A stretch of DNA of 64,000 bases, from NCBI GenBank assembly GCA_038893495.1, contig JAWARJ010000001.1, forward strand, positions 1,167,824 to 1,231,823. Direction: 5' to 3'. Shown in pieces: positions 1 to 64,000 of the stretch (the first letter of the stretch is position 1; every line of letters begins with the position of its first letter). The stretch comes from Thermoproteus sp. Lineage in GTDB: Archaea > Thermoproteota > Thermoprotei > Thermoproteales > Thermoproteaceae. The translations under genes were made by a program, and so were the position numbers. The notes under the pieces are model-generated. The model was given only the letters and a program-made list of their open reading frames with translations. It did not search any database and was not told where the DNA came from.

Positions 1-782
1 CTAAATTCGTCCGCGGTATATCTCCTCCCCATTCTGCGTAATATTCTGTCGCTTCCGGACTGGACCGGGAGGTGGAAGTAGCGATATACCCTTTCATCTC
101 TCTTCACGATGTCCAGTATCTGATCGGCGAACTTCTCGAACACCCAAGGCTCGGACATGCCGATCCTAACTCTATACCTCCCCTCAACCTCCTTGAGCAT
201 CCTCTCGAGCAGATCGGGCAGATTCCAGCCGGACTTCCACCTCATATCGAAGCCGTAGGTAATTACGTCCTGCCCTGTAAGGTATATCTCCCTGGCGCCT
301 TTAGCTACGGCGTCCTTTACGTATTCGACCACCAAGTCGGGGGGAGCGCTCCTCACATAGCCGGCGCCCCCCCTCGTGTATTTCGTTATACAGAAGGTAC
401 AATTACCGAGACACCCCACTTGGAGCGGCACTGTGTAGATCAGCGAGCCGTCGTGGCGAGGCAATAAGCTCATTTCCCTCTCGGGGCTTCCCTCGATTTG
501 TTCCGGATATATCAACTCGGCGTTTTTTGCCACCTGCCTTATGGTATAGGGCCTCGCCTTGGCGAGACATCCGGCCACTATTAGCCTATTCGGCGTCGTC
601 GCCAGTTGGCCTATCCTCTTCAACTGCCTGACCTCTCCGTCCTCTCTAACCGCGCAGGTGTAGACCAACACTATATCGGCTTCCTCCGGCCTGTCGACTT
701 TAACCCCACCCAGCCTCTGGGCTAAAATCTCCGCGTCGGCTCTGGCTAGCCAACAGCCGTAAGACTCGACGTAGATCTTCAC
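1..782 (-). CDS. MiaB-like tRNA methylthiotransferase (3' part outside window)
   Basis: Radical-SAM enzyme of the archaeal MiaB-like/CDKAL1 type, expected to add a methylthio group to t6A37 of tRNA. The translation starts at a GTG (780-782); the frame is closed by a stop a few codons upstream, so no other start is available. The N-terminal UPF0004 region has Cys10 (SYGC) and two further cysteines (VYTC, AGC) that would hold one Fe-S cluster. The radical-SAM motif CxxxCxxC is at C124, C128 and C131, followed by a GG-containing segment. About 260 codons are visible; the rest of the SAM barrel and any TRAM domain lie beyond the left edge. The gene starts 18 nt beyond the end of its upstream neighbour and may be co-transcribed with it. 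Confidence 0.88.
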   Translation of the reverse strand, partial: MKIYVESYGCWLARADAEILAQRLGGVKVDRPEEADIVLVYTCAVREDGEVRQLKRIGQLATTPNRLIVAGCLAKARPYTIRQVAKNAELIYPEQIEGSPEREMSLLPRHDGSLIYTVPLQVGCLGNCTFCITKYTRGGAGYVRSAPPDLVVEYVKDAVAKGAREIYLTGQDVITYGFDMRWKSGWNLPDLLERMLKEVEGRYRVRIGMSEPWVFEKFADQILDIVKRDERVYRYFHLPVQSGSDRILRRMGRRYTADEF

Positions 783-800
783 GCCGAAGTCGTTATGGAT

Positions 801-1100
801 CTATTTATGTTTGGAGCAAGGCTCAAATTTGACAAACCTATAATATAGGGTGTCCTTCTCGAAGTCCCTAATCTCGTCTATCTCCATCAAACAGCCGCAG
901 GACGGCTCTATATATATTCTCCTCACCCTACTTCTGGCGTCCTCCTTGACCACTTTGGTCTTTACCTCTCCGGAGTCCATGGTGAAGACGGTCAACACGC
1001 CTTTAGACGCCACGCGTCCCCACTGAGACAGTCTGGCCACTATCTCCTCGCTTATAGGCGCCTCGAACACAAAGGTCTTGGTCTTAACTACACGTTGCAT
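801..1100 (-). CDS. Conserved-looking small protein, unknown function
   Basis: A 99-residue protein I do not recognise. It is a mixed alpha/beta sequence with three cysteines near the C-terminus (PSCGC around residues 67-71, then C96) and no membrane segment. It starts at ATG; an AT-rich element (ctttaattac on the minus strand, about 1114-1123) lies at TATA distance, so it probably has its own leaderless promoter and may carry the methylthiotransferase gene behind it. Codon use matches neighbouring genes, which supports it being real. Function unknown. Confidence 0.6.
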   Translation of the reverse strand: MQRVVKTKTFVFEAPISEEIVARLSQWGRVASKGVLTVFTMDSGEVKTKVVKEDARSRVRRIYIEPSCGCLMEIDEIRDFEKDTLYYRFVKFEPCSKHK

Positions 1101-1133
1101 AGTAGGACATTAGCATGTAATTAAAGCTTTTCC

Positions 1134-1415
1134 CTATTTGATTCTTTCAAATAACATAATCAGTACATCAACAGCGCTCTTGACCACGTCGTCAGGGATT
1201 TCGCCGGACGTCGCTTGAGGCGACGGATGCACATACGACGACACTTTTAGGTAGGCCCTAAGGGCCTTCCTCTTATACGGCCCCGGCAGTCCGCTACGCT
1301 CCAACATGGACATGTTGAACGCGGCGGCGCGTTTTCCCCTCCTCCTGAACACCTTCGGCCTCTCCTCTGGGGGAAATCGCCTCATATAGTGTAGCTGTAT
1401 CCCTATTTCGATCAA
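1134..1415 (-). CDS. Helical basic protein, unknown; start uncertain
   Basis: A 93-residue reading if the in-frame TTG at 1415 is the start. The sequence is helical and rich in arginine and lysine, with no motif I recognise. The frame stays open without ATG, GTG or TTG for 47 more codons upstream, up to a stop at 1560-1562, and that extension reads like ordinary coding sequence (WERLEEAIGAIREESEYE). The real protein may therefore be about 140 residues and start at a non-standard codon such as the CTG at 1556, or the 5' end may have been damaged. It diverges from folP. Confidence 0.5.
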   Translation of the reverse strand: MIEIGIQLHYMRRFPPEERPKVFRRRGKRAAAFNMSMLERSGLPGPYKRKALRAYLKVSSYVHPSPQATSGEIPDDVVKSAVDVLIMLFERIK

Positions 1416-1583
1416 CAGTTTAAGGCAGCAAGCCCTGGATAGCCCCTCGGCGCCTTTACAGTAGCTCAGAGTCCTCGCGGCAAGGCTCTTTATTGACTTC
1501 TCGTATTCTGACTCCTCTCTGATGGCTCCAATGGCCTCCTCCAGACGTTCCCACAGAACTTAAATGGGGTTTTTTGTTTTATT

Positions 1584-2492
1584 GTGAGCTCGGCGCGTTT
1601 AGGCAAGCTCCTAGTGGGTCCGGACCACCCCGTGAGGATAATGGGCGTTGTGAACGCATCCCCCGAGTCTTTCTATTCGAACTCCACGGTCTCCAGCCCC
1701 GGCGAGGCGGTGTCTCGTGTCGAGAGCTGGAGGGGGTATGTGGATGTGGTGGATATCGGCGGTATGTCCACTGCGCCATATAGGGATACATGGGTGCCGC
1801 TGGACGAAGAGCTCAAGAGAGTCGTGCCTATAGTTAAGGCCCTGGCGGAGGCCACAGACCTCCCCATCAGCGTCGACACCTTCAGGCCTAAGGTGGCCGA
1901 GGAAGCCCTTAAGGCCGGCGCCACGATAGTTAACGACGTGACGGGTTTGAAGCTATACCCCGATATGTGTAGAGTCGTGAGGGACTACGGCGCCTCCCTC
2001 GTGGTGATGGCCAGAGAGAGGCAGGCGCGCCCTGGCGTCGACCCCGTCGTGAGGCTGATAGATGCGCTTAGAGAGAGTTTAGAGGTGGCGGCTAGATGTG
2101 GGATAGACCTCAACAACGTGGTGGTAGACCCCGGTATAGGCTTCCCCTTGCTCCCGCCGCGCGACGAGCCCCATGCGGTTAAGGGCGAGTTCAGACATGG
2201 CGACGAGAATTGGCCTTGGTGGAAGTGGGACCTATACGTCCTCTCAAATTTGGGGAGGTTTAGGGAGTTGGGGAGGCCCGTCCTTATAGGCGTGTCCCGT
2301 AAGAGCTTTATAAGGAAGATATTGGGGGCCTCCTCGCCGGACGAAGTGCTTCCCGGCTCGCTGGCCGTCGAGGCGATAGCTGTGCTGAACGGCGCCGATG
2401 TGGTCAGGACGCATAACCCCAAGGAGACTTGGCAAGCCGTCAGGATGGCCGAGTCCTTAAGAAATTTTAAATACATAAATCGATATCGATAG
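1584..2492 (+). CDS. folP: Dihydropteroate synthase
   Basis: Joins a pterin pyrophosphate to an aminobenzoate-type acceptor in folate or archaeal modified-pterin synthesis. The 302-residue TIM-barrel sequence shows the family motifs in order: GVVNASPESF (21-30), DIGGMSTAP (57-65), NDVTG (about 116-120), VVDPGIGF and IGVSRKSF near the C-terminus. It starts at GTG 1584; an AT-rich cttaaat element at about 1560-1566 fits a leaderless transcript. The fusion gene at 2495 begins two bases after its stop, so the two form an operon. Which pterin this organism makes cannot be told from the sequence. Confidence 0.9.
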   Translation: MSSARLGKLLVGPDHPVRIMGVVNASPESFYSNSTVSSPGEAVSRVESWRGYVDVVDIGGMSTAPYRDTWVPLDEELKRVVPIVKALAEATDLPISVDTFRPKVAEEALKAGATIVNDVTGLKLYPDMCRVVRDYGASLVVMARERQARPGVDPVVRLIDALRESLEVAARCGIDLNNVVVDPGIGFPLLPPRDEPHAVKGEFRHGDENWPWWKWDLYVLSNLGRFRELGRPVLIGVSRKSFIRKILGASSPDEVLPGSLAVEAIAVLNGADVVRTHNPKETWQAVRMAESLRNFKYINRYR

Positions 2493-2494
2493 TC

Positions 2495-3349
2495 ATGAGA
2501 GTTGCGATATCGGAGACAAAAGGCCGCGTCGACGGGCCTGGCGAGGCCGAGGAGATCGCCATATATGACGTTGAGGGTGGTAGCTATAAACTAGTCGAGA
2601 GACTCGAAAACCCCGCTAAATATGCCAGAATGGCTAGGGGGGCCGCCGCGCTGGCAGAAGCCCATAGGCGCGGAGCCCAAGCCCTCATTGTCTCTGAGAT
2701 AGGGCCCAGAGGCTTCGAGATAGCGAGCCGATGGGGCATGAAGATCTATATCTACGAGGGCCTTGCCGAAGAGGCTCTCGACCTCTTCGCGAAGGGCGCC
2801 CTCAAGGAGGCGACGGGGCCTACACATGGCGAACACCACCATCATGGGGGACATTGGCGCGGCGTCTCGGAGGAGGAATACGCGTTGTTGATAAGATATA
2901 CGCCGAAGGGAGGAGTCGCGGCCGATCTGGGATGCGGCGCCGGGAGGCTCTGCGAGGTGCTTAAAGACTTGGCGTCTAGAGTGTATTGTGTGGATATAGA
3001 CGCCGATGCGTTAAGGGAGGTGGAGAAGATAGGGTCGCCGAACCTCGTTATACTCAACGAGGACGTAAGGCGCACAACAATTCCGGGAGGCGTCGTCGAC
3101 GTGGTGGTGATGTCCAACGTGCTCCACGACCTAGACGACAAAAACGCGGCAGTTAGGGAGATTGCGAGGATATTAAGGCCGGGGGGCTATGCGATAGTTA
3201 TAGAACACAAGCCGGGCTCCCTCTTCGGGCCGCCTAGCTTCCTCAAGATGAGTCCTGACGATGTAAGGAAGCACTTCGTCGGGGGGTTTAAAGAAGTCGA
3301 ATATGTAGATCTGGGCCACAACTACGCTCTAGTGTTCCAAAAAGCCTAG
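2495..3349 (+). CDS. NifX/NafY-like domain fused to a SAM methyltransferase
   Basis: A 284-residue two-domain protein. Residues 1-105 resemble the dinitrogenase iron-molybdenum cofactor biosynthesis (NifX/NafY) fold: MRVAISE start, a central VSEIGPRGFE and a YEGLAEEALDLF helix. A histidine-rich linker (HGEHHHHGGH, 111-120) follows. From about 135 there is a class I methyltransferase with motif I DLGCGAG (144-150), an acidic VYCVDID strand and a late GGYAIVIEH strand. No nitrogenase genes are in the window. The translational neighbour of folP, it could act on a pterin or a metal cofactor; the substrate is unknown. The 3' end overlaps the convergent hydrolase gene by 4 nt. Confidence 0.75.
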   Translation: MRVAISETKGRVDGPGEAEEIAIYDVEGGSYKLVERLENPAKYARMARGAAALAEAHRRGAQALIVSEIGPRGFEIASRWGMKIYIYEGLAEEALDLFAKGALKEATGPTHGEHHHHGGHWRGVSEEEYALLIRYTPKGGVAADLGCGAGRLCEVLKDLASRVYCVDIDADALREVEKIGSPNLVILNEDVRRTTIPGGVVDVVVMSNVLHDLDDKNAAVREIARILRPGGYAIVIEHKPGSLFGPPSFLKMSPDDVRKHFVGGFKEVEYVDLGHNYALVFQKA

Positions 3350-3954
3350 TACCCTATTTCGGACAGGAGACTTCTAACCACTTCTAAAAACTCCCTGGGC
3401 TTGTCTAAATATGCCGGATGGCCCGCGTCTGGGATGACCACCACCTCGGCCTGAGGTAATATTTTCTTCAACAACGGCGCATATACCGTCGGGGGCGATA
3501 TCTCGTCTTCCTCGCCCCATATGGCCGCCACGCGGGCCTTGGATCTAGACAAGGCGGCTTGCAGGTCCTTGTCGTCAAGCCCCACGGGGCCTACTAGCAA
3601 CGCCAAGGCCGTGTCGTAGCCCAGCGCTACATACCACAACAAGACCTCTCCAGACATAGAGGGGCCCACTATGGGCGGCCCTCTTAAAGACAAGGCGTCT
3701 AACAGCTTCTTTAAGAACTCGGCATATCCCCGGGCATCAGACCGGAACTTGGCGCTTTTGGACTTAGCACCATAGGGCATGTCTATCGCATATACGGCGT
3801 AGTCCCTCGAGAGGTCTTGAGCCACGCCCGACGAGAACCAGTTATCCGCATTGAAGGAGTAGCCGTGCAGGAGGACGATGGGCTTGCCGCCCCCCTCCTT
3901 TATGTATCGTATCCTCACGCCCCCCACCGTCAAAGCCCCCTCCATATAGTCCAT
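3346..3954 (-). CDS. Alpha/beta hydrolase
   Basis: A 202-residue small alpha/beta hydrolase. The oxyanion-side HG motif is at 30-31 (VLLHGYSF), the nucleophile elbow is GPSMS with Ser99, the acid is probably in WGEEDEIS, and the histidine is in DAGHPAYL. It lacks a large cap domain and a signal peptide, so it is likely a cytosolic esterase or lysophospholipase-type enzyme; the substrate is not predictable. A cattTAAATt element on the minus strand (about 3963-3972) suggests a separate promoter. Confidence 0.8.
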   Translation of the reverse strand: MDYMEGALTVGGVRIRYIKEGGGKPIVLLHGYSFNADNWFSSGVAQDLSRDYAVYAIDMPYGAKSKSAKFRSDARGYAEFLKKLLDALSLRGPPIVGPSMSGEVLLWYVALGYDTALALLVGPVGLDDKDLQAALSRSKARVAAIWGEEDEISPPTVYAPLLKKILPQAEVVVIPDAGHPAYLDKPREFLEVVRSLLSEIGY

Positions 3955-4273
3955 AAAACTCGAATTTAAATGCCGTGACGCCCCTCAGCCGCAGATCCAG
4001 ACAGAAAGCAAGCAATCCGTCTGGCCACTTTTAGGTCGAGCACATAGCTGAGGCCCTCAATGCACACATATCGACAAGTACATCAACGAAATTCTGTCAT
4101 CGGAGGCGCTAGGCATTATGCTTGTCTATGTAGTAGAAATACGGTTACTTGCCGAATAGATTCCGGATCTCGTGGGCGAGGGGTGACGAGGGCCGATCAG
4201 AGTTTAGAGTTTACTCAGAATTAATGGAAATAGGAGAGGACGAGGCGTTCATGTCCGACCGGCGATCCCGACG
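3955..4273. other. 319-bp gene-free stretch, possibly decayed
   Basis: I find no supported gene here. The first 25 bp hold the promoter of the hydrolase gene (minus strand). The remainder contains only short frames without good starts, for example a plus-strand frame ending at the TAG near 4159 that reads DKYINEILSSEALGIML without any ATG. No tRNA T-loop, box C/D pair or strong stem was seen. It could be a decayed gene. Confidence 0.4.
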
Positions 4274-4834
4274 TTATGTTGAATCTTGTGTGGAGTCGCC
4301 CTCAGCCTTGTGGCTCCCTACCCTGATTCTCATAAGCGAGAAGTTGTCCCCCTCGGTTAGTACCGACAGGCCAGTCCTAGTTGGGAACATCTCTATCCAT
4401 AAGTACTTGTCGGGTCTGGTCAAATTGACCTTCCTATCTATCCCCTTAGCCACGTAATCTATTATGGCCAGCCTGTCGTACTTGACGCCCCTCTTCTTGA
4501 GTTCTATCTTGAAGGTCTCGTTTGCGCCTATATGTTTGGCCGCAAGTTCGGCGGCGGCTCTAGCTATTTCGTCTAAGTCGGTCTTGACCACTACCATAAT
4601 CGGCGTAGCCCTAAGGACGAAACGAGGGACGTAGTACCCCGACGACACCAGATCGGCGAGGGCTCTCGCAAACTCTACGGGATCGCCCTCGACCTCTGCC
4701 GTCAAGAGGCCGTCGAAGCCGGTGAACCAGACCTCCTTGACGCGTCTAGCCAATATGTCACCTATCTTGTAGAGCTCCTCCATACACATTCTCTCCTGCC
4801 GCCACCCCGTGGCTACGACCAAATTGAACGACAT
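4274..4834 (-). CDS. Stand-alone THUMP-domain protein (Tan1-like)
   Basis: A 186-residue protein with the layout of a THUMP domain: an N-terminal region (NLVVATGWRQE), then alternating strands and helices with RFVLRATPIMVVVKTDLDEIARAA, FKIELKKRG and VNLTRPDKYLWIEMF, the last being typical of THUMP. There is no attached methyltransferase, PP-loop or deaminase domain, so it resembles Tan1, the tRNA-binding partner used for ac4C formation in eukaryotes. A tRNA-binding role is inferred. A TATA-like agtatatact lies upstream of the ATG (about 4848-4857). Confidence 0.75.
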   Translation of the reverse strand: MSFNLVVATGWRQERMCMEELYKIGDILARRVKEVWFTGFDGLLTAEVEGDPVEFARALADLVSSGYYVPRFVLRATPIMVVVKTDLDEIARAAAELAAKHIGANETFKIELKKRGVKYDRLAIIDYVAKGIDRKVNLTRPDKYLWIEMFPTRTGLSVLTEGDNFSLMRIRVGSHKAEGDSTQDST

Positions 4835-4870
4835 ACGTTAGGGATCTAGTATATACTAATAAGCTTTATA

Positions 4871-5335
4871 CTACGCGGTCTTTCTCCCCGGCAGGACTAC
4901 ATCGTCTGGAGTGACCTCTATAAGGCCGAAGCGGACGGCCCACGCTATTATCCTTCTGGCGGCCACCTCGCCGCAATAGCCCAGGTCGCATAGTAAAGAG
5001 AGCACCTCGCTGAGAGGCGCGGAGCCCCCACCGACTTTATTCAATATATCGGCGAAGGGCCTAAGCGACGAGAGCTTAATGGCTATCTCCTCCCTCACGT
5101 CGTCCAGATCGCTCACGGCGGCCCTACGGCCTAACTCCGTTAACTCCACGTCGCCGGCCCTGACGGCCACTAGGCCGAGCGCCTCGGCTGCGTTAACCGC
5201 TGAGCTCAACTCGTCGAAGTCTATCTCGACCTCCTCGTCTATCTTATAGACGTCAGTTCTGCCCCCCAGAGAGTATAAAACCCTCAAAAGGCCCAATACC
5301 TGATCTATTGAGGCAGGCGGGAACTGTCTACTCAT
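4871..5335 (-). CDS. AAA-associated (AAA_assoc_C-like) domain protein
   Basis: A 154-residue protein resembling the domain normally found at the C-terminus of nitrate/sulfonate-type ABC ATPases: FPPASIDQVLGLLRVLYSLGG at the start, LTELGRRAAVSD in the middle, then a helical RPFADILNKV part. Here it stands alone without an ATPase. The two helical halves look like winged-helix units, so DNA or protein binding is possible. The start overlaps the 3' end of the upstream membrane-protein gene by 8 nt, indicating one operon. Confidence 0.6.
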   Translation of the reverse strand: MSRQFPPASIDQVLGLLRVLYSLGGRTDVYKIDEEVEIDFDELSSAVNAAEALGLVAVRAGDVELTELGRRAAVSDLDDVREEIAIKLSSLRPFADILNKVGGGSAPLSEVLSLLCDLGYCGEVAARRIIAWAVRFGLIEVTPDDVVLPGRKTA

Positions 5336-6044
5336 TTATGAGCAGATCAAGCGACTTCTTCTCCAAGGGGCTCAGTTGGGACATTATGGCCTTACAGCCG
5401 GCGTCATTTCTCGTTTTACATAACTTATACACAACAAGCGCATCCGACGTAGAGATCTCGCGTCTCGCCAGCTTCTTGAGGCTGTCTACCTTCTCGGCGA
5501 CGCAGTCGCTGTCGGCCTCTTCGACTGTCTCTATTGTGTCGCCTCTTCGTAGTTGTAGCTTGATGGTACAAGTCTCGGCCACGTAGGAAATCTCTACTCT
5601 ATCGGCGAACTTGACAGCTTCCCGCCCCCTCTCCAATTGGGAGGCATATAGGAGCAACCGCAACGCCAACCTCGCGGCGCCCCTCGAAGGCCAAGTCAAG
5701 AGGGCTAGGGCTATCCTCCTCAACTCTCTGAGGTCAGCGTCGGTTAGCTCCTCAGGTTTTTTGTCCAAGAGCTCCTCGGCCTTATCTAAATCCTCCTGCG
5801 TCAAGAATCTAGGCTTTGCTAGAGCCTTAAGAGATGCCACCTCGCTGGGAGATATAACGCCCCTAGAGCCGAGTATATCCACGAGGTTCTCCACTATGGC
5901 GTTGTTGTTTTCTCTAATCCAAACCAAATTGGCCAATATGGGATATATGAGGGACTCTAGGGACTTGAAGCCTCTATAGAGGTAGAGGATTACCAATACC
6001 TCTAGGACCCCGACGGCTGTGAGAATTATATATGTAATATCCAC
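5328..6044 (-). CDS. Membrane-anchored protein, unknown function
   Basis: A 238-residue protein with one N-terminal membrane segment (about residues 4-24, YIILTAVGVLEVLVILYLY) and a long, charged, mostly helical soluble part that should face the cytoplasm. Three cysteines occur in the last third (ETCTI, DSDC, KLCKT). I do not recognise a family. It is read together with the AAA-associated-domain gene (8-nt overlap) and follows sfsA after 19 nt, so the three may be one transcript. Confidence 0.55.
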   Translation of the reverse strand: MDITYIILTAVGVLEVLVILYLYRGFKSLESLIYPILANLVWIRENNNAIVENLVDILGSRGVISPSEVASLKALAKPRFLTQEDLDKAEELLDKKPEELTDADLRELRRIALALLTWPSRGAARLALRLLLYASQLERGREAVKFADRVEISYVAETCTIKLQLRRGDTIETVEEADSDCVAEKVDSLKKLARREISTSDALVVYKLCKTRNDAGCKAIMSQLSPLEKKSLDLLINE

Positions 6045-6063
6045 AGACCCACAAAATTATACG

Positions 6064-6744
6064 TTATAAAGGTTCCCTCCAGTCGCCACAGAGGTCAATC
6101 TCGCCGTCGAAAAGCACCTTGCCGCCGTTATATTTGAATTTGTAAATGGCCACCTCCCCGCCTGCCTCCAGGAAAGAGGCAAATTCGCGCGAGAACCGTG
6201 GGTCCGTACGCCAATTTGGCTTGAAGCACTTCGCGTCGGGCCTCATGACTAAAACTAAGACCTTGCCCTTCTTGCCGGACTCCACCAAGGACCTCAATAT
6301 TGCCATGTGTTCGGCACCCCTTTTGGTGGGGGCGTCGGGGAACATGGCGACTCCATCAACGACGAGAGTACAGCCCTTAACCTCTACATATATGTCGCCG
6401 ATCGCGAAGTCCAGCCTGTGGCGGCCCATCTTGACCTCCCTCTTCGCCTCGCCTAGAAACAGCCTCGCCACGTCGTTGTGTATTCTGCTATCGGCTACTA
6501 CCCAAACGCCGTTGGGGGCCTCTATCGCGGTTATGGAACAGTCAGTCTTAACTCCACGCGTAGGTCTCACCACAGCCTTGGCGCCCCTCCTTATTAGCTC
6601 CGGCAGGCGCCCTGGGTCGTGTAAGTGGCAGTTCCTGACCGCCCCGCCGTCGAGAACCCTCACCAAGAACCGATTAGGCCTATCTAATATCTCCACCTCG
6701 CTGAAAGGCCCCTGAAATTCATACACCACATCGCCGACTTCCAC
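6064..6744 (-). CDS. sfsA: SfsA-family nuclease
   Basis: A 226-residue SfsA protein, a family with an N-terminal OB-like domain and a restriction-endonuclease-like C-terminal domain; DNA/RNA nuclease activity is reported for some members. Visible signatures are the NCHLHDPGRL segment (38-47), the nuclease core RLDFAIGDIYVEVKGCTL with its D and E-x-K residues, and MFPDAPTKRGAEHM. Length is typical. It is the first gene of the leftward operon and diverges from the GyrI-like gene at 6789. Confidence 0.9.
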   Translation of the reverse strand: MEVGDVVYEFQGPFSEVEILDRPNRFLVRVLDGGAVRNCHLHDPGRLPELIRRGAKAVVRPTRGVKTDCSITAIEAPNGVWVVADSRIHNDVARLFLGEAKREVKMGRHRLDFAIGDIYVEVKGCTLVVDGVAMFPDAPTKRGAEHMAILRSLVESGKKGKVLVLVMRPDAKCFKPNWRTDPRFSREFASFLEAGGEVAIYKFKYNGGKVLFDGEIDLCGDWREPL

Positions 6745-6788
6745 AAAAGCAGATGTTAAGATATTTATAGCCCTTCGCCCCGCCCCAT

Positions 6789-7166
6789 ATGCCCAACGTC
6801 GAAATTAAGGAGGTGCCCGAAATTAGGGGATACAGCGTGATTAAGACCGTACCGAATAGATCCGCGTTGATGCAGGACTTGAAGGCCGGCGTCATATTGG
6901 TATTCCACGGAAAGGAGGGCTCCAATATGGTCGTGGAGGTATTCACGCCCGATCCAAACGGCGACAAGACTCTGAGTGCGGCCAAGATGGCCTCCTATAA
7001 GTTCTCAGGGTCGTCCGACAAGGTCGACAACGCGTATGCGACCATATTGTTCTGGGCCCTAAACAACGGGATCTCGCTGGGCTCCCCCACAAGAGAGGTC
7101 TACATAAAGGTCGATAGGAACCAGACGCCGCCGGAAGTAGAGGTAGAGGTGTTGGTGCCTATCTAG
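6789..7166 (+). CDS. GyrI-like / AraC effector-binding-type domain protein
   Basis: A 125-residue single-domain protein. The opening VEIKEVPEIRGYSVI and the closing REVYIKVDRNQTPPEVEVEVLVPI pattern match the SHS2 fold of GyrI-like small-molecule-binding domains. No DNA-binding domain is attached, so it may bind or hydrolyse a small molecule rather than act as a regulator. It starts at ATG and overlaps the convergent DUF1641 gene by 8 nt. Assignment is by overall pattern only. Confidence 0.5.
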   Translation: MPNVEIKEVPEIRGYSVIKTVPNRSALMQDLKAGVILVFHGKEGSNMVVEVFTPDPNGDKTLSAAKMASYKFSGSSDKVDNAYATILFWALNNGISLGSPTREVYIKVDRNQTPPEVEVEVLVPI

Positions 7167-7761
7167 GCCTTAACGAAGCCCCTATTCCCTTTAGCAGTCT
7201 CACCACGAAGTAAAGCCCCCTCCGCGCGTCTTCGTCGAGCAGTAAGTAGTTTATAGACTCCACGAAGCTTGGAACTTGTTTGGCCCTACTATCGTTAATT
7301 GCGGAGTCCAGAGCCTGGGATATTCTCATTGACGCCAGTCCGTCTAGAAGTTTAGGAGCCTCGTTGAGCAGATAGAAGGTCCCAGTCGAGAAGTAAGCCC
7401 TCGTAGCCTCGCCTAAGACTTCAGGCTCGGCCAAGCTGGACAACAAGTCGAGAAGCCCCGACTTGTTCAGAGCTTCTAATGCGGAGACCAACTTCGATAG
7501 GGCGTCGGCGTTTTTAGCCAGAGCCTCCAATAGGCCCGAGACCTTCTCGAAGTTAAACAACAGGGCAAATAGGCCGGTACTTATCGCGCTCTTTGCGGCG
7601 CCCTCTATCACCTCTTTATCTAATAGGTCCCTTACCGTATCGAGCAAGCCGAGCTCGTCTGCTTTCATCAATATGTCTAGCAGTTTTGACAAGGCGCGGG
7701 TAGACTCCGGGCTGAGGGCCCTTGCGAGGTTTTGTGCCACTACGGACTCGGCTTCAGACAT
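7159..7761 (-). CDS. DUF1641 protein (SQR-linked)
   Basis: A 200-residue almost entirely helical protein of the DUF1641 type, including the C-terminal DEDARRGLYFVVRLLKGIGASL segment typical of that family. Known members sit beside sulfide:quinone or NADH oxidoreductases and formate dehydrogenases. Here its start overlaps the stop of the SQR gene by 8 nt, so it is the last gene of tusA-SQR-DUF1641. A role in docking the oxidoreductase to a partner or membrane is inference. A paralogue occurs at 12698. Confidence 0.8.
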   Translation of the reverse strand: MSEAESVVAQNLARALSPESTRALSKLLDILMKADELGLLDTVRDLLDKEVIEGAAKSAISTGLFALLFNFEKVSGLLEALAKNADALSKLVSALEALNKSGLLDLLSSLAEPEVLGEATRAYFSTGTFYLLNEAPKLLDGLASMRISQALDSAINDSRAKQVPSFVESINYLLLDEDARRGLYFVVRLLKGIGASLRPR

Positions 7762-8944
7762 ATATCCTACCTAATTTGGCCGGCTCTGTGGCTTCGAAGT
7801 ACGCCTCGAATATGGGGTTCCACAACTCGGGGTATCTTATCATGTCCCAATAACTGGCCGCAAACGCAATTTTCGCCAAATGCGAGAAGCGAGATGGCGG
7901 GAGTTTCACCACTGGGTTGTTATAATCGCTTATGACGAACGTCCCGAGGCCGTAGCCGAGGTCGAAGGGGCAGTTTGTACGGCCGCTGTTACGTGCATCC
8001 TCCCCCTGTAGCCTCCTGGCCACCACCCCAGCTTGTAGATGTGCGGTCACTCCAGTCTTCGCCACAGGCACCGCCGAGGCGTCCCCTATGACGAAGGCGT
8101 CATCAAAGCCCTTTATGTTGTTCGTATACTTATCGGCCTGTATGAACCTATCTTGCGTCAATACATCTTCGGGCGCTATCTTCATGTCGGTGCCCACGTG
8201 GGGCGGAATTACGACTAAGACGTCATATTTCAACTCCTCGCCCTCCATAGACACAGCTACTTTCTTCTCCTCATCTATTCTGTCCAAGGTGAAAAACGTG
8301 ATGTACTCAATGCCCCTTTCCCTTAATATGGGCTCTACCACTTCGTTCATGGGCTCCGCCGGATAGGGGCGGGGATAGGGCACCGCAAATACAATCTTCA
8401 CTTTATCCCTAAGGCCTCTGGCCCTAAAGAACTCCTCGGCCAGAAATACGCCCTCAAGTGGCGAAGGCGGACAGCGGTACGGATCGCCCCCCACAATAAC
8501 GGCGAAAGTCCCCTGTTTCAACGAATTTATGGCGTTCCACACACGTCTGGCGTTTTCTTCAGACGAATGGTAGTCGCCGTACCTCTCGACGACTTTTTTA
8601 TGTCCGCCTATCTGGCTGTAGGTGGGCCGCGAGCCCGTCGCGATTACAAGATAGTCATACTCTAATGTCTTGCCGTTCTCCAAAACTACCTTCCTATTAT
8701 TTAGGTCTACAGACTGGGCTCCCGCCTGTATAAAAGACACGCCCGGCTTTAGCAATTCCCTTATCTCTTTCTTCATGGGCCTTTTAGACCCCTTAAAGGC
8801 CACATATAGAAGCCAAGGCCAGTAGTAGTGATATGGGCTTCTGTCTATTACAGTCACGTCAAACTCTTCTAGCGGTAAGTTGTTCGCCAAGAGCGCGCCG
8901 CCGGCCCCTCCGCCAATTACTACAACCCGTTTTTTAGTAGCCAT
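7754..8944 (-). CDS. Sulfide:quinone oxidoreductase-type flavoprotein
   Basis: A 396-residue FAD protein of the SQR/FCSD superfamily. The FAD-binding GGGAGG is at 11-16, the second dinucleotide motif LVIATGSRPTYSQIGG follows at 99-114, and FVIGDASAVPVAKTG lies near 284-298. Two cysteines expected for sulfide chemistry are present, C158 (DPYRCPPSPLE) and C325 (TNCPFDLGYG). The C-terminus is amphipathic and probably binds the membrane face. It likely oxidises sulfide and passes electrons to quinone. It overlaps tusA by 1 nt and DUF1641 by 8 nt. Confidence 0.85.
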   Translation of the reverse strand: MATKKRVVVIGGGAGGALLANNLPLEEFDVTVIDRSPYHYYWPWLLYVAFKGSKRPMKKEIRELLKPGVSFIQAGAQSVDLNNRKVVLENGKTLEYDYLVIATGSRPTYSQIGGHKKVVERYGDYHSSEENARRVWNAINSLKQGTFAVIVGGDPYRCPPSPLEGVFLAEEFFRARGLRDKVKIVFAVPYPRPYPAEPMNEVVEPILRERGIEYITFFTLDRIDEEKKVAVSMEGEELKYDVLVVIPPHVGTDMKIAPEDVLTQDRFIQADKYTNNIKGFDDAFVIGDASAVPVAKTGVTAHLQAGVVARRLQGEDARNSGRTNCPFDLGYGLGTFVISDYNNPVVKLPPSRFSHLAKIAFAASYWDMIRYPELWNPIFEAYFEATEPAKLGRIYV

Positions 8945-9183
8945 TACTTCTTAGCCGTCACCTTTATGACTGCGATGTATATGCCGCCCTCCTCTTTAAG
9001 TTCTAGGAGCTGGTTACCGGTGCGTTTTATCCAAGCCTCTACATCCGGCTTGAAGCCGGGATCCGTGGCCAACACCTCTATTATATCTCCATTCTTCGCA
9101 TTTCTATATGCCTTAACGAGTTCAGTTATGGGGCCCGGACAGGCGATGCCCCTGGCGTCCACCCTTATCCGGTTTTCCGCCAT
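8944..9183 (-). CDS. tusA: TusA-family sulfur carrier
   Basis: A small sulfur-transfer protein with the family CPGP motif (GIACPGPITELV), whose cysteine carries persulfide sulfur. An upstream in-frame ATG at 9195 also exists, but the TATA-like cttatatgtg at 9201-9210 lies 18-27 nt before the ATG at 9183 and too close to the 9195 codon, so I prefer MAENRIRV as the start (79 residues). It is the first gene of tusA-SQR-DUF1641, fitting delivery of sulfide- or thiosulfate-derived sulfur between carriers. It diverges from a dsrE-like gene. Confidence 0.88.
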   Translation of the reverse strand: MAENRIRVDARGIACPGPITELVKAYRNAKNGDIIEVLATDPGFKPDVEAWIKRTGNQLLELKEEGGIYIAVIKVTAKK

Positions 9184-9200
9184 ATGCGACAGCATGCCGC

Positions 9201-9249
9201 CTTATATGTGTCTTATTACATAACTACATGTAATAAGTGTTTTATTATG
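9201..9249. promoter_or_regulatory. Divergent tusA / dsrE-like promoter with perfect inverted repeat
   Basis: The two TATA-like elements are cttatatgtg (9201-9210, driving tusA to the left) and tttattat (about 9241-9248, driving the dsrE-like gene at 9266). Between them lies a perfect inverted repeat: CTTATTACAT (9212-9221), six bases, ATGTAATAAG (9228-9237). A dimeric regulator bound there would cover the upstream edges of both TATA elements, so this is a likely shared operator for the sulfur-relay genes. Confidence 0.65.
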
Positions 9250-9265
9250 TGCCGAAGACGGTCAC

Positions 9266-9673
9266 ATGCCCGAGAAAATATCAATGATAGTATTTACGGG
9301 GACCGACGACAAGTTGATACCTGTAGGCGTAATATCCCAAGCTGCCGCCGCTTTGGGATATGAGGTGCATGTGTTCTTCACTGGGTGGGCCATGTTTAAA
9401 CTGTTGAAGGAGCCCCTGCCCGAAGTCTGGCCCAAGGAGTTCGAGCAGATGGTGCCGCGGCTGAAAGAAGGCATGGCGAGGATAAAGGCGCCGACGTGGA
9501 AAGACATGTTGAAGCAGGCAAAGGAGATGGGCGCCAAGGTCTACGTCTGCTCCATGATGGCAGAGGCGGCGGGGCTCAAGAAGGAGCACTTCGACCCGGC
9601 TCTAGTCGACGACGTAGTGGGCGTCACTACCTTCCTAGAGAGAGCTAAAGGAGGCCAGATCTTATTCATCTAA
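9266..9673 (+). CDS. DsrE-family sulfur-relay protein
   Basis: A 135-residue DsrE/DsrF-like protein. It opens with a hydrophobic strand (ISMIVFTGTDDKLIPVGVIS), then ALGYEVHVFFTGWAMF, and carries a single cysteine in VYVCSMMAEAAG, the position expected to accept persulfide in DsrE-type carriers. It probably exchanges sulfur with TusA, encoded divergently from a shared control region, and possibly with DsrC encoded at 13183. The convergent asparagine synthetase gene ends 5 nt after its stop. Confidence 0.85.
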   Translation: MPEKISMIVFTGTDDKLIPVGVISQAAAALGYEVHVFFTGWAMFKLLKEPLPEVWPKEFEQMVPRLKEGMARIKAPTWKDMLKQAKEMGAKVYVCSMMAEAAGLKKEHFDPALVDDVVGVTTFLERAKGGQILFI

Positions 9674-9678
9674 ATTTT

Positions 9679-10728
9679 TTAGGGGCCCCCAACGATCCCC
9701 GCCACTTTTGGATAGGGGCGGGCCTCCCAAACGGCCCTCAAGCCGCATAGATATCTTGTTAGCCTCTCGACCCCTATGCCGAAGCCAGCAGTCTGTAGGG
9801 GATAGAGCTCCTTAGCCATTTGTAGGAACCATTGATATTTGGCGGGGTCCTCGCCGGACTCTCTAATCCTAGCCACGAGTCTCTCGGGCTCAAATTCGCG
9901 CTCGGCGCCGCTGATGGCCTCGCCGAAGCCTTCGGGATAGAGCATGTCGAAGTCCCTCAACACGCCGCGCCTCTCGGGGTCCTCCCTATCGTAAAATCCT
10001 CTGGCGCCTCTGGGATAGTCATAAACGAAGAACGGAGAGTCGTGTTGCGCCGACATGAGCTTCTCGCATTCCCACATGAGCTCCTCCTTGGGGGGGTTCT
10101 TACAGCCCAGCTTGTTGACGTACTCCACGGCTTCCTTATGGCTGTACCTCTTAAAGGGCCTTTGGAACTCCCTCAACTGCCTGCCCAACTTCTCCTCTAA
10201 CTCCTTGCCGTGTACGTCCCTTATGTATCTGACGACATAGCTGACGAGCTCCTCGGCTAGATCCATGGCATCTACATAGGAAGCTTTGTACATCTCTAAG
10301 TCGAGCTGGTAGAACTCTACGAGGTGTCTCCCCGTGTAGATGCTGTCGTTTGGCTCGAGCCTTATGTTGGGGCTGACGAAATATATCTTCCCCAAGGCGG
10401 CCGCCATGTACTGCTTGTAGAGTATTGCAGAGGACATAACCTTGTACTCGGCGCCGTAAAAGTCTATTGTGGCCTGCTTCGCGCCCCTTATGCCTGGGTC
10501 CGTGACGGGCCCCACTATGGGCGACAACACCTCTACAAAGCCCTTAGAGTCCAAGAACTCCCTCATGGCGCGAAGCGCCGACGCTTGCACCCTAAACACC
10601 AGCTTGTATTTATCCGTGACGGCCCATCGCCACGAGTACCTCACCCACTCCTCCAACTGTCTTTTATACTTCTCCCTATCCGCTACCATCTTTTCGAATT
10701 CCAACACGGAGGGATGAAATCCCGGCAT
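9679..10728 (-). CDS. AsnRS-like asparagine synthetase (archaeal AS-AR type)
   Basis: A 349-residue class II aminoacyl-tRNA-synthetase-like catalytic core with no N-terminal anticodon-binding OB domain. Motif 2-like RLEPNDSIYTGRHLVEFYQLDLEM and motif 3-like GFGIGVERLTRYLCG are clear. Archaeal proteins of this layout related to AsnRS/AspRS have been shown to be ammonia-dependent asparagine synthetases, so free asparagine synthesis is the likely role; a truncated AsnRS is the alternative. A ttTTTAAAac element on the minus strand (about 10749-10759) gives a leaderless promoter. Its ammonia demand fits the nitrogen genes downstream. Confidence 0.75.
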   Translation of the reverse strand: MPGFHPSVLEFEKMVADREKYKRQLEEWVRYSWRWAVTDKYKLVFRVQASALRAMREFLDSKGFVEVLSPIVGPVTDPGIRGAKQATIDFYGAEYKVMSSAILYKQYMAAALGKIYFVSPNIRLEPNDSIYTGRHLVEFYQLDLEMYKASYVDAMDLAEELVSYVVRYIRDVHGKELEEKLGRQLREFQRPFKRYSHKEAVEYVNKLGCKNPPKEELMWECEKLMSAQHDSPFFVYDYPRGARGFYDREDPERRGVLRDFDMLYPEGFGEAISGAEREFEPERLVARIRESGEDPAKYQWFLQMAKELYPLQTAGFGIGVERLTRYLCGLRAVWEARPYPKVAGIVGGP

Positions 10729-10762
10729 AAACGGAAGAGTAGGTTCGGAGTTTTAAAAACAC

Positions 10763-10851
10763 ACGGAACAATTTACTTGACTGCCACGGAAATATGGATA
10801 TAAAATACCATAGTTCATCGAAGGTGATAGTATAGGTATCTATTGTTCCGT
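10763..10851. repeat. 10-bp inverted repeat, 69-nt spacer
   Basis: ACGGAACAAT (10763-10772) is repeated in reverse complement as ATTGTTCCGT (10842-10851). It lies in the 279-bp region between the divergent asparagine synthetase gene and the FMN protein at 11008. A further direct copy of CACGGAA occurs at about 10785-10791. It might be a pair of operator sites or the base of an RNA stem. Confidence 0.45.
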
Positions 10852-11007
10852 CATGAGGGCGGATTTTTTCTTATAGGTTGCGGCAAAACATTCATCGCGC
10901 ATGTGCTATCTCAGATGTAAAATACTTAGATATCCGGGCATATCAGGCAATTTTTCCTACAATCCTCCGACATAAGTGGAACTATATACCCTATCTAGAT
11001 AAAAATT

Positions 11008-12378
11008 GTGGAAGAATGCGCGGCAATGCTTCCCGCCAGACTTGCGGTGCTCTTCCGGGGCCTTACATATCTCCTTCGGGGGTACAGAGAGTTTCTATCA
11101 GAATATCCAGTAGGGGATATAGCCTTCAGGGCCTTGAGGGGGAAGGACGCCGTCTATCCCTTCGGCCTCATATCTTCTTACGGCTCGGCGGTGCTTGGGG
11201 CCGGGATCCACTCCAAGGGGTGTCCGCGCTTTAAGACTCTGGACTCGGTCGTGTTGATGCCGCCGGCATTTACGCCGAAGAGGTTAGAGAAGGCGGCGGA
11301 ACTCCTTAGGGAGCCCAGCTTTATGGACGTAAAGACTGAGGTCACAATAGGGGGCTTCACCACCGAGTTGCCAGTCGTTGTGGGGTCTATGGGCTCGACT
11401 CATATAGCCAGCAAGACCGCCTTAGATATAGCCAAAGCCGCCGCCAAGTCCGGCCTTATTTACGGCATAGGAGAAAACGTCGCGACGGTGAGGGGGTACT
11501 CGAAGAGGCTCACTAGAGGCCATCCATCGCTCAAAGAGAGGCTTATGGCGTATTTGACTAACATAAACAAGAAGGGGGGCGTGATAATCCAACAGAGCGT
11601 AGAGGACGCGTACGACGAGCTCTGGAATAGAGTATATAGCGATAAAGACGTCGAGGCCTACATAGAGGAGGGCAAAATAGGATTTGAGATAAAGGTCGGC
11701 CAGGGCGCCAAGCCGGGGCTAGGCGGCGTGATAAAAATACCTAGAGACCAGGTGGAGAGGCTGAAGGCAAAATATAAATTCGACGAAAGCGAGCTAGGCA
11801 AGAAGTACGTCACTAGGTATTCCGTGCCCGGCACGTTCACTGCCGAGATATTGGCAGGCACGATAAGGTTCATGAAGACCGCATATCCAAGAGCTAAGAT
11901 ATGGATAAAACTGGGCCCCTTTAGGGACGCCGCGGAGGTGATAAGGATCGCCGAAGAGGAGGGCGCAGACGCTGTGGTCATAGACGGCAAGGAGGGCGGG
12001 ACGGGCATGGCCCCTACGGCCGCCATGAAGGACTTGGGCTACCCCACATTGGTGGGGCTTAAAGTCATAAGAAGCGCGCGTATGGAAGGGCACAAGATTT
12101 CGTTGCTCATAGGCGGGAGGCTTTACGACGGCGGGCACGTCGTGAAGAGTTTGGCACTCGGCGCGTCTGGCGTCTACATGGCCAGGCCCTTCCTCATAGC
12201 GGCCTTGGCGCACGGCTCCAAGGGCGTAGAAAACTACATAGAGTCGTTGAAGGTAGAGATACAGATGTTGACGTCGGCCCTCGGCAAATACGACGTGTCG
12301 GAGCTAGGCGTCGAGGACGTGGCGGCCCTCGACAGAGATGTCGCGGCTATGTTGGAAATACCCTATGTATATAGCTAG
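11008..12378 (+). CDS. FMN-binding glutamate-synthase-like protein (GltB2 paralogue)
   Basis: A 456-residue protein homologous to the FMN/glutamate-synthase central domain. Barrel motifs include VVGSMGSTHIASKTA, IGFEIKVGQGAKPGLGG, WIKLGPF and VVIDGKEGGTGMAPTAAMKDLG. Unlike the larger paralogue at 19398 it has no CxxCxxC-type cluster motif. It starts at GTG 11008 with ctatata at 10982-10988 at TATA distance; an ATG at 11026 is possible. It is monocistronic. True glutamate synthase activity is uncertain; it could be another FMN-dependent dehydrogenase or amidotransfer partner. Confidence 0.75.
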   Translation: MEECAAMLPARLAVLFRGLTYLLRGYREFLSEYPVGDIAFRALRGKDAVYPFGLISSYGSAVLGAGIHSKGCPRFKTLDSVVLMPPAFTPKRLEKAAELLREPSFMDVKTEVTIGGFTTELPVVVGSMGSTHIASKTALDIAKAAAKSGLIYGIGENVATVRGYSKRLTRGHPSLKERLMAYLTNINKKGGVIIQQSVEDAYDELWNRVYSDKDVEAYIEEGKIGFEIKVGQGAKPGLGGVIKIPRDQVERLKAKYKFDESELGKKYVTRYSVPGTFTAEILAGTIRFMKTAYPRAKIWIKLGPFRDAAEVIRIAEEEGADAVVIDGKEGGTGMAPTAAMKDLGYPTLVGLKVIRSARMEGHKISLLIGGRLYDGGHVVKSLALGASGVYMARPFLIAALAHGSKGVENYIESLKVEIQMLTSALGKYDVSELGVEDVAALDRDVAAMLEIPYVYS

Positions 12379-12668
12379 CCCAATTTATCCAAATTGTCCA
12401 AAACCTCCCCAAATCCTCTACGCCTAAGTTCGTCCAAGTCTCGCTTCTCGTATTTATGCACTACATCACCCTTTTTGGGGTCGAAGTCCCATACGGCGAC
12501 GACCACGTAGTCGCCTGGCTTCAACCACAACCTCTTCCTATACCTCCCAGGTATTCTCGCCACTCTGACCTCTCCATCTTGACATACAACTTTCACCCTA
12601 TTGTCTCCCAACAGCTCCAAGACCTTTCCTAACATCTCCCCCTCCCCTGGGGTTCTAAACTCCGACAT
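12375..12668 (-). CDS. eif1A: Translation initiation factor aIF-1A
   Basis: A 97-residue S1/OB-fold initiation factor that binds the ribosomal A site and helps start-codon selection. The core GEMLGKVLELLGDNRVKVVCQDGEVRVARIPG followed by RKRLWLKPGDYVVVAVWDF is diagnostic, and it ends with the usual charged tail. A gatataagg element on the minus strand (about 12688-12697) marks its own promoter although the DUF1641 gene ends only 29 nt upstream. It overlaps the 3' end of the FMN protein gene by 4 nt. Confidence 0.95.
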   Translation of the reverse strand: MSEFRTPGEGEMLGKVLELLGDNRVKVVCQDGEVRVARIPGRYRKRLWLKPGDYVVVAVWDFDPKKGDVVHKYEKRDLDELRRRGFGEVLDNLDKLG

Positions 12669-12697
12669 ACCTATACGAACCGCCTATCCTTATATCG

Positions 12698-13135
12698 TTA
12701 TTGTTTGGCTCCCAGACAGGCCCCCAAATTCTTCACGATGGAGAGCAGATAGCCCAAGCCCCTCTGCACGTCAGGGTCTTGAAGTGCTTGAATTAAGCCG
12801 TATATCCCCACCGGCTTGGAGGCATCCGAGCCTGCAACGGCCTTGGACAGACAGGATATGTTTGCCGGATTTGAGACGGCCGTAGATATGGAAGACGCGA
12901 CTTCGAGGAGCTTTGCGGCTGTCTCGGCGAAGTCCCTACTGGTTACGAGGTCTCCCGCCACCGCCTTCGCCGCCGCGAGGCCGCCCGTCATTAGGTCTAA
13001 AAGCCCTGTGTTTTTCAGCTCCGAAAGGAGCAACACGAAGTCCTTCACCACATGTATGTTCTCGAGGAGGGCCGCCAACGCCTCCTGCTTCTCGGGATCC
13101 GCCAGTGCCTTGAAGATCCTCTCCTCCGTGCTCAT
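12698..13135 (-). CDS. DUF1641 protein, second paralogue
   Basis: A 145-residue helical protein resembling the SQR-linked DUF1641 protein at 7159, with the same C-terminal plan (DPDVQRGLGYLLSIVKNLGACLG). It is shorter and contains two cysteines (ISCLS, GACLG). An own promoter is suggested by ctataaatac on the minus strand (about 13156-13166). It follows dsrC by 47 nt, so both DUF1641 genes sit next to sulfur-relay genes. Function unknown. Confidence 0.7.
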   Translation of the reverse strand: MSTEERIFKALADPEKQEALAALLENIHVVKDFVLLLSELKNTGLLDLMTGGLAAAKAVAGDLVTSRDFAETAAKLLEVASSISTAVSNPANISCLSKAVAGSDASKPVGIYGLIQALQDPDVQRGLGYLLSIVKNLGACLGAKQ

Positions 13136-13182
13136 GTGGGGAACATCGGGGCCAGTATTTATAGGTACCCTACGTCATTAGT

Positions 13183-13518
13183 TTATATACATCCGCCCGG
13201 CCTTGGAGTCCCCGCGATCTTACACGCGCTGTCGGCTGGGCCTGACGGGAACAAAAGGTAGAGCTCCTCCAAGGTGATGCCTAAATCGGCCAGTAGCCTC
13301 TTGATGTGGGGACACTTGCCGTGTTGCTCCCAGTAGGCTCTCAGATACTCTATTACGCGCCAATGCGCGTCCGTCAGTTCCAGTCCCTCTAGGTTACTGG
13401 CCATCCAGATGGCCACGTCTCTGTCCCACACGGCGGGGTCTTCGAGGAAGCACTCTTCATCCAGCCTTATGGTCTTGTCGCCGACTTTATATTCTCCGGG
13501 ACATCCGACGCGCCTCAT
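13183..13518 (-). CDS. dsrC: DsrC/TusE-family sulfur-relay protein
   Basis: DsrC carries sulfur as a trisulfide in dissimilatory sulfur metabolism. The 111-residue form starting at ATG 13518 has the canonical tail: a cysteine in SACKIAG, exactly ten residues, then a penultimate cysteine (PGGCI). Both redox cysteines are thus present, which separates DsrC from single-cysteine TusE. Core features DPAVWDRDVAIWMA and WRVIEYLRAYWEQHGKCP are typical. A longer reading from 13563 exists, but ATG 13518 forms an ATGA overlap with the upstream winged-helix gene. No dsrAB genes are in this window. Confidence 0.9.
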   Translation of the reverse strand: MRRVGCPGEYKVGDKTIRLDEECFLEDPAVWDRDVAIWMASNLEGLELTDAHWRVIEYLRAYWEQHGKCPHIKRLLADLGITLEELYLLFPSGPADSACKIAGTPRPGGCI

Positions 13519-14087
13519 ATGTAGTCGCGTCTCATGAGGTCCTGCCAACATTTCTGTAGGCACTCTTCGCCCAGTAGCCCCATCAACGATCCGAATGCCC
13601 TCCTAAACAGCTTATTGAGCAATATCCTATCTTGCGCCCGCACTTCAAGGCCGTCTGTGAGGTATTTATTGTATAGGGTATAGGCGAGCATCACTACGTC
13701 GTTGATCGGCATGCCTGGCTTGTAGTTCCTTAAGGCCAGATCTGCCACCGCGATTATTTCATCGTCGGAAAAATCCTTTAGATTCCATTTATCCCTCAGC
13801 TTGTCTGCAAGTAGCTTCCTGCTGGTCACTGCTCCATACGCCATCAGAGTCAAGACCCCCTTGGGGAGTATATAGTAGAGCTTCCTCCCGCTTCCAGGCT
13901 CGCAGAAATATGCGACGAGTTCCTCTCTCTCAAATATGTCGATTTTCTTATACACATAAGAGAAATGCATCCTATTGTCTACTGCTATCTTATAGGCGGT
14001 TATGGGCTCGTTTTCCAATATGGACAGCAGAATTCTCAACTCCTTATCGTCTAGCTGTATCCCCAGTTTCTCCACATCGACCTTCAT
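13515..14087 (-). CDS. Winged-helix-like regulator, unknown family
   Basis: A 190-residue protein. The first 75 residues look like a winged helix: LDDKELRILLSILENEPITAYKIAVDN, then a recognition-helix-like HFSYVYKKIDIFEREELV and a wing with GSGRKLYYILPKG. The remainder is helical with three cysteines, two of them near the end (EECLQKCW). It overlaps dsrC by 4 nt and the 139-residue gene upstream by 4 nt, so it probably controls this sulfur-linked operon or responds to a sulfur species through its cysteines. That role is inferred. Confidence 0.6.
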   Translation of the reverse strand: MKVDVEKLGIQLDDKELRILLSILENEPITAYKIAVDNRMHFSYVYKKIDIFEREELVAYFCEPGSGRKLYYILPKGVLTLMAYGAVTSRKLLADKLRDKWNLKDFSDDEIIAVADLALRNYKPGMPINDVVMLAYTLYNKYLTDGLEVRAQDRILLNKLFRRAFGSLMGLLGEECLQKCWQDLMRRDYI

Positions 14088-14503
14088 GTCGCTGATAGGA
14101 ACGACGCAAGTGTCTCATACGCCTTCCTGTAGTCCTCAATGTTTATGTCCACAACCCACGAGCAACACAGCCTTATGCCAGACCACTCGGTCATATACAC
14201 CTTACCTTCATATACGCCCAATACTACGTACTTCCTATCGTCGTAGTAGAGCTCCACATATGGCGGTCTCAACGTCTTGAACGTGCCCTGCTCTATCGTC
14301 CTGGGATATGCGAGCATCTTCAAGGCATCTGAGAGCGCATTCGCTTCGAGGCACTTAAAGCCGTCTTTCGTCTTGACCGCAATCGCCGCTCCGCTTAAAA
14401 ATAGATCCTCGGAGAGTTGCACCTCTAGATCGGGCGTGCAGTCACGCCCCCTAGAGCTAGCCGCGGCCCTCAACTTGTCCAAAACTTGCTGTATTGAGAT
14501 CAC
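14084..14503 (-). CDS. Unknown protein, first gene of the dsrC operon
   Basis: A 139-residue protein I do not recognise. It is alpha/beta, with cysteines at GRDCTPD, FKCLEA and LCCSW. It starts at GTG 14503; aataatcgg and actaaaaactcc elements precede it. It overlaps the winged-helix gene by 4 nt. The cysteine content and the operon with dsrC suggest a sulfur- or redox-related role, without direct evidence. Confidence 0.55.
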   Translation of the reverse strand: MISIQQVLDKLRAAASSRGRDCTPDLEVQLSEDLFLSGAAIAVKTKDGFKCLEANALSDALKMLAYPRTIEQGTFKTLRPPYVELYYDDRKYVVLGVYEGKVYMTEWSGIRLCCSWVVDINIEDYRKAYETLASFLSAT

Positions 14504-14526
14504 AAATGGAGTTTTTAGTCCGATTA

Positions 14527-16968
14527 TTAAGCGCTCTTCCTAGCCCCCCTTCTACGTAGGTATATGGCCACGCCCAACGCCGCTATGAGCACGGCGGCCG
14601 CCAAAGGCCCCACCTCCAATAGGTTTATGGAGGAGCTTACAGTTATGGGTATCTGGACGGTCTCGACTACAGGCGTGAAGGCGCCGGTCTCGTTCCACTC
14701 CAGCACTAAAGTGGCGTAATAAACTCCGCTGGGTATATTGCTCGAGACGTCTATTAGATAGGTCGTCGTGATGTTCTGCCCCGGATATATATCGCCGAGG
14801 ACTCTCAGGTTGGAAGCCAATAGGTTTGTGGTCGGCGTCGACGAGCTGGGCGTATGTATCTGGAAGACTTGGTTGGGCGTCCACTGTAGAGTTACCATCT
14901 TCGCGGGGACAGAGCCTACGTTCGTGATGGTCAGCGTGACTATTGCGGTCGAGCCCGGCTGGGCGTTAGAGACGCTGTAGGACACCCTCAATGCGGCTTT
15001 AGGCAAGACCGTCAACGTGGTCGCCGCCTCGGTCTCTCCTCCAAGCCAGGAGACCTTTACCCCTATATCTTGGGATCCCGGCCCCAAGGCGCTGGTATTG
15101 ATCAAGAAGGGCACCTGGACGGGTTGCCCCGGCGGCAATACGCCTAGGTTGATTGTGGAGTTGCCCACCACCGGGACTCCCGATACGGACAGAACGACGT
15201 TGCGCGCAGGCACTAGCCCCGTGTTGAGGAGAGATACGACGACCTTGGCGTAGGTGAGTAGACTATCCGCCACAACTACAGGCGGCTCTACGGCTATGTT
15301 CTGTATTATCACCGACGCGGACTCGACGTGTATATACGCGACGTAGGTCTTACCGTTAACCGACACGTATACTGGATAATCGCCTGGCGCAATGCCGTCG
15401 GGTATCTTAACTACACTAGTCAACGTGATGGGGCTCCCCGAGGGCAAGACGGGGAGGTAGTACGACGCCCCCTCTAGGACCTGAAGAGGCGTCGATATGT
15501 TGACAGCTACGCCGCGAATTTGGGCGTCGCTAGTCAGCACCACGTTAAGCGAAACCACAGCGCCCGGATATGCTGTCGGCGGATTTGCGATTATCGATAC
15601 GCCTAAGTTGGCGGGCTTTACGTCGATGTAATAGGTATAGTTGTAGCCACCTGCCTGTATTGTCAACGGATACCGGCCGGGAGCCGAGTCTCTGGGTACC
15701 TCTACGAGTATAGTCAGGGTAGCAGGCGCGCCGGGCGCCAGGCCCGGCAGGCTGTAGTAGGAGCCCTCAAGAATAGACAGCCCCGGCGCATTTACCGTCA
15801 CGGATAGAGGCCCCATGGGCTGATTTGTAGTAAGCACTGCGGTCAGCTGTACTATAGATCCCGGATACGCCCAAGGCGGATTTTGGGCGATATTTATAGC
15901 GAGGTTGGGCGCCGGTATATATATCGTAACATTTCTAGTAGTACATATATTATTGAAATAACAAATTTCGAATGATGCAACAATAGAGCCATATCTATTT
16001 AGAATAACCTCTAGGGGTATTTGTATAGATGTCAATAGCGGAAGTTTTATGGGCCTAGCTATAAATGTAATATCGCTTGTGTTCATGGGCGTTATTGTGA
16101 CGTTGGTGGGCTGGATTGGACTGCTGGCGGAGACGAAGAGCGTCATGACCGACGGGAGCCCCACCACTACAGAGCCTTGGGGGGTTAGGGCCACGTTGAA
16201 GTCGACAGGATTAATTACGGACACTGTGAAGTTTTTGGAGAAAGATATCGTGTTGTTGTCGGCGGTATCGATATACGTGACGTTTAGGTAGGCCGTGTAG
16301 CTGCCCGGCGTCGCGCTGGCGGCTATAGTTGCCGGTATGACGCATGTCGCGTTTGAGTGGGGCGGTATGTAGACGCTACAGGAGAGCGAGTTGTTGAGAA
16401 ACTGTGTGAACGGCCCGCCGGCTATAGTCGCCGTGGCCTTAACGACATCTGTAAATGCCGGATTTACGAAAAACACAGGTATTTCCACTGTCTCTCCGGG
16501 CGCGAAGAAGCCCTTAATTATAGGTGTGGCGAGCGCGTCTAAGCTCAACGGCGATATCTCTACGTCATATGTATAGCTCTCAATTTGGAAGCCATTTATG
16601 GGGTTGACTAAGGTAATAGTGACGCCGTAGTTGCCGGAGCCCAGCCCTAAAGGCGCCTTCAATACCGCGGTAAGAGTTGCAGGGGAGGTCGGCGCCAAGC
16701 CGGCCAGCTTGTAGAGGCCTCCGGTCAGTACGACGAGGTTAGACGAACTTATCTGTACCTCCACGGGCCCCACGACGCTAGTGGTCGTCAATATCACGGT
16801 CAGCTGTACGACGCTGCCGGGATACACCACGGGCGGGTTTTGGAGCACAGTGATGCCTATATAGGGCTGTTGTTGCGTCGTCGGCGTTGCCTGTGGGACT
16901 ACCGCTTGGGAGTACGCAAGACTCGCCGTCAGTACGACCAAGAGGGCCAGTATTTCTATTTTCCTCAT
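14527..16968 (-). CDS. Exported repeat protein with C-terminal anchor (S-layer/CARDB-like)
   Basis: An 813-residue secreted protein. Residues 1-22 form a signal peptide; the C-terminus has one membrane helix (LLEVGPLAAAVLIAALGVAIYL) followed by RRRGARKS. Between them are Ig-like beta domains rich in S, T, V, P and N. A module opening with NPPVVYPGSVVQLTV-like sequence appears three times (about residues 38, 367 and 464), followed by two CARDB/COG1361-type domains. Many N-x-S/T sites would allow glycosylation. It is probably a surface or adhesion protein. It has its own promoter (tatataaact, 16991-17000). An AT-rich patch lies at about 15920-16050. Confidence 0.75.
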   Translation of the reverse strand: MRKIEILALLVVLTASLAYSQAVVPQATPTTQQQPYIGITVLQNPPVVYPGSVVQLTVILTTTSVVGPVEVQISSSNLVVLTGGLYKLAGLAPTSPATLTAVLKAPLGLGSGNYGVTITLVNPINGFQIESYTYDVEISPLSLDALATPIIKGFFAPGETVEIPVFFVNPAFTDVVKATATIAGGPFTQFLNNSLSCSVYIPPHSNATCVIPATIAASATPGSYTAYLNVTYIDTADNNTISFSKNFTVSVINPVDFNVALTPQGSVVVGLPSVMTLFVSASSPIQPTNVTITPMNTSDITFIARPIKLPLLTSIQIPLEVILNRYGSIVASFEICYFNNICTTRNVTIYIPAPNLAINIAQNPPWAYPGSIVQLTAVLTTNQPMGPLSVTVNAPGLSILEGSYYSLPGLAPGAPATLTILVEVPRDSAPGRYPLTIQAGGYNYTYYIDVKPANLGVSIIANPPTAYPGAVVSLNVVLTSDAQIRGVAVNISTPLQVLEGASYYLPVLPSGSPITLTSVVKIPDGIAPGDYPVYVSVNGKTYVAYIHVESASVIIQNIAVEPPVVVADSLLTYAKVVVSLLNTGLVPARNVVLSVSGVPVVGNSTINLGVLPPGQPVQVPFLINTSALGPGSQDIGVKVSWLGGETEAATTLTVLPKAALRVSYSVSNAQPGSTAIVTLTITNVGSVPAKMVTLQWTPNQVFQIHTPSSSTPTTNLLASNLRVLGDIYPGQNITTTYLIDVSSNIPSGVYYATLVLEWNETGAFTPVVETVQIPITVSSSINLLEVGPLAAAVLIAALGVAIYLRRRGARKSA

Positions 16969-17000
16969 GTAGATTTCAGATATATCGGTATATATAAACT

Positions 17001-17468
17001 TTATTGTCCCAACCTCTTGGCGACTTTATCCGAGAAGTCGGCTAAGATTCTACTCAACTCCTTGAGCTTCTCCTTATCGTTTACGTCGACTTCGTCGAAT
17101 ATTTCTGACAAGAACCTTACTTCGTCCACTATAGACGACAAGATGTCGACCTTTTCGGGCTTTTGCTGTAGGTACGACATGAGTTGATTAAACGTGGAGT
17201 CTTTGAGGTAGTCCTCTAGGAGCTTGCGCCCCTCCTCTGTTATCTTGTAGACCTTTTTCCTCTTCCTGCCGACATATTGCTCTTCGGACTCTATATAGCC
17301 CTCGTCCTCTAGAAACTTCAGGAGGGGATATATGGTGCCGGGGGACGGACGTATCTTGCCCCCAAAGGCGCCCTCTATGATCTTGATCATCTCGTAGCCG
17401 CTTAGAGGGCCCGACGACAATAAGTAGAGCACAATTGCCTTGTAGTAGCCGCGCCATTTTGGATTCAT
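17001..17468 (-). CDS. PadR-family transcriptional regulator
   Basis: A 155-residue PadR-like winged-helix protein. Helix-turn-helix and wing features are clear: AIVLYLLSSGPLSGYEMIKII, then IRPSPGTIYPLLKFLEDEGYI, then KRKKVYKITEEGRKLL. The C-terminal part is a charged helix suitable for dimerisation. It lies upstream of the exported repeat protein in the same direction and diverges from the glutamate synthase gene at 17569, so either is a candidate target. Its own TATA-like ttttatttaaat (minus strand, about 17486-17497) suggests a leaderless transcript. Confidence 0.9.
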   Translation of the reverse strand: MNPKWRGYYKAIVLYLLSSGPLSGYEMIKIIEGAFGGKIRPSPGTIYPLLKFLEDEGYIESEEQYVGRKRKKVYKITEEGRKLLEDYLKDSTFNQLMSYLQQKPEKVDILSSIVDEVRFLSEIFDEVDVNDKEKLKELSRILADFSDKVAKRLGQ

Positions 17469-17503
17469 TGTTTTACAAAGTTCTATTTAAATAAAAGCGT
17501 TTG

Positions 17504-17562
17504 CCTTACGCCGACATAAGGAGATATATATATGGCGAATCTTTTTATATAGAATATATCTC
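17504..17562. promoter_or_regulatory. gltB-like promoter flanked by inverted repeats
   Basis: The TATA element tttttatata (17542-17551) stands 18-27 nt before ATG 17569. It is flanked by a perfect 9-bp inverted repeat, GAGATATAT (17521-17529) and ATATATCTC (17554-17562), the second copy covering the expected transcription start. Just upstream is a smaller repeat, CCTTA (17504-17508) and TAAGG (17517-17521). The arrangement suits a repressor operator; the divergent PadR gene is the obvious candidate. Confidence 0.5.
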
Positions 17563-17568
17563 ATCGTC

Positions 17569-19242
17569 ATGTGCGGCATCTTCGGGCTTTACTCCCTCGA
17601 CGGCGAGGCCCCCATAGGCATCGTCGTAGCTGCGCTTAAGGCAATGAGGGAGAGGGGGACGCCGCACGGCGCGGGCGTGGCGCTATATAGGCCCTCCGAC
17701 AAGCCAAGGATAAAGGCATTTTCGTGGAGGCCATATGGAAAATATATAAAATTACCGAGTGGAGTTTATGATGTCGAACTTGAAGAATATAATAAGGATA
17801 TAGATGGATATATATATTTAAATAGTAGATGGATAGATATATATAAGATAGCAGGGTGGCCCGAGGAGATAGTCAAGGTATACGGTATAGAAGGCCTCAC
17901 CAGTAAGATCTGGCTGGGCCACACCAGATACCCCACCAACAGCCCCGGCAGGATGCCCTACTACTCCCACCCGTTTGCGGCCGGCGATGTGGCCATAGTC
18001 CACAACGGCGACTTGAGTAGCTACGGCGCCAACGTAAACTTCATAAAATATAGAGGTGACGCTAAATTCACTGGAAACGACAGTGAGGCTATTGCCTACC
18101 TCCTATCCCATTTAGCAAAAGAGTTGGGCGTCGAGGAGGCCATTAGGGAGCTCATGTTCGGCAGGAGGTACAGATGGGCCCGCCTCGACGGGCCCTACGC
18201 TGTGGCGTTCATGATAGGAGGCCCCAAGCCCGTCTTCGGCGCGTTTGTAGACACGCAACACTTCCGTCCGCTATATATCGGCATGACGGACTCCCTCCTT
18301 CTTGTGGCGTCAGAGGCGGCTGCCATAAAGGCCGTGGAGCCCGCCGCGTCCGTCTGGGCCATGAGGGGCGGGGAGTATATCATAGCCGAGGGCGACGAGA
18401 TCTACGGCAATTTCAAGAGGAGATACGTATATCCCAAACTGCCGCCGGAGCCCCAAGAGGCCATAGACGCCAGGATGTACGACGCCGTATCGCTCGCCTC
18501 CGTGATAAGGGCCGAGCTGGCCAGACGCGGGGAGGTCAATGTGGTTAACGTGATGGGCCATAGGTATTTGGGCAACGGGATGTCCTCGGGGGCCCTCAGG
18601 GTCTGGGGTATAGTGGGCAACGCGTCGGCCAACGTGATGTCGGGCGGCTACTTCGCGGTCTATGGCGACGTCCAGGACGACTTCGGCGACGCCATGAACG
18701 ACGGGACTGCAGTCATATATGGCAACGCAGGCGACGCGTTGGGGCAAGCCAAGAGAGGAGGCGAGATATACGTCTACGGCGACGCCGGGACCAGGGCGGC
18801 TATCCAGCATAGGGGAGGGGTAGTCGTAATAGGGGGATCGGTGGGCAAATACCTCGGCGAATATATGGGCGGAGGCACCGTCGTGGTTCTCCGCGTTACT
18901 AACGACGAGGAGGTGGGGGACATGATAGCGAGGGGCATGGTGGGCGGCGAGATATACATAAGGGGAGAGGTCCCGAAGGAGTATATCGGCCATGTGGACA
19001 GACGGGCGCTGGAGAGATACGCCAAGTCCCTAGCCATCGACGGCATAATCGACGGGAATAAGTACCAAGAGCTAATTGAGGAGTCTGGCGAGGTGGTAAT
19101 CGAACAGAGAGAATTGACTGATGAGGAGACAAGAAAGCTGAGCGGCTACATAGAGAAGTTCAATAAGTTCTTCGGACTCGATGTAAAAATAGATAGGGAT
19201 ATATTTACTATAATTAAGCCGAAATATAAACAAAATAAATAG
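17569..19242 (+). CDS. Glutamate synthase: amidotransferase plus GXGXG domains
   Basis: A 557-residue subunit carrying two of the domains of large-subunit glutamate synthase. The N-terminal class II glutaminase begins MCGIFGLYS with Cys2 as nucleophile and has GHTRYPTNSPG and HNGDLSS motifs. The C-terminal part is the beta-helical GXGXG domain (for example VMSGGYFAVYGDVQDDFGDAMNDG). The FMN synthase domain is encoded separately at 19398, as in archaeal split enzymes. It would hydrolyse glutamine and feed ammonia to the synthase. A strongly AT-rich patch (about 17736-17850) interrupts otherwise GC-rich coding sequence. Confidence 0.88.
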   Translation: MCGIFGLYSLDGEAPIGIVVAALKAMRERGTPHGAGVALYRPSDKPRIKAFSWRPYGKYIKLPSGVYDVELEEYNKDIDGYIYLNSRWIDIYKIAGWPEEIVKVYGIEGLTSKIWLGHTRYPTNSPGRMPYYSHPFAAGDVAIVHNGDLSSYGANVNFIKYRGDAKFTGNDSEAIAYLLSHLAKELGVEEAIRELMFGRRYRWARLDGPYAVAFMIGGPKPVFGAFVDTQHFRPLYIGMTDSLLLVASEAAAIKAVEPAASVWAMRGGEYIIAEGDEIYGNFKRRYVYPKLPPEPQEAIDARMYDAVSLASVIRAELARRGEVNVVNVMGHRYLGNGMSSGALRVWGIVGNASANVMSGGYFAVYGDVQDDFGDAMNDGTAVIYGNAGDALGQAKRGGEIYVYGDAGTRAAIQHRGGVVVIGGSVGKYLGEYMGGGTVVVLRVTNDEEVGDMIARGMVGGEIYIRGEVPKEYIGHVDRRALERYAKSLAIDGIIDGNKYQELIEESGEVVIEQRELTDEETRKLSGYIEKFNKFFGLDVKIDRDIFTIIKPKYKQNK

Positions 19243-19368
19243 TAGAAAATATTTCATTTCTATTAACTCAAAATGTAATAAATATATTGATAGACTAGGT
19301 ATTCTATTAATTTCTATATATCTTACGGCATATATACTAATCGGCTTAATATTCGGCCTAATAAAATG

Positions 19369-19380
19369 CTTATATATACC
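19369..19380 (+). promoter_or_regulatory. TATA element of the glutamate synthase FMN subunit gene
   Basis: cttatatatacc stands 18-29 nt before ATG 19398, the spacing seen for leaderless genes elsewhere in this window. It selects ATG 19398 over the in-frame TTG at 19389. Confidence 0.6.
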
Positions 19381-19397
19381 ATAGGATTTTGTATATA

Positions 19398-21452
19398 ATG
19401 CGTCCCCTCAATATATATTTGCGCCCTGCGGTACATAGGATCCCGGAGTTCTGGAGTCCCGAGAGGATAGAATATATCCGTCGTTCTGCTTTGGAGGGCC
19501 TTCCGCCCTATGCCCTTGAGGAGGCCCCCAGCAAGATAGGCAGACTCCTCGACAGAATGGCCTTTAAGGACTTAAGGCCTCGTGAGGTCAATGAGCTTTT
19601 GAAGGTGGCCGACAAGCTGGACGTAGATGTAGGTGTGGACTTCTTCGGGACCAAGCTGTCGGCGCCTATATATCTAGGCGATATGTCGTTCGGCGCCCTC
19701 AGCGGAAATCCCAACATCGCCATAGCCAAGGCGGCCACGGAGGAGGGCGTAGTCGCTGGCATAGGCGAGGGCGGGCTCCACCCAGAGGTCGCCAAATATA
19801 GAAATATAGTAGTGCAGTGGGCTTCTGCGCGTTTTGGGATGGACATGACGCTCCTACGCGCCGGTCTCGCTGTGAATATAAAAATCGGCCAAGGCGCCAA
19901 GCCGGGCATAGGCGGCCACCTGCCGGGCAGGAAGGTCACTAAGGTCATAGCCGAGCTCAGAAAGATACCTGAAGGTAGCGAGGCCATATCGCCGGCGCCT
20001 CACCACGACATATATTCCATAGAGGATCTGGCCCAGAGGGTCAAGGCGCTTAGGGACTTGACGGGCAAGCCAGTCTTGGTCAAAGTTGCCGCCGTCAATA
20101 AGATCATGTACGTGGCCGTCGGCGTGGCGAGATCCACCGCGGAGGGGATAATTATCGATGGCGCTGGCGCCGGCACCGGCGCGACGCCAGTGGCCGTGCG
20201 TGACCACCTCGGAATACCTATAGACTACGCCGTCCCCGTAGTGGACAAATGGCTGAAGGAAAATGGGGTTAGAGAGCGCTTTTTGGTCATAGGAGGCGGT
20301 ATGATCTACAGCGCCTCGGACATAGCGAAGCTGATCGCGCTGGGCGCCGACATGGCCAACGTGGGCACCGCCGCGCTCCTTTCATTTGGATGTATAATGT
20401 GCCACTCCTGCCACACGGGAGGATGCCCCACGTCGCTTACCAACATGATAGGCGCGAGGCCCGATCTGGATATAAACTGGGCCTCGGCGTCCCTCCGTAG
20501 GTATCTAGGCGCCATTAGGGCGGGGCTCAAGGCCATATTGTACGCATTGGGCATGGACAGCTTGAAGGAGCTCCTAGGCAGGAGGGACCTGTTGGGTCTC
20601 TACCATGTTGACGAGCAGGTGGCGAGCACTATAGGCGTGGAGTTGATGGCCGAAGGCGATGTTGCTTTCTATCAGGACTATACGCCGCTTGTGCCTAGAG
20701 AAATATACGAAGAGGGCAAGGTGCCCATAACGGGCATGGGCGGCGTGGTTCCCGGCTACACGTACCCCGCCAGGAGGCCTCTCGACCTCCTCAGAATAGA
20801 GGCCTCGCAGGTGACCCACCCCTCTGTCGATCCCTATAGGGAGGAGGTAGACGTGAAGTTCTATATGGACGGCGTCGAGTTCGACACGCCTGTGGTCGTG
20901 CCAGCGTTAGAGCGCGCCGCCGTCATGGCGGGATATGCCCTCGGCGCGTTGGTGGACGGCGAAGGTTGCCCCGAGCCGCAATATTGCCTTTCCCACTATA
21001 AGTTCCGCCGCGTTCCGCCGACGAGCGCTTTAGAGCCGGAGGAGGGGATAACTGTAATTGACGAGAGGCTGGGAGGCGACATATGGCTGGAGGAGGCCGT
21101 GGCGCTTCTAGACGAGAAGGCGCGGAGATTGGGCATTAGGGAGAACATGGTCATAGTGGCGGCTGGCCGTCTATATAACGGGGCCGATGTATACAAAATG
21201 GCGGCTCTGGGCGCTGATTTAGTGGAGCCACGCGAGATCTTCGAGCTGGTGTCCAAAAGGCCTGCGCAGGACTATGCCGCTAAGAGGCGCCGCTATGAGA
21301 ACGTCATATCTGTACTAACTAAAGAACTAAAGCTCGTCATGGGGGCTGGAGGTATTACTAGTTATTTCCATATGGTTGGCAATAGAGACCTACTAAGATC
21401 TCTAGATGGCAAAGTTGCTACAAAACTCAAAGTGCCTATAGCCGGAAGCTAA
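19398..21452 (+). CDS. Glutamate synthase FMN/Fe-S synthase domain subunit
   Basis: A 684-residue protein with the FMN-binding synthase barrel: LGDMSFGALSG, VNIKIGQGAKPGIGGHLPG, APHHDIYSIEDLAQ, DGAGAGTGATP and IGGGMIYSASDIAKLIALGADMANVGTAALLSFGC. A Fe-S motif follows with C332, C335, C338 and C343. The C-terminal third resembles a worn second barrel half (IVAAGRLYNGADVYKMAALGAD). With the amidotransferase/GXGXG subunit at 17569 it completes a split glutamate synthase; no small NADPH-oxidising subunit is in the window. Confidence 0.88.
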   Translation: MRPLNIYLRPAVHRIPEFWSPERIEYIRRSALEGLPPYALEEAPSKIGRLLDRMAFKDLRPREVNELLKVADKLDVDVGVDFFGTKLSAPIYLGDMSFGALSGNPNIAIAKAATEEGVVAGIGEGGLHPEVAKYRNIVVQWASARFGMDMTLLRAGLAVNIKIGQGAKPGIGGHLPGRKVTKVIAELRKIPEGSEAISPAPHHDIYSIEDLAQRVKALRDLTGKPVLVKVAAVNKIMYVAVGVARSTAEGIIIDGAGAGTGATPVAVRDHLGIPIDYAVPVVDKWLKENGVRERFLVIGGGMIYSASDIAKLIALGADMANVGTAALLSFGCIMCHSCHTGGCPTSLTNMIGARPDLDINWASASLRRYLGAIRAGLKAILYALGMDSLKELLGRRDLLGLYHVDEQVASTIGVELMAEGDVAFYQDYTPLVPREIYEEGKVPITGMGGVVPGYTYPARRPLDLLRIEASQVTHPSVDPYREEVDVKFYMDGVEFDTPVVVPALERAAVMAGYALGALVDGEGCPEPQYCLSHYKFRRVPPTSALEPEEGITVIDERLGGDIWLEEAVALLDEKARRLGIRENMVIVAAGRLYNGADVYKMAALGADLVEPREIFELVSKRPAQDYAAKRRRYENVISVLTKELKLVMGAGGITSYFHMVGNRDLLRSLDGKVATKLKVPIAGS

Positions 21453-21552
21453 AAACTCTTGTGGGCTCTTGGTATAAAGTATCTTAAGGTCCGCAGTCCT
21501 ATCGTATTATAATCTATATAGGCGCCGCGGTATATGTAACTCTATGAGTAAA

Positions 21553-21562
21553 GTTTATATAT
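21553..21562 (+). promoter_or_regulatory. TATA element of glnA
   Basis: gtttatatat lies 19-28 nt before the ATG at 21581 but only 10-19 nt before the ATG at 21572. The usual spacing in this window therefore favours 21581 as the glnA start. Confidence 0.55.
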
Positions 21563-21580
21563 GGAGTAAGTATGGCGGCT

Positions 21581-22879
21581 ATGCCGGAAGGCATAAACGC
21601 TTGGAGGGTACTAAAAAGCGCCGGAGTTAAATACGTCAAGTTCGTGATAGTGGACATATTCGGCAGGCCGAAGCTCGAAATACTGCCAATAGACGCGGCC
21701 CGCGACGCCTTTATCGACGGCATAGCGTACGACGGCTCCTCCATACCTGCATACACCACCGTCAATAGGAGCGACTTCGTGGCCGAAGTCGACACCAACG
21801 CCATATACATAGAGACTTGGAACGACGGTAAGACCGCGTTGGTCTTCACCAGCACGCTGGACGGCAACAAGCCCCACCTAATGGACCCGCGCAACGCCTT
21901 AAAGCAAGTCGTGGAGTACGCCAGGGGCAGAGGCTACGACGTGATGATGGGCGCCGAGGTGGAGTTCTTCTTGGTCAAAGGCAATCCCCCATCGCTGGCC
22001 GACCGCGGCGTCTACTTCGAGGGGTATCCACTAAAGGAGACAATGCCAGTAATGGAGGAGATCATAGAGCACTTCTACCTCTCCGGCATAGGCTTCACCA
22101 AGACCCACCACGAAGTAGCGCCGAGCCAGTTCGAAGTAAACATACCTGCCGGCAATCCCGTCCAGGTGGCCGACCAGATACTTGTGTTCAAAATTATGGC
22201 CAAGTCCATAGCGCAGAGACACGGGCTTATTGCGACCTTCATGCCGAAGCCCTTCTGGGGCGTGAACGGGTCCGGCATGCACGTACATGTGAGCTTCTGG
22301 AAGGACGGAGTCAACCTATTCGCCTCCTATAAGGAGCCTACGGCTGAGCTCAAATCCGCAGTTGCCGGCGTGTTGGAGAACGCCCTTGCCAACAGCGTCT
22401 TTGTGGCTCCCCTCGTCAATAGCTACAAGAGGCTGGTGCCGCACTACGAGGCGCCCACCCGCGTCGTCTGGGGCATAGGCAACAGGTCGGCCATGGTCAG
22501 AGTGCCGTATTACGGCAAGAAGATAAACAGATTTGAATACCGCCATCCAGACCCCTCCTCGAACCCGTACCTAGGCTTCTCGGCCATAGTGCTGTCCGCC
22601 CTAGATGGGCTGGAGAGGAAGTTGGAGCCGCCCGCGCCAGTAGAGGACATAGCCTACGAGCTCCAGGGCGTGAGAGAAACTCCGAAACATCTCGGCGAGG
22701 CCGCCAAGCTCGCATCGGGAGGAGTCGCGGCTAGGCTGTTGCCGCAACAACTAGTTAGCGCCTATTTGGCGCTCAAGGAGAAGGAGTGGGGCGAATATCT
22801 ATCGAGCGCTGGCGAGTGGGAGAAGACTTGGAACACTATAACGGCCTGGGAGTACGAGCAGTACCTAGAAGTGGCCTAA
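21581..22879 (+). CDS. glnA: Glutamine synthetase, type I
   Basis: ATP-dependent glutamine synthesis from glutamate and ammonia. Family motifs: YDGSSIPAY early, MGAEVEFFLVKG, HHEVAPSQFEVNIPAGNPVQVADQ, the ATP-binding FMPKPFWGVNGSGMHVHVSFW, and FEYRHPDPSSNPYLGFSAI. Length (432 residues from ATG 21581) is typical of archaeal GSI. No adenylylation-site consensus was noticed. The class II amidotransferase gene begins 1 nt after the stop, and NAD synthase and its glutaminase follow, so the product glutamine is used by enzymes of the same transcript. Confidence 0.95.
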   Translation: MPEGINAWRVLKSAGVKYVKFVIVDIFGRPKLEILPIDAARDAFIDGIAYDGSSIPAYTTVNRSDFVAEVDTNAIYIETWNDGKTALVFTSTLDGNKPHLMDPRNALKQVVEYARGRGYDVMMGAEVEFFLVKGNPPSLADRGVYFEGYPLKETMPVMEEIIEHFYLSGIGFTKTHHEVAPSQFEVNIPAGNPVQVADQILVFKIMAKSIAQRHGLIATFMPKPFWGVNGSGMHVHVSFWKDGVNLFASYKEPTAELKSAVAGVLENALANSVFVAPLVNSYKRLVPHYEAPTRVVWGIGNRSAMVRVPYYGKKINRFEYRHPDPSSNPYLGFSAIVLSALDGLERKLEPPAPVEDIAYELQGVRETPKHLGEAAKLASGGVAARLLPQQLVSAYLALKEKEWGEYLSSAGEWEKTWNTITAWEYEQYLEVA

Positions 22880-22880
22880 A

Positions 22881-23582
22881 GTGTGTAGAATAGCTCTTTT
22901 TCTGGGAGGCCCCAAGCGGGATTTCTTCCGCTCCTTCATAGAGATCTCAAGGAGGGATAGGACAAAGGGCCTTAGCCACGATTCGGGGTGGGGAGTTATA
23001 TATGCCAGGAGGGGGGAATATGGACTATATAAGTCCACGAGACCCATCTGGGAGTCATATATAGATCCCCCGGATGGATATGAACTATATCTATTTCATT
23101 CCCGTCTGGCGTCTGTAGGCGCTATATCTCCTGCAAACACTCACCCCATAGTGTACGGCAACTACGCCATAGCCCACAACGGGACTATCATGAAGGAGAA
23201 ATTCGTGGAGGAGTTAAAGGCTAGGGGGATAGACGTGAGGACGGGCGGTACCACCGACAGCGAGTTGTTCCTAAAGGCGTTTGTGGATCTTGGCGGCGAT
23301 ATAGCCGCCCTCCGCGAAATTTCGCGCATAGCGATGCGCCACTTAGACCCAGAGGAGCCCCTCATGAACATAGCGATAATAGACCTCGCAGAGCTGAAGG
23401 CGTACTTCCTCACCTATAGGCCGTACGAAGATCCGCACTTCGTGCCTGTGATCAGTAGGGGCCCCATTACTGTCATCTCTTCGGAGCCTCTAGACGGCGG
23501 CGTCTGGACTCCACTAGAGAACGGCGTTGTCGTAGTCGCGGAGGGCAGAGGGGAGCTAAACGTAATGAAGCTTTTTGAGTGA
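22881..23582 (+). CDS. Class II glutamine amidotransferase (YafJ-like)
   Basis: A 233-residue stand-alone Ntn-hydrolase glutaminase. It starts at GTG giving MCRIALFLGG with Cys2 as the expected nucleophile after Met removal; further motifs are SHDSGWGVIYA, LFHSRLASVG, NTHPIVYGNYAIAHNGTI and GGTTDSELF. No synthase domain is attached. It begins 1 nt after glnA, so it may supply ammonia to a partner or limit glutamine; the acceptor is unknown. Confidence 0.85.
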   Translation: MCRIALFLGGPKRDFFRSFIEISRRDRTKGLSHDSGWGVIYARRGEYGLYKSTRPIWESYIDPPDGYELYLFHSRLASVGAISPANTHPIVYGNYAIAHNGTIMKEKFVEELKARGIDVRTGGTTDSELFLKAFVDLGGDIAALREISRIAMRHLDPEEPLMNIAIIDLAELKAYFLTYRPYEDPHFVPVISRGPITVISSEPLDGGVWTPLENGVVVVAEGRGELNVMKLFE

Positions 23583-23598
23583 AATCAAGATATAAGCT

Positions 23599-24450
23599 GT
23601 GATCGACTACATCAAGAAGGCTCTGGCTATCGACTGCGAGGTGGTCTCGCGCTATATAGTCGAGCGCCTTAGGGAATATATAGAGGAAAGCGGAGCTAAA
23701 GGCGGGGTTCTAGGCCTCAGCGGCGGCATAGATTCGTCTGTCGTCGCGGTCCTACTGGCTAAAGCCACAGATAACTTCTTCTTTTTGCTCATGCCCTCAT
23801 CCTCCACCCCGCCTAGAGATATGGAGGACGCCATGAAGATAGTAAAGCTCACGAGGGGAGAGGGGAAGTACGCAGTTATACCCATAGACGACTACGTCAA
23901 TGCGCTAGCCGCAGCCGCCGGGACTCAAGACAAAAAGATTGTGGGCAACATAAAGGCCAGGATTAGAATGACCTTGTTGTACGCATACGCCCAGAGGTTA
24001 GGCTATTTGGTGATCGGCACCGGCGACAAGAGCGAGCTCATGTTGGGCTACTTCACGAAGTACGGCGACGGCGGAGTGGACGTACTGCCCATAGGCGACC
24101 TCTACAAGACGCAGGTGAGGCAGTTAGGGAGGTGTTTAGGCGTGCCCGAAGAGATCGTGCAGAAGCCTCCATCGCCTGCGCTTTGGGAAGGCCAGACCGC
24201 TGAGGGCGAGCTGGGCATAGACTACGAGACCATAGACTCCGTCTTGTATCTACGCTATGAGGAGATGAGGACGCCTGAGGAGGTGGCCGCCATGTTGGGC
24301 ATAGATGTATCTGTAGTCGAGAGGGTAGACCTTCTAGTCAGGAAGAGCCAGCACAAGAGGCTTCCCCCCGAGATATTTAGACTCAGCGGAAGGGCCATAG
24401 GGTCCGATTGGAGGTATCCAAGACGTTATTGGAACGTAAGGGCATTATGA
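23599..24450 (+). CDS. nadE: NAD synthase (ammonia-dependent type)
   Basis: Converts nicotinic acid adenine dinucleotide to NAD with ATP and ammonia. The 283-residue PP-loop protein has SGGIDSS at 41-47, then IGTGDKSELMLGYFTKYGDGGVDVLPIGDLYKT, the P2 region of the family, and KPPSPALWEGQTAEGELG. It lacks the N-terminal nitrilase domain of glutamine-dependent NadE; that activity is encoded as the next gene, which overlaps its stop by 4 nt. Start is GTG 23599. Confidence 0.93.
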   Translation: MIDYIKKALAIDCEVVSRYIVERLREYIEESGAKGGVLGLSGGIDSSVVAVLLAKATDNFFFLLMPSSSTPPRDMEDAMKIVKLTRGEGKYAVIPIDDYVNALAAAAGTQDKKIVGNIKARIRMTLLYAYAQRLGYLVIGTGDKSELMLGYFTKYGDGGVDVLPIGDLYKTQVRQLGRCLGVPEEIVQKPPSPALWEGQTAEGELGIDYETIDSVLYLRYEEMRTPEEVAAMLGIDVSVVERVDLLVRKSQHKRLPPEIFRLSGRAIGSDWRYPRRYWNVRAL

Positions 24451-25256
24451 AGATAGAACTGGCCCAAATAAGGCCGATTCTAGGCGATGTCGAGAGGAAT
24501 TTCGCCAAGCATAAAGAGATTGTAGAGACCAGCACGAGCGACTGCGTGGTGTTCCCCGAGCTCTCCCTGACGGGCTACGTCCTAAAGGACTTGACCTTCG
24601 AACTGTTTAGAGAAAGCGAGAAGGCGGTGGAGAAGCTCGCCGAGCTGTCCGGAGGCAGATGCGTAGTAGCGGGGACCATAAAGGAGGTGAGACCCGGCGT
24701 TTTGAGGAACTCGGCGGCTGTCATGATAGGCGGGAGGATCGAATACGTCTATAAGTTCTATCTGCCTACATACGGCTTGTTTGAAGAAAGGCGATACTTC
24801 CAAAGGGGAGACCCCGCTAAAGACCTGAAGGTGTTCCAACACGCCGGGATCAAATTCGGCGTGATGATCTGCGAGGACGCTTGGCATCCAGAGCCGGCTG
24901 AGGCGCTGGCGTTAATGGGAGCCGACTTGATATTGGTACCGTCCGCCTCGCCTATGCGGAGGCTCGGCAAGGAGCTGGCCATAAAGGACAGTTGGGAGGC
25001 TTTGTTGAAGGCGCACGCGCTTATGAATACGGTATGGATGGCGTTCGTCAACACTGTGGGGAGCCAAGAGGAGGAGTTCTTCTGGGGCGGCTCCATGGTC
25101 GTCTCGCCTCTAGGCGACGTGAAGCTCAGATTAAGGCTGTTCGAAGAGGATAGAGGCGTCTATAAGATAGATGTAGACGAATTGAGGAGGGCCCGTTTCT
25201 TTAGTAGCTTTAGGGACCACATATCGTCTTTCCATAGAGTTCTGGCGGATCTATAA
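24447..25256 (+). CDS. Nitrilase-superfamily hydrolase, probable NAD synthase glutaminase
   Basis: A 269-residue carbon-nitrogen hydrolase. The Glu-Lys-Cys triad is visible as E38 (FPELSLTGY), K103 (VYKFYLPTYG) and C142 (MICEDAWHP). ATG 24447 overlaps the nadE stop as ATGA, which selects this start over a longer reading. The sequence matches the glutaminase domain normally fused to NadE (motif LPTYGLFEERRYF), so it probably forms a split glutamine-dependent NAD synthase and channels ammonia. Confidence 0.88.
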   Translation: MKIELAQIRPILGDVERNFAKHKEIVETSTSDCVVFPELSLTGYVLKDLTFELFRESEKAVEKLAELSGGRCVVAGTIKEVRPGVLRNSAAVMIGGRIEYVYKFYLPTYGLFEERRYFQRGDPAKDLKVFQHAGIKFGVMICEDAWHPEPAEALALMGADLILVPSASPMRRLGKELAIKDSWEALLKAHALMNTVWMAFVNTVGSQEEEFFWGGSMVVSPLGDVKLRLRLFEEDRGVYKIDVDELRRARFFSSFRDHISSFHRVLADL

Positions 25257-25283
25257 TTTATTTAAGTCATTCGTTGCCTCGAC

Positions 25284-26432
25284 ATGGCCCGCCTGGCTCG
25301 TTACTATAGAGAATACGGCGTTAGGATGGTGCGGGGCTATATGCAGTACCTTTGGGACGACAAAGGCGTTCGGTATATAGACTGCAATACAAACCACGGA
25401 GTAGCCTTTCTGGGCCACGCAAATCCGTATATAGTCGAGGCGGTTAGGAGGCAGATAGAAGAGGTCTGGACAGTGCCGCTGAACTTCGCGACCCCCGCCA
25501 GAGAGAAATTCGTAGAGGCCTTCTCTAAGCTACTCCCGGCAAAATTCGGCATGATCTTCCTCCAAAACACAGGCACCGAGGCCGTCGAGACCGCCATAAA
25601 GATGGCCAAAAAGATCACGAGGAGGCCCACCATAGTGGCCTTCACAAACAGCTTCCACGGCCGCACCATGGGCTCCCTCTCGATCACTTGGAACGAGGCG
25701 TACCGCAAGGCCTTCGAGCCCCTATATCCCCATGTTAGATTTGGGAAGTTCAACGTAATCGCTGACGTCGAGAAGATAATAGGCGAAGACGTCTGTTGTG
25801 TGGTGGTAGAGCCGATACAGGGCGAGGGAGGCGTCAATCCGGCCACCCCCGAGTTCTTGAAGGCATTGAGGGAAGAGACGTCGAGGAAAGGCGCGCTTTT
25901 GGTCTTCGATGAGATTCAGACTGGCTTCGGCAGGACTGGAGCCGTCTGGGCCTTTCAGAAATACGGAGTGGAGCCGGACATATTTACCGCAGGCAAGGCG
26001 CTGGGCGGAGGCCTCCCGATAGGGGTAGTAGTAGCTAAGGAGGAGTTCGGCGACGTCTTCGAGCCGGGCGAACACGGCTCCACTTTTGCTGGAAACGCCG
26101 TAGTTATGGCCGCCGCGGCGGCGGCCTCGGAGCTCTTATTGAAAGACGACGTGCCCGCGAAGGCGGAGGCCATGGGCCGCGAGCTCGCAAAGGCTCTTTC
26201 AGAACACGGGTCTAGAATCGGGCTGAGAGTCAAGGGCATGGGCTTGATGTTGGGGCTTGAGCTTAGGGTCAAGGCCGACCAATTCATAAGGCCTCTGCTC
26301 GACATGGGGGTCTTGGCGCTTACAGCCGGAATGAACGTACTGAGGTTCCTACCGCCGTATATGATAACCAAAGAGGACGTGGAGAAAATAGGTCTTGCCG
26401 TGTCGTCAGTCCTAAGAGGCACAACCAATTAA
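25284..26432 (+). CDS. Class III aminotransferase, LysJ/ArgD-like
   Basis: A 382-residue PLP enzyme. Visible motifs are NTGTEAVETAIKMAKK, FHGRTMGSLS, EPIQGEGGVNPA, FDEIQTGFGRTG and the PLP-lysine segment TAGKALGGGLPIGV. It fits acetylornithine or LysW-linked lysine/ornithine aminotransferases of archaea; no other lys or arg gene is near. It starts at ATG, 27 nt after the nitrilase stop, preceded by ataatttatttaag as a possible promoter. Glutamate-dependent transamination fits the surrounding nitrogen block. Confidence 0.85.
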   Translation: MARLARYYREYGVRMVRGYMQYLWDDKGVRYIDCNTNHGVAFLGHANPYIVEAVRRQIEEVWTVPLNFATPAREKFVEAFSKLLPAKFGMIFLQNTGTEAVETAIKMAKKITRRPTIVAFTNSFHGRTMGSLSITWNEAYRKAFEPLYPHVRFGKFNVIADVEKIIGEDVCCVVVEPIQGEGGVNPATPEFLKALREETSRKGALLVFDEIQTGFGRTGAVWAFQKYGVEPDIFTAGKALGGGLPIGVVVAKEEFGDVFEPGEHGSTFAGNAVVMAAAAAASELLLKDDVPAKAEAMGRELAKALSEHGSRIGLRVKGMGLMLGLELRVKADQFIRPLLDMGVLALTAGMNVLRFLPPYMITKEDVEKIGLAVSSVLRGTTN

Positions 26433-26451
26433 TACATAGCATATCCACTAC

Positions 26452-27429
26452 ATGAAGATAGTAGTGGTGGGCTGTAGGGGCTGGGGCCAAATTCACCTTA
26501 GGGCCCTGGCCCAAATTGGAGTGGAGTTAGAGATAATGGAGCGGGACAGAGAGGCGGCTAGAAATTGCGTGGAGAAATACGGCGTGAAGAAGGTCTATGA
26601 CTCGTTCTCTGCCGTGTTGTCCTCAAACGCCGACGTGGTGGATCTAGTAGTGCCCCACAACCTCCATAGAGATATGACTGTAGCCGCATTAAAGGCGGGT
26701 AAGCACGTACTGGTGGAAAAGCCTATAGCCAGGACGGAGGGAGAGGCTATCGATATGATAAATACCGCGAGGGCCCTCGGCAAGAAGTTAATGGTGACGG
26801 ACCAATTCCATTTCGACCCTGCCGTGAAGATCGTTATGGAGTTTATCAAAGAGGGCCGACTCGGCGCGGTCCATACAATAGTAGTGAGGTCTCAAATGCT
26901 GGGGAGGCCCAACGAATGGCGTAGGAGACTTGAAGATATGGGCGGAGGGGCTCTGATCGACGGCGGCGTCCACTTCATGAATACATTGTTGAATTTCGGG
27001 GGCGAATATGTCGACGTGAAGGCCTACGTATATCGTGCTTTCATCCAAATGGAAGGCGACGACACGACCATGGCTATTTTCAGGTTCAAATCGGGGGCCT
27101 ACGGCCTTTTGTTCTACAGCTGGGCCTACCCCAACCCGCCTCTGTTGCCTTCGTATGAGGTGATAGGAGATAGAGGAGTAGTCGTAGAGGACTTGGAGAC
27201 CAAAAAGAGGACGTGGTCGCCTCCTAGGTATAGAGTCTATGGCGATCCGGTACTCAACGGACAACGTATAGATATGCCGGAGGTGGACGTATTTGTAGAG
27301 ATGTTCAAGGGCTTCGTAAAGGCCGTCGAGGAGAATATAGAAGTGCCATATCCGCCAGAACTCGCTTTAAGGGACCTCAAGGGGGTTCTAGATGTATATA
27401 GAGCCGCAGGGGCGCCTTGGGTCAAATAA
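26452..27429 (+). CDS. Gfo/Idh/MocA-family oxidoreductase
   Basis: A 325-residue NAD(P)-dependent dehydrogenase with a Rossmann start (KIVVVGCRGWGQIHLRAL), the NADVVDLVVPHNLHRDM region, and the family EKPIA motif (GKHVLVEKPIARTEGEA). The catalytic-side DGGVHFMNTLLNFGG is present. The substrate may be a sugar or inositol derivative; not predictable. It follows the aminotransferase by 19 nt and ends immediately against the convergent MFS gene. Confidence 0.85.
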   Translation: MKIVVVGCRGWGQIHLRALAQIGVELEIMERDREAARNCVEKYGVKKVYDSFSAVLSSNADVVDLVVPHNLHRDMTVAALKAGKHVLVEKPIARTEGEAIDMINTARALGKKLMVTDQFHFDPAVKIVMEFIKEGRLGAVHTIVVRSQMLGRPNEWRRRLEDMGGGALIDGGVHFMNTLLNFGGEYVDVKAYVYRAFIQMEGDDTTMAIFRFKSGAYGLLFYSWAYPNPPLLPSYEVIGDRGVVVEDLETKKRTWSPPRYRVYGDPVLNGQRIDMPEVDVFVEMFKGFVKAVEENIEVPYPPELALRDLKGVLDVYRAAGAPWVK

Positions 27430-29076
27430 CTACTCGATAAAGACCTCTTTTCCTCTTAATGCGGACAACAACGCCGCGATGAACGCCAGAGCTGCAGCTA
27501 GATGATAGGCGTAGTGGAAGCCATCAACTAGGGCGGGAGCTATGGCGCTGGCGAAGAATTGCGGCTTGGTGATCTCGGCATAAACGTCTTGGCTCAACTG
27601 GACGTGATTTAAGGAGATGAGGGTGCCCAATGGGTTGTAGCCGAGGAAGGCTGCGAAGAATGCAACGACTGGCGGAGTAGATAAGAGGAGTTGCGCGGTG
27701 ACGGCGGGGACGCCTGCATTTAGGAGGGCTTGTTGTATAGCTGGCGTTAAGGCCGACGCCGATCCCGCTATTATCAACGTCATAAATATGGCGAAGCTCA
27801 AGAGCGAACCCACATTTTGCATCATGGCCCTAACGCCAGACGCCGCGGACCTCAAATTGGAGGGAACGGAGCTCAATATGGACACCAAATTGGGGCTCAT
27901 GAAGAGCCCCGACCCGGCGCCTATCAGCGCGACAATTAACGCAAAAAGCGCGTAGTGGAACGTCAGCGGCAGGGCGGCGAGGAGCTCAAATCCTATGCCC
28001 ATTAGCGCCGCGCCTATGGTGGCCACGGCCCTCGCCCCCAGCCTATTCACTAATTTACCTCCAATAGGCGCGAAGACCGCGCTGGCGATGCTACTAGGGA
28101 TTAAATATATGCCGGCCCACAGCGGGGTCAACTCATACGGCATGCCGTTCATCGGCAGATAGACTGCCTGTAGGAATATAGAAAGAACGAAGACATTTGC
28201 GCCTTGAGCTATGAAGAGCAGAAATGCGCTAAGGACGCCGAAGGAGAACTGACGTATTGAGAAGAGGTCTAGGCGCAACATGGGGGTCTTGGCCCTCCTT
28301 TCAAGCGGCACTACGGCGACGATAAGGGTCAGTCCGGCCGACAGCATGGCCCACACGAGGGGGTTGCTCCAGCCCATCATACTATTGCCGTAGGGGATCA
28401 TCGAAAATGCAAGCCCCAACAACAAGAGGAGCAGACCGGCGGCAAGCGTAATAGTTCCGGCCCAATCGACGAAGACTTTCCCCACGCCGGGCGATATGTT
28501 GTAAACGACCCTGTAGGACCACAAGGCGTTTAATACGCCGAAGGGCACATTTACGAGGAAGACAAGCCTCCAGTCCACTACCGCCAGTAGCCCGCCAACT
28601 AGGAGGCCGGTCAAGGAGCCCGCAGAGAACGATATGCCGACAAGACCCTGCGCGAAGCCCCTCTCTCTAGGCGGAAAGACGTCTGCTATAATAGCCGCGC
28701 TGTTGCTGAACATGAAAGATCCTCCTACCCCCTGTAGTATCCTATACGCTATCATCTGAGCCACCGCCGCGTTGCCGTTGCCTGGTGTTAAGCCGAGGAG
28801 CAAAGAGGCGACTGTAAAGATTATTGTGCCTAGAGTAAACGCCCTCCCTTTGCCGTACATGTCCGATATTCTTCCGATTATGGCGACTAGGACCGCAACG
28901 GCGAATGGATATGAAAGGATGAGCCATAACATTGCCACAAAGCCCAATGGCGAGAAGGGATCCACGTCTATTCCTCTAAAAATCGCCGGTAGGGCGATCA
29001 CTAACGCCGACATGTTCATGCTGGCCATGAACGACCCCAAGACGCTGTTGAACAATATGGCGCGTCTGTGGTCCAT
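27430..29076 (-). CDS. MFS transporter, DHA2-like (14 TM)
   Basis: A 548-residue major facilitator protein with about 14 hydrophobic segments. It has an MFS motif A-like IGRISDMYGKGRAF between TM2 and TM3 and RERGFAQGLVG; the DHA2-type motif C region GVGGSFMFSNSAA is present. The TATA-like tttttata on the minus strand (29100-29107) fits the ATG at 29076 and not the TTG at 29115. A drug or metabolite proton antiporter is likely. It diverges from thiI. Confidence 0.85.
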   Translation of the reverse strand: MDHRRAILFNSVLGSFMASMNMSALVIALPAIFRGIDVDPFSPLGFVAMLWLILSYPFAVAVLVAIIGRISDMYGKGRAFTLGTIIFTVASLLLGLTPGNGNAAVAQMIAYRILQGVGGSFMFSNSAAIIADVFPPRERGFAQGLVGISFSAGSLTGLLVGGLLAVVDWRLVFLVNVPFGVLNALWSYRVVYNISPGVGKVFVDWAGTITLAAGLLLLLLGLAFSMIPYGNSMMGWSNPLVWAMLSAGLTLIVAVVPLERRAKTPMLRLDLFSIRQFSFGVLSAFLLFIAQGANVFVLSIFLQAVYLPMNGMPYELTPLWAGIYLIPSSIASAVFAPIGGKLVNRLGARAVATIGAALMGIGFELLAALPLTFHYALFALIVALIGAGSGLFMSPNLVSILSSVPSNLRSAASGVRAMMQNVGSLLSFAIFMTLIIAGSASALTPAIQQALLNAGVPAVTAQLLLSTPPVVAFFAAFLGYNPLGTLISLNHVQLSQDVYAEITKPQFFASAIAPALVDGFHYAYHLAAALAFIAALLSALRGKEVFIE

Positions 29077-29168
29077 AGCGGAATCGAGATATCGGACTAT
29101 AAAAACTTTTATCAAGAACGAATACGCCCAACCCGGTTAAGCTTTTAACCGAAGGGAGATAAGCCGTC

Positions 29169-30590
29169 GTGGTTGTGTTGATCAGATACGCGGAGCCTGC
29201 GATAAAGAGGGGGAGGACTAGGAGCGAGATGGAGGCCTTGTTGGTTCGATCCATTAGGGATGCTGCTTCTAAATGCGGCGAGCTTAAATTCAAATTGGAG
29301 CCGGGCAGGATATACGTCTATTCGAACGACGACGTTTGCGTCGCCCGTACGGCGGCTCGCGTCTTCGGCGTCAAGTCGGCGAGCCCCGCTTACGAGTTCG
29401 AGTTCTCGAGCCTAGACGACCTCGCGAGTAAGGTGGCGGGCTTCTGGAGGGACGCCGTGGCGGGGAGGACCTTCGCGGTGAGACCTCACAGGGTCGGCGT
29501 TCATAACTTTACGTCGAGGGACGTAGCCGTTAAGGTGGGCGAATTACTCGTAAAGAGCGGAGGCAAGGTGGACTTAGAAAACCCTCAAGTCGAGGTCTTC
29601 GTCGAGGTGAGGGGGAACAAGGCGTATACCTACAGGGACATCTACGAAGGGCCTGGGGGCCTCCCGTTGGGCTCTGAAGGCAAGGTCCTGGCTCTAGTCT
29701 CCGGCGGTATAGACTCGCCGGTCGCCGCTTGGTACGTAATGAGGAGGGGGGCCTATGCCGATGTCCTCTACTGCAACCTGGGGGGCTCTCTGACGGAAGC
29801 CGCGGCGTTGAGGGTAATAGACAAGCTTCTAGAGTGGTCTTACGGCTATGACGCGAAGGTCCTCGTGGCCGATTGCGCGCCTATAGCGGACTCCATCAGG
29901 CGCTTTGTCGACCACCATCTGTGGTCGATAGCCTTCAAGAGGGCTCTATACAGACTTGCAGAGAGGGCAGCCAAGCTAGTAAAAGCCGAAGCGCTGGTGA
30001 CCGGCGAGTCGCTGGGCCAAGTATCTTCGCAGACGTTACAGGCGCTGGCAGCCATAGAGGCGGGGATAGACATCCCCATATTCCGACCGCTGATAGGCTT
30101 CGACAAGGAGGAGATAGTGGAGATCGCCCAGGAGATAGGCACCTACGAGCTCTCGATCTCGGTCCCCGAGTACTGCGGCATATTCTCGAAGGAGCCGAGA
30201 CGTTGGGCATCTAGGCAAGAAATAGAATACATAGACCTATATACTTACGACGCGATAGAGGAGGCCTATAGGTCCATCAAGACTGTGAAGAAGTCCGAAT
30301 TGAAGTCCGTGTTGGTGTCAACGAGGCAGGCGGTAGAGGGCCTGGTGATCGATAAAGTGCCCGAGGGCGCCGTGGTGGTGGACCTCAGAGACCAAGAGGA
30401 CTACGCCAAGTGGCACCTCCCGGGCGCCATAAGGGTCGACCTAGATCGCGTCTTCGATTTCGTCGAGAGAGAGGGGCGGGATAAGACTTACGTGTTTTAC
30501 TGCTATGAAGGCGCCCTTAGCGCCGATGTGGCTGAACGTTTAAGAAAATCAGGTTATAGGGCATACAGCTTAAATCTCACAACACGTTGA
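29169..30590 (+). CDS. thiI: tRNA 4-thiouridine synthase ThiI with rhodanese domain
   Basis: A 473-residue protein: N-terminal ferredoxin-like/THUMP region (to about 165), PP-loop adenylation domain with SGGIDSP at 178-184, and a C-terminal rhodanese domain (about 395-473) containing VVVDLRDQEDYAKWHLPGA and the persulfide cysteine C445 (FYCYEG). C336 (EYCGIF) matches the second redox cysteine of bacterial ThiI. Many archaeal ThiI proteins lack rhodanese, so this copy probably uses persulfide sulfur directly. Start is GTG 29169; a GTG two codons later is possible. Confidence 0.9.
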   Translation: MVVLIRYAEPAIKRGRTRSEMEALLVRSIRDAASKCGELKFKLEPGRIYVYSNDDVCVARTAARVFGVKSASPAYEFEFSSLDDLASKVAGFWRDAVAGRTFAVRPHRVGVHNFTSRDVAVKVGELLVKSGGKVDLENPQVEVFVEVRGNKAYTYRDIYEGPGGLPLGSEGKVLALVSGGIDSPVAAWYVMRRGAYADVLYCNLGGSLTEAAALRVIDKLLEWSYGYDAKVLVADCAPIADSIRRFVDHHLWSIAFKRALYRLAERAAKLVKAEALVTGESLGQVSSQTLQALAAIEAGIDIPIFRPLIGFDKEEIVEIAQEIGTYELSISVPEYCGIFSKEPRRWASRQEIEYIDLYTYDAIEEAYRSIKTVKKSELKSVLVSTRQAVEGLVIDKVPEGAVVVDLRDQEDYAKWHLPGAIRVDLDRVFDFVEREGRDKTYVFYCYEGALSADVAERLRKSGYRAYSLNLTTR

Positions 30591-30637
30591 ATTGATAAAA
30601 TTATATACTATCATTTATATCATAAAATTATTTATAT

Positions 30638-30649
30638 ATGTAATTACAT
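30638..30649. repeat. 12-bp perfect palindrome upstream of the DUF981 gene
   Basis: ATGTAATTACAT is a perfect palindrome lying 17 nt upstream of the TATA element (30667-30678) of the gene at 30695. The half-site ATGTAAT is also the inner part of both arms in the tusA/dsrE-like divergent promoter (9212-9237), so the same regulator may bind both. Confidence 0.5.
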
Positions 30650-30666
30650 GAACACATATAATAACC

Positions 30667-30678
30667 CTTTTATATATA
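30667..30678 (+). promoter_or_regulatory. TATA element of the DUF981 gene
   Basis: ctttTATATATA lies 17-28 nt before ATG 30695 inside a very AT-rich 104-bp spacer after thiI. The spacing supports a leaderless transcript. Confidence 0.6.
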
Positions 30679-30694
30679 CAAAGCACTACGACAC

Positions 30695-31354
30695 ATGGCG
30701 CTGTTCATAGACCAACTAGACATATGGCTCGACGTGCTCGGCACTACGCTATTGGCCACCGCCTACTGGCTCTATCTGAATTTCGTATCTAAAGCGCCGG
30801 CGAGCGCCAAGCTAATATTCAATCGCTCTTTTGGCGTCTTCTACTTGGCGCTGGGCGTTTATGCCCTGGCTGACGGGCTGTGGGCCGCAACCACGTGGCC
30901 GCTCCCTAGCTCATATAACTTAGTATTCTCAGACGCGTGGCCGATATTCGGCGTTGCGCTCATCACGCTTGGCCTGATAAACATAAGGGCTGGACCTGAA
31001 GTTGCAGGCGAAGGCGCTAATATATACGTAAGAGGGGCCCTTATCGGCATAGCGGCCCTTTCGTTGCCGGTGTTGGTGTATGGAATAGACATATGGGTTT
31101 ACGGTCTGACTACTGAGCCTCCGCTGGCCGGCCTCATGTTCTTCCTGTTGGGTCTCGCCGGCCTGTTAAGCCCGCTCCTGACTTTAGGGCGTGCCGGCAG
31201 AGGTGTCGCCTATCTGCTCATACTGCTGGTCGTAATATCTGGCCTGATAGCGTTACTAATAGGCGTCGAGGCCATCTTCGCCCATACGGCCGCGTGGAAG
31301 GCCTGGGCTCCTTGGTACGGAACTCCACCGCCGACGACAACAACATCGCACTAA
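30695..31354 (+). CDS. DUF981-family membrane protein
   Basis: A 219-residue integral membrane protein with about six hydrophobic segments (for example 10-27, 48-63, 87-102, 112-131, 140-165, 170-195). The pattern, including IFNRSFGVFYLALGVYALADGLWAA, resembles the archaeal DUF981 family. The C-terminus is a short proline/threonine tail. It is monocistronic with a strong TATA element and an upstream palindrome. Function unknown. Confidence 0.65.
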   Translation: MALFIDQLDIWLDVLGTTLLATAYWLYLNFVSKAPASAKLIFNRSFGVFYLALGVYALADGLWAATTWPLPSSYNLVFSDAWPIFGVALITLGLINIRAGPEVAGEGANIYVRGALIGIAALSLPVLVYGIDIWVYGLTTEPPLAGLMFFLLGLAGLLSPLLTLGRAGRGVAYLLILLVVISGLIALLIGVEAIFAHTAAWKAWAPWYGTPPPTTTTSH

Positions 31355-31398
31355 TTCCCCTAAACTCCTACTATTTTTTTATAGGACATTCAAATTCT

Positions 31399-32349
31399 AT
31401 GGCGCTCTTCATAACCGAAAGCGACGTGAACGAGTTGTTGAGCTACAAGGAGGCTATCGCCGCCGTAGAGGAGGGATTTCGTCTATTGGCAGAAGGCCAA
31501 GCCGTCAATATGCCGAGGCGCAGGACGATAATTAAGGGCGCCGTGTTGCACGTACTCCAGGGCGCCGTTTTGGGGAACTACGGCGTCGCCGGCCTCAAGG
31601 CCTATTTAAGCACTAAGGGAGGCGCTAGGTTTGTTGTCGTCCTCTTCGACGTAGGGGGCGAGTTGCTTGCAGTCGTAGAGGCCGATAGGTTGGGCCAGAT
31701 AAGGACCGGCGCCGCCTCGGCTGTCGCGACGAAATATATGGCGTCCCCCAACCCGGAGACTTTGGGCATAGTTGGATCTGGTCGACAGGCTAGGTCTCAA
31801 TTCGAGGCGTTGGTCGAAGTTTTCACTCCCAAGCTGGTGAAAATATTCAGCAGAAATAGAGAACATGCACTCGACTTCGTGGAGTTTGTGAGGCGGCGTG
31901 GATTCGACGCGGTATTGGCCGAGGACTACAAGTCGGTATCTAATGTAGATGTGTTGGTCACGGCCACCAATTCGGCCGAGCCGTTCATTAAAGGCGAATA
32001 TCTACGTGCGGGCGTCCACATAAACGCTATAGGTAGCAATTGGGCCAATAGGGCCGAGATAGCCCCAGACGCCGTCGCGAAGGCTGAAGTCATAGCGGTA
32101 GACGACCCGGTACAGGCCAGAGAGGAGGCCGGCGATTTGATAATGGCCGGGGCGTTGGACAGAGCGGTGCCGCTGACCGATATAGTGGCCGGCAGGATTA
32201 AGGGCCGCCCTAGCCCGACTTCAATAACTCTATTTAAGTCGTTGGGGATAGCCGTAGAGGACCTAGTAGCCGCTAAGGTTGTGTACGAGAAGGCCCTGCG
32301 GGCTGGGCGCGGGAGAGAGCTTCCTTTTGTTGGACGCTGGCCTGTTTGA
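31399..32349 (+). CDS. Ornithine cyclodeaminase / mu-crystallin family enzyme
   Basis: A 316-residue NAD(P)-binding enzyme of the family including ornithine cyclodeaminase and archaeal alanine dehydrogenase. Features are EAIAAVEEGFRLLAEG, MPRRRTI, VVLFDVGGELLAVVEADRLGQIRTGAASAVATKYM and the Rossmann GIVGSGRQARSQ. ATG 31399 is preceded by tttttttata (31374-31383) at leaderless distance; a longer reading from 31294 overlaps the DUF981 gene and is rejected. The 3' end overlaps the convergent ABC-like gene by 77 nt. Substrate open. Confidence 0.85.
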   Translation: MALFITESDVNELLSYKEAIAAVEEGFRLLAEGQAVNMPRRRTIIKGAVLHVLQGAVLGNYGVAGLKAYLSTKGGARFVVVLFDVGGELLAVVEADRLGQIRTGAASAVATKYMASPNPETLGIVGSGRQARSQFEALVEVFTPKLVKIFSRNREHALDFVEFVRRRGFDAVLAEDYKSVSNVDVLVTATNSAEPFIKGEYLRAGVHINAIGSNWANRAEIAPDAVAKAEVIAVDDPVQAREEAGDLIMAGALDRAVPLTDIVAGRIKGRPSPTSITLFKSLGIAVEDLVAAKVVYEKALRAGRGRELPFVGRWPV

Positions 32350-33259
32350 CAGAAAATATCCTGCCTATAGGCACCACGTTCTGTCCGGCTAGACATATAC
32401 CCCAGAAGGCGTTTATCAAGGCGTTATTCATAGTGAGCGAGGCGCTCAGCGCGCCTACAAGCGCGCCGACGCTCATCCTGCCTCTCTCGACGCTTTCGAT
32501 GCCTAAAAACATCGAGGCTATGGGGACCGCATAGCTTATGGCGAAAGAGGAGGACCAATAGAAGCGATCCAGCAGTATATTCCTCTTAATGCCTCTAAGC
32601 CATTTATTCAAGGCCCCCACAAAGGAGTCGGAGCTCCCCCTCCCCTCTAGGTACTCGGAGGCCGCATGTACGCTTTCGCTATATGCACTCCTCTCTACAG
32701 ACCTGGCCTCTTCTACCTTCTTGATGTAGCGCTCGAGCACTATTAAATAGAAAGGCAGACCGCTCAAGCCGACAAGCCCCAATGTGGGGCTCATCTCGAA
32801 TATGGTAATTTCGGCCACAATTGCGGTGAAGATATTCGGGATGAAGGTATTGACGACATTACCTACATTCCACATGACGAAATCCACATCGCTGACCAAT
32901 CTGCCTATAGTATCGCGATTATCGCCTCGAGTCTTTAAGCTCTTGACGAGATTCGATTTAACTAGATATATGGATCTCGCGACCTCGTCCCAAAACGGCT
33001 TGAAGCCCCACTCGGTTGCGATATACAAAATGCCAGCTATGGCTAAAAGCCACAGCCCCCTATCTACTAGGCCTAACGACTTGTTGTAGAGGCCGTTGGT
33101 TATGTCTTGTATGGCGTAGGGGACGAACATGCCGCTGGCCACAGCTCTGAGCGTATATGCGCTCATGGCGGCAACGAGGCCTTTATTGAAGTCGGTACCT
33201 CTTAGAAATTCCATGTAAAACTTTAAGTGGAGTTTAGCGCTATGAATTATTGAGCGCAC
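32273..33259 (-). CDS. ABC exporter membrane domain without ATPase domain
   Basis: A 328-residue protein with the helical plan of a type IV ABC transmembrane domain: about six membrane segments, the long cytoplasmic loop around VSDVDFVMWNVGNVVNTFIPNIF, an SESVHAASEYLEGRGSSDSFVGALNKWL coupling region, and a final GQNVVPIGRIFSV. Where the nucleotide-binding domain should follow, the protein ends after a low-complexity RAQPAGPSRTQP tail that overlaps the cyclodeaminase gene by 77 nt. It may be a remnant or need a separate ATPase. Start GTG 33259; cttttaa lies about 25 nt upstream. Confidence 0.6.
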   Translation of the reverse strand: MRSIIHSAKLHLKFYMEFLRGTDFNKGLVAAMSAYTLRAVASGMFVPYAIQDITNGLYNKSLGLVDRGLWLLAIAGILYIATEWGFKPFWDEVARSIYLVKSNLVKSLKTRGDNRDTIGRLVSDVDFVMWNVGNVVNTFIPNIFTAIVAEITIFEMSPTLGLVGLSGLPFYLIVLERYIKKVEEARSVERSAYSESVHAASEYLEGRGSSDSFVGALNKWLRGIKRNILLDRFYWSSSFAISYAVPIASMFLGIESVERGRMSVGALVGALSASLTMNNALINAFWGICLAGQNVVPIGRIFSVKQASVQQKEALSRAQPAGPSRTQP

Positions 33260-33290
33260 AACTCCTAAGCGTTCCGGTTAGATTAAAAGT

Positions 33291-34523
33291 TTATTCTACG
33301 TCGAGCACGTCGAGCTCTACGACTTCCAACGAGGCGCCTAAAGTCTCGGCGACGCTCGGCTGGGTGCGCCCGCCGTCGCCGTTTATGAATTCCTTCACGT
33401 AAAGCCCCCCTTGACATCTAATTATTAACTCCAACACGCGGTCCGCCACGAGCCTCGCCGCGATGTCGTACACCATACGGCGCCTTTTAGCTCTTGGGTT
33501 AAGCCTTTTTATCCGTCTCGGCGTTCTTTGCGTCACGACGGCGCCCTCAAGCCCCTTCAATTTGGCCAGATCTTCCGCCGTCAGCGGCCTGTCCGACAGC
33601 GCCAATGCCCTATAGACCTTTATGCTGGTTTTAGCCTTGGCCTTGAGCTCCCTCACGTCGTTTCTAGTAGCGTATTTCAATTCTGATAAAATCACGCCGT
33701 CCGCCACAAGCCCGGAGAGGTCGCCCCTATATCTAGCGGGGTCTTTTATCTCCACTATTGCAGGTCTGCCATTGCCCAGCATCCTGACGTCGACGTCCTC
33801 TCTGCCCGCTGCGTGGAGCACCAGCGCCTTGCCGTCAAATCTAGCCCTGACGGGATCCAACAGCCCCTCTACGGTCTTCAAGGCCCCGGGCACGAGCCTC
33901 CCCTGAGATATAGTTCTGCTTAGTTTTAGATATCTGCCCAACAGCAGTATGGGGTTTCTGGACACCTTGACGGCGCCGTCGGGAATGCTGACCGTTGCCA
34001 CCACGTCGGGCCTTTCTTTACTCGCCGGCTTCTTTAAGATCTCGCCGACGGCCCTCCCTACCCTCCTATTTACCTCATGTTTTATGGATTCGCCTGTAGA
34101 TATGCCGAACTTCGCGACGACCTCCCTCTCCCTCTCCAACATTTCTTTAGGTATGGTGGAGCCCACTTGGAAGGTGTTGAAGTCAGCCGCCTTTAACGCC
34201 TCGGCGACGGCCTGGGCGTATCTCTCTACATCTTTAAGCAGACCGCCGCATATATAACACGCGGCTTCCCCTATATCCACGCCGTTGGCCGCCAAAAACC
34301 TCCTAGTGGGGCCGTGAACTTTAGCAAGCGCCTTGAGGTCCTCCAGGACGTCTAACCCATTTCGATAGTCGTAGACCAGCCTCATATGTAGTAAAGTCTT
34401 TATGGCGCGTCCTCTCTCCGCGTTCTCTATCCCGTACCCCATCGCGGCGAAGAGTCTACCTAGACAAGAATCGCACAGGGGATACTGCCGCAATATCTCT
34501 CTGGCCTTCTCAATCGGATCCAC
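33291..34523 (-). CDS. pus10: tRNA pseudouridine synthase Pus10
   Basis: A 410-residue archaeal Pus10, which makes pseudouridine 54 and 55 in tRNA. Zinc-type cysteines occur in YPLCDSC and ACYICG; a THUMP-like N-terminal half is followed by the catalytic region with GREDVDVRMLGNGRPAIVEI, where the aspartate of VDVRMLG is the expected nucleophile, and a C-terminal TQRTPRRIKRLNPRAKRRRMV segment. Start is GTG 34523 with ttaaatataag (minus strand) at 34539-34549. A TrmY-like gene that would act on the same nucleotide lies about 0.9 kb upstream. Confidence 0.92.
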   Translation of the reverse strand: MDPIEKAREILRQYPLCDSCLGRLFAAMGYGIENAERGRAIKTLLHMRLVYDYRNGLDVLEDLKALAKVHGPTRRFLAANGVDIGEAACYICGGLLKDVERYAQAVAEALKAADFNTFQVGSTIPKEMLEREREVVAKFGISTGESIKHEVNRRVGRAVGEILKKPASKERPDVVATVSIPDGAVKVSRNPILLLGRYLKLSRTISQGRLVPGALKTVEGLLDPVRARFDGKALVLHAAGREDVDVRMLGNGRPAIVEIKDPARYRGDLSGLVADGVILSELKYATRNDVRELKAKAKTSIKVYRALALSDRPLTAEDLAKLKGLEGAVVTQRTPRRIKRLNPRAKRRRMVYDIAARLVADRVLELIIRCQGGLYVKEFINGDGGRTQPSVAETLGASLEVVELDVLDVE

Positions 34524-34538
34524 TACGGTGTCTACAGG

Positions 34539-34549
34539 CTTATATTTAA
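34539..34549. promoter_or_regulatory. Two-way TATA-like element between pus10 and a GC-rich region
   Basis: cttatattta reads as ttaaatataag on the other strand. On the minus strand it sits 16-26 nt before the pus10 GTG. On the plus strand it would start transcription near 34570-34575, exactly where the GC-rich hairpin region begins. Confidence 0.5.
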
Positions 34550-34568
34550 CGTACCCTCCCTATCTCTC

Positions 34569-34730
34569 GACGCCGCGGGCCCTCCGGCGGCGCCTTCCGG
34601 CCTTTAGGCGACGCGCCCCAGATTGCAAGCGAAGGCACGACAGGAGCCGGGGCGAGGCCATTATGTTCTAACGAGGGTTGCATAAACGCACGCCCAAGCG
34701 ATAGACGAGCTTCTGGCCGCCGCGTAGCCT
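34569..34730 (+). ncRNA. Candidate structured RNA, identity unknown
   Basis: A GC-rich stretch without a convincing reading frame, between the pus10 promoter and the PaREP1 promoter. Stems seen: CGCCGC (34571-34576) with GCGGCG (34587-34592); GCC/GGC around a TTTA loop (34600-34609); CGCCCC (34614-34619) with GGGGCG (34649-34654). The 5' end (34569-34581) can pair alternatively with GGCCGCCGCGT (34715-34725), closing the region. No tRNA T-loop and no clear RNase P conserved block was found. Could be a lineage-specific RNA, or simply GC-rich DNA. Low confidence. Confidence 0.3.
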
Positions 34731-34776
34731 AGGAGGTGTATTTCTACCTTATAAAACGGGACTCAAAATAAAAGAG

Positions 34777-35289
34777 ATGGTTGTTGCAACTCACCCTTGG
34801 CGCGACTTGGAGGGGTACATCGACGCGAGGGCGACTGAGGCTTTGTACGAGTTCGAGCTGGCCGAGAGGTTTTTAGAGCAGGGCGTTTATAGGAACGCCG
34901 CCGGCAAGGCGTTTCAGGGCTGGAAGGCGTTGTTGGCCGCGCTGGCTGGCTTAAACCGCGAGCTTCTAGTAGGTGAGTTTAAGGGTGTTGCGAGACTTAG
35001 AGAACGCCTCGTCGTCGAGAGGGCCGACTTCGTGATCGCGGTCATGCCCACCTCCGCCATGAAGAAGGTGGCCAACATCCTTGCGCAGAAATACGGAGAC
35101 GACGTCGTCTACCTAACAGAGCTAGCCCTATCGCTCCATGAGTTTCAATACAACGGCATAGACCCCACAGGCGCTTTAAGCAGATATACAGATCTCAAAG
35201 ACGTCGAGGCCGACTTGAAGAGACTCGTCGGAAGGGGCCGGGAGGTCGCGTGCTCTGTGTTTAAGAAGTGCGCCCGCGACATAGCCTAA
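34777..35289 (+). CDS. PaREP1-family protein
   Basis: A 170-residue helical protein of the PaREP1/PaREP8 type known from multicopy families in Pyrobaculum. The signature is RATEALYEFELAERFLEQGVYRNAAGKAFQGWKALLAALAGL. The family resembles HEPN-like four-helix proteins; its function is not established. ATG 34777 is preceded by cttataaaac (about 34749-34758). It interrupts the neighbourhood of two tRNA TPsi-arm modification genes (pus10 and a TrmY-like gene), perhaps as an insertion. Confidence 0.8.
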   Translation: MVVATHPWRDLEGYIDARATEALYEFELAERFLEQGVYRNAAGKAFQGWKALLAALAGLNRELLVGEFKGVARLRERLVVERADFVIAVMPTSAMKKVANILAQKYGDDVVYLTELALSLHEFQYNGIDPTGALSRYTDLKDVEADLKRLVGRGREVACSVFKKCARDIA

Positions 35290-35380
35290 CTGGCCGCTCC
35301 TACGTGTAGTGCTTGGCCTCGTTGAGACCGTATTGACGATCGCCGTGACGCCAAAGCGGGGCCGCGCGGCCCGTCGAACG

Positions 35381-35848
35381 TTATGTGCGTTGCGACCTGT
35401 CTGCCTCTATGTTGAACACGACGAATTGGTGGTGTGGAAGCATGTCGTCAAGGCCGGCGCCGCAGTCGACGTCCAAGTCGACGGGCTCGATGTAGGCCAC
35501 GTAGGTAAAACTCCCCGGGGGCCTACAGGCGCCGCGCCTCCCGTCTATAACGGGCCTCTCCATGAAGTCCTTCAATGCGGCTCTCCTCATCAACTTGAGG
35601 CCTGGATGTCGCACGCCCCGCAAGCCCTTCTTCAAGAGGCCTGTAGCCGACTCCTCGTCGGGAAATAGAGACCTGACGGAGCTCCCGAGGACTCTAAGAG
35701 CCTCGCCGGAATCCACTAGGTACATGACGAACTCCGAGTCGCTCCTAATGCCGTTTGATATCAATAGGGCCGCCACCAAGGCCTTCCCGTGGATATATGG
35801 TAACTCCTCGAAGGCCTTCCTAGAGGTCACCAAGACGAAACGCCGCAT
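35381..35848 (-). CDS. Short TrmY-like SPOUT methyltransferase
   Basis: A 155-residue protein matching parts of TrmY, which methylates N1 of pseudouridine 54 in archaeal tRNA: MRRFVLVTSR start, VAALLISNGIRSDSEFVMYL, a substrate loop LFPDEESATGLLKKGL, and an ending HHQFVVFNIEADR like the last SPOUT helix. It is clearly shorter than the usual TrmY of about 190-200 residues, so parts of the knot region are reduced. Pus10, which would create its substrate, is encoded nearby. It begins 1 nt inside the SRP54 gene end. An alternative is a diverged SPOUT protein with another target. Confidence 0.55.
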   Translation of the reverse strand: MRRFVLVTSRKAFEELPYIHGKALVAALLISNGIRSDSEFVMYLVDSGEALRVLGSSVRSLFPDEESATGLLKKGLRGVRHPGLKLMRRAALKDFMERPVIDGRRGACRPPGSFTYVAYIEPVDLDVDCGAGLDDMLPHHQFVVFNIEADRSQRT

Positions 35849-37158
35849 TAAAGCCTCGCGCCCCTCGCGCTCAGCCTATACTGGCGCTTGAGGGTCTTCG
35901 CCATTTTCTTCATGGCCTCGTAGGCCCTCAACATGTCCTTTACGTCTTTCGGCGTCACGCCTGCGCCTATAGCGATGCGTCGTATCCTAGAGGCATTCAA
36001 TATGCTCGGGTCTTTCAGCTCCTCGAGGGTCATGGAGCTCAAAATGGCGCGCCACTTCTTCAAGTTCTTTTGGGACAGCTCTATCTGCTCGTCGCTGACC
36101 TTCGAGGCGAGCGTGCCGGGGAGAAGCTCCAATACCTTACTGAGAGGGCCGAGCTTCAATAAGGCGTCTATCTGTTTCTTAAAGGTCAAGAGGTCTAACT
36201 TCCCACTTTCCAGCTCCTCTAGGAGCTCCTCCTCTTCGAACACGGCCTTGATGCGTTCGACCAACGCCTCCAAATCGCCCATGCCCAAGATCCTCGCCAC
36301 GAACTTCTTGGGGTTGAACGGCTCCACCTCATCTACGCCCTCGCCGACGCCGATAAATTTGACCTTAGCGCCGGTCTTGGCGATAGCTGCAAGCGCTCCG
36401 CCTCCCCGCGCCGTGCTGTCCATTTTGGTTATGACGGCCGAATGTATCGGGACGTACCTCATAAAGGCCTCGGCCTGTGCGGCGGCCTGACGGCCCACCG
36501 TGGCGTCGACAACCAGTACGACCTCGTCAGGCTTCACGGCGTCATAAATCGCCTTAACCTCCTCAAGCAGAGCCTGTTCGTTCTTGTGGCGTCCCGCCGT
36601 ATCTATGATCAGCAGGTCGAGGCCCTTGAGGCGCTCCAAGCCGCGGAGGGCTATCTCCACCGCGTTCGAGCCGTCCTTCTCGCCGTAGAAAGGTGCGCCT
36701 ATCTTTTCCGCCAACTGCTTCAACTGGTCGAAAGCAGCAGGCCTTATGGTGTCTGTCTCCACCAGCCCCACCTTGACGCCCCGCTTCATGTAAAACAGCG
36801 CTATTTTGGCCGCAGTCGTCGTCTTACCGCTGCCCTCAACGCCCAATAACATCATCACGTAGGGCCTCTTGGGTAGCCGCAAGTCCGGCTCGGCCTCGCC
36901 CCCTAGCAGTTTGACTAGCTCTTGATATATCACATAAACGACGAAGTCCTTAATCGGTATGCCGGGAGGAGGTCTCTCTTCTTTAATCCTCCTGATGGCC
37001 GTGTCGCTAAATGCCTTCACGAGGTCTAAGGGCACGTCGGCCTTCAACAAAGACCTCTGTAGCTCCCTCGATATCTCCGCGAGTGTCTGCTCGTCGATAT
37101 ATTCAACCCCCCGTATCCTCTCTATGAGCTTCGAGAAGAGCTCGGTGAGCGGCTTCAC
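35848..37158 (-). CDS. srp54: Signal recognition particle GTPase SRP54
   Basis: The GTPase that binds signal sequences and 7S RNA for co-translational targeting. The 436-residue protein has an N domain, the P-loop GVEGSGKTT at 106-114, an AKIALFYMKRGVKVGLVETDTIRPAAFDQL insertion-box region, LIIDTAGRH, ITKMDSTARGGGAL and a helical M domain from about 300 ending in a basic RQYRLSARGARL tail. Start is ATG; the TrmY-like gene begins at its last base. Length is normal. Confidence 0.95.
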   Translation of the reverse strand: MKPLTELFSKLIERIRGVEYIDEQTLAEISRELQRSLLKADVPLDLVKAFSDTAIRRIKEERPPPGIPIKDFVVYVIYQELVKLLGGEAEPDLRLPKRPYVMMLLGVEGSGKTTTAAKIALFYMKRGVKVGLVETDTIRPAAFDQLKQLAEKIGAPFYGEKDGSNAVEIALRGLERLKGLDLLIIDTAGRHKNEQALLEEVKAIYDAVKPDEVVLVVDATVGRQAAAQAEAFMRYVPIHSAVITKMDSTARGGGALAAIAKTGAKVKFIGVGEGVDEVEPFNPKKFVARILGMGDLEALVERIKAVFEEEELLEELESGKLDLLTFKKQIDALLKLGPLSKVLELLPGTLASKVSDEQIELSQKNLKKWRAILSSMTLEELKDPSILNASRIRRIAIGAGVTPKDVKDMLRAYEAMKKMAKTLKRQYRLSARGARL

Positions 37159-37187
37159 AAGCCCATAGGCACACTTATTAAAAAATC

Positions 37188-37937
37188 TTAATGGACAAAT
37201 AGGAGGGTCACGTATGCGAGGAGCAGAGCCACGAGTATTGACGACAGGGCCTTAAGGAAGTCGGAAATCCTAACTATCCTCATCTTCCGAGATGCCGCAG
37301 AGCCCAACAACGTGCTGTAGATAAGTAGCGTAAAGGACATAGGTATCTTGAAGCCCGTGCCTAAGGCGGCTAGTAGCGCCGCAGATGTATTGGCCGCGAC
37401 GGCGCCGCTCGTCGAGAAGGCGTAGAGCTTCACTATCCAGCGGGAGAACCACAAGCCTAGATAGTTACCCACGACGATTGGCGCCACCACGTAGGGGCTT
37501 TTAGTTATGAAGGCTATATTATTAGCGCCGAACATAAACGCTATCCCCGCAAGGACGAGGTAGCCGAACGCCAACGACGGCCTTAGGCTTCTGCTCATCA
37601 TGTAGCCGACGGCGAAGGCGATAATAGGCGTGCCGAACCACAACAACAATGCGAGGGGGGTCAGGCCCTTCAGAGAGTAGAGGAAGATAGAGATGGGCAA
37701 CGATATCTTGGCCGCGGTGAAGACGGCGTAGAACAACAAGGCCACTAAGTACTGCGTGGGGTCGAAGGGGATGGGCGTCATGGGGGAGGTAAATACGCCG
37801 AGGACCTCGAAGACCACTGCGATCGTGAGGGCCCTCCGAGGCCCCAGCCCTCCCCACGCAGAGGGGCCGACGACGACTAGGGCGTTGTTGTACACCAAGG
37901 CGAGAGTCAAGAGGAGCTGAAGTATTTCGCCCAACAT
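37188..37937 (-). CDS. PiT-like phosphate permease family membrane protein
   Basis: A 249-residue protein with about seven or eight hydrophobic segments. The repeated PiT-type signatures are recognisable in changed form: VYNNALVVVGPSAWGG at the N-terminus, FGANNIAFITKSP in the middle and FSTSGAVAANTSAALLAALGTGF in the second half. It is shorter than standard PiT carriers (about 330-400), so the function may differ. ATG 37937 is chosen because everything upstream in this frame is the reverse of deoC. Confidence 0.6.
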   Translation of the reverse strand: MLGEILQLLLTLALVYNNALVVVGPSAWGGLGPRRALTIAVVFEVLGVFTSPMTPIPFDPTQYLVALLFYAVFTAAKISLPISIFLYSLKGLTPLALLLWFGTPIIAFAVGYMMSRSLRPSLAFGYLVLAGIAFMFGANNIAFITKSPYVVAPIVVGNYLGLWFSRWIVKLYAFSTSGAVAANTSAALLAALGTGFKIPMSFTLLIYSTLLGSAASRKMRIVRISDFLKALSSILVALLLAYVTLLFVH

Positions 37938-37980
37938 GGCGCCGCCTCTAGGGACTTCATGGCTCTCCTCCCCAGCTACA

Positions 37981-37990
37981 TTAAAATATT
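37981..37990 (+). promoter_or_regulatory. TATA element of deoC
   Basis: ttaaaatatt lies 17-26 nt before ATG 38007, which decides the deoC start against the longer in-frame reading beginning at 37959. Confidence 0.55.
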
Positions 37991-38006
37991 TTGCCCTAAA
38001 GTGGTT

Positions 38007-38696
38007 ATGGAGTTGCCGAGAAGTAGGGAGGAGCTGGCGCGCCTGATCGACCACACTCTGCTTAATCCGGCCGCCACGCCGGCCGATGTGGAGAAGTACT
38101 GCAGAGAGGTCCTGGACTACGGCTTCTGGGCCGTCGTGGTGAATCCAGTGTATGTGTCCTACGCGAAGTACATAATTGGCGGCAGGGCCAAAGTGGTCTC
38201 GGTGGTGGGCTTCCCCTTCGGGGCCACAAAGCCTTCGGTAAAAGTCGCAGAGGCCGAGGCCGCCATGGACGATGGGGCCGACGAAATAGACCTGGTGATG
38301 AACATAGGCGCGTTTAAGGCCGGCCGCCACGAGCTCGTGGAGAGGGAGGTCAGAGCGGTCGCCTCGGTCGTACATGATTACGGCGGGATCCTAAAGGTCA
38401 TAATCGAGACTGCCTATTTGACGCGGGAGGAGATAGCGAGGGCGTCCCGAATAGTAGTGGACGCCGGCGCTGACTTCGTCAAGACCAATACCGGCTACGG
38501 GCCTCGCGGCGTTACGGTGGAGGACGTAGAGGTCATTAGGAGCGCTGTGGGGGATAGGGCGGGCATAAAGGCGGCTGGAGGCATCAGGACGGCGGAACAA
38601 GCTCTGGCCGTAATAAGGGCGGGGGCGACTAGAATAGGCACGAGCCGCGGGGTAGATGTAATAAACAGCTGGCTTCAAGACAAGATGGAGAAGTAG
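38007..38696 (+). CDS. deoC: Deoxyribose-phosphate aldolase
   Basis: A 229-residue class I aldolase cleaving 2-deoxyribose 5-phosphate to acetaldehyde and glyceraldehyde 3-phosphate. Motifs: LIDHTLLNPAATPADVEKYC at the start, VVGFPFG, EIDLVMNIGA, LKVIIETAYL with the lysine, and FVKTNTGYGPRGVT containing the Schiff-base lysine, then GIKAAGGIRT. The 3' end overlaps the convergent thioesterase gene by 22 nt. Likely role: nucleoside breakdown feeding central carbon metabolism. Confidence 0.93.
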   Translation: MELPRSREELARLIDHTLLNPAATPADVEKYCREVLDYGFWAVVVNPVYVSYAKYIIGGRAKVVSVVGFPFGATKPSVKVAEAEAAMDDGADEIDLVMNIGAFKAGRHELVEREVRAVASVVHDYGGILKVIIETAYLTREEIARASRIVVDAGADFVKTNTGYGPRGVTVEDVEVIRSAVGDRAGIKAAGGIRTAEQALAVIRAGATRIGTSRGVDVINSWLQDKMEK

Positions 38697-39616
38697 GCGG
38701 GCCTGTCTTCGCTATATCTAATTCCCTTCAGCGCCTTGGCCTCAGCCAGGTTTTCGGCCCTTCTTTTCAACGCGTCGGGATCTTTTATTAGCTCTTGCCC
38801 TATCGGCGTGGGCCTGCCGCTAGTCATGTTGACAAATGTGAAATAACCGCTGGCGACTTTACGCTCACCTCTAAGGCCCTTAGTGCGGACGCTAAACGCG
38901 ACTTCGAGGCTCGTATTGCCCACATAGTCGACGCCGCCTCTTATCTCTATTATGTCGCCGACATATATAGGCCTCTTGAAGTTGATGGCGTTTAGGCTGG
39001 CGGTGACATATATGCCCGGCTTGTAGTTGAACGCCGCTATTGCGGCTATCTGGTCTAGGTAGTACAACAGCTTCCCTCCGTACATCAAATCGCCGTATAT
39101 GGCGTCCTCCGGCATAACTTGGATGTAGCTGAGAGGCGGTAGCTCCTCGTCGGCGGGCTCGCGACGTAGCTCCGGCTCTACAGACTCGCGCCACTTGGAG
39201 AAATAGTCTAATAGCGCCTTCTCCCAGCCCTCCGGGGCCTCTAGGGCCTTATTGAGCGGTTGCGGCCTGTCGTCGGGCCCGATCTTCACGAAGATCATCC
39301 TGGCTATTGTGGCCAGAGAGTAGCCCTCAGGCCTTTTGACGTACGCCTCGACCAACGCGGTCATGCTGGCCCTCCTGGCATGTACTATCCAAGATCTGAA
39401 CTTGACTATATCGCCCATACGTACTGGCGATACGAAATGCATGCGGTCTAAATAGCCCAGCACCACGTTCGACTCGGAGAAGTTCATAGCGGCTATAGTG
39501 CCAGCGTCTACGAGCCACTGCAACATATAGCCGCCGTACAACGTCCCTAACGGGTTCACGTTATGCGGCGTGACAAGCCTCACGACCTCCACCTTGGTGC
39601 TAGATATAGTGGTCAT
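38675..39616 (-). CDS. Double-hotdog acyl-CoA thioesterase
   Basis: A 313-residue protein with two hotdog domains of the acyl-CoA hydrolase type. The first has NPLGTLYGGYMLQWLVDAGTIAAM (20-43), the second GDLMYGGKLLYYLDQIAAIAAFNY with INFKRPIYVGDII. It would hydrolyse acyl-CoA thioesters in the cytosol; chain length is not predictable. Archaea lack conventional fatty acid membranes, so the role may be in CoA recycling. It overlaps the GlmU-like gene upstream by 4 nt. Confidence 0.85.
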   Translation of the reverse strand: MTTISSTKVEVVRLVTPHNVNPLGTLYGGYMLQWLVDAGTIAAMNFSESNVVLGYLDRMHFVSPVRMGDIVKFRSWIVHARRASMTALVEAYVKRPEGYSLATIARMIFVKIGPDDRPQPLNKALEAPEGWEKALLDYFSKWRESVEPELRREPADEELPPLSYIQVMPEDAIYGDLMYGGKLLYYLDQIAAIAAFNYKPGIYVTASLNAINFKRPIYVGDIIEIRGGVDYVGNTSLEVAFSVRTKGLRGERKVASGYFTFVNMTSGRPTPIGQELIKDPDALKRRAENLAEAKALKGIRYSEDRPAYFSILS

Positions 39617-40695
39617 GTGAAGCCCCGACCTGGCTCCAAGAGGGCTCCTGCCTCTACCCTCGTCCCTCTCCCTATCAGAGCGCCCAGCTTGTAAAATTCC
39701 CGCCCTCTGACCTCTATGGGCTTTAACTTCCCCCTGCCCTCCCTCAAGACGGACTTAGTTATGACGCCGGGCTCCAAGACGGCCTCTTCGCCAACTACGC
39801 TGTAGGAGACGAAAGAGCCCCTGCCTATAGTGGCTCCGGGCTCTATCAAACTATGTGTTATCTCGGCACTACTGCCCACCACGACATCCTCCTCAACGTC
39901 GGCGAAATTCCTCACAAGGGCGTGTGCGCCTATGAAGGCGCCGCGGCCTATATATGCAGGGCCCTTTATCACTGCGTAGTGGTCTATCTCTGCGCCTCTC
40001 TCGATGTAGACAGGCCCCTCTATGACGGCCGTGGGGCTTATCTTGGCGCCTGCGGAGATATACGTGGCGTCCGGCATGACCAATTCGAGCGCCCCCATTA
40101 GGTCTAGCGGCTTGTCGACTTTAAACCACTTACCGCCCCACACAGCCACCGCTATTTTCCAAGTCTTTGCCAGTTGAGACAGAGCTTGGGCCAAAGTTCT
40201 CCCCTCGAAAGCCCTTGCGGCGTCTCGCGGTATTAACAACATGCCGCCATACGCCAGCTGGCCCTCGCCCCCCACGCCGACTAGAAGTCCTTCGGACATC
40301 TCTAAGGGCACGCCGGCTCTAGACCTAACAGGCACCGCAAGGACGGCCCCGTCGCTACCCAAAGAGGCCGCCGCCTCGACGAGCGCCCTAACGGCCTCCT
40401 TCTCGGTTATCACCGAGCCTTCGGCTATTAGTAGCCTATCCGTAGACGTGGCGACATCTCTTGCGGCCATGATGGCGTCTCCCACCGTGTCGCCGTCGAC
40501 CTGAAGGACGTCGTATTTCTCCTCGACGCCGTCCCTAAAGGCTACATAGACCTTGCCGAAAGTCTCGAAGAGCGCGTCGGCCATATATCGATAGAGCGGC
40601 TTGCCTCCGATCTTAACGAAAGCCCTACGGCCTCCCGTAAGGGAGCCGAAGGAGGCCTCGTAGTCGTTAGCGGAAACTACAGGCACTATCATCAC
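39613..40695 (-). CDS. GlmU-like sugar nucleotidyltransferase / left-handed beta-helix protein
   Basis: A 360-residue protein with a diverged nucleotidyltransferase N-terminal half (IVPVVSANDYE, RRAFVKIGGKPLYRYMADAL) and a C-terminal left-handed beta helix built of hexapeptides (ISPTAVIEGPVYIERGAEI, AYIGRGAFIGAHALV, ATIGRGSFVSYSVV). It overlaps glmS by 4 nt, so a role in making UDP-N-acetylglucosamine from glucosamine phosphate is likely. The usual LAAGxGTRM signature is missing at the N-terminus, so the uridylyltransferase half may be altered or inactive. Confidence 0.7.
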   Translation of the reverse strand: MMIVPVVSANDYEASFGSLTGGRRAFVKIGGKPLYRYMADALFETFGKVYVAFRDGVEEKYDVLQVDGDTVGDAIMAARDVATSTDRLLIAEGSVITEKEAVRALVEAAASLGSDGAVLAVPVRSRAGVPLEMSEGLLVGVGGEGQLAYGGMLLIPRDAARAFEGRTLAQALSQLAKTWKIAVAVWGGKWFKVDKPLDLMGALELVMPDATYISAGAKISPTAVIEGPVYIERGAEIDHYAVIKGPAYIGRGAFIGAHALVRNFADVEEDVVVGSSAEITHSLIEPGATIGRGSFVSYSVVGEEAVLEPGVITKSVLREGRGKLKPIEVRGREFYKLGALIGRGTRVEAGALLEPGRGFT

Positions 40696-42497
40696 TCCAC
40701 GGTGACGGTCTTCGCGAGGTTGCGCGGCTTGTCTGGGTCCCGCCCGAGCTCCACCGCAGTGTAGTACGCCAGGAGTTGTAGCGGCACCACGAAGGACGCC
40801 GAGTTGAGAAGCGGATCTAGATGCGGCACCTCGAAGACATATTTGAGCTTCTTGGCCACATCGTCGCCGCGAGGCACCACGCCTACGACCAAGGCGTCTC
40901 TTGCTTGCATCTCCGCGACGTTGTTCAGTAACTTCTCCTTGAGGGATGGGTCCGAGAAGACGAAGACCACGGGGAATTTGTTCTCAACTAGCGCGATGGG
41001 GCCGTGTTTCGACTCGCCTGCCGGATAGGCCTCGGCATGTATATATGCAATTTCTTTCATCTTCAACGCGCCCTCTAGGGCCACAGGCATTCCAAGCCCC
41101 CTACTTAAATAGTAGGCGCTCTGGCGGTCCTTAAACTTCTCGGCTAACATTTTGGCGGACCCCTCATTCAGCTCCAACGCCTTCTTCACCACATTGGGTA
41201 ACTTCTTCAAGTTCTCGTCCCTCGTGGTGACGTCAACGCCGAGAGCCCTGCCTATTTGGGCGTGAAGCGCGGCCAGCAACGCCACTTGTGTCGTATAGGT
41301 CTTCGTGGCGGCCACTCCAATTTCAGGCCCGGCTCTAGTGTATAGCACCACGTCGCTCTCCCGAGCCAGCGTGCTCGCCACCACGTTGGTCACCGCCACG
41401 ACCTTTACGCCTCGCTCCCTCATGGCCCTCACTGCTTTTATCGTGTCGATAGTCTCGCCGGATTGGGATATTGCAACCGCCACGTCGTCTACGTCGAATA
41501 GGTCCTCGTAGGTGGCGTATTCGGAGGATATTATGGGCAATGCCGCGATTTTATACGACGCGAGGCCCAGCTGGAAGGTAAGGCCGGCGTAGTAGGACGT
41601 GCCCGCGCCGACTATGTACACCCTCCTGGCGTTTATCAACATCTCGGCGACCTCTAAGAGGCGTCTGGTCTCTAGGCCGGCTATGGTGGAGGCGAGGGCC
41701 TCCGGCTGTTCATGTATCTCCTTCAACATGAAGTGGGGGTACCCCCCTCTGAGGGCCTGGTCCGCGCTCCAGGGGATTAACTGCACTCTGTCTTCGAACT
41801 TCACAGCAACTCCGTCATGCTCCACGACGACTGACGTCGGAGTTATGTATCCATATTCGCCGTCCCTCAGGGGGAGTACCTTCTTGGTGTGTTCCAGCAC
41901 TGTAGGTATGTCGCTGGCCACCAAGTTGAAGCCCTCGCCCAAGCCCACTATGAGGGGGGACAAATTGCGGGCGAAGAATATCTTATCGGGCTCCTTAGAG
42001 TCGATTACGGCCAGCGCGAATGCCCCTTTTATCCTAGAGAGGGCCTTCTTGAAGGCGTCCCAAGGCGCCAAGCCCTCCCTTTCGTATTCCTCCATGAGGT
42101 GCGCGAAGACTTCGGTGTCGGTCTCGCTCTTGAAGACGTGGCCCTTAGCTATGAGCTCGGCCTTGAGCTCCTCGTAGTTCTCTATTATTCCGTTGTGCAC
42201 CACGGCTATAGTGCCGGTGCAATCGAGGTGCGGATGGGCGTTGGCTTGATTGGGCTTCCCGTGGGTGGCCCATCTGGTGTGGGCCACGCCGGTCCTCCCG
42301 CGGACTTGGTCGAAGCCCAACTTCCGCGCCACGTCGACCACCTTGCCTGCGTCCTTCTTGACGACGACGCCATGAGGCGTCACTACGGCTATGCCGGCCG
42401 AGTCGTATCCGCGATATTCAAGCCGCTCGAGGGCCCTACGGAGTAAAGAGCCCAAGGCCACGTCGGATTCCAGCGATATGCCGAAGATGCCGCACAT
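40692..42497 (-). CDS. glmS: Glutamine-fructose-6-phosphate aminotransferase
   Basis: A 601-residue GlmS. ATG 42497 gives MCGIFGIS with Cys2 as the glutaminase nucleophile; the TATA-like aataaatatatatac (minus strand, about 42514-42528) supports this over the longer reading from 42635. Further motifs: HTRWATHGKPNQANAHPH, HNGIIENYEEL, SETDTEV, and two SIS domains with VYIVGAGTSYYAG and SRGLGMPVALEGALKMKEIAYIHAEAYPAGESKHGP. It makes glucosamine 6-phosphate for amino-sugar synthesis and is another glutamine consumer. Confidence 0.95.
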   Translation of the reverse strand: MCGIFGISLESDVALGSLLRRALERLEYRGYDSAGIAVVTPHGVVVKKDAGKVVDVARKLGFDQVRGRTGVAHTRWATHGKPNQANAHPHLDCTGTIAVVHNGIIENYEELKAELIAKGHVFKSETDTEVFAHLMEEYEREGLAPWDAFKKALSRIKGAFALAVIDSKEPDKIFFARNLSPLIVGLGEGFNLVASDIPTVLEHTKKVLPLRDGEYGYITPTSVVVEHDGVAVKFEDRVQLIPWSADQALRGGYPHFMLKEIHEQPEALASTIAGLETRRLLEVAEMLINARRVYIVGAGTSYYAGLTFQLGLASYKIAALPIISSEYATYEDLFDVDDVAVAISQSGETIDTIKAVRAMRERGVKVVAVTNVVASTLARESDVVLYTRAGPEIGVAATKTYTTQVALLAALHAQIGRALGVDVTTRDENLKKLPNVVKKALELNEGSAKMLAEKFKDRQSAYYLSRGLGMPVALEGALKMKEIAYIHAEAYPAGESKHGPIALVENKFPVVFVFSDPSLKEKLLNNVAEMQARDALVVGVVPRGDDVAKKLKYVFEVPHLDPLLNSASFVVPLQLLAYYTAVELGRDPDKPRNLAKTVTVE

Positions 42498-42543
42498 ACA
42501 CTCGTGAGGCGGATCGTATATATATTTATTCGAGACGTAGTGC

Positions 42544-42942
42544 GTGGAGGTCGAAGAGGCGGTTAACCTCTTGGAGGCCAAATTGAACAGCCCCACTTTC
42601 GTCAAGGCGGTTGGCAGATCCGTGGCTGAGGCCATAAGGGAGTTGTTAAAGGCCTATAGGTGTAATGTGGTGTTGGCTCCGGACGAGGTACTGCGGATGC
42701 TCAACAACTACTATATCTTCGAGTCGAGGTTGAAGAGGCTTATTGAATTCTACGAGGAGCTTTCCGGCGGCGCCCTGACGGCGTTAGCTCGGCTCACCGT
42801 TGGCGACGAGTTGCCGGACGTCGACTATAAGTTGTTGTTGCGGGAGCTCGAAGAGTATAGGGCGGATCTCTTCAAGCTGGCCGAAACTGTAAGGAGGACA
42901 GAAAGGAATTGCGGCTACTCTTCCACGAGCTCTAAGGCGTAG
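42544..42942 (+). CDS. Small helical protein, unknown function
   Basis: A 132-residue, almost wholly helical and acidic protein (EVEEAVNLLEAKL, ESRLKRLIEFYEEL, LLLRELEEYRADLFKLAETVRR). It starts at GTG and diverges from glmS, probably sharing the AT-rich 42498-42543 region. The 3' end overlaps the spt4 gene by 28 nt on the opposite strand. No family recognised. Confidence 0.5.
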   Translation: MEVEEAVNLLEAKLNSPTFVKAVGRSVAEAIRELLKAYRCNVVLAPDEVLRMLNNYYIFESRLKRLIEFYEELSGGALTALARLTVGDELPDVDYKLLLRELEEYRADLFKLAETVRRTERNCGYSSTSSKA

Positions 42943-43136
42943 ACGCCCGGCTTAGATATGCCGAGCCTCTTGGCTATACAGGACTTTTCGGGGTCCATCA
43001 CAGCTATCATGCCGCGCCAGTTGTTGACAAACTCCGTAGAGCCGCAGTTGGGGCACTGGGAGGCGTCTTCGGGCACTATCAACTTGCAGTTCTTACAGGC
43101 CTTATAGCCCGAGAGGGTCCTCTTGGCGCGGCTCAT
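42915..43136 (-). CDS. spt4: Transcription elongation factor Spt4 (RNA polymerase subunit E'')
   Basis: A 73-residue zinc protein partnering Spt5 on the polymerase clamp. Cysteines C14, C17, C28 and C31 (ACKNCKLIVPEDASQCPNCG) form the zinc site, followed by FVNNWRGMIAVMDPEKSCIAKRLG, typical of Spt4. ATG 43136 overlaps the rpoE stop as ATGA, so the longer reading from 43166 is rejected. Confidence 0.93.
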   Translation of the reverse strand: MSRAKRTLSGYKACKNCKLIVPEDASQCPNCGSTEFVNNWRGMIAVMDPEKSCIAKRLGISKPGVYALELVEE

Positions 43137-43702
43137 GACTTCTTGCCCTTCTTCTCCTTGAGCCACTCCAATTTGCCCAAGCCGGGGCCGCGCATGGTCA
43201 TAGTTATCCTGACGGAGAGGTCGACTCCCTCCTTTTGGGCCACGTAGCTCACGCCGGTGATGCGGGCCCTCACGAGATCGCCCACGCCCACCTTCCTCTT
43301 GGACCTCTCGCCTATGAAGCTCTTGGTGCTTGCGTCGAATAGGATATTGGGCTCCTCCATGAGGTGGATCTTATTTATGAAGCCCAAGACGGGCCCTATA
43401 CGGACCATCACGCCGACCTCTCTAGCCGACTCGACGACGCCATGGACTATCTCCCCGTCGAGGGGCATGTAGGTCAACATCTCAAATATGGCCTTGTGGT
43501 AGGTGGCGCCGTCGCCGAAGAGGATCGTGCCCTCGCGGGACACCTTCGCGTTTAGGACGGCCACCACGAAACCCAAGTCCCTAAAGGACTTCCCCTCATA
43601 TCTGGCCCTCAATTGGGCCAGAGCCACGTCCTCCAGAGGCTTCCCGAACTCGGCGGGGTGCACCCTGACGTAATCCTCGGCCTCGATGAGACGGAAAGGC
43701 AT
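43133..43702 (-). CDS. rpo7: RNA polymerase subunit Rpo7/E'
   Basis: A 189-residue stalk subunit (RPB7 homologue). The N-terminal RNP-like domain includes the tip-loop region FVVAVLNAKVSREGTILFGDGATYHKAIFEMLTYMP; the C-terminal S1 domain has GEIVHGVVESAREVGVMVRIGPVLGFINK. The basic KKGKKS tail overlaps the spt4 start by 4 nt, giving the conserved archaeal rpo7-spt4 pair. Confidence 0.95.
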   Translation of the reverse strand: MPFRLIEAEDYVRVHPAEFGKPLEDVALAQLRARYEGKSFRDLGFVVAVLNAKVSREGTILFGDGATYHKAIFEMLTYMPLDGEIVHGVVESAREVGVMVRIGPVLGFINKIHLMEEPNILFDASTKSFIGERSKRKVGVGDLVRARITGVSYVAQKEGVDLSVRITMTMRGPGLGKLEWLKEKKGKKS

Positions 43703-43731
43703 AGAGGACCCTAAACGGGTATTTTTAAATG

Positions 43732-44097
43732 CTACGGGGGGAATGTCAGCTCTCTGTCGTGAAATAAGGCGACGGGGACCCCCCTACGCCTCGCTGTAGC
43801 GATCACCTCGGAGTCGCCCGACAGCACGTGTCCTCCTATCTTGACGGCAGCAATCACCACCGACTCGTCCGCAGGTCCCCCCACGTCGACTACGAAAGGC
43901 GCGAGGAGCCTAAGGAGGCTCAAGGCCACTCTGGCCTTTCCGCGCCGCCGTGCGGAGAGGGCTAGGAGCTCCTCGAGGACGGGGTAGGTCGTAAAGAGTG
44001 TATGTTCCGCCAAAATCGACGGGTCTAGCCTCTTTTCGACCAAGTAGATTATTGACGACGTATCTAAGACGAGCCTCACCACCTCCCAAAATGCCAT
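43732..44097 (-). CDS. PIN-domain nuclease
   Basis: A 121-residue PIN protein. Acidic residues of the metal site are visible in RLVLDTSSIIYLVEK, EELLAL, DESVVIAA and HVLSGDSEVIATARRRGV. ATG 44097 is one option; GTG codons at 44082 or 44079 would give the more usual V/MRLVLDTSS start. No adjacent antitoxin gene was recognised; the downstream rpo7-spt4 genes suggest a housekeeping RNA-processing PIN rather than a VapC toxin, but this is open. Confidence 0.75.
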   Translation of the reverse strand: MAFWEVVRLVLDTSSIIYLVEKRLDPSILAEHTLFTTYPVLEELLALSARRRGKARVALSLLRLLAPFVVDVGGPADESVVIAAVKIGGHVLSGDSEVIATARRRGVPVALFHDRELTFPP

Positions 44098-44210
44098 CAA
44101 AAGAAAAATGTGGCGCCGAAGTCCTCAGCTACCACCAGTACCGCCGTCGCCCTGAGCTTAATACCTTGTTGGAGACTATATTTCCGAGACTCGGCTGAAT
44201 AGAAGAACTG

Positions 44211-45263
44211 TTATTTTATCTCCACGAGGTGTAGGCCCAGTCTCTCGGCGGCCCTCTTGAAGGACTCGGACTTAGCCGTCATGACCAATTGGAGCTTCTT
44301 CCTTTTGGCCAAGCCCATGTAGGCTGCTATGACCTCTTCGGCCAGGGCGTCTGGCACGGCCAAATCCACGTCGTCTATCGCAATTATACTGCCCTCGTTG
44401 GCCAGTATCAATTGGACTAAGACGGGCAGGACGGCCTTGGCGAAATTCCCGACATTGTAGGCGTTGGTCCACGTGCCGCGAGACTTGACGTACATGGCTA
44501 TCCTGCCTGTGGACACGAGCCCCACGCGTACGTCCTCTATACGGGCCGCCCTCAACAGCCCGTAGAGGTCGTCCCTTAGGGGCTCGAACTGCGGCTGAGT
44601 CAAAATACGCGAGATCTGGTGGGCCGTGTACTGCCCCTCAGGACCCACGCTGGTGGCCGGCAGTAAGTCCACGTGGGTCTCGTAGGTGTACTTCCACGCG
44701 GCGAGCCGCCTCCCGCTGATGAAGTAATAGGCGTCCTTTAGGTCCACCCTAAGCCTTAACAACGCTCTCTCGGCCTCCTTAAACCTCTCGTCGTCTATAG
44801 GGCCGCAAGGTATCAAGACGTCTTCGTTCAACACGGCGTATGGGGCGGTGCAGAGCTCGACGTCTATGCCTTCCGGATACAACACGACGCCCTTCTGGTC
44901 CCTCTTCGCTATCCTCAAAAGCGGCTTGAAGTCCCTATATACGGCCTGTTCGACGTAGCCGCCCTTGGTGGCATAGGCGTAGCTGTAGCCATAAATCACG
45001 TCGCCTAGGTCCCAATGGGCCTCTATGGTGAAGGGTGTCGCAGTGTCCCCTCCCCTATGGACGTCCTCGGCCTCGTGGACTATGAGGAGAGGCCCCTCGA
45101 ACAATATCCACTGCTCGCCTCTACTCTGCATCAACATGGAGAGGGCTTCTAGATAGGTGGTCTTGCCCGAATTGGGGGGCCCGTAGATCAAAACGGAGCC
45201 TTCTATGTCCATACAGCCGTCGACGGCCTTAAAGTTATGGGCGCAGAGTCTCCTCAACTCCAT
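44211..45263 (-). CDS. P-loop ATPase (RecF/SMC-like), unknown function
   Basis: A 350-residue ATPase. The N-terminus MELRRLCAHNFKAVDGCMDIEGSVLIYGPPNSGKTT has the AAA_15/RecF-type strand and Walker A (about 28-35). Walker B is SIIAIDDVDLAVPDALAEE near residue 295, and a final VMTAKSESF follows. The middle has four cysteines without a clear spacing motif. There is no coiled-coil arm. It overlaps the HIT gene by 10 nt, so the two are co-transcribed. Possibly a DNA-associated ATPase; function unknown. Confidence 0.7.
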   Translation of the reverse strand: MELRRLCAHNFKAVDGCMDIEGSVLIYGPPNSGKTTYLEALSMLMQSRGEQWILFEGPLLIVHEAEDVHRGGDTATPFTIEAHWDLGDVIYGYSYAYATKGGYVEQAVYRDFKPLLRIAKRDQKGVVLYPEGIDVELCTAPYAVLNEDVLIPCGPIDDERFKEAERALLRLRVDLKDAYYFISGRRLAAWKYTYETHVDLLPATSVGPEGQYTAHQISRILTQPQFEPLRDDLYGLLRAARIEDVRVGLVSTGRIAMYVKSRGTWTNAYNVGNFAKAVLPVLVQLILANEGSIIAIDDVDLAVPDALAEEVIAAYMGLAKRKKLQLVMTAKSESFKRAAERLGLHLVEIK

Positions 45264-45730
45264 GTTCTGGCCAGCTCGTCTCTATATTGTAGCAACATGG
45301 CTTCTAGCTTCTCTTGGGGGGTCTCGGGATCTATCTCTCTACATCTAGGTATTATGTGTATATGGAGATGGGCATCCACGCCGGCGCCGGCGGCCCTGCC
45401 GACGTTGATGCCCATGAGGATGTCGGAACAGCCGGTCGCCGCCTCGACTGCCCTCCTGACGGAATAGGCCTCCCTCAACAGCCCAGCCAACTCCTCGTTG
45501 GTCAGCTCCTCCAAATCGCCGACGTGTTTATAGGGCGCCACCATGACGTGTCCCCACATATAGGGATATCGATTTAGCAACCCCACGGAGAACTCCCCCC
45601 TGAAGAAGACCAAGTTCTCTCTATCTAGCTCCGGCTTTTTTATGTAGTCGCAAAAGAAACACCCTCTTTTATTTCCAGCTAGGATGTATTTATACCTCCA
45701 CGGCGTGATTACTATACGGAACGGATCCAC
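45254..45730 (-). CDS. HIT-family nucleotide hydrolase/transferase
   Basis: A 158-residue histidine-triad protein with the HLHIHIIPR motif near residue 123-131 and an N-terminal CFFC zinc-type pair (NKRGCFFCDYI). LLNRYPYMWGHVMVAPYKHV is typical of the branch including Ap4A-type hydrolases. Start is GTG 45730. It likely cleaves dinucleoside polyphosphates or nucleotide adducts. Confidence 0.9.
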   Translation of the reverse strand: MDPFRIVITPWRYKYILAGNKRGCFFCDYIKKPELDRENLVFFRGEFSVGLLNRYPYMWGHVMVAPYKHVGDLEELTNEELAGLLREAYSVRRAVEAATGCSDILMGINVGRAAGAGVDAHLHIHIIPRCREIDPETPQEKLEAMLLQYRDELARTWS

Positions 45731-45786
45731 CTAGCCACCCTATTGGAGCCTTTAAATACACTCATGCCGTCCTGTCGGGAGGCGGT

Positions 45787-46008
45787 CTAACCTCGGCTCT
45801 CCGTGCCAGCCGCCGCAGGCGCTCTCCGCAAGATGAACCTATCCGCCACTATGTCGTAGATTATATAAAAGTCGTGGGAAAGCATTTCGGCTAGTTTGAC
45901 CTTCTCGTTAAATTCTAAAGAGAGGCCGTATTGCCTCAATATCTCGTCTAGATCTGCCAAGTCGCCCGCCTTGAGCGATATGAGTTTTGCGAGTGTCCGC
46001 AAGTCCAT
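45787..46008 (-). CDS. Small protein, unknown function
   Basis: A 73-residue helical protein (LRTLAKLISLKAGDLADLDEILRQYG) with a C-terminal strand-like YDIVADRFILRRA. No family recognised. It diverges from the gene at 46078; the AT-rich stretch 46030-46062 can hold both promoters. Confidence 0.5.
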   Translation of the reverse strand: MDLRTLAKLISLKAGDLADLDEILRQYGLSLEFNEKVKLAEMLSHDFYIIYDIVADRFILRRAPAAAGTESRG

Positions 46009-46077
46009 CGCCGAGATGTGGCGCTTGCGTATATTTAACCAACGTTTAGGGTTTTAAAAGACTAAGCTAATCCCCAT

Positions 46078-46770
46078 GTGATCACCTTGACGACGCCAGC
46101 GGCTGTGGCCTTGGGGCGTAGAGGCGAGAGATTTTCCGTATATGATATAGACGGCGGGAAGTATTACGACGTACCCGTAGATCTAGACGGCTTGGATGTG
46201 GCCGAATTGAGGGTAGAGGGAGACGAGGTGAGGTCGCACATAGTCCTGGCGTCATACTCCACATCTTTCATAAAGGCCATAGCGGTAGACGGTGATGCCG
46301 AAGTGTTCGATAGAGACGGCTTGAAGAGAATGAGGAGGGACAGGGCGACTCTCCGCTCCATTAAGGGCAGAGAGTTCGGCAAGTGGGTCGACGTTTGGAA
46401 CAAACTAATATTGATATCGAGCCCCGCCGGCGCGTTGGCACTAGGCGCGTCGAGGGCCGGAGTATTGTTACACATAAACGTCGCGCGGACTGACCGTAAA
46501 CATATCGAGGCGGCTGTCAAGGCTCTCGAGGCGTTAAGGTCGTATGGAGATGTGTCTGTGGCGTGTTCTTGTAGGCTTGGTCTGCTTCCAGTGGAGATTC
46601 TAGCTAGACGTAAGGCCGACTATATTTTAGTCAAAATATATATGAATATAAATATGAGGAGAAGCGGCACTGTAGTGGTCCTAAGGGGCTCTGGCGGCAA
46701 TATATCGAAGAGACTCATCGGCCCGCTGGAGTCGCTTAACCTTTATATTGAAGAGGCCTCTAATGCCTAA
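46078..46770 (+). CDS. Unknown alpha/beta protein, co-transcribed with an NDP-sugar pyrophosphorylase
   Basis: A 230-residue protein starting at GTG 46078, with gttttaaaag (about 46050-46059) at TATA distance. The sequence alternates strands and helices (VELRV-type repeats, HINVARTDRKHIEAAVKALEALRSYG, SVACSCRLGLLPVEILARRKADYILVKIYMNINMRR). Its stop shares one base with the start of the nucleotidyltransferase gene, so the products probably work in one pathway. I do not recognise the family. Confidence 0.6.
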   Translation: MITLTTPAAVALGRRGERFSVYDIDGGKYYDVPVDLDGLDVAELRVEGDEVRSHIVLASYSTSFIKAIAVDGDAEVFDRDGLKRMRRDRATLRSIKGREFGKWVDVWNKLILISSPAGALALGASRAGVLLHINVARTDRKHIEAAVKALEALRSYGDVSVACSCRLGLLPVEILARRKADYILVKIYMNINMRRSGTVVVLRGSGGNISKRLIGPLESLNLYIEEASNA

Positions 46771-47843
46771 TGGAGAGGACCATCGTCCTCGCCGGCGGCT
46801 TCGCGACGAGGCTTAGGCCGTTGAGCTACACGAGGCCGAAGCCGTTGTTTCCCATTTTGGACAAGCCCCTCATAGACTGGATTCTGGAGGGCGTGAAGGA
46901 CGTAGCGCCGGCGGTAATCTCCGCGCGTTATTTAGCCCACATGATAAGAGACCACGTCGTCAAGAAGTGGAACGGCGTAGCGGCCGTAGTAGAGGAGGGG
47001 AGGCCTCTGGGCGACGGTGGAGCTGTGGCGTATGTGGTCGATATGCTCAACCTCAACGGCCCTGTGTTGGTGGTCAACGGGGACGTCTTCACGGATGTGG
47101 ACTACAAGTCGGTGGTGGAGACCCACAAGAGGCTTGGAGGCGTCGCCACTATAGTCTTCGTGGAGGTGCCTGTGGAGAACGTCAGTAAGTACGGCATCGC
47201 GATAGTTGACGACTCCATGAGGCTGAGGGGCTTCGTCGAGAAGCCAAAAGAGCCGCCGGGAGGTAGCAGGCTCGCCAACGCTGGGATTTACGTCTTCGAG
47301 CCCGAGGCGTTGAAGGAGATACCGAGGAGGAAAGGCGAGGTCAAAATAGCGAGGGACTTGATTCCGGCGCTTTTAGAAAAATACGACGTATATGCCTATG
47401 TGCACAAGGGCATTTGGCACGACATAGGCACGCCAGTAGATTACCTAAAGGCGAACTTCGCCGCGTTGGAGAGGTGGAGCAGACCCGTGGAGAGAGCTGG
47501 AGTCGAGGTCGTACAGCCGGCGTTTATAGCAGACGGCGTGGAGCTAGGCGAAGGCGCATCTATAGGGCCCTACGCCGTATTGGGCGCCGAGGTCAAAATA
47601 GGTAGGTACTCCCGCGTAAAGAACAGTGTCTTGATGCGCGGAGTTTCGGCGGAGCCCGGTTGCTACATATCGGGGAGCATAATCGGCGAGGAGAGCTATT
47701 TGGGTAGATGGGTCCGCGTGGTTGACGCAGTAGTGGCCGACGGCGTCTACGTTAGAGATGAAGTGTCCATAGGGCGCAACGCGGCTATTGGGCCCAATAG
47801 GGAGGTCGTGGAGGACGTCCAGGAGGGGCTCACCCTGCCCTAA
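46770..47843 (+). CDS. NDP-sugar pyrophosphorylase (mannose-1-P guanylyltransferase-like)
   Basis: A 357-residue nucleotidyltransferase with LAGGFATRLRPLSYTRPKPLFPILDKPLI at residues 7-35, VNGDVFTDVD, GFVEKPKEPP and GIWHDIGTPVDYLKAN, followed by a left-handed beta helix (VELGEGASIGPYAVLGAEVKIGRYSRV). It activates a hexose 1-phosphate to an NDP-sugar, likely GDP-mannose or a related donor for glycosylation or N-glycan synthesis. Its N-terminus is canonical, in contrast to the GlmU-like protein at 39613. Confidence 0.88.
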   Translation: MERTIVLAGGFATRLRPLSYTRPKPLFPILDKPLIDWILEGVKDVAPAVISARYLAHMIRDHVVKKWNGVAAVVEEGRPLGDGGAVAYVVDMLNLNGPVLVVNGDVFTDVDYKSVVETHKRLGGVATIVFVEVPVENVSKYGIAIVDDSMRLRGFVEKPKEPPGGSRLANAGIYVFEPEALKEIPRRKGEVKIARDLIPALLEKYDVYAYVHKGIWHDIGTPVDYLKANFAALERWSRPVERAGVEVVQPAFIADGVELGEGASIGPYAVLGAEVKIGRYSRVKNSVLMRGVSAEPGCYISGSIIGEESYLGRWVRVVDAVVADGVYVRDEVSIGRNAAIGPNREVVEDVQEGLTLP

Positions 47844-47888
47844 TCAGCGCTTTTAACCCCATTCACGCAGTCCTCCAGCCTGGCCTCA

Positions 47889-48359
47889 TCATATAGGTTG
47901 CCTCCGGGAGCGTAATTTATCTAATATGTTCCTCAACGTCCTCTCGACGTCGACGTGAGTCCTGATTTTCTTCTTAAAGGCGTCGCCTACATCGGCGGCG
48001 ATCCTAGTGCCTTCTATATATATTCTGGCCGTCGTCGTGGGCGATATATAAGGCCTATACACCAGCCGCCTCTCTTCTATCTGGAGGGGGCCCGTATAGG
48101 AGTAATACCTCGACCTGGTCGCCTTGCCGATCAGCGCCATAAGTCTCGTCAAGACTCTCCCAACCCTCAAGACCTCTTCTTCCTCTATCTTCTCCTCGGA
48201 GCCTCTCGCCACTATGGCCGAATATAGAGTTTTGGACTCGCCGTAGTATTGAAGCACATATGCAGCGTCGCCATCTACTAGAAACAACGACTTAACGAAG
48301 GGGCTTACCACTACGGACAAAAGCGGGCTCTTAGAGCCTCTCGAGGGGGTCGACTCCAT
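47889..48359 (-). CDS. Unknown protein downstream of a small zinc-finger gene
   Basis: A 156-residue protein from ATG 48359 (MESTPSRG). The longer reading from 48461 is rejected because it would run through the zinc-finger gene in another frame. Content: a hydrophobic first strand block (LLSVVVSPFVKSLFLVDGDAAYVLQYYG), a helical middle and a basic C-terminal helix (KKKIRTHVDVERTLRNILDKLRSRR). It overlaps the zinc-finger gene by 29 nt. No family recognised. Confidence 0.55.
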   Translation of the reverse strand: MESTPSRGSKSPLLSVVVSPFVKSLFLVDGDAAYVLQYYGESKTLYSAIVARGSEEKIEEEEVLRVGRVLTRLMALIGKATRSRYYSYTGPLQIEERRLVYRPYISPTTTARIYIEGTRIAADVGDAFKKKIRTHVDVERTLRNILDKLRSRRQPI

Positions 48360-48507
48360 CGGGGCATTTGTATTGATACTTCTTAGCACAGACCTCGCAG
48401 AACATATGGCCCGTCTTCTTGCAGATATATCTGTCCTCATAGAGGTAGAGCCTCCTCCCACATCTGCTACATCGCCCCACCATCAACGTCTTTATGGGAT
48501 AGACCAC
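48331..48507 (-). CDS. 58-residue zinc-finger protein
   Basis: A short gene with two cysteine pairs in zinc-finger spacing: RCSRCGRR, then YICKKTGHMFCEVCAKKYQYKC. The start is GTG 48507 (MVYPIKTLMVGRC); the TATA-like ctttaaat (minus strand, 48530-48537) lies 23-30 nt upstream, fitting a leaderless transcript. It overlaps the following gene by 29 nt. The pattern suggests a treble-clef or ribbon protein of the kind used in translation, transcription or ubiquitin-like systems; no specific function can be given. Confidence 0.65.
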   Translation of the reverse strand: MVYPIKTLMVGRCSRCGRRLYLYEDRYICKKTGHMFCEVCAKKYQYKCPDGVDPLERL

Positions 48508-48539
48508 GAGACCGCCTCCAAGAGTCCCTATTTAAAGAT

Positions 48540-48917
48540 TTAGTTGCGCCTTCCATCAAGCCTCACGACGACCTTACCCCCCTCCACGTCGAGCCTAGCC
48601 TTGCCAGTGCCCAGCAGATACGCCAACGTTTTGTTGTGGTCGGCGCCGACCTCCCTACACCTCTCTATGAAGGACGAGACCTCCTCGCCGTCCTTAAGCT
48701 CGACCTCCAAGAGTGCCGTCGAGTCGAGCCTCAAAGTGCCCTTTATGACCATCTCCAGCTCCTCATGTATTGCGGCTATCCTGCCGAAGGCATCTATCAA
48801 GACCCCTAGCTCCTCCATGACCTTCCTCACCGCCGAGCTCAACTCCTCGTCGTCATAACGTCCAGCAACTCTGTCCAGCTCCCTAAGGGCCTTGGCGAGA
48901 TCTCTTACGACGTCCAC
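48540..48917 (-). CDS. Helical protein, unknown function
   Basis: A 125-residue protein. The first half is helical and acidic (VRDLAKALRELDRVAGRYDDEELSSAVRKVMEELG), the last part a small strand region (ARLDVEGGKVVVRLDGRR). It overlaps the 3' end of the M48 protease gene by 13 nt, so it is co-transcribed. No family recognised. Confidence 0.5.
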   Translation of the reverse strand: MDVVRDLAKALRELDRVAGRYDDEELSSAVRKVMEELGVLIDAFGRIAAIHEELEMVIKGTLRLDSTALLEVELKDGEEVSSFIERCREVGADHNKTLAYLLGTGKARLDVEGGKVVVRLDGRRN

Positions 48918-49885
48918 AACCTAAGAACTCTGTCGAGTGTATTAGGGTGAGTTTTAATTAAGAATCTAAGTTTGGAATATGTCGGATATAATACGTCCTC
49001 GACCACCTCATTCCACCCCACCTTCAAGAGACCTGTAGCCAAATGTATAGAATTGGCGTATCTATCCGCCTCATATTCGTATAGGCGTATGAGCGACGTA
49101 TATAGAAATGATGCTCCAATTAGATGTATTCCAATTAAATATAAAGATATATTTGAGTATATATAGTTTATTAAATATACCCTCAAGATGAATTCACTTA
49201 TTAGAAATATGAGAATTTTATACATATGACGAAGTTTTATATGGCCTTCTTCATGCTTTAAGGCCGCCTCTAACTCCTCAGGCGTCAACTTGGCCAGAAG
49301 TCCTGTCGTGACCATGATGATGCTCCCAAATGGCGTCTGAAACGACATGGCGTTTGCGATGCGATCTTTGACCACACATATGCCTTTCGCCCTGAAGTGA
49401 TAGGATTCGTATTCGCCTAAAATTTCTGGATTTTCTAAAATTTTCTTTTTATTTCTCCTTAAAAAATCAATATCATTATGTTTTGTTTTAATTATTGTTA
49501 TATAATCTGCATTAATGCATTTACTTTTTAAATAGAAAAATATGGCGAAGTAGCTAGCCAATATGGCCGTAATGCCGATTGCCAGCTGGAGCTCTGTATG
49601 GTGTAGGATAAACGCGGGGGGGACCGACAACATGAAGGGCAGTAGGAGAAATAGGGGGCTCAACTTTATCTCTTGGGGCTCCACAAGCCTTCCGGACTTC
49701 CAGACGCCAATGATGGCAGCGTTGTGCCTGTCGTCTCTAATTAGTTGTTTTAGGTAGAGGAGGTAGGCCGCCCGCTCTTTTAGGCCTTTAAGTCTCGGCC
49801 TCTTTACGTCTATAGCCTCCCCGTCGACTAGAAGGACTCCATTTCTGACCTCTAGGCGTTGCGCCAGCCTCTCTAGGTCGCCCAC
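48905..49885 (-). CDS. M48-family membrane metalloprotease (HtpX-like)
   Basis: A 326-residue zinc protease with HEEGH at 211-215 and the third ligand glutamate in YEYEADRYA (270-277). Membrane segments flank the active site (about 75-93, 100-118, 222-243, 247-266). The N-terminal 65 residues are soluble and charged. HtpX-type enzymes degrade damaged membrane proteins. The start is GTG 49885; catttattag at about 49905-49914 (minus strand) may be the promoter. Coding sequence contains AT-rich patches near 49080-49215 and 49420-49530. Confidence 0.85.
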   Translation of the reverse strand: MGDLERLAQRLEVRNGVLLVDGEAIDVKRPRLKGLKERAAYLLYLKQLIRDDRHNAAIIGVWKSGRLVEPQEIKLSPLFLLLPFMLSVPPAFILHHTELQLAIGITAILASYFAIFFYLKSKCINADYITIIKTKHNDIDFLRRNKKKILENPEILGEYESYHFRAKGICVVKDRIANAMSFQTPFGSIIMVTTGLLAKLTPEELEAALKHEEGHIKLRHMYKILIFLISEFILRVYLINYIYSNISLYLIGIHLIGASFLYTSLIRLYEYEADRYANSIHLATGLLKVGWNEVVEDVLYPTYSKLRFLIKTHPNTLDRVLRLWTS

Positions 49886-49921
49886 CTATAAAAGGCGCCT
49901 CGGCTAATAAATGGGTAATTA

Positions 49922-50284
49922 CTACTGTAGTTTTTCGGACTCCAATATCTCCAATACCTTGTCGGTTTCGTATTTCTCCAAGAGGTCCCAGAGCTTGCCG
50001 CTTCGATAGAGGCCGTAGACTTTGCCCCTAGCGCTCCTCTTGATGACGGCAATATAGCCGCGATGGACGAGCTCGTCGAGGAAGCCCCTAATCATTACTG
50101 TCTTGGCCCTTATGTCTTTTCTGCTATATATACTTAAATCTTGCGCTATTTTAGATGGCCGAAATGTAATTAAATTTCCCTTTGCATTGCGCGTCTGATC
50201 TTGCAGAAATTGTATAGTTATCCTTTTTATCACATAGGAGTCGAGCTTTTCGGAATATTTGTAAATTGTACGAAAGCCTTCCAT
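49922..50284 (-). CDS. Winged-helix-like DNA-binding protein
   Basis: A 120-residue protein with a helix-turn-helix plan: SYVIKRITIQFLQDQTRN, FRPSKIAQDLSIYSRKDIRAKTVMIRGFLDELVHRGYIAVI, then a basic wing KRSARGKVYGLYRSG. The TATA-like gcataaataag (minus strand, about 50303-50313) sits 19-29 nt before the ATG, so it has its own promoter although it follows the ATPase/coiled-coil genes by 20 nt. It is a candidate regulator or DNA-binding component of that cluster. Confidence 0.6.
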   Translation of the reverse strand: MEGFRTIYKYSEKLDSYVIKRITIQFLQDQTRNAKGNLITFRPSKIAQDLSIYSRKDIRAKTVMIRGFLDELVHRGYIAVIKRSARGKVYGLYRSGKLWDLLEKYETDKVLEILESEKLQ

Positions 50285-50304
50285 AGAGTATTAGAATACA
50301 CCTC

Positions 50305-50517
50305 TTATTTATGCGTTTCTTTTCTGTTCATTTTAGTTAGATTCTCTAAAAAAATAATTTTTTCTCTTAATTCATAAATATTTCTCTCAATATATGCTAA
50401 CTTATAATTTAAGTAATTTAGATATATTAAACATGGCTCTAATTCGTCGATCTCTACGCCTAGGTTCTTCAGTATCGCTTTGATTCGTTCAATGTATTCT
50501 TTAAATTCGCCCGACAT
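50305..50517 (-). CDS. Coiled-coil small protein
   Basis: A 70-residue helical protein: an N-terminal helix EFKEYIERIKAILKNLGVEI and a second heptad-like helix YKLAYIERNIYELREKIIFLENL. Unusually AT-rich for this window. The ATG shares one base with the ATPase stop (TAATG), so translation is coupled. It probably binds the ATPase or acts as a dimerisation subunit; unknown. Confidence 0.55.
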   Translation of the reverse strand: MSGEFKEYIERIKAILKNLGVEIDELEPCLIYLNYLNYKLAYIERNIYELREKIIFLENLTKMNRKETHK

Positions 50518-51416
50518 TAAAAGAATTTATATATCTTATATATTTTATCATTTATTATTATTGATGAATGATTTATGTTTAATTTATATGAGATATGGGG
50601 CTTTACGATAATTATATTTGTATGTGCCATGATGTCCTCAGAAGGCAGGGTGTTAGTGACGAGGATGGCCCTTATGCCGTATTTCGCCATTTCTGTAACT
50701 ATATGCTTTATTATGTTCATCGATAATACATTTTGAGCTTCATCTATTATAACAATTAATTCAATATTTTTTGTTATTTTATTTTTCCTAAAATGGTTGT
50801 ATATAAACGTCAATATTAACGATGAGATTAGTACCTTCTCTTCGACAAGCGAAAGGCCCGATAGATCCAACACTACATTTCCCCTATACCTAAAGAGGAG
50901 GGGTATGGGCACCTTCCCCTGGCTTAATGCATCTAGGATATATTCCAGGCGCCTCAACACAGCGGCCTTCATCTCCGTCTCGCTTTTAGTTGTAGTCAGG
51001 TACGAGTCTATGGCGGCTAGGAGGTCTTCCGGCCTCTCTATCTTGTAGTCTTTTATAGACCTATACATAAAGTATATAGATGGCTCGTTTAGGTTCAGCG
51101 AGAGCCCTATCAGCTCCACTAGGATTTTCTTATTGAGGCCAGACACGTCTATTCTCAACTTAGCCGCTGGGACCTTGAGGCCTATGTCGTACTCGCCGTT
51201 CCAGTCCAGCACCAACGTCTTCTTCCTGCTCCTCCTGGCTATCTTCTTGGCTAGGGTGGTCTTGCCGGACCTCGTAGGCCCCATTATCGTTATGTGTTTG
51301 TCCAGCGGCATGTAGACTACGCCGCCCGAGCCGAGCCCTACCGGCACCTCGCCGTCTCTCCACAAATAGGCCGCGGCGGCTGTGGAGATCAAGGCCACGA
51401 GGAGGGGGTCCATCAC
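50517..51416 (-). CDS. HerA/VirB4-like P-loop ATPase with N-terminal hydrophobic segment
   Basis: A 299-residue ATPase. Walker A GPTRSGKT is at 46-53, the HerA/FtsK-like DWNGEYD follows at 71-77, Walker B IVIIDEAQN at 221-229, and a sensor-like ILVTNTL at 251-257. The first 20 residues are hydrophobic (PLLVALISTAAAAYLW) and may anchor it in the membrane. It is shorter than HerA (about 500) and lacks a HAS barrel. The helicase gene overlaps it by 4 nt (ATGA). The first two thirds are GC-rich while the last third (50520-50860) is very AT-rich. Confidence 0.7.
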   Translation of the reverse strand: MMDPLLVALISTAAAAYLWRDGEVPVGLGSGGVVYMPLDKHITIMGPTRSGKTTLAKKIARRSRKKTLVLDWNGEYDIGLKVPAAKLRIDVSGLNKKILVELIGLSLNLNEPSIYFMYRSIKDYKIERPEDLLAAIDSYLTTTKSETEMKAAVLRRLEYILDALSQGKVPIPLLFRYRGNVVLDLSGLSLVEEKVLISSLILTFIYNHFRKNKITKNIELIVIIDEAQNVLSMNIIKHIVTEMAKYGIRAILVTNTLPSEDIMAHTNIIIVKPHISYKLNINHSSIIINDKIYKIYKFF

Positions 51417-52630
51417 CTCTTAGGGGTCTCTCTCAACGTCGCCGATGAGTAGAACCATTGGGGCATGGCCCATCTATATCGCCAGAACCTATCGTCCACC
51501 GCGACTATATACTTCTCTTTTTTCTCTAAATCCCGCATGGCCCTGCCCATAGCCTGTATGGAGTTGCTAATTGCGCTGAAGAGGAGGACGTACTTAAAGC
51601 CGTTGTAGCCCAGCTCGCCTATCAGCCTCATTTTTGATTTAAGCCAGGGGTCTTTGATGTTGGGCAACGGAAATCCGATCAACACCGCAGCGTCGACATC
51701 TATATTCAAGCCCTCGGCAAGAGGGCTACCGAAATATGTCAGGACTATATGAGGCAGATCTCCCAGCGGCCTGTCCGACAGCGGTAAGCCCTTAAGTCTC
51801 CTCTTGTAGTACTCAAATAACTCTTTATTTGGGACAAATACAATTACTTTATTAGACTTAAATATACTTTGAATAATTTCTCTTATTAAATCTACAACAT
51901 ATTTCTTCATTCTATTTTTGTATCTTATTTCTACTGGATATATATCTATAATTAAATTATCAAAAAATATATTATCTCTATTTATATATTTTATATTAAG
52001 CAATTCGATGAACATATCAGAGAAAGGCCTCGTTATTGATGCGCTTGCGAGCACCACATCTCGTCCGCCTAGTAGTCTCCCGACTACTGGCAACAACAAG
52101 CATTTCCGCAACGATTCGTCGCATAGGCGTGTTGACGGCAAGTCCTTCTCTACGGCCAAGTCGTGGAGTAGTAAGTTGTGGGCCTCGTCCACAACTATGA
52201 GCTCTGCGTCTCGAAGCAAGTCGGCTATAGACGAGAGGTACTCTTGACTTTCTAGATAGGAAAGGGGCAGGACCGTTATCTTGCTCTGTCTGCCCAGGGC
52301 TTGTAGGTACTCGTAGGGACACACGCCCGAGTCGTAAATCTCCTCGATCTTCGCGAATCTCCTATCTATATATTTATAGCGGGCTTTACATATGCCTTTT
52401 TCCCTCAACGCCGAGCATTCAGCCACCGTCTTGGCGCCGAATTTACATAACGCCGAGCGGCCGAACATCAAGGACGCGGTCCCGCCGTATGAGGCTATGT
52501 AGGAATATATCTGAAACGCCTCCATATGGGACCTGACGAAGAACACGGCGGGACCGCCGTGTTCTACAGCAATTTTCGCCAGCCTCCTGCTCTTGCCGAA
52601 TCCAGGCGGCGCCTGTAGTAATATCCTCAC
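51413..52630 (-). CDS. Compact XPD/DinG-like Fe-S helicase
   Basis: A 405-residue superfamily 2 helicase of the Rad3/XPD type. Walker A APPGFGKS is at 7-14, the DEAH box VVDEAH at 146-151, a late LIGFPLPNIKDP, and motif VI QAMGRAMRD near residue 368. Between motifs Ia and II four cysteines (C62, C72, C81 and C104, the last in VCPYEY) fit an XPD-type 4Fe-4S domain. It is much smaller than XPD (about 550), so the Arch domain must be minimal or missing. It starts at GTG 52630, 8 nt after a 19-bp palindrome, and overlaps the HerA-like gene by 4 nt. Confidence 0.75.
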   Translation of the reverse strand: MRILLQAPPGFGKSRRLAKIAVEHGGPAVFFVRSHMEAFQIYSYIASYGGTASLMFGRSALCKFGAKTVAECSALREKGICKARYKYIDRRFAKIEEIYDSGVCPYEYLQALGRQSKITVLPLSYLESQEYLSSIADLLRDAELIVVDEAHNLLLHDLAVEKDLPSTRLCDESLRKCLLLPVVGRLLGGRDVVLASASITRPFSDMFIELLNIKYINRDNIFFDNLIIDIYPVEIRYKNRMKKYVVDLIREIIQSIFKSNKVIVFVPNKELFEYYKRRLKGLPLSDRPLGDLPHIVLTYFGSPLAEGLNIDVDAAVLIGFPLPNIKDPWLKSKMRLIGELGYNGFKYVLLFSAISNSIQAMGRAMRDLEKKEKYIVAVDDRFWRYRWAMPQWFYSSATLRETPKR

Positions 52631-52637
52631 GAAGTAG

Positions 52638-52656
52638 GGAGGTCTTTAAGACCTCC
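52638..52656. promoter_or_regulatory. 19-bp palindrome before the helicase gene (possible RNA hairpin)
   Basis: GGAGGTCTT, one base, AAGACCTCC is a perfect palindrome occupying most of the 29-nt gap between the 116-residue gene and the helicase GTG. In the leftward transcript the segment can fold with a 7-bp stem and a UUAAA loop, and its 5' arm contains the Shine-Dalgarno-like GGAGGU. It could act as a translation switch, an RNA processing site, or as DNA an operator around the central TTTAA. Confidence 0.6.
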
Positions 52657-52659
52657 TGT

Positions 52660-53010
52660 TCACGCCTTCTCTACTTCCTCTAAGAGGCGCTTTATGGTAC
52701 TCCCCAATTTGCTCTCTGCTATCTCTTCCAGCTCGAGGCAGTTGCGTAAGATATTAGAGAAAAAGGCCTTTGCCACCTCTCTATCTCTTTCCTTCAGCGT
52801 CCTGAACTTCTCCATCAAGTCTCCCGTGAATATCTGTTCCACCTTAGAGGGGTCCTCCAAAATTAAATGTTCCAAATCTCTTAGCTCCTCCACCAAGTCG
52901 TCCAGGAAGTTCACAAATTCTGCAGGTTTGTTGGCTATATCTATATTGACGTAGGCCCTATTTACGCAATACCTAACGAAACGGTATTGGAGCGCCTTTA
53001 TGGGGTCCAT
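52660..53010 (-). CDS. Helical protein between eL31 and the helicase
   Basis: A 116-residue acidic, helical protein (KALQYRFVRYCVNRAYVNIDIANKPAEFVNFLDDLVEELRDLEHLI; LKERDREVAKAFFSNILRNCLELEEIAESKLG). Start ATG shares one base with the eL31 stop, so the gene is translationally coupled to ribosomal protein genes on one side and precedes the helicase on the other. The overall look recalls small DNA-replication or adaptor proteins, but no family is recognised. Confidence 0.55.
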   Translation of the reverse strand: MDPIKALQYRFVRYCVNRAYVNIDIANKPAEFVNFLDDLVEELRDLEHLILEDPSKVEQIFTGDLMEKFRTLKERDREVAKAFFSNILRNCLELEEIAESKLGSTIKRLLEEVEKA

Positions 53011-53285
53011 TACTGCTTGAGCTTGACCACAACAGTGCCGTCTTCCCGCTTCTCTAAGACCACGTCCAAATAGCGCGGAGGTCTCTCCCTGCTCCTGGAC
53101 CAGACGTATAGGTTCACCGCAGTGTCTATTTTGACCTTCTTGACGTCGACCTTCATGTGGCGCGCCGCAAATTCCCTAATTATGCCTATAGCCCTTTTAG
53201 CCCTCCTAGGGCGGGCCGCCCAATAGGCCCTCTTTAGGCTTATCCTATATTCCCTAGACGCCACGACCTTGGCGCCCTCGGACAT
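53010..53285 (-). CDS. rpl31e: Ribosomal protein eL31
   Basis: A 91-residue large-subunit protein near the exit tunnel. REYRISLKRAYWAARPRRAKRAIGIIREFAARHM and VNLYVWSRSRERPPRYLDVVLEK are characteristic. It follows eL39 by 23 nt, the usual archaeal L39e-L31e arrangement, and leads into the helicase/ATPase genes. Confidence 0.95.
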   Translation of the reverse strand: MSEGAKVVASREYRISLKRAYWAARPRRAKRAIGIIREFAARHMKVDVKKVKIDTAVNLYVWSRSRERPPRYLDVVLEKREDGTVVVKLKQ

Positions 53286-53308
53286 GGCCTTCAGCTACCA
53301 GCCCCTTT

Positions 53309-53464
53309 TTAAGCCTTGAGCTTGGCCCTCCTCCAGTGGCGCCTAGCGGGCGATCTAAGAACCCTATTCTTCGTCTTGAGCCTCACCCACACCGGCGGGT
53401 CCCTATTGGACTTCAAGGCGGCGGCCAGCCTGACCTTTTTACCTAAGGCCTTATTACGCGCCAT
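53309..53464 (-). CDS. rpl39e: Ribosomal protein eL39
   Basis: A 51-residue basic protein lining the exit tunnel: [19 protein letters not shown], then [11 protein letters not shown] and [12 protein letters not shown]. Length and sequence are those of L39e. Start ATG 53464. It lies between the PDCD5-like gene (39 nt upstream) and eL31. Confidence 0.93.
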
Positions 53465-53503
53465 AGGCCACACGAGCTACGCCCTTTTTAAATGTTGTAG
53501 TCC

Positions 53504-53833
53504 TTAAAACCGGAACCTATACTCCCTCCTGCTCTTCTCGTAGAGCTCCGCCAAAATCTGCTTCAAGTCCTCGTCGGAGATAGGCAGTTTAACCCTCCCA
53601 CTACTCGCGAGGGCTATGAGCTGTTGCTCCAACGCCTCGACAAGCTCCGGCCTCACAATTCTGAGGTTGTCGAGACGGGCGAGGGCCTCCGGCGTCAATA
53701 TCCTCTTGAGGGCCAGGCGGCGCTGAGCGGCCAGCTCCTCCGCCCGCCTCCGCATCTCGGCCTGTTCCTGTAACTCGCGGAGCTTCTTCTCCCGAAGCCT
53801 CTCCAGCTCTTCGTCGTTGCCCTCCTCGGCCAT
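53504..53833 (-). CDS. PDCD5-family DNA-binding protein
   Basis: A 109-residue protein with a charged N-terminal helix ([27 protein letters not shown]) and the three-helix core [38 protein letters not shown], ending in [12 protein letters not shown]. Archaeal members bind double-stranded DNA. The gene shares one base with the end of eS19, the usual archaeal order. Confidence 0.92.
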
Positions 53834-54309
53834 TACTCCCTAGGTGGAGCCAAATATTTGGCCAATTCGGGCCGCGTCTTCACTAGATCTTTCGCTATCT
53901 TGGTGGCGATCCTATCGACGAGGGATCTGCCCTCCGGCGTTAAGACCCTGCCCCTCTTGGTCCTGGCCACTATGCCGGCCTGTTCAAGTTGGTGGAGTAT
54001 CTTCCTAATTATGGCCCCTCCGGCCTTTCTAGTACGTTCGCTTCTCATTCCCTGCCCCACCTTGGCCCTATAGCCGTAGTAGGTCCGCAGGCGCGAGAGG
54101 CCGACAGGCCCGTCGAGATAAAGCCTTCTGATTATGGAGGCGGCCCTTATGTACCACCAGTCCTCGTCGGCAGGAGGCCTGTCCTTATTGGCGCCGGTTT
54201 TTACGTACATCCACCACACTGGAGGCTTCACTTGAGTCGTATTGGTCTTTAGGTAGTTGGCCAGCTCCTTTATCAATAGGTCAGCCGGGACGTCTTTTAC
54301 CGAAACCAC
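53833..54309 (-). CDS. rps19e: Ribosomal protein eS19
   Basis: A 158-residue small-subunit protein. [58 protein letters not shown] and [17 protein letters not shown] are diagnostic. The promoter is cgctatttaaag on the complementary strand (54327-54338), leaderless spacing. It leads the eS19-PDCD5-eL39-eL31 operon. Confidence 0.95.
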
Positions 54310-54357
54310 GTCACGCCCTTAAAATCGCTATTTAAAGCTTTCCTCCTTGCCGAAAGA

Positions 54358-54367
54358 CTTTTATATG
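54358..54367 (+). promoter_or_regulatory. TATA element of the TFS gene
   Basis: cttttatatg lies 21-30 nt before ATG 54388, on the opposite side of the divergent region from the eS19 promoter. Confidence 0.55.
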
Positions 54368-54387
54368 GAGTTCCCATTAGCGGGCCA

Positions 54388-54717
54388 ATGCGTTTCTGTC
54401 CACGAGACGGCTCCCTTCTGGTCCCCACTAGGAAGGGCGAAACTACAGTGCTCAAGTGTCCCAAATGTGGCTACGAGGAACCCATAAACGACGCGACGAA
54501 ATCGGCGTATAGGGCTAGGTCGGTCGTGGAGAAGAAAAACGAGATACTGGTGGCCAGCGCCGTAGCTGAGACTCTGCCTAAGACCAAAGCGGTCTGCCCC
54601 AAATGCGGCAACGAGGAGGCCTACGTCTGGATGCAACAGACCAGAGCCGCAGACGAGCCCCCCACTAGGTTTTATAGATGTACTAGATGTGGGCACACCT
54701 GGAGGGAATACGCCTAG
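54388..54717 (+). CDS. tfs: Transcription factor S (RPB9/TFIIS-like)
   Basis: A 109-residue transcript-cleavage factor. The C-terminal zinc ribbon has C70, C73, C98 and C101 with the catalytic acidic tip residues D89-E90 (RAADEPPT). The N-terminal ribbon has C4, C24 and C27 but the fourth position is Asp7 (CPRDG), so zinc binding there may be weakened. It rescues backtracked polymerase. It is followed by the PCNA gene with a separate promoter. Confidence 0.92.
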   Translation: MRFCPRDGSLLVPTRKGETTVLKCPKCGYEEPINDATKSAYRARSVVEKKNEILVASAVAETLPKTKAVCPKCGNEEAYVWMQQTRAADEPPTRFYRCTRCGHTWREYA

Positions 54718-54732
54718 GTATTACCTTCAAAG

Positions 54733-54742
54733 CTTATATTTA
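54733..54742 (+). promoter_or_regulatory. TATA element of the PCNA gene
   Basis: cttatattta lies 18-27 nt before ATG 54760, giving a leaderless PCNA transcript separate from tfs. Confidence 0.6.
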
Positions 54743-54759
54743 ACGGAGCTGTTGTCGAC

Positions 54760-55515
54760 ATGGCTAAATACGTCATAACGTATACAGACGCCAAGGAGTG
54801 GTCCTACATCCTTGACTCCATAGCCGTCTTGGTGGAAGAGGCGGCGTTTATATTCAGACAAGACGGCATGGCGTTGAGGTCCCTGGACCCCTCCAGGACC
54901 GCAATGGTTGACCTCTTTGTGCCCAAAGAGGCCTTCGAGGAATATCCGGAGCTCCAATCGGACCTGAGGGTCGGAATAAACTTTAAGGACTTCAAGAAGC
55001 TCCTCAGAAGGCTCAAAAAGGGCGATAAGATATCCCTAGAGGTCGAGGAGTCCAAGTTGAGAGTTAAGCTGATAGGCAAGTCCACCCGCTCGATCACGTT
55101 GCCGCTGTTGGAGACCGCTGTGGAGGAATTGCCGACCCCCAAGGTCGTATACACAGCGATGGTCAAAACAGCCAGCGACGTGTTAAGCCAAGCATTGAAG
55201 GACGCAGACGCCGTAGCCGACTCGGTCAAGTTCGACGTGGACGAAGAGGCGCTCTACATAAGGGCTTCAAGCGACAGAGGGGAGGTGGAAGTCAAACTGG
55301 ACAAGGGCGGGGAACTGGTCTACGAGTTTGACGTCAAGGAGCCTGCCAGCGCCACCTTCTCGTTGGAGTACCTAGTGGACATATCGAGCAAGGCGTCTAA
55401 AGTCAGCGATATAGTCACCATAGAGCTCGCCACGGCCAAGCCTATATCGCTCACCTTCGACATACCTGCCGGAGGCAAGTTGACTTACTTCGTGGCTCCG
55501 CACATGGAGCAATAG
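54760..55515 (+). CDS. pcn: PCNA sliding clamp
   Basis: A 251-residue clamp subunit that tethers polymerases, ligase and FEN1. Two-domain PCNA pattern: FRQDGMALRSLDPSRTAMVDLFVPKEAFEEY in the first domain, LRVGINFKDFKKLLRRLKKGDKISLEVEESKLRV before the linker, and LEYLVDISSKASKVSDIVTIELATAKPISLTFDI in the second. Crenarchaea often have three PCNA paralogues; only this one is in the window. PriS follows after 15 nt. Confidence 0.95.
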   Translation: MAKYVITYTDAKEWSYILDSIAVLVEEAAFIFRQDGMALRSLDPSRTAMVDLFVPKEAFEEYPELQSDLRVGINFKDFKKLLRRLKKGDKISLEVEESKLRVKLIGKSTRSITLPLLETAVEELPTPKVVYTAMVKTASDVLSQALKDADAVADSVKFDVDEEALYIRASSDRGEVEVKLDKGGELVYEFDVKEPASATFSLEYLVDISSKASKVSDIVTIELATAKPISLTFDIPAGGKLTYFVAPHMEQ

Positions 55516-55530
55516 GCGCCTTCTTTTTGC

Positions 55531-56466
55531 ATGGCCTCGCGGCTGATCGAGGCGTTGTTTAGAGACTACTACAGGAAGGCGCGGTTGGAGATCCCCGAGA
55601 TAGAGAGGAGGGAGGTCGGCGTCTTGACTCTCGGGGGCGTGATGACTAGACACAAGGCCTTCAGGTCAGTCGAGGAGCTCAGATCTTTCTGCCTTAAAGA
55701 GCCCCCGCTGGGCCTCTATTATTCGGTCGCTCTCTACGAGAGACCAGACGAGAAGGACATGGACGCCAAGGGCTGGCTCGGCGCTGATTTAGTCTTCGAC
55801 ATAGACGGCGACCATCTAGACACGCCCAGCTGTAGGGGCATGGAGCTCCTCAACGTCAAATGCCTAGAGGACGCCAAAGAGGAGGCTGTAAAGCTGCTGG
55901 AGGCGTTGAGGAACGAGCTGGGCCTCGAGGGGACGCCCGTCTATTCGGGCCACAGGGGCTTCCACGTACATGTGAGGTCGGAAGAGGTGAGAAGCCTCGA
56001 CTCGAGCGAACGTAGGAGGCTCGTCGACTTCCTAGTGGGGCGCAACCTGGACCCCTCCAAGTTCGAGGCGAGGATAGGGAAGAGGGTAGTAAAGCTCTAT
56101 GTGGAGGAGCCTCTTGGGAGTCTTGCCAGAATCATGAGGGGCCTCGACGACGGGAGCTACTCCATAAGGATAGACGAGGTGGTGACTACAGACATACATA
56201 GGCTCATAAGGGCGCCCGGCTCTTTAAACAACAAGACAGGCTTCATTGCGCTCCCCCTAAGCTCTTCGGATTTGGATAAAGATGCTGACTCCATATTGGA
56301 GAAGGCAGTGGCCTTCAAGAAAGGCGAAGTGTTCGTGAGGCTTAAGGAGCCCCTCGAGGAGGTTCTAGGCGTCAAGATAGGCAGAGAAGAGGCCGTCTTG
56401 CCGTTATACATTGCGATATATCTACACCTACAGGGCAAGGCGGAGATAGAAGACAAGAGGAAATAA
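55531..56466 (+). CDS. priS: DNA primase small (catalytic) subunit
   Basis: A 311-residue PriS. The metal-binding DxD is D90 and D92 (LVFDIDGDH), the nucleotide-binding SGHRGFHVH is at 139-147, and RLIRAPGSLNNKTGF is the conserved later motif. A zinc-type cysteine set appears around C99 and C111. It makes RNA/DNA primers with PriL, not encoded here. It stands between PCNA and a GINS gene, a replisome cluster. Confidence 0.94.
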   Translation: MASRLIEALFRDYYRKARLEIPEIERREVGVLTLGGVMTRHKAFRSVEELRSFCLKEPPLGLYYSVALYERPDEKDMDAKGWLGADLVFDIDGDHLDTPSCRGMELLNVKCLEDAKEEAVKLLEALRNELGLEGTPVYSGHRGFHVHVRSEEVRSLDSSERRRLVDFLVGRNLDPSKFEARIGKRVVKLYVEEPLGSLARIMRGLDDGSYSIRIDEVVTTDIHRLIRAPGSLNNKTGFIALPLSSSDLDKDADSILEKAVAFKKGEVFVRLKEPLEEVLGVKIGREEAVLPLYIAIYLHLQGKAEIEDKRK

Positions 56467-56486
56467 ATAGTCGGCCTATACACGAC

Positions 56487-56963
56487 GTGTTAAATAAAAT
56501 CTACGCCTGGCTCTCAGCCGAGCTCAGCTCGAAGCTATTAGCCAGACCGCCCGCCTCGTCCTATGCGGAGCTCGCCAACGAGATAAACGAAGAGCTGAAG
56601 AGGTCGGCCCTGCCCCCAGCCCTAGAGGAGGGCGTGAGGATCCAGCTGGCCAGAGCGCTAGCGTCGGTCATGGAGATTAGGTTGAAGAAAATCGTAGCCG
56701 ATATATACCAGGGGAGGGAGCCAAGAGACCTAGTGGCCGAAGAGGAGAGGCTCCTCGGCCCTCTAAGAAAGATCTTAGAAACGCCGCCGAAGGCCTCCGG
56801 CAAATATGAAATAGTCCTCTTCCTAAATTCGTTTCAGACGATATCCACCTCCGAGTTCAAACAGATCGGGCCTTTCAACAGAGGCGATTTGGCTAAAATA
56901 CCGGCTGAAGACGCCAAGGAGCTGGAGGCCAAAGGGCTCGTGAAGAGGTTTAGGCTAATCTAG
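56487..56963 (+). CDS. GINS complex subunit (Gins15/51-like)
   Basis: A 158-residue protein with a helical A domain (about 1-100) and a C-terminal small B domain ([50 protein letters not shown]), the order found in the Sld5/Psf1-type archaeal subunit. GINS joins MCM to primase in the replicative helicase. Linkage to priS fits known crenarchaeal organisation. Start is GTG 56487; aaataaatagtc lies about 26 nt upstream. Confidence 0.8.
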
Positions 56964-57158
56964 TACCCTCACGACGTGGCCCAATATCTGGGCCCTACCC
57001 CCAGTCGGCTGGGCCAATACGCGCCCGCAGACTAGACACCTCACCACCATAGAGGCGTGGCTAAATATGACCTGCTCGTTGCCGCAGTCGGGACAGCGGA
57101 CCCTCAAGAACTTAGTGCGGGGCTGGGGTATTAAGACCTTGGAGAATCTCGGCGGCAT
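56955..57158 (-). CDS. rps27e: Ribosomal protein eS27
   Basis: A 67-residue zinc-ribbon protein with C22, C25, C41 and C44 ([25 protein letters not shown]), the S27e pattern. It follows the eL42 gene by 1 nt, the usual archaeal L44e-S27e pair. The 3' end overlaps the convergent GINS gene by 9 nt. Confidence 0.94.
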
Positions 57159-57159
57159 A

Positions 57160-57435
57160 TTACACCAGCTCTACCTTCTTCATTCTGCCTAGAGACTTAT
57201 GTAGCTTATATCCACATTTAGAGCAGGTGAGCACAAGCGCTATCTTCTTGTTGACCTTGGCGAACCTCTTCTGTTTTGGCTTGGGCGAAGAGCCGTAGCC
57301 CTTCAGCTTCCTGTTGTACCTCCTCTGCCCCTCCGCCAACTCCCTCCTCTTGCCTTGGTGGTATATAGAGACGGTATGTTCAGTATAGGCGTCGCACCTG
57401 GGGCAGTACGTATTCACCTTTTTCGGAAAACGCAT
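57160..57435 (-). CDS. rpl44e: Ribosomal protein eL42 (L44e)
   Basis: A 91-residue large-subunit E-site protein. [31 protein letters not shown] is the typical start; a second cysteine pair [10 protein letters not shown] completes the zinc site. Start ATG 57435 is placed 14 nt after the convergent end of the oxidoreductase operon spacer. Confidence 0.95.
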
Positions 57436-57449
57436 GTCGCGCCATATAC

Positions 57450-59330
57450 TCAGACCTTAAAAACATTACTACAGGGGCGGAGCTCCACGTAGCTCGTATT
57501 TATGCGCGGAGTCCCCCCGTAGGGATTCGGCGTGCCGTCGACGACCGCGTTTATGGGCATGCCGTCCAGCCCCCTCGCTATGCCCCTCATTAGGACCACC
57601 CCGCGCGGGACCTCGGGGTCGGCTACGAGCTTGACCCTAACCGAAACGCCGCCCGCCTCTATACACGCCACGTCGGCCTTCACGTCGGCCGGATTCACGA
57701 ACGCGATGGGCTCCGGCTCGCCGTATTCCTCGAAGAATTGGGTGTTAGTGTGGAGGGGCTCCGAGGTGAAGGTAAGGACGTAGCCCCCCTTGGGCCTCTC
57801 GTATTTCGGCAGAGGGCTGAGGCCGGCCCTCTCCGCGGCGAGGCTGTAGAACTCCACTCTGCCAGTGGGGGTGTTGAACTTAAGGGGGTCCCCTCTACGT
57901 AGGGGGAGGACCCCGGCGGCCCTTAGCTCCGCCAGCTTCACTCCGGCCGGCCTCAACGCGGCGTCCACTGCATCCCAAGGGTCTTCGCGTAGGAGCGGAT
58001 GTCCCCCGAGGCCGAGCCTCTCGCCCAGCTCCCTCACGACCCAGTATTCCGGCCTCGCCTCGCCTACAGGCTGTACTACCGCCTTGTTGTAAACGAGCAG
58101 GTTGTGCCAGTAGCTATAGACCACGTCGTCCTTCTCCAAATATGTAGGCGCGGGGAGGACCAAATCGGCGCACTCGGCGGTCTCGTTGAGGACTATATCG
58201 TGAACCGCCAGGAACAAATCGCCGCGCCGGGCGGCCTCACATATCCTATCTCCCTGCGGCAGAGTCATCGCCGGGTTGGCGTTCCAGACGTACAACAGCT
58301 CGAAGTTGCCTATAGAGGAGCCCACAAGCCCCATGGGGACGACCCTAGAGGGCTTGCCCGCATGTAGGCCTCTGAGGTAATCGAAATCTATGCCCCAAGC
58401 CCCGGAGTTAGAATAGAAGAAGCCTAGGGGGTCGCCCAAGAGGGCGTGTATCAACGAGATGGCCCTCACCGCGTCGCCTCCGTTTAGAGTCCGCCCCAAC
58501 GAGAAGCCTATTACGGTCTTGGCGCCCGACGCGTAGAGGTCGACCAGCTCGTCGAACTTCCTCCTGTCTATCCCTGCCTCCCTCTCCACGAGGTCGAAGT
58601 CGAACTGTTTTACGTAGTCGACAAATTTGTCGAAGCCGTACGTATACCTCTCTATGAAGGTCTTGTCGTAGACTCCTCTCGATATGAGCTCTCTCGCTAT
58701 TCCCAAAGCCAACACGACGTCGGTGCCCGGCCTTATCAAGACGGGGACATCTGCGGCCTTGACGGTCTCTGTGGGAGCTACGTCTATAGCGGCGGTCTTG
58801 GCCTTGGCTCTCTTCACAGAGACCCAGCCGTGTATGAAGCTGACGGCGGCGTTTAGGCCCCAGAAGACCACTGCCCTCGCCGAGGCCAGCTCCTCCGGCA
58901 ACACGCTCCAGGAGCGGCCCCAGTGGAGCTTCAACGCGGCGTGGCCCTCTGCGCTACAGATGGAGTAGTCGGTCGACGCGGCCCCCAGAGCGTTGAAGAG
59001 CCTGGCGGGATAGTACCAAGTCAAAAGGCCTTGGTTGCCGTCGTACTCCACGTGGAGCACCTTGGCGGGATCCGTGGCCTTAAGCCTATCGGCGAGCTCG
59101 GCCAAAGCCCTGCCCCAGTCCACCTCTACGAATCCACCCTCCTTTCTGAGAAGAGGCCTCTTGAGCCTCCTCTTGGAGTACAGTCTCCTCACGTCGGCCC
59201 TCCCCCTGGGGCAGGTAAAGCCTAAGGTGGGGAACCACTTGACCGGCCTCAAATCGGCGAGCCTCTGCCCGTCGAAGACCGGCTCGAATATACACGTGTC
59301 GTAACAGTCTCTGGTACAAGCGACGACCAC
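57450..59330 (-). CDS. Molybdopterin oxidoreductase, cytosolic type
   Basis: A 626-residue DMSO-reductase-superfamily protein (COG0243). The Fe-S site is C5, C9, C13 and C40 ([18 protein letters not shown]). Later, [11 protein letters not shown]-like and [17 protein letters not shown] cofactor-binding segments and a C-terminal [16 protein letters not shown] domain are visible. There is no twin-arginine signal, so it works in the cytoplasm. No partner Fe-S or membrane subunit is adjacent, so the electron acceptor is unknown; formate dehydrogenase-like or thiosulfate/polysulfide-related activities are options. Mo versus W cannot be told. Confidence 0.85.
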
Positions 59331-59375
59331 GAAGCCCCCACGATAAGCAATTAAAACAGTTTGGAGTTCGGCCTA

Positions 59376-59771
59376 ATGGCGAGACTCCCCCTATACGAAG
59401 AGGCCGTGAGGCTCCTCGCCTCTAGGTCGGGCCTCCCCCATTTGTTGAAGGTGCCCATATATGTAGTGTCGTCTAGCTCCAAGTCCAGGGCATACGCCAG
59501 AATTTGGGGCGTGTCGAGGCCCCTACAGGAGGCGCTGGGCGTCGGCCCCCTCTACGTGGTCGAGTTGCTGGAGCCCTACTGGCGCCTCGACTGTATGGAG
59601 AAGGCGAAGGTCCTCGCCCACGAGCTCGCCCACATACCGCGCACAGCCAGCGGGGCGCTTAGGCCGCATAATTCCGCATTTCGTAGGGACTATAGGGCGA
59701 TAGCCAGAGGCGTGGGGGAGGCGTGCCGCCTAATTATGGAGGGGGACCAAAGGGGAAGGCTCTCTCCTTAA
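59376..59771 (+). CDS. Small HExxH metallopeptidase-like protein
   Basis: A 131-residue protein with zinc motif HELAHI (VLAHELAHIPRTASG) and a following RPHNSAFRRDYRAIARGV, where the histidine may be the third ligand. This resembles the short putative (phage-type) metallopeptidase family. ATG 59376 is preceded by attaaaac (59350-59357); the in-frame TTG at 59361 is less well placed. It diverges from the molybdopterin enzyme. Substrate unknown. Confidence 0.65.
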   Translation: MARLPLYEEAVRLLASRSGLPHLLKVPIYVVSSSSKSRAYARIWGVSRPLQEALGVGPLYVVELLEPYWRLDCMEKAKVLAHELAHIPRTASGALRPHNSAFRRDYRAIARGVGEACRLIMEGDQRGRLSP

Positions 59772-60714
59772 GTATCTTCGCCGCCACGTAGATCCCGCCC
59801 GCCATCAACAAGACGGCCGACGCTCCGACCAACGGTGCGTAGCCGGTGAGCCTTAAGGCGCCAGCGGCGATGGGGATTAGGGGCAGGTAGGCCGGCCATT
59901 TGGGCACTTGCCTCAAGAAGACCGAGGGGAGGAACCAAGGCACGCACAGGCTGAACATGACCACTGCGATGCCCATGTAGAGGAAGTGGGTCGCCGGCAG
60001 GCCCAAGAGGCCCAACGGGGCTAAGATCGGCAAAGTCCTCCCCACGGCGGTGCCCCAGGCGTAGGGCTCCTTCGCGATGTAGAGGCCCCTCACCAGCGCT
60101 AAAAACGCCGCGAAGATCAAAGCGATAATCGCGGGCGCCGGCAGAGGCGAGAGGAGGAGCGCCAAGTAGATAGCCGCGAAGACGGCCGATTGGGCTAGGG
60201 TTATATTGAGTCTCCTCCTGGCCGAATCTACGCGCATCATGAGGCTCATGGCGGACGCCGCCGGGAAGGAGGCGACGACCTGCCAAGGCGACCTCGCGAG
60301 GATTAAAGCGACCAGCCCCGCCACGACCAGCACGTTCGGCGGGGCGTTTCTGCCGGCGAATCCAGGGGTATATAGGGCTATATACAATATCGAGAAGGGA
60401 GCCCAGGCCAGCGGCAGGCCGACGTACCCGCCGGCTAGGCCCAAAAGGAAGAGGGCCAGAAGGACGTAGCTCAAAGGCCTTTTGGGCATCGTGTTGGTGA
60501 AGGCGGGATGTTGTAGGTACATGACCGAGAGGTAGAAGGCGAGGAGGCCCCACGTCATGAAGTCCGCATGTACGCGAATGGAAAATCGAGGCGCGGCCAG
60601 CCCCGCCATGAAGAAGAGGAAAGACAGAGCCAACGATATCTGGGAGACGCGTATTAGGTCGAGATTGGCATAGAAATACTCCCTAGGGGGCCCCCTCCCG
60701 ATTCTATACCACAT
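59734..60714 (-). CDS. Polytopic membrane protein, unknown function
   Basis: A 326-residue protein with about ten hydrophobic segments covering most of its length. It carries histidines within or near membrane segments (RVHADFMTWG, YLQHPAFTNT, ATHFLYMG), a feature of NnrS- or heme/metal-handling families, but I cannot assign it. The 3' end overlaps the metallopeptidase gene by 38 nt. Confidence 0.55.
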   Translation of the reverse strand: MWYRIGRGPPREYFYANLDLIRVSQISLALSFLFFMAGLAAPRFSIRVHADFMTWGLLAFYLSVMYLQHPAFTNTMPKRPLSYVLLALFLLGLAGGYVGLPLAWAPFSILYIALYTPGFAGRNAPPNVLVVAGLVALILARSPWQVVASFPAASAMSLMMRVDSARRRLNITLAQSAVFAAIYLALLLSPLPAPAIIALIFAAFLALVRGLYIAKEPYAWGTAVGRTLPILAPLGLLGLPATHFLYMGIAVVMFSLCVPWFLPSVFLRQVPKWPAYLPLIPIAAGALRLTGYAPLVGASAVLLMAGGIYVAAKILKERAFPFGPPP

Positions 60715-60792
60715 AGCTCGAACTAGCGTGCATGCTTTAAAGAATATCCAGCTTGGGAGATACGCTTTTTAAGCGCCGCGGATCTTCTACAT

Positions 60793-60999
60793 ATGTACTA
60801 CATCGCTGATGAGAAGCTGAGGGCGGCCGTGGAGAAATTCGGCATAGAGAGGACTATGGCCTGCAGGACGCTCTTCCAACTGGTCAAGCTCTACAAGACG
60901 GGCCTCGTGACGGAGGCCGTGGGCAAGAAGGCGGAGGCCATGATGGCCGACATGTGCCCCAAAGAGCTGGTAGACGTAATCGCGCAGACCACCGACTAG
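60793..60999 (+). CDS. Small protein, unknown function
   Basis: A 68-residue helical protein with two cysteines (MACRTLF, MCPKEL). ATG 60793 is preceded by gctttttaagcg (about 60763-60774), and its 3' end overlaps the convergent acyl-CoA dehydrogenase gene by 4 nt. No family recognised; codon use resembles neighbouring genes. Confidence 0.55.
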   Translation: MYYIADEKLRAAVEKFGIERTMACRTLFQLVKLYKTGLVTEAVGKKAEAMMADMCPKELVDVIAQTTD

Positions 61000-62141
61000 G
61001 CGCCTCCCCTCTCCAAGAGCTTGTATATCACGTACTTCATGACCTCGTTTGTGCCCTCGCCTATTTCTAGGATCTTGGCGTCCCTATAGAACATCTCGGC
61101 CTTGCTCTCCTTGCTGTATCCGTAGCCGCCCTCCATCTGCACGGCCCTCCTGGTCACATCCACCGCGAGGCGCGCCGCTTGTAGCTTAGCCACGTGGGAC
61201 ATGAGGAGGAAGTCGGGCGACTTGGTGTCGTAAAGGTAGGCCGCATAATATGCGAGGGTCCTGGCCGTCTCTATGGCTGCCAACATTTCGGCGAGTTCGA
61301 ACTGGGCGTTTTGGAACTCAATTAACTTCCTCCCGAATAGCTCTCTGTTTTTGGCCCAGTTGTAGGCCTCCTCGAAGGCCCCCCTCGCCACGCCTATCGC
61401 CACGCCCGATATGGCGACCCTCCCCACGTCTAGAGTGTGCATCAAGATCTTCCACCCGCCGTTCAGCTCGCCGACTATGTCGCCGTCGCCGACCCTGCAG
61501 TCGTTGAGTTTCAACTCGGCGGTGCCGGTGCCCCTAACCCCCATCACCTCTATGGGCGATGCCTCGACGCAGTTGTTCCTCCGCAGGAGGAAGACCGTAA
61601 TTGCCTTATGTCTGGCCTCCCTAGGCCCCGTCCTGGCCGCCACTAAGTAGTAATCGGCGTACAGCCCGTTGGTGATCCACATCTTCGCGCCGTTTATAGA
61701 CCACTCTCCGCCGATCCGCTCGGCTCTGGTCTGTATCGCCGCCGCGTCGCTACCGCAACAAGGCTCCGATAGGGCAAAAGCGCCTATTTTCTCCCCCGCC
61801 GCCACTCTAGGCAGGACCTCTTCTTTCTGTTCCCTCCGCGCGAAGTTGTTAACGGCGTCGGCGAAAAGAATCCCGTAGGCCTCCACCAACAAGCTGAAGC
61901 CCCCGCTTATACGCCCCAGCTCCTCCAATACGACCACGGCGGACCTCAAGTCGCCCCCTCCCCCGCCGTACTCTGGAGGCACCGTTGGGGTCAAAAGGCC
62001 GAGCTTTCCGGCCTCCCTAATGGCCTCTCTGGGGTAGTAGTTCTCTCTGTCCATCCTGCGGGCTATAGGCTCCACATGTTTCTCCGCGAACTCCCTAGCG
62101 GCCTTCCTCACCAGCTCATGTTCCTGCGTCAAAAGGCTCAT
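60996..62141 (-). CDS. Acyl-CoA dehydrogenase
   Basis: A 381-residue flavoprotein of the acyl-CoA dehydrogenase family. Visible: FALSEPCCGSDAAAIQTRAERIG, KMWITNGLYADYYLVAART, GVRGTGTAELKLNDCRV, LFGRKLIEFQNAQFELAEM and the late GEGTNEVMKYVIYKLL. The catalytic base position near YRDAKILEIGEGTNE is typical. ATG 62141 overlaps the DUF35 stop (ATGA), so the longer reading from 62195 is dropped. It belongs to the thiolase-DUF35-DUF35-ACAD operon, probably a CoA-ester degradation route. Confidence 0.9.
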   Translation of the reverse strand: MSLLTQEHELVRKAAREFAEKHVEPIARRMDRENYYPREAIREAGKLGLLTPTVPPEYGGGGGDLRSAVVVLEELGRISGGFSLLVEAYGILFADAVNNFARREQKEEVLPRVAAGEKIGAFALSEPCCGSDAAAIQTRAERIGGEWSINGAKMWITNGLYADYYLVAARTGPREARHKAITVFLLRRNNCVEASPIEVMGVRGTGTAELKLNDCRVGDGDIVGELNGGWKILMHTLDVGRVAISGVAIGVARGAFEEAYNWAKNRELFGRKLIEFQNAQFELAEMLAAIETARTLAYYAAYLYDTKSPDFLLMSHVAKLQAARLAVDVTRRAVQMEGGYGYSKESKAEMFYRDAKILEIGEGTNEVMKYVIYKLLERGGA

Positions 62142-62569
62142 TCCTCCTCGAAGTACTCTATGTCGGTGACGAGGCCCTTCCTCTCGCTCCGCCACTTGGG
62201 CCTCACCTTCATGCCGACTCTCGGCCTGTCGGTCTTCACGTAGTGGATCAAGCCCCCTTCGACTCCGGGGAACTTTATGAAGGCCAACACTCTCCTCTCC
62301 CTGAGGGGCTCGCCGTAGAAGTCCCTCTCCACGACCGTGAAGCTCTCCACGACGCCTACCGGCTCCACATCGCGGAGCTCCTTAACCTCCTCGAAGTCGT
62401 AGGGGCAGAAGGCCTTAGGCGGCATGAAGAGCCTCCCGCACTTGGGGCAGTAGGCCGCGGTCAGCTTGCCTTCTCTCAACGCCTCGAGCCATTTGGTGCC
62501 CACGGGGCCCGCCGTGTAGACATAGGCCTCTATTTCCATCACCTCCGGGAAGTACTTGACGCGCCTCAT
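62138..62569 (-). CDS. DUF35 OB-fold protein with incomplete zinc ribbon
   Basis: A 143-residue DUF35 protein, a family that bridges thiolases and HMG-CoA synthases in archaeal acyl-CoA complexes. The rubredoxin-like ribbon has C41, C44 and C55 but Asp58 (FCPYDF) instead of the fourth cysteine. The OB part includes VGVVESFTVVERDFYGEP and AFIKFPGVEGGLIHYV. ATG 62569 overlaps the other DUF35 stop (ATGA). Its metal binding may be changed. Confidence 0.88.
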   Translation of the reverse strand: MRRVKYFPEVMEIEAYVYTAGPVGTKWLEALREGKLTAAYCPKCGRLFMPPKAFCPYDFEEVKELRDVEPVGVVESFTVVERDFYGEPLRERRVLAFIKFPGVEGGLIHYVKTDRPRVGMKVRPKWRSERKGLVTDIEYFEEE

Positions 62570-63099
62570 GGCCTCACCGCCTCGAAGCACTCTATGTCCG
62601 TGATGGAGCCCGTCCTTTTCTCGGGCGGCTTCCAACGCGCCTTGACCCTCGCGCCGAACGCCCTCATGCTCTTTACGTCGTCCTCCGAGAAGCCGCATAG
62701 GTAGTGCATAAGGCCGGGGAAGAAGTGGTCGTCGAACTTATAGCCGGGCACGTCCAGCTTCACTACGCCTACCGCCACGGGCTCCTTGAGCCTAGACCTA
62801 TCGGCCGCGATGTAGCTCATGACGGCGGTCACCACGACCCCCTCGTCCTTCACTTCAATCCACCTATCCACCTCGCGGAAGCAGTAAGAGCAGTACATCC
62901 TAGGCGGCACGAAGACCCTCCCGCATTTATCGCAGACCGTGCCCAAGATCTTGCCCTCCTTCAGCCCCGCCAAGAAGCGGCCAAGGGCCTGACCCGTGGT
63001 GTACTCATAACGCGCCCTGCCCACCACGCCCATCTCGAATACCGGAAACGTCCACTTGTCGTACTTAGTGCCTCTTGGGTTTAACGGCTTGCCGGTCAT
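62566..63099 (-). CDS. DUF35 OB-fold protein with complete zinc ribbon
   Basis: A 177-residue DUF35 protein. The ribbon cysteines C56, C59, C70 and C73 (VCDKCG, YCSYCF) are all present, and the OB fold contains GVVVTAVMSYIAADRSR and VGVVKLDVPG. ATG 63099 overlaps the thiolase stop (ATGA), so the very long reading from 63348 is rejected. It should form a complex with the thiolase encoded upstream. Confidence 0.9.
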   Translation of the reverse strand: MTGKPLNPRGTKYDKWTFPVFEMGVVGRARYEYTTGQALGRFLAGLKEGKILGTVCDKCGRVFVPPRMYCSYCFREVDRWIEVKDEGVVVTAVMSYIAADRSRLKEPVAVGVVKLDVPGYKFDDHFFPGLMHYLCGFSEDDVKSMRAFGARVKARWKPPEKRTGSITDIECFEAVRP

Positions 63100-64000
63100 A
63101 TCCCCATCACGATCACAGTTCCTGCCTGCATTAGGTCGCCCCAGGCTTGCGCCAAGCCGGTATATACAGGCTTCTTCACCTGTCTGGCTCCTGCCTCGCC
63201 TCTTATCTGCCAGAATATCTCGGCGACCTTCATGAGCCCCGCCGCGGCGATGGGGTTCCCCACGCCCAACAGGCCGCCCGACGGATTTATGGGCAGGTCG
63301 CCGTCCCTCTGCGTCACCCCCTCCCTCGTCAAGACGGGCGCCTCGCACTTCTTGGCCAGGCCCAAGCCCTCCATGTGGTGTAGCTCCTTGTAGTCGAAGG
63401 GGTCGTAGGGCTCGGCCACATCTATCTGCTTCCTGGGGTTGTCTATGCCGGCCATGCGGTAGGCCATTTCGGCCGCGCGGCGGACATATTCCGGATAGGC
63501 CAAATCGCGGTTAGTCCAATGGGTCGTGTCGAGAGTCCACCCGATCCCCTTCACCCACACGGGCGTGTCGGTGATCCTTCTGGCCTCCTCCTCACTGGCC
63601 AGCACCACGGCCGCCGCGCCGTCGCTAGTCGGCGATATGTCGAGGAGCTGGACCGGCCACACTAACACCTCGCTCTTCAATACGTCGTCCACCGTGACGT
63701 TGGGCATGCACAACTGCGCCGAGGGGTGGCCGCAGGCGTTGCGCTTATTCTTGACGGAGACTAGCGCTATGTCTTCTTTCTTCACGCCGCATTTATGCAT
63801 ATAGCGATGCATCTCCATGGCGAATATCCAGATGAGGTTGGGGTTCAATGGCTTTTCGACTATGGGGTCCCAGATGTACCTAAAGACGTATTGGGTATGC
63901 GGCTTGGCCGCGTGGCTCATCTTCTCCTCAGCAACAGCCAGCACCTTCTTGCAGAGCCCGGAGGCCACGTGCCACCACGCGGCTATGGGCACGAAGACGC
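63096..64000 (-). CDS. SCP2-type thiolase, 5' part outside window
   Basis: The C-terminal 300 or so residues of a thiolase-family protein; the reading frame runs open to the window edge, and the normal N-terminus with the nucleophile cysteine is missing, so the GTG at 63992 is not the real start. Motifs: LLDISPTSDGAAAVVLAS, DVAEPYDPFDYKELHHMEGLGL and NPSGGLLGVGNPIAAAG. In the last, Asn replaces the histidine of the usual GHPxGATG, and the C-terminal CxG motif is replaced by QAWGDL. It leads the operon with two DUF35 proteins and an acyl-CoA dehydrogenase. Confidence 0.85.
   Translation of the reverse strand, partial: VFVPIAAWWHVASGLCKKVLAVAEEKMSHAAKPHTQYVFRYIWDPIVEKPLNPNLIWIFAMEMHRYMHKCGVKKEDIALVSVKNKRNACGHPSAQLCMPNVTVDDVLKSEVLVWPVQLLDISPTSDGAAAVVLASEEEARRITDTPVWVKGIGWTLDTTHWTNRDLAYPEYVRRAAEMAYRMAGIDNPRKQIDVAEPYDPFDYKELHHMEGLGLAKKCEAPVLTREGVTQRDGDLPINPSGGLLGVGNPIAAAGLMKVAEIFWQIRGEAGARQVKKPVYTGLAQAWGDLMQAGTVIVMGI

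What the first reader, a model, noticed from the sequence alone, without database searches (positions are those of the whole stretch)
50305..53010. Possible undescribed DNA-processing module: 116-aa protein, compact Fe-S helicase, HerA-like ATPase, coiled-coil subunit
Four genes on one strand are tightly joined: a helical 116-aa protein coupled to eL31 by 1 nt, an XPD-like helicase, a HerA/VirB4-like ATPase (4-nt overlap) and a coiled-coil protein (1-nt overlap), followed by a winged-helix gene with its own promoter. A 5'-3' type Fe-S helicase paired with a possibly membrane-attached DNA-pump-like ATPase is not a combination I know. It could be a repair, plasmid/virus defence or DNA-export system. 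The link to ribosomal genes argues for a vertically kept housekeeping role; the AT-rich patches argue for a less usual history.
Basis: partly seen in the sequence, partly recalled or inferred. Interest (0 to 1): 0.7.

Follow-up and report, generated by a model that had tools for sequence, protein, structure and literature searches.

The report
Archaeal DNA-pump and helicase gene pair
In heat-loving archaea, a gene for a membrane-anchored DNA pump is kept beside a gene for an iron-sulphur DNA helicase across distant lineages, sometimes inside a pilus gene cluster, which points to a so far undescribed motor for moving DNA in or out of archaeal cells.

Summary
In detail: four short-spaced or overlapping minus-strand genes (116-aa protein, Fe-S helicase, HerA/CedD-type ATPase, coiled-coil protein). 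The functional unit is helicase + ATPase, probably with the coiled coil. In order Thermoproteales the two are both present in 33 genomes, both absent in 12, never one alone; where absent, the cassette is missing between the 116-aa and winged-helix genes, which stay. Two genomes moved the ATPase elsewhere and kept both. Outside the order the pair recurs in the opposite gene order in five families. The ATPase is a membrane-anchored relative of CedD, the Sulfolobales DNA-import ATPase, but lacks CedD's N-terminal domain. The helicase is a Rad3/XPD relative with four invariant cysteines and no Arch domain. In two families the pair sits in a type IV pilus operon directly after the pilin gene, the slot that a CedD-like ATPase fills in 32 genomes of ten other families. 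Best explanation: a two-motor DNA-transport module for DNA uptake or exchange (inferred, about 0.55). The pair being a unit is strongly supported; direction, substrate and partners are untested. New variant of the Ced/Ups kind; no description of the pairing found in the held literature.

The parts
51413..52630 (-). Compact Fe-S SF2 helicase (405 aa), Rad3/XPD-related, no Arch (HBB) domain
   Evidence: Pfam Helicase_C_2 and DEAD_2; invariant Walker A, C62/C72/C81/C104, DExH and QxxGRxxR in 19 sequences; best PDB profile hits are XPD 2vl7 2.5e-33 and 2vsf 7e-32, with about 110 unmatched residues at the Arch position
50517..51416 (-). HerA/CedD-type DNA-pump ATPase (299 aa) with N-terminal hydrophobic helix
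   Evidence: DUF87; NCBIfam CedD 4.5e-22, 78 bits against cut-off 600; hydrophobic N-terminus in most relatives; model pLDDT 80, Foldseek to DndH-C, HerA, TrwB, VirB4
50305..50517 (-). 70-aa coiled-coil protein, probable third subunit
   Evidence: In Thermoproteus and Pyrobaculum loci; Vulcanisaeta-type ATPases carry a C-terminal coiled coil in the same place, hhalign probability 65% only
52660..53010 (-). 116-aa helical protein: conserved upstream neighbour, not a module member
   Evidence: Present in 44/45 genomes of the order, also where the module is absent
49922..50284 (-). 120-aa winged-helix protein: conserved downstream neighbour, not a module member
   Evidence: Next to the 116-aa gene in module-free loci L076, L077, L079; no Pfam or PDB match
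48905..49885 (-). M48 peptidase: stable neighbour
   Evidence: Peptidase_M48 7.9e-16; same position across most of the order

Best explanation
The helicase and the ATPase (with the coiled-coil protein) form one DNA-translocation motor. Proposed mechanism: the ATPase, held at the inner face of the membrane by its N-terminal helix, forms a HerA/VirB4-like ring that pumps DNA. The XPD-like helicase, a presumed 5'-3' motor by family, meets the DNA at the ring and unwinds it or pulls one strand, much as ComFA is thought to help DNA entry in bacterial transformation (my knowledge). The coiled coil may tether the two. The most likely purpose is DNA uptake or exchange between cells for recombinational repair, as a counterpart of CedD. 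Shown here: gene linkage, co-loss, conserved catalytic motifs, CedD kinship, and pilus-operon linkage in relatives. Inferred: ring formation, physical contact, direction, and use of a pilus or Ted channel in Thermoproteus.
For: Co-occurrence 33/12/0 in the order, Fisher p 3e-11 by genome and 0.018 by genus, not corrected for phylogeny. The cassette is lost while its neighbours stay. ATPase-to-helicase pairs in reverse order in families f23, f33, f35, f40, f42; f40 includes Candidatus Nezhaarchaeota WYZ-LMO8. The ATPase is kin to CedD and apart from CedB and TedB/VirB4-like proteins; CedD is essential for DNA import in Sa. islandicus (PMC11868833). In f35 and f42 the pair follows TFIIB-like, T2SSE, T2SSF, T2SSF and pilin-like genes. 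The same operon in other families carries a CedD-like ATPase in that slot: 32 genomes, 10 families by coordinates, layouts read in L280-L291. Strong CedD and the module never share a genome: 0 of 34, 8.6 expected.
Against: In Thermoproteus itself the module is not next to pilus or Ted genes. In f23 and f33 the neighbours are primase large subunit, or cyclophilin-like and radical SAM genes. The key ATPase branches have SH-aLRT 83-92, below 95. The module ATPase lacks CedD's N-terminal domain, and in f35 it lacks the membrane helix. No experiment links the module to DNA transfer.
Confidence: 0.55

Rival explanations
1. Cytoplasmic DNA repair or end processing: the pump and helicase act together on broken or damaged chromosomal DNA, as HerA-NurA does, without moving DNA across the membrane.
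For: XPD relatives work in nucleotide excision repair and HerA-type pumps in end resection (established knowledge); neighbours include primase large subunit (L125) and DNA ligase (f40); PCNA and primase genes lie about 2 kb away in the window.
Against: No nuclease gene in the cassette; the N-terminal hydrophobic helix is conserved in most lineages; the genome has other HerA-like genes and a separate canonical XPD; pilus-operon slot in f35/f42.
Confidence: 0.22
2. Chromosome segregation or cell-division pump, FtsK-like, with a helicase partner.
For: FtsK-HerA superfamily, probable membrane anchor, stable chromosomal position next to ribosomal genes.
Against: Absent from several whole genera (g2, g4, g7), unlikely for a core division function; no division genes seen nearby.
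Confidence: 0.09
3. Anti-virus or anti-plasmid defence system.
For: HerA-type ATPases occur in defence systems; PADLOC hits to mad8 (6e-13) and typeIV_DinG (1.4e-36).
Against: Vertical inheritance at one fixed locus across the order; no nuclease or other effector; no hits for the ATPase in plasmids or the helicase in phages, and one weak viral-contig hit; the PADLOC hits are to generic ATPase and helicase parts.
Confidence: 0.07
4. The two genes are neighbours without shared function.
For: Both lie downstream of a ribosomal gene cluster, where unrelated genes can collect.
Against: Co-loss without exceptions, reversed gene order in far lineages, and joint retention after the ATPase was moved away in G010 and G011.
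Confidence: 0.03

Closest known systems
[quoted passage not shown] NCBIfam NF053655; PMC11868833)
   Same: HerA-type ATPase domain, N-terminal membrane helix, nearest characterised kin in the tree
   Different: No VirB4-like N-terminal domain; 78 bits against a cut-off of 600; paired with a helicase; the paper reports CedD absent from Thermoproteales
XPD/Rad3 helicase (TIGR00604; PDB 2vl7, 2vsf, 3crv)
   Same: Helicase core motifs and four-cysteine Fe-S cluster pattern
   Different: Arch/HBB domain missing; on the other side of a branch from canonical XPD (SH-aLRT 91); the genome has a separate canonical XPD
Ted system of Thermoproteales (PMC9905601)
   Same: DNA-transfer system of the same order powered by a VirB4-like ATPase
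   Different: TedB/VirB4-like proteins of this genome fall elsewhere in the tree; tedA and tedC were not searched for
Ups pilus system of Sulfolobales
   Same: Type IV pilus motor genes are linked to CedD-family ATPases in relatives
   Different: In Thermoproteus no pilus genes adjoin the module; linkage is seen only in other families
Bacterial competence helicase ComFA with ComEC
   Same: Works-like analogy: helicase assisting DNA passage at the membrane
   Different: Not homologous as a system; ComFA is not an Fe-S XPD-type helicase (my knowledge); ComEC was not searched for
Type IV-A CRISPR CasDinG / PADLOC typeIV_DinG
   Same: SF2 helicase core, PADLOC 1.4e-36
   Different: No csf genes among the direct neighbours; Arch-less; fixed chromosomal locus

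Membership tests
CedD | HerA/VirB4-type ATPase domain | tested here: met
   DUF87 1.2e-9; CedD profile 216-485 matched at 4.5e-22
CedD | N-terminal transmembrane segment | tested here: met
   Hydrophobic N-terminal stretch in nearly all relatives, by hydropathy only
CedD | VirB4-like N-terminal domain between TM and ATPase | tested here: not met
   Profile positions 1-215 unmatched; 299 aa in all
CedD | Curated family score | tested here: not met
   78.4 bits against 600
CedD | Required for DNA import | not testable with these tools
   Needs genetics
XPD/Rad3 | SF2 helicase motifs | tested here: met
   Invariant Walker A, DExH, QxxGRxxR
XPD/Rad3 | Four-cysteine Fe-S domain | tested here: met
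   C62, C72, C81, C104 invariant in 19 sequences; iron binding itself not testable
XPD/Rad3 | Arch (HBB) domain | tested here: not met
   About 45 residues between motif II and III; no HBB hit; HBB is found in relatives of families f33, f35 and f40
XPD/Rad3 | Family score TIGR00604 | tested here: not met
   43.8 against 247 bits; an f33 relative passes with 283
Ted system | VirB4-like TedB with TedA channel and TedC pilin | tested here: inconclusive
   The ATPase is not VirB4/TedB-like in the tree; tedA and tedC were not searched for
Anti-phage HerA systems | HerA with a nuclease or other effector in one operon | tested here: not met
   No nuclease family in the cassette or its direct neighbours

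The most novel reading that the evidence does not exclude
Thermoproteota carry an undescribed natural-transformation-type machine: a type IV pilus motor, a CedD-family membrane DNA pump and an XPD-derived helicase as the strand-pulling motor. Thermoproteus keeps a reduced, pilus-unlinked form with an Arch-less helicase. The widespread pilus operon with a CedD-like ATPase would be the ancestral state of the Ups and Ced systems.
Probability: 0.35. Interest if true: 0.87.

Novelty: new variant of a known kind. Interest (0 to 1): 0.7.

Why it matters
How archaea outside the Sulfolobales move DNA between cells is largely unknown, and the 2025 CedD paper lists Thermoproteales as lacking CedB and CedD. 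This work finds a CedD relative there, shows that it is tied to a specific Fe-S helicase, and shows that its kin sit in pilus operons across ten other families. That gives named genes to delete or purify, a testable reason why the pump and helicase go together, and a candidate evolutionary source for the Ups and Ced systems.

Tried and rejected
Helicase model: AlphaFold on three sequences gave pLDDT 45 and was not used. 116-aa protein and winged helix: no informative profile match. Mobile origin: no plasmid match for the ATPase, no phage match for the helicase, one short viral-contig match. Pilus gene counts do not separate genomes with and without the module, as all have several T2SSE genes. 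PADLOC hits were considered and set aside. One clade of all linked module helicases was tested and is at the edge of rejection (p-AU 0.045), because unlinked Thermofilum proteins fall inside. Coiled-coil gene as split-off ATPase tail: suggestive only. The named-genome scan gave few names, so most far families remain coded.

Full report
WHAT IS THERE. The four genes stand as described on the minus strand, 53010 to 50305. Pfam and NCBIfam identify an XPD/Rad3-related helicase and a HerA-type ATPase whose best curated match is CedD, far below that family's cut-off. The window genome has 1,995,394 bases; it has a separate canonical XPD and several other HerA-type ATPases.

WHAT BELONGS TOGETHER. 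Searches of 61 genomes show helicase and ATPase both present in 33 and both absent in 12 of the 45 genomes of the order, with no genome holding only one. These counts are not phylogenetically independent; at genus level they are 5 and 3. The 116-aa gene is present in 44 of 45, so it is a neighbour. In G006, G008 and G017 the 116-aa gene is followed directly by the winged-helix and M48 genes: only the helicase-ATPase-coiled-coil cassette is missing. In G010 and G011 the ATPase has moved to another place while helicase and coiled coil stayed; in G014 a breakpoint separates helicase from ATPase. Both genes are kept all the same, which speaks for function rather than position.

FAR RELATIVES. Profile searches over 300 genomes of the phylum gave adjacent hits in 12 further genomes of families f23, f33, f35, f40 and f42, in the order ATPase then helicase, mostly overlapping or closely spaced. 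One f40 contig is Candidatus Nezhaarchaeota archaeon WYZ-LMO8. G076, with 1,680,938 bases, matches the size I remember for Candidatus Caldiarchaeum subterraneum; that name is not confirmed.

THE ATPASE. Walker A, LDWxGEY and (D/E)EAQN motifs are conserved. An N-terminal hydrophobic stretch is kept in nearly all members except f35. The model (pLDDT 80) matches DndH-C, HerA, TrwB and VirB4. In trees it groups with pilus-linked CedD-like ATPases and short Thermofilum proteins (SH-aLRT 88), next to Sulfolobales/Desulfurococcales CedD (92) and away from CedB, TedB/VirB4-like proteins and HerA. Support below 95 means the exact order is open.

THE HELICASE. Four cysteines and the helicase motifs are invariant in 19 sequences. 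The closest solved structures are XPD. Between motif II and III XPD has the Arch domain; the Thermoproteus and Pyrobaculum proteins have only about 45 residues there, and HBB is found in the far relatives tested. Canonical XPDs lie on one side of a branch with support 91. Iron binding and polarity are inferred from family.

THE PILUS LINK. In f35 and f42 the pair closes an operon of TFIIB-like protein, 124-aa protein, T2SSE, two T2SSF-like proteins and a 79-83-aa protein that looks like a Flp-type pilin by eye but has no Pfam hit above its cut-off. Homologues of that T2SSE lie 3-4 kb upstream of a CedD-like ATPase in 32 genomes of ten families without the module (coordinates); twelve such loci were read, and show TFIIB-like, T2SSE, T2SSF, pilin-like and then ATPase in most. 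So the module takes the place that a CedD-like ATPase has elsewhere. In f40 pilus genes lie nearby but with a ligase gene and two opposite genes between, which is weak evidence because every genome checked has several T2SSE genes. Genomes with a strong CedD (76) and with the module (34) do not overlap, again without correction for phylogeny.

INTERPRETATION. Sulfolobales CedD is essential for DNA import, and Ups pili act with it (PMC11868833). That paper lists Thermoproteales as having VirB4/TedB and lacking CedB and CedD. The present data place a CedD relative there, with a helicase as constant partner. A two-motor DNA-transport module is the reading that explains the membrane helix, the pump kinship, the helicase and the pilus operon together. 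In Thermoproteus itself there is no adjacent pilus or channel gene, so the role is inferred from relatives. Repair in the cytoplasm remains the main rival.

LITERATURE. Searches of the held library for the pairing found no description. [quoted passage not shown] the pilus-linked CedD-like locus L284 also has a thermosome gene next to it, which suggests an old neighbourhood. Absence from this open-access library does not prove novelty.

Noticed in passing
L280-L291: A widespread pilus operon (TFIIB-like, T2SSE, T2SSF, pilin-like, CedD-like ATPase) recurs in ten families of Thermoproteota, with a thermosome gene beyond it in L284; possibly the ancestral form of Ups plus Ced.
   Followed up: partly
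window 51413-52630: PADLOC model PDLC01439 typeIV_DinG matches this vertically inherited helicase at 1.4e-36, a risk of false type IV CRISPR calls in Thermoproteales.
   Followed up: no
L026 and L072: In G014 (2,436,033 bases, the length reported for Pyrobaculum oguniense) a rearrangement breakpoint lies between helicase and ATPase.
   Followed up: partly
L070, L071 against L029, L031: In G010 and G011 the ATPase gene alone has moved elsewhere while helicase and coiled coil remain.
   Followed up: partly
L024 7218-7714: About 380-500 extra nucleotides between helicase and ATPase in a Thermoproteus genome of 1,841,542 bases.
   Followed up: no
L125 4686-6221: In G076 the helicase is followed by a DNA primase large subunit gene; its helicase reads as two ORFs (389 and 216 aa).
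   Followed up: no
window 49922-50284: The winged-helix protein is 90-98% identical within the genus, far more conserved than its neighbours, with no Pfam or PDB match.
   Followed up: partly
L073-L075, L139, L141: Thermofilum-type genomes have a short CedD-like ATPase (about 320 aa); two of them (G046, G049) also have a module-type helicase at an unlinked place.
   Followed up: partly
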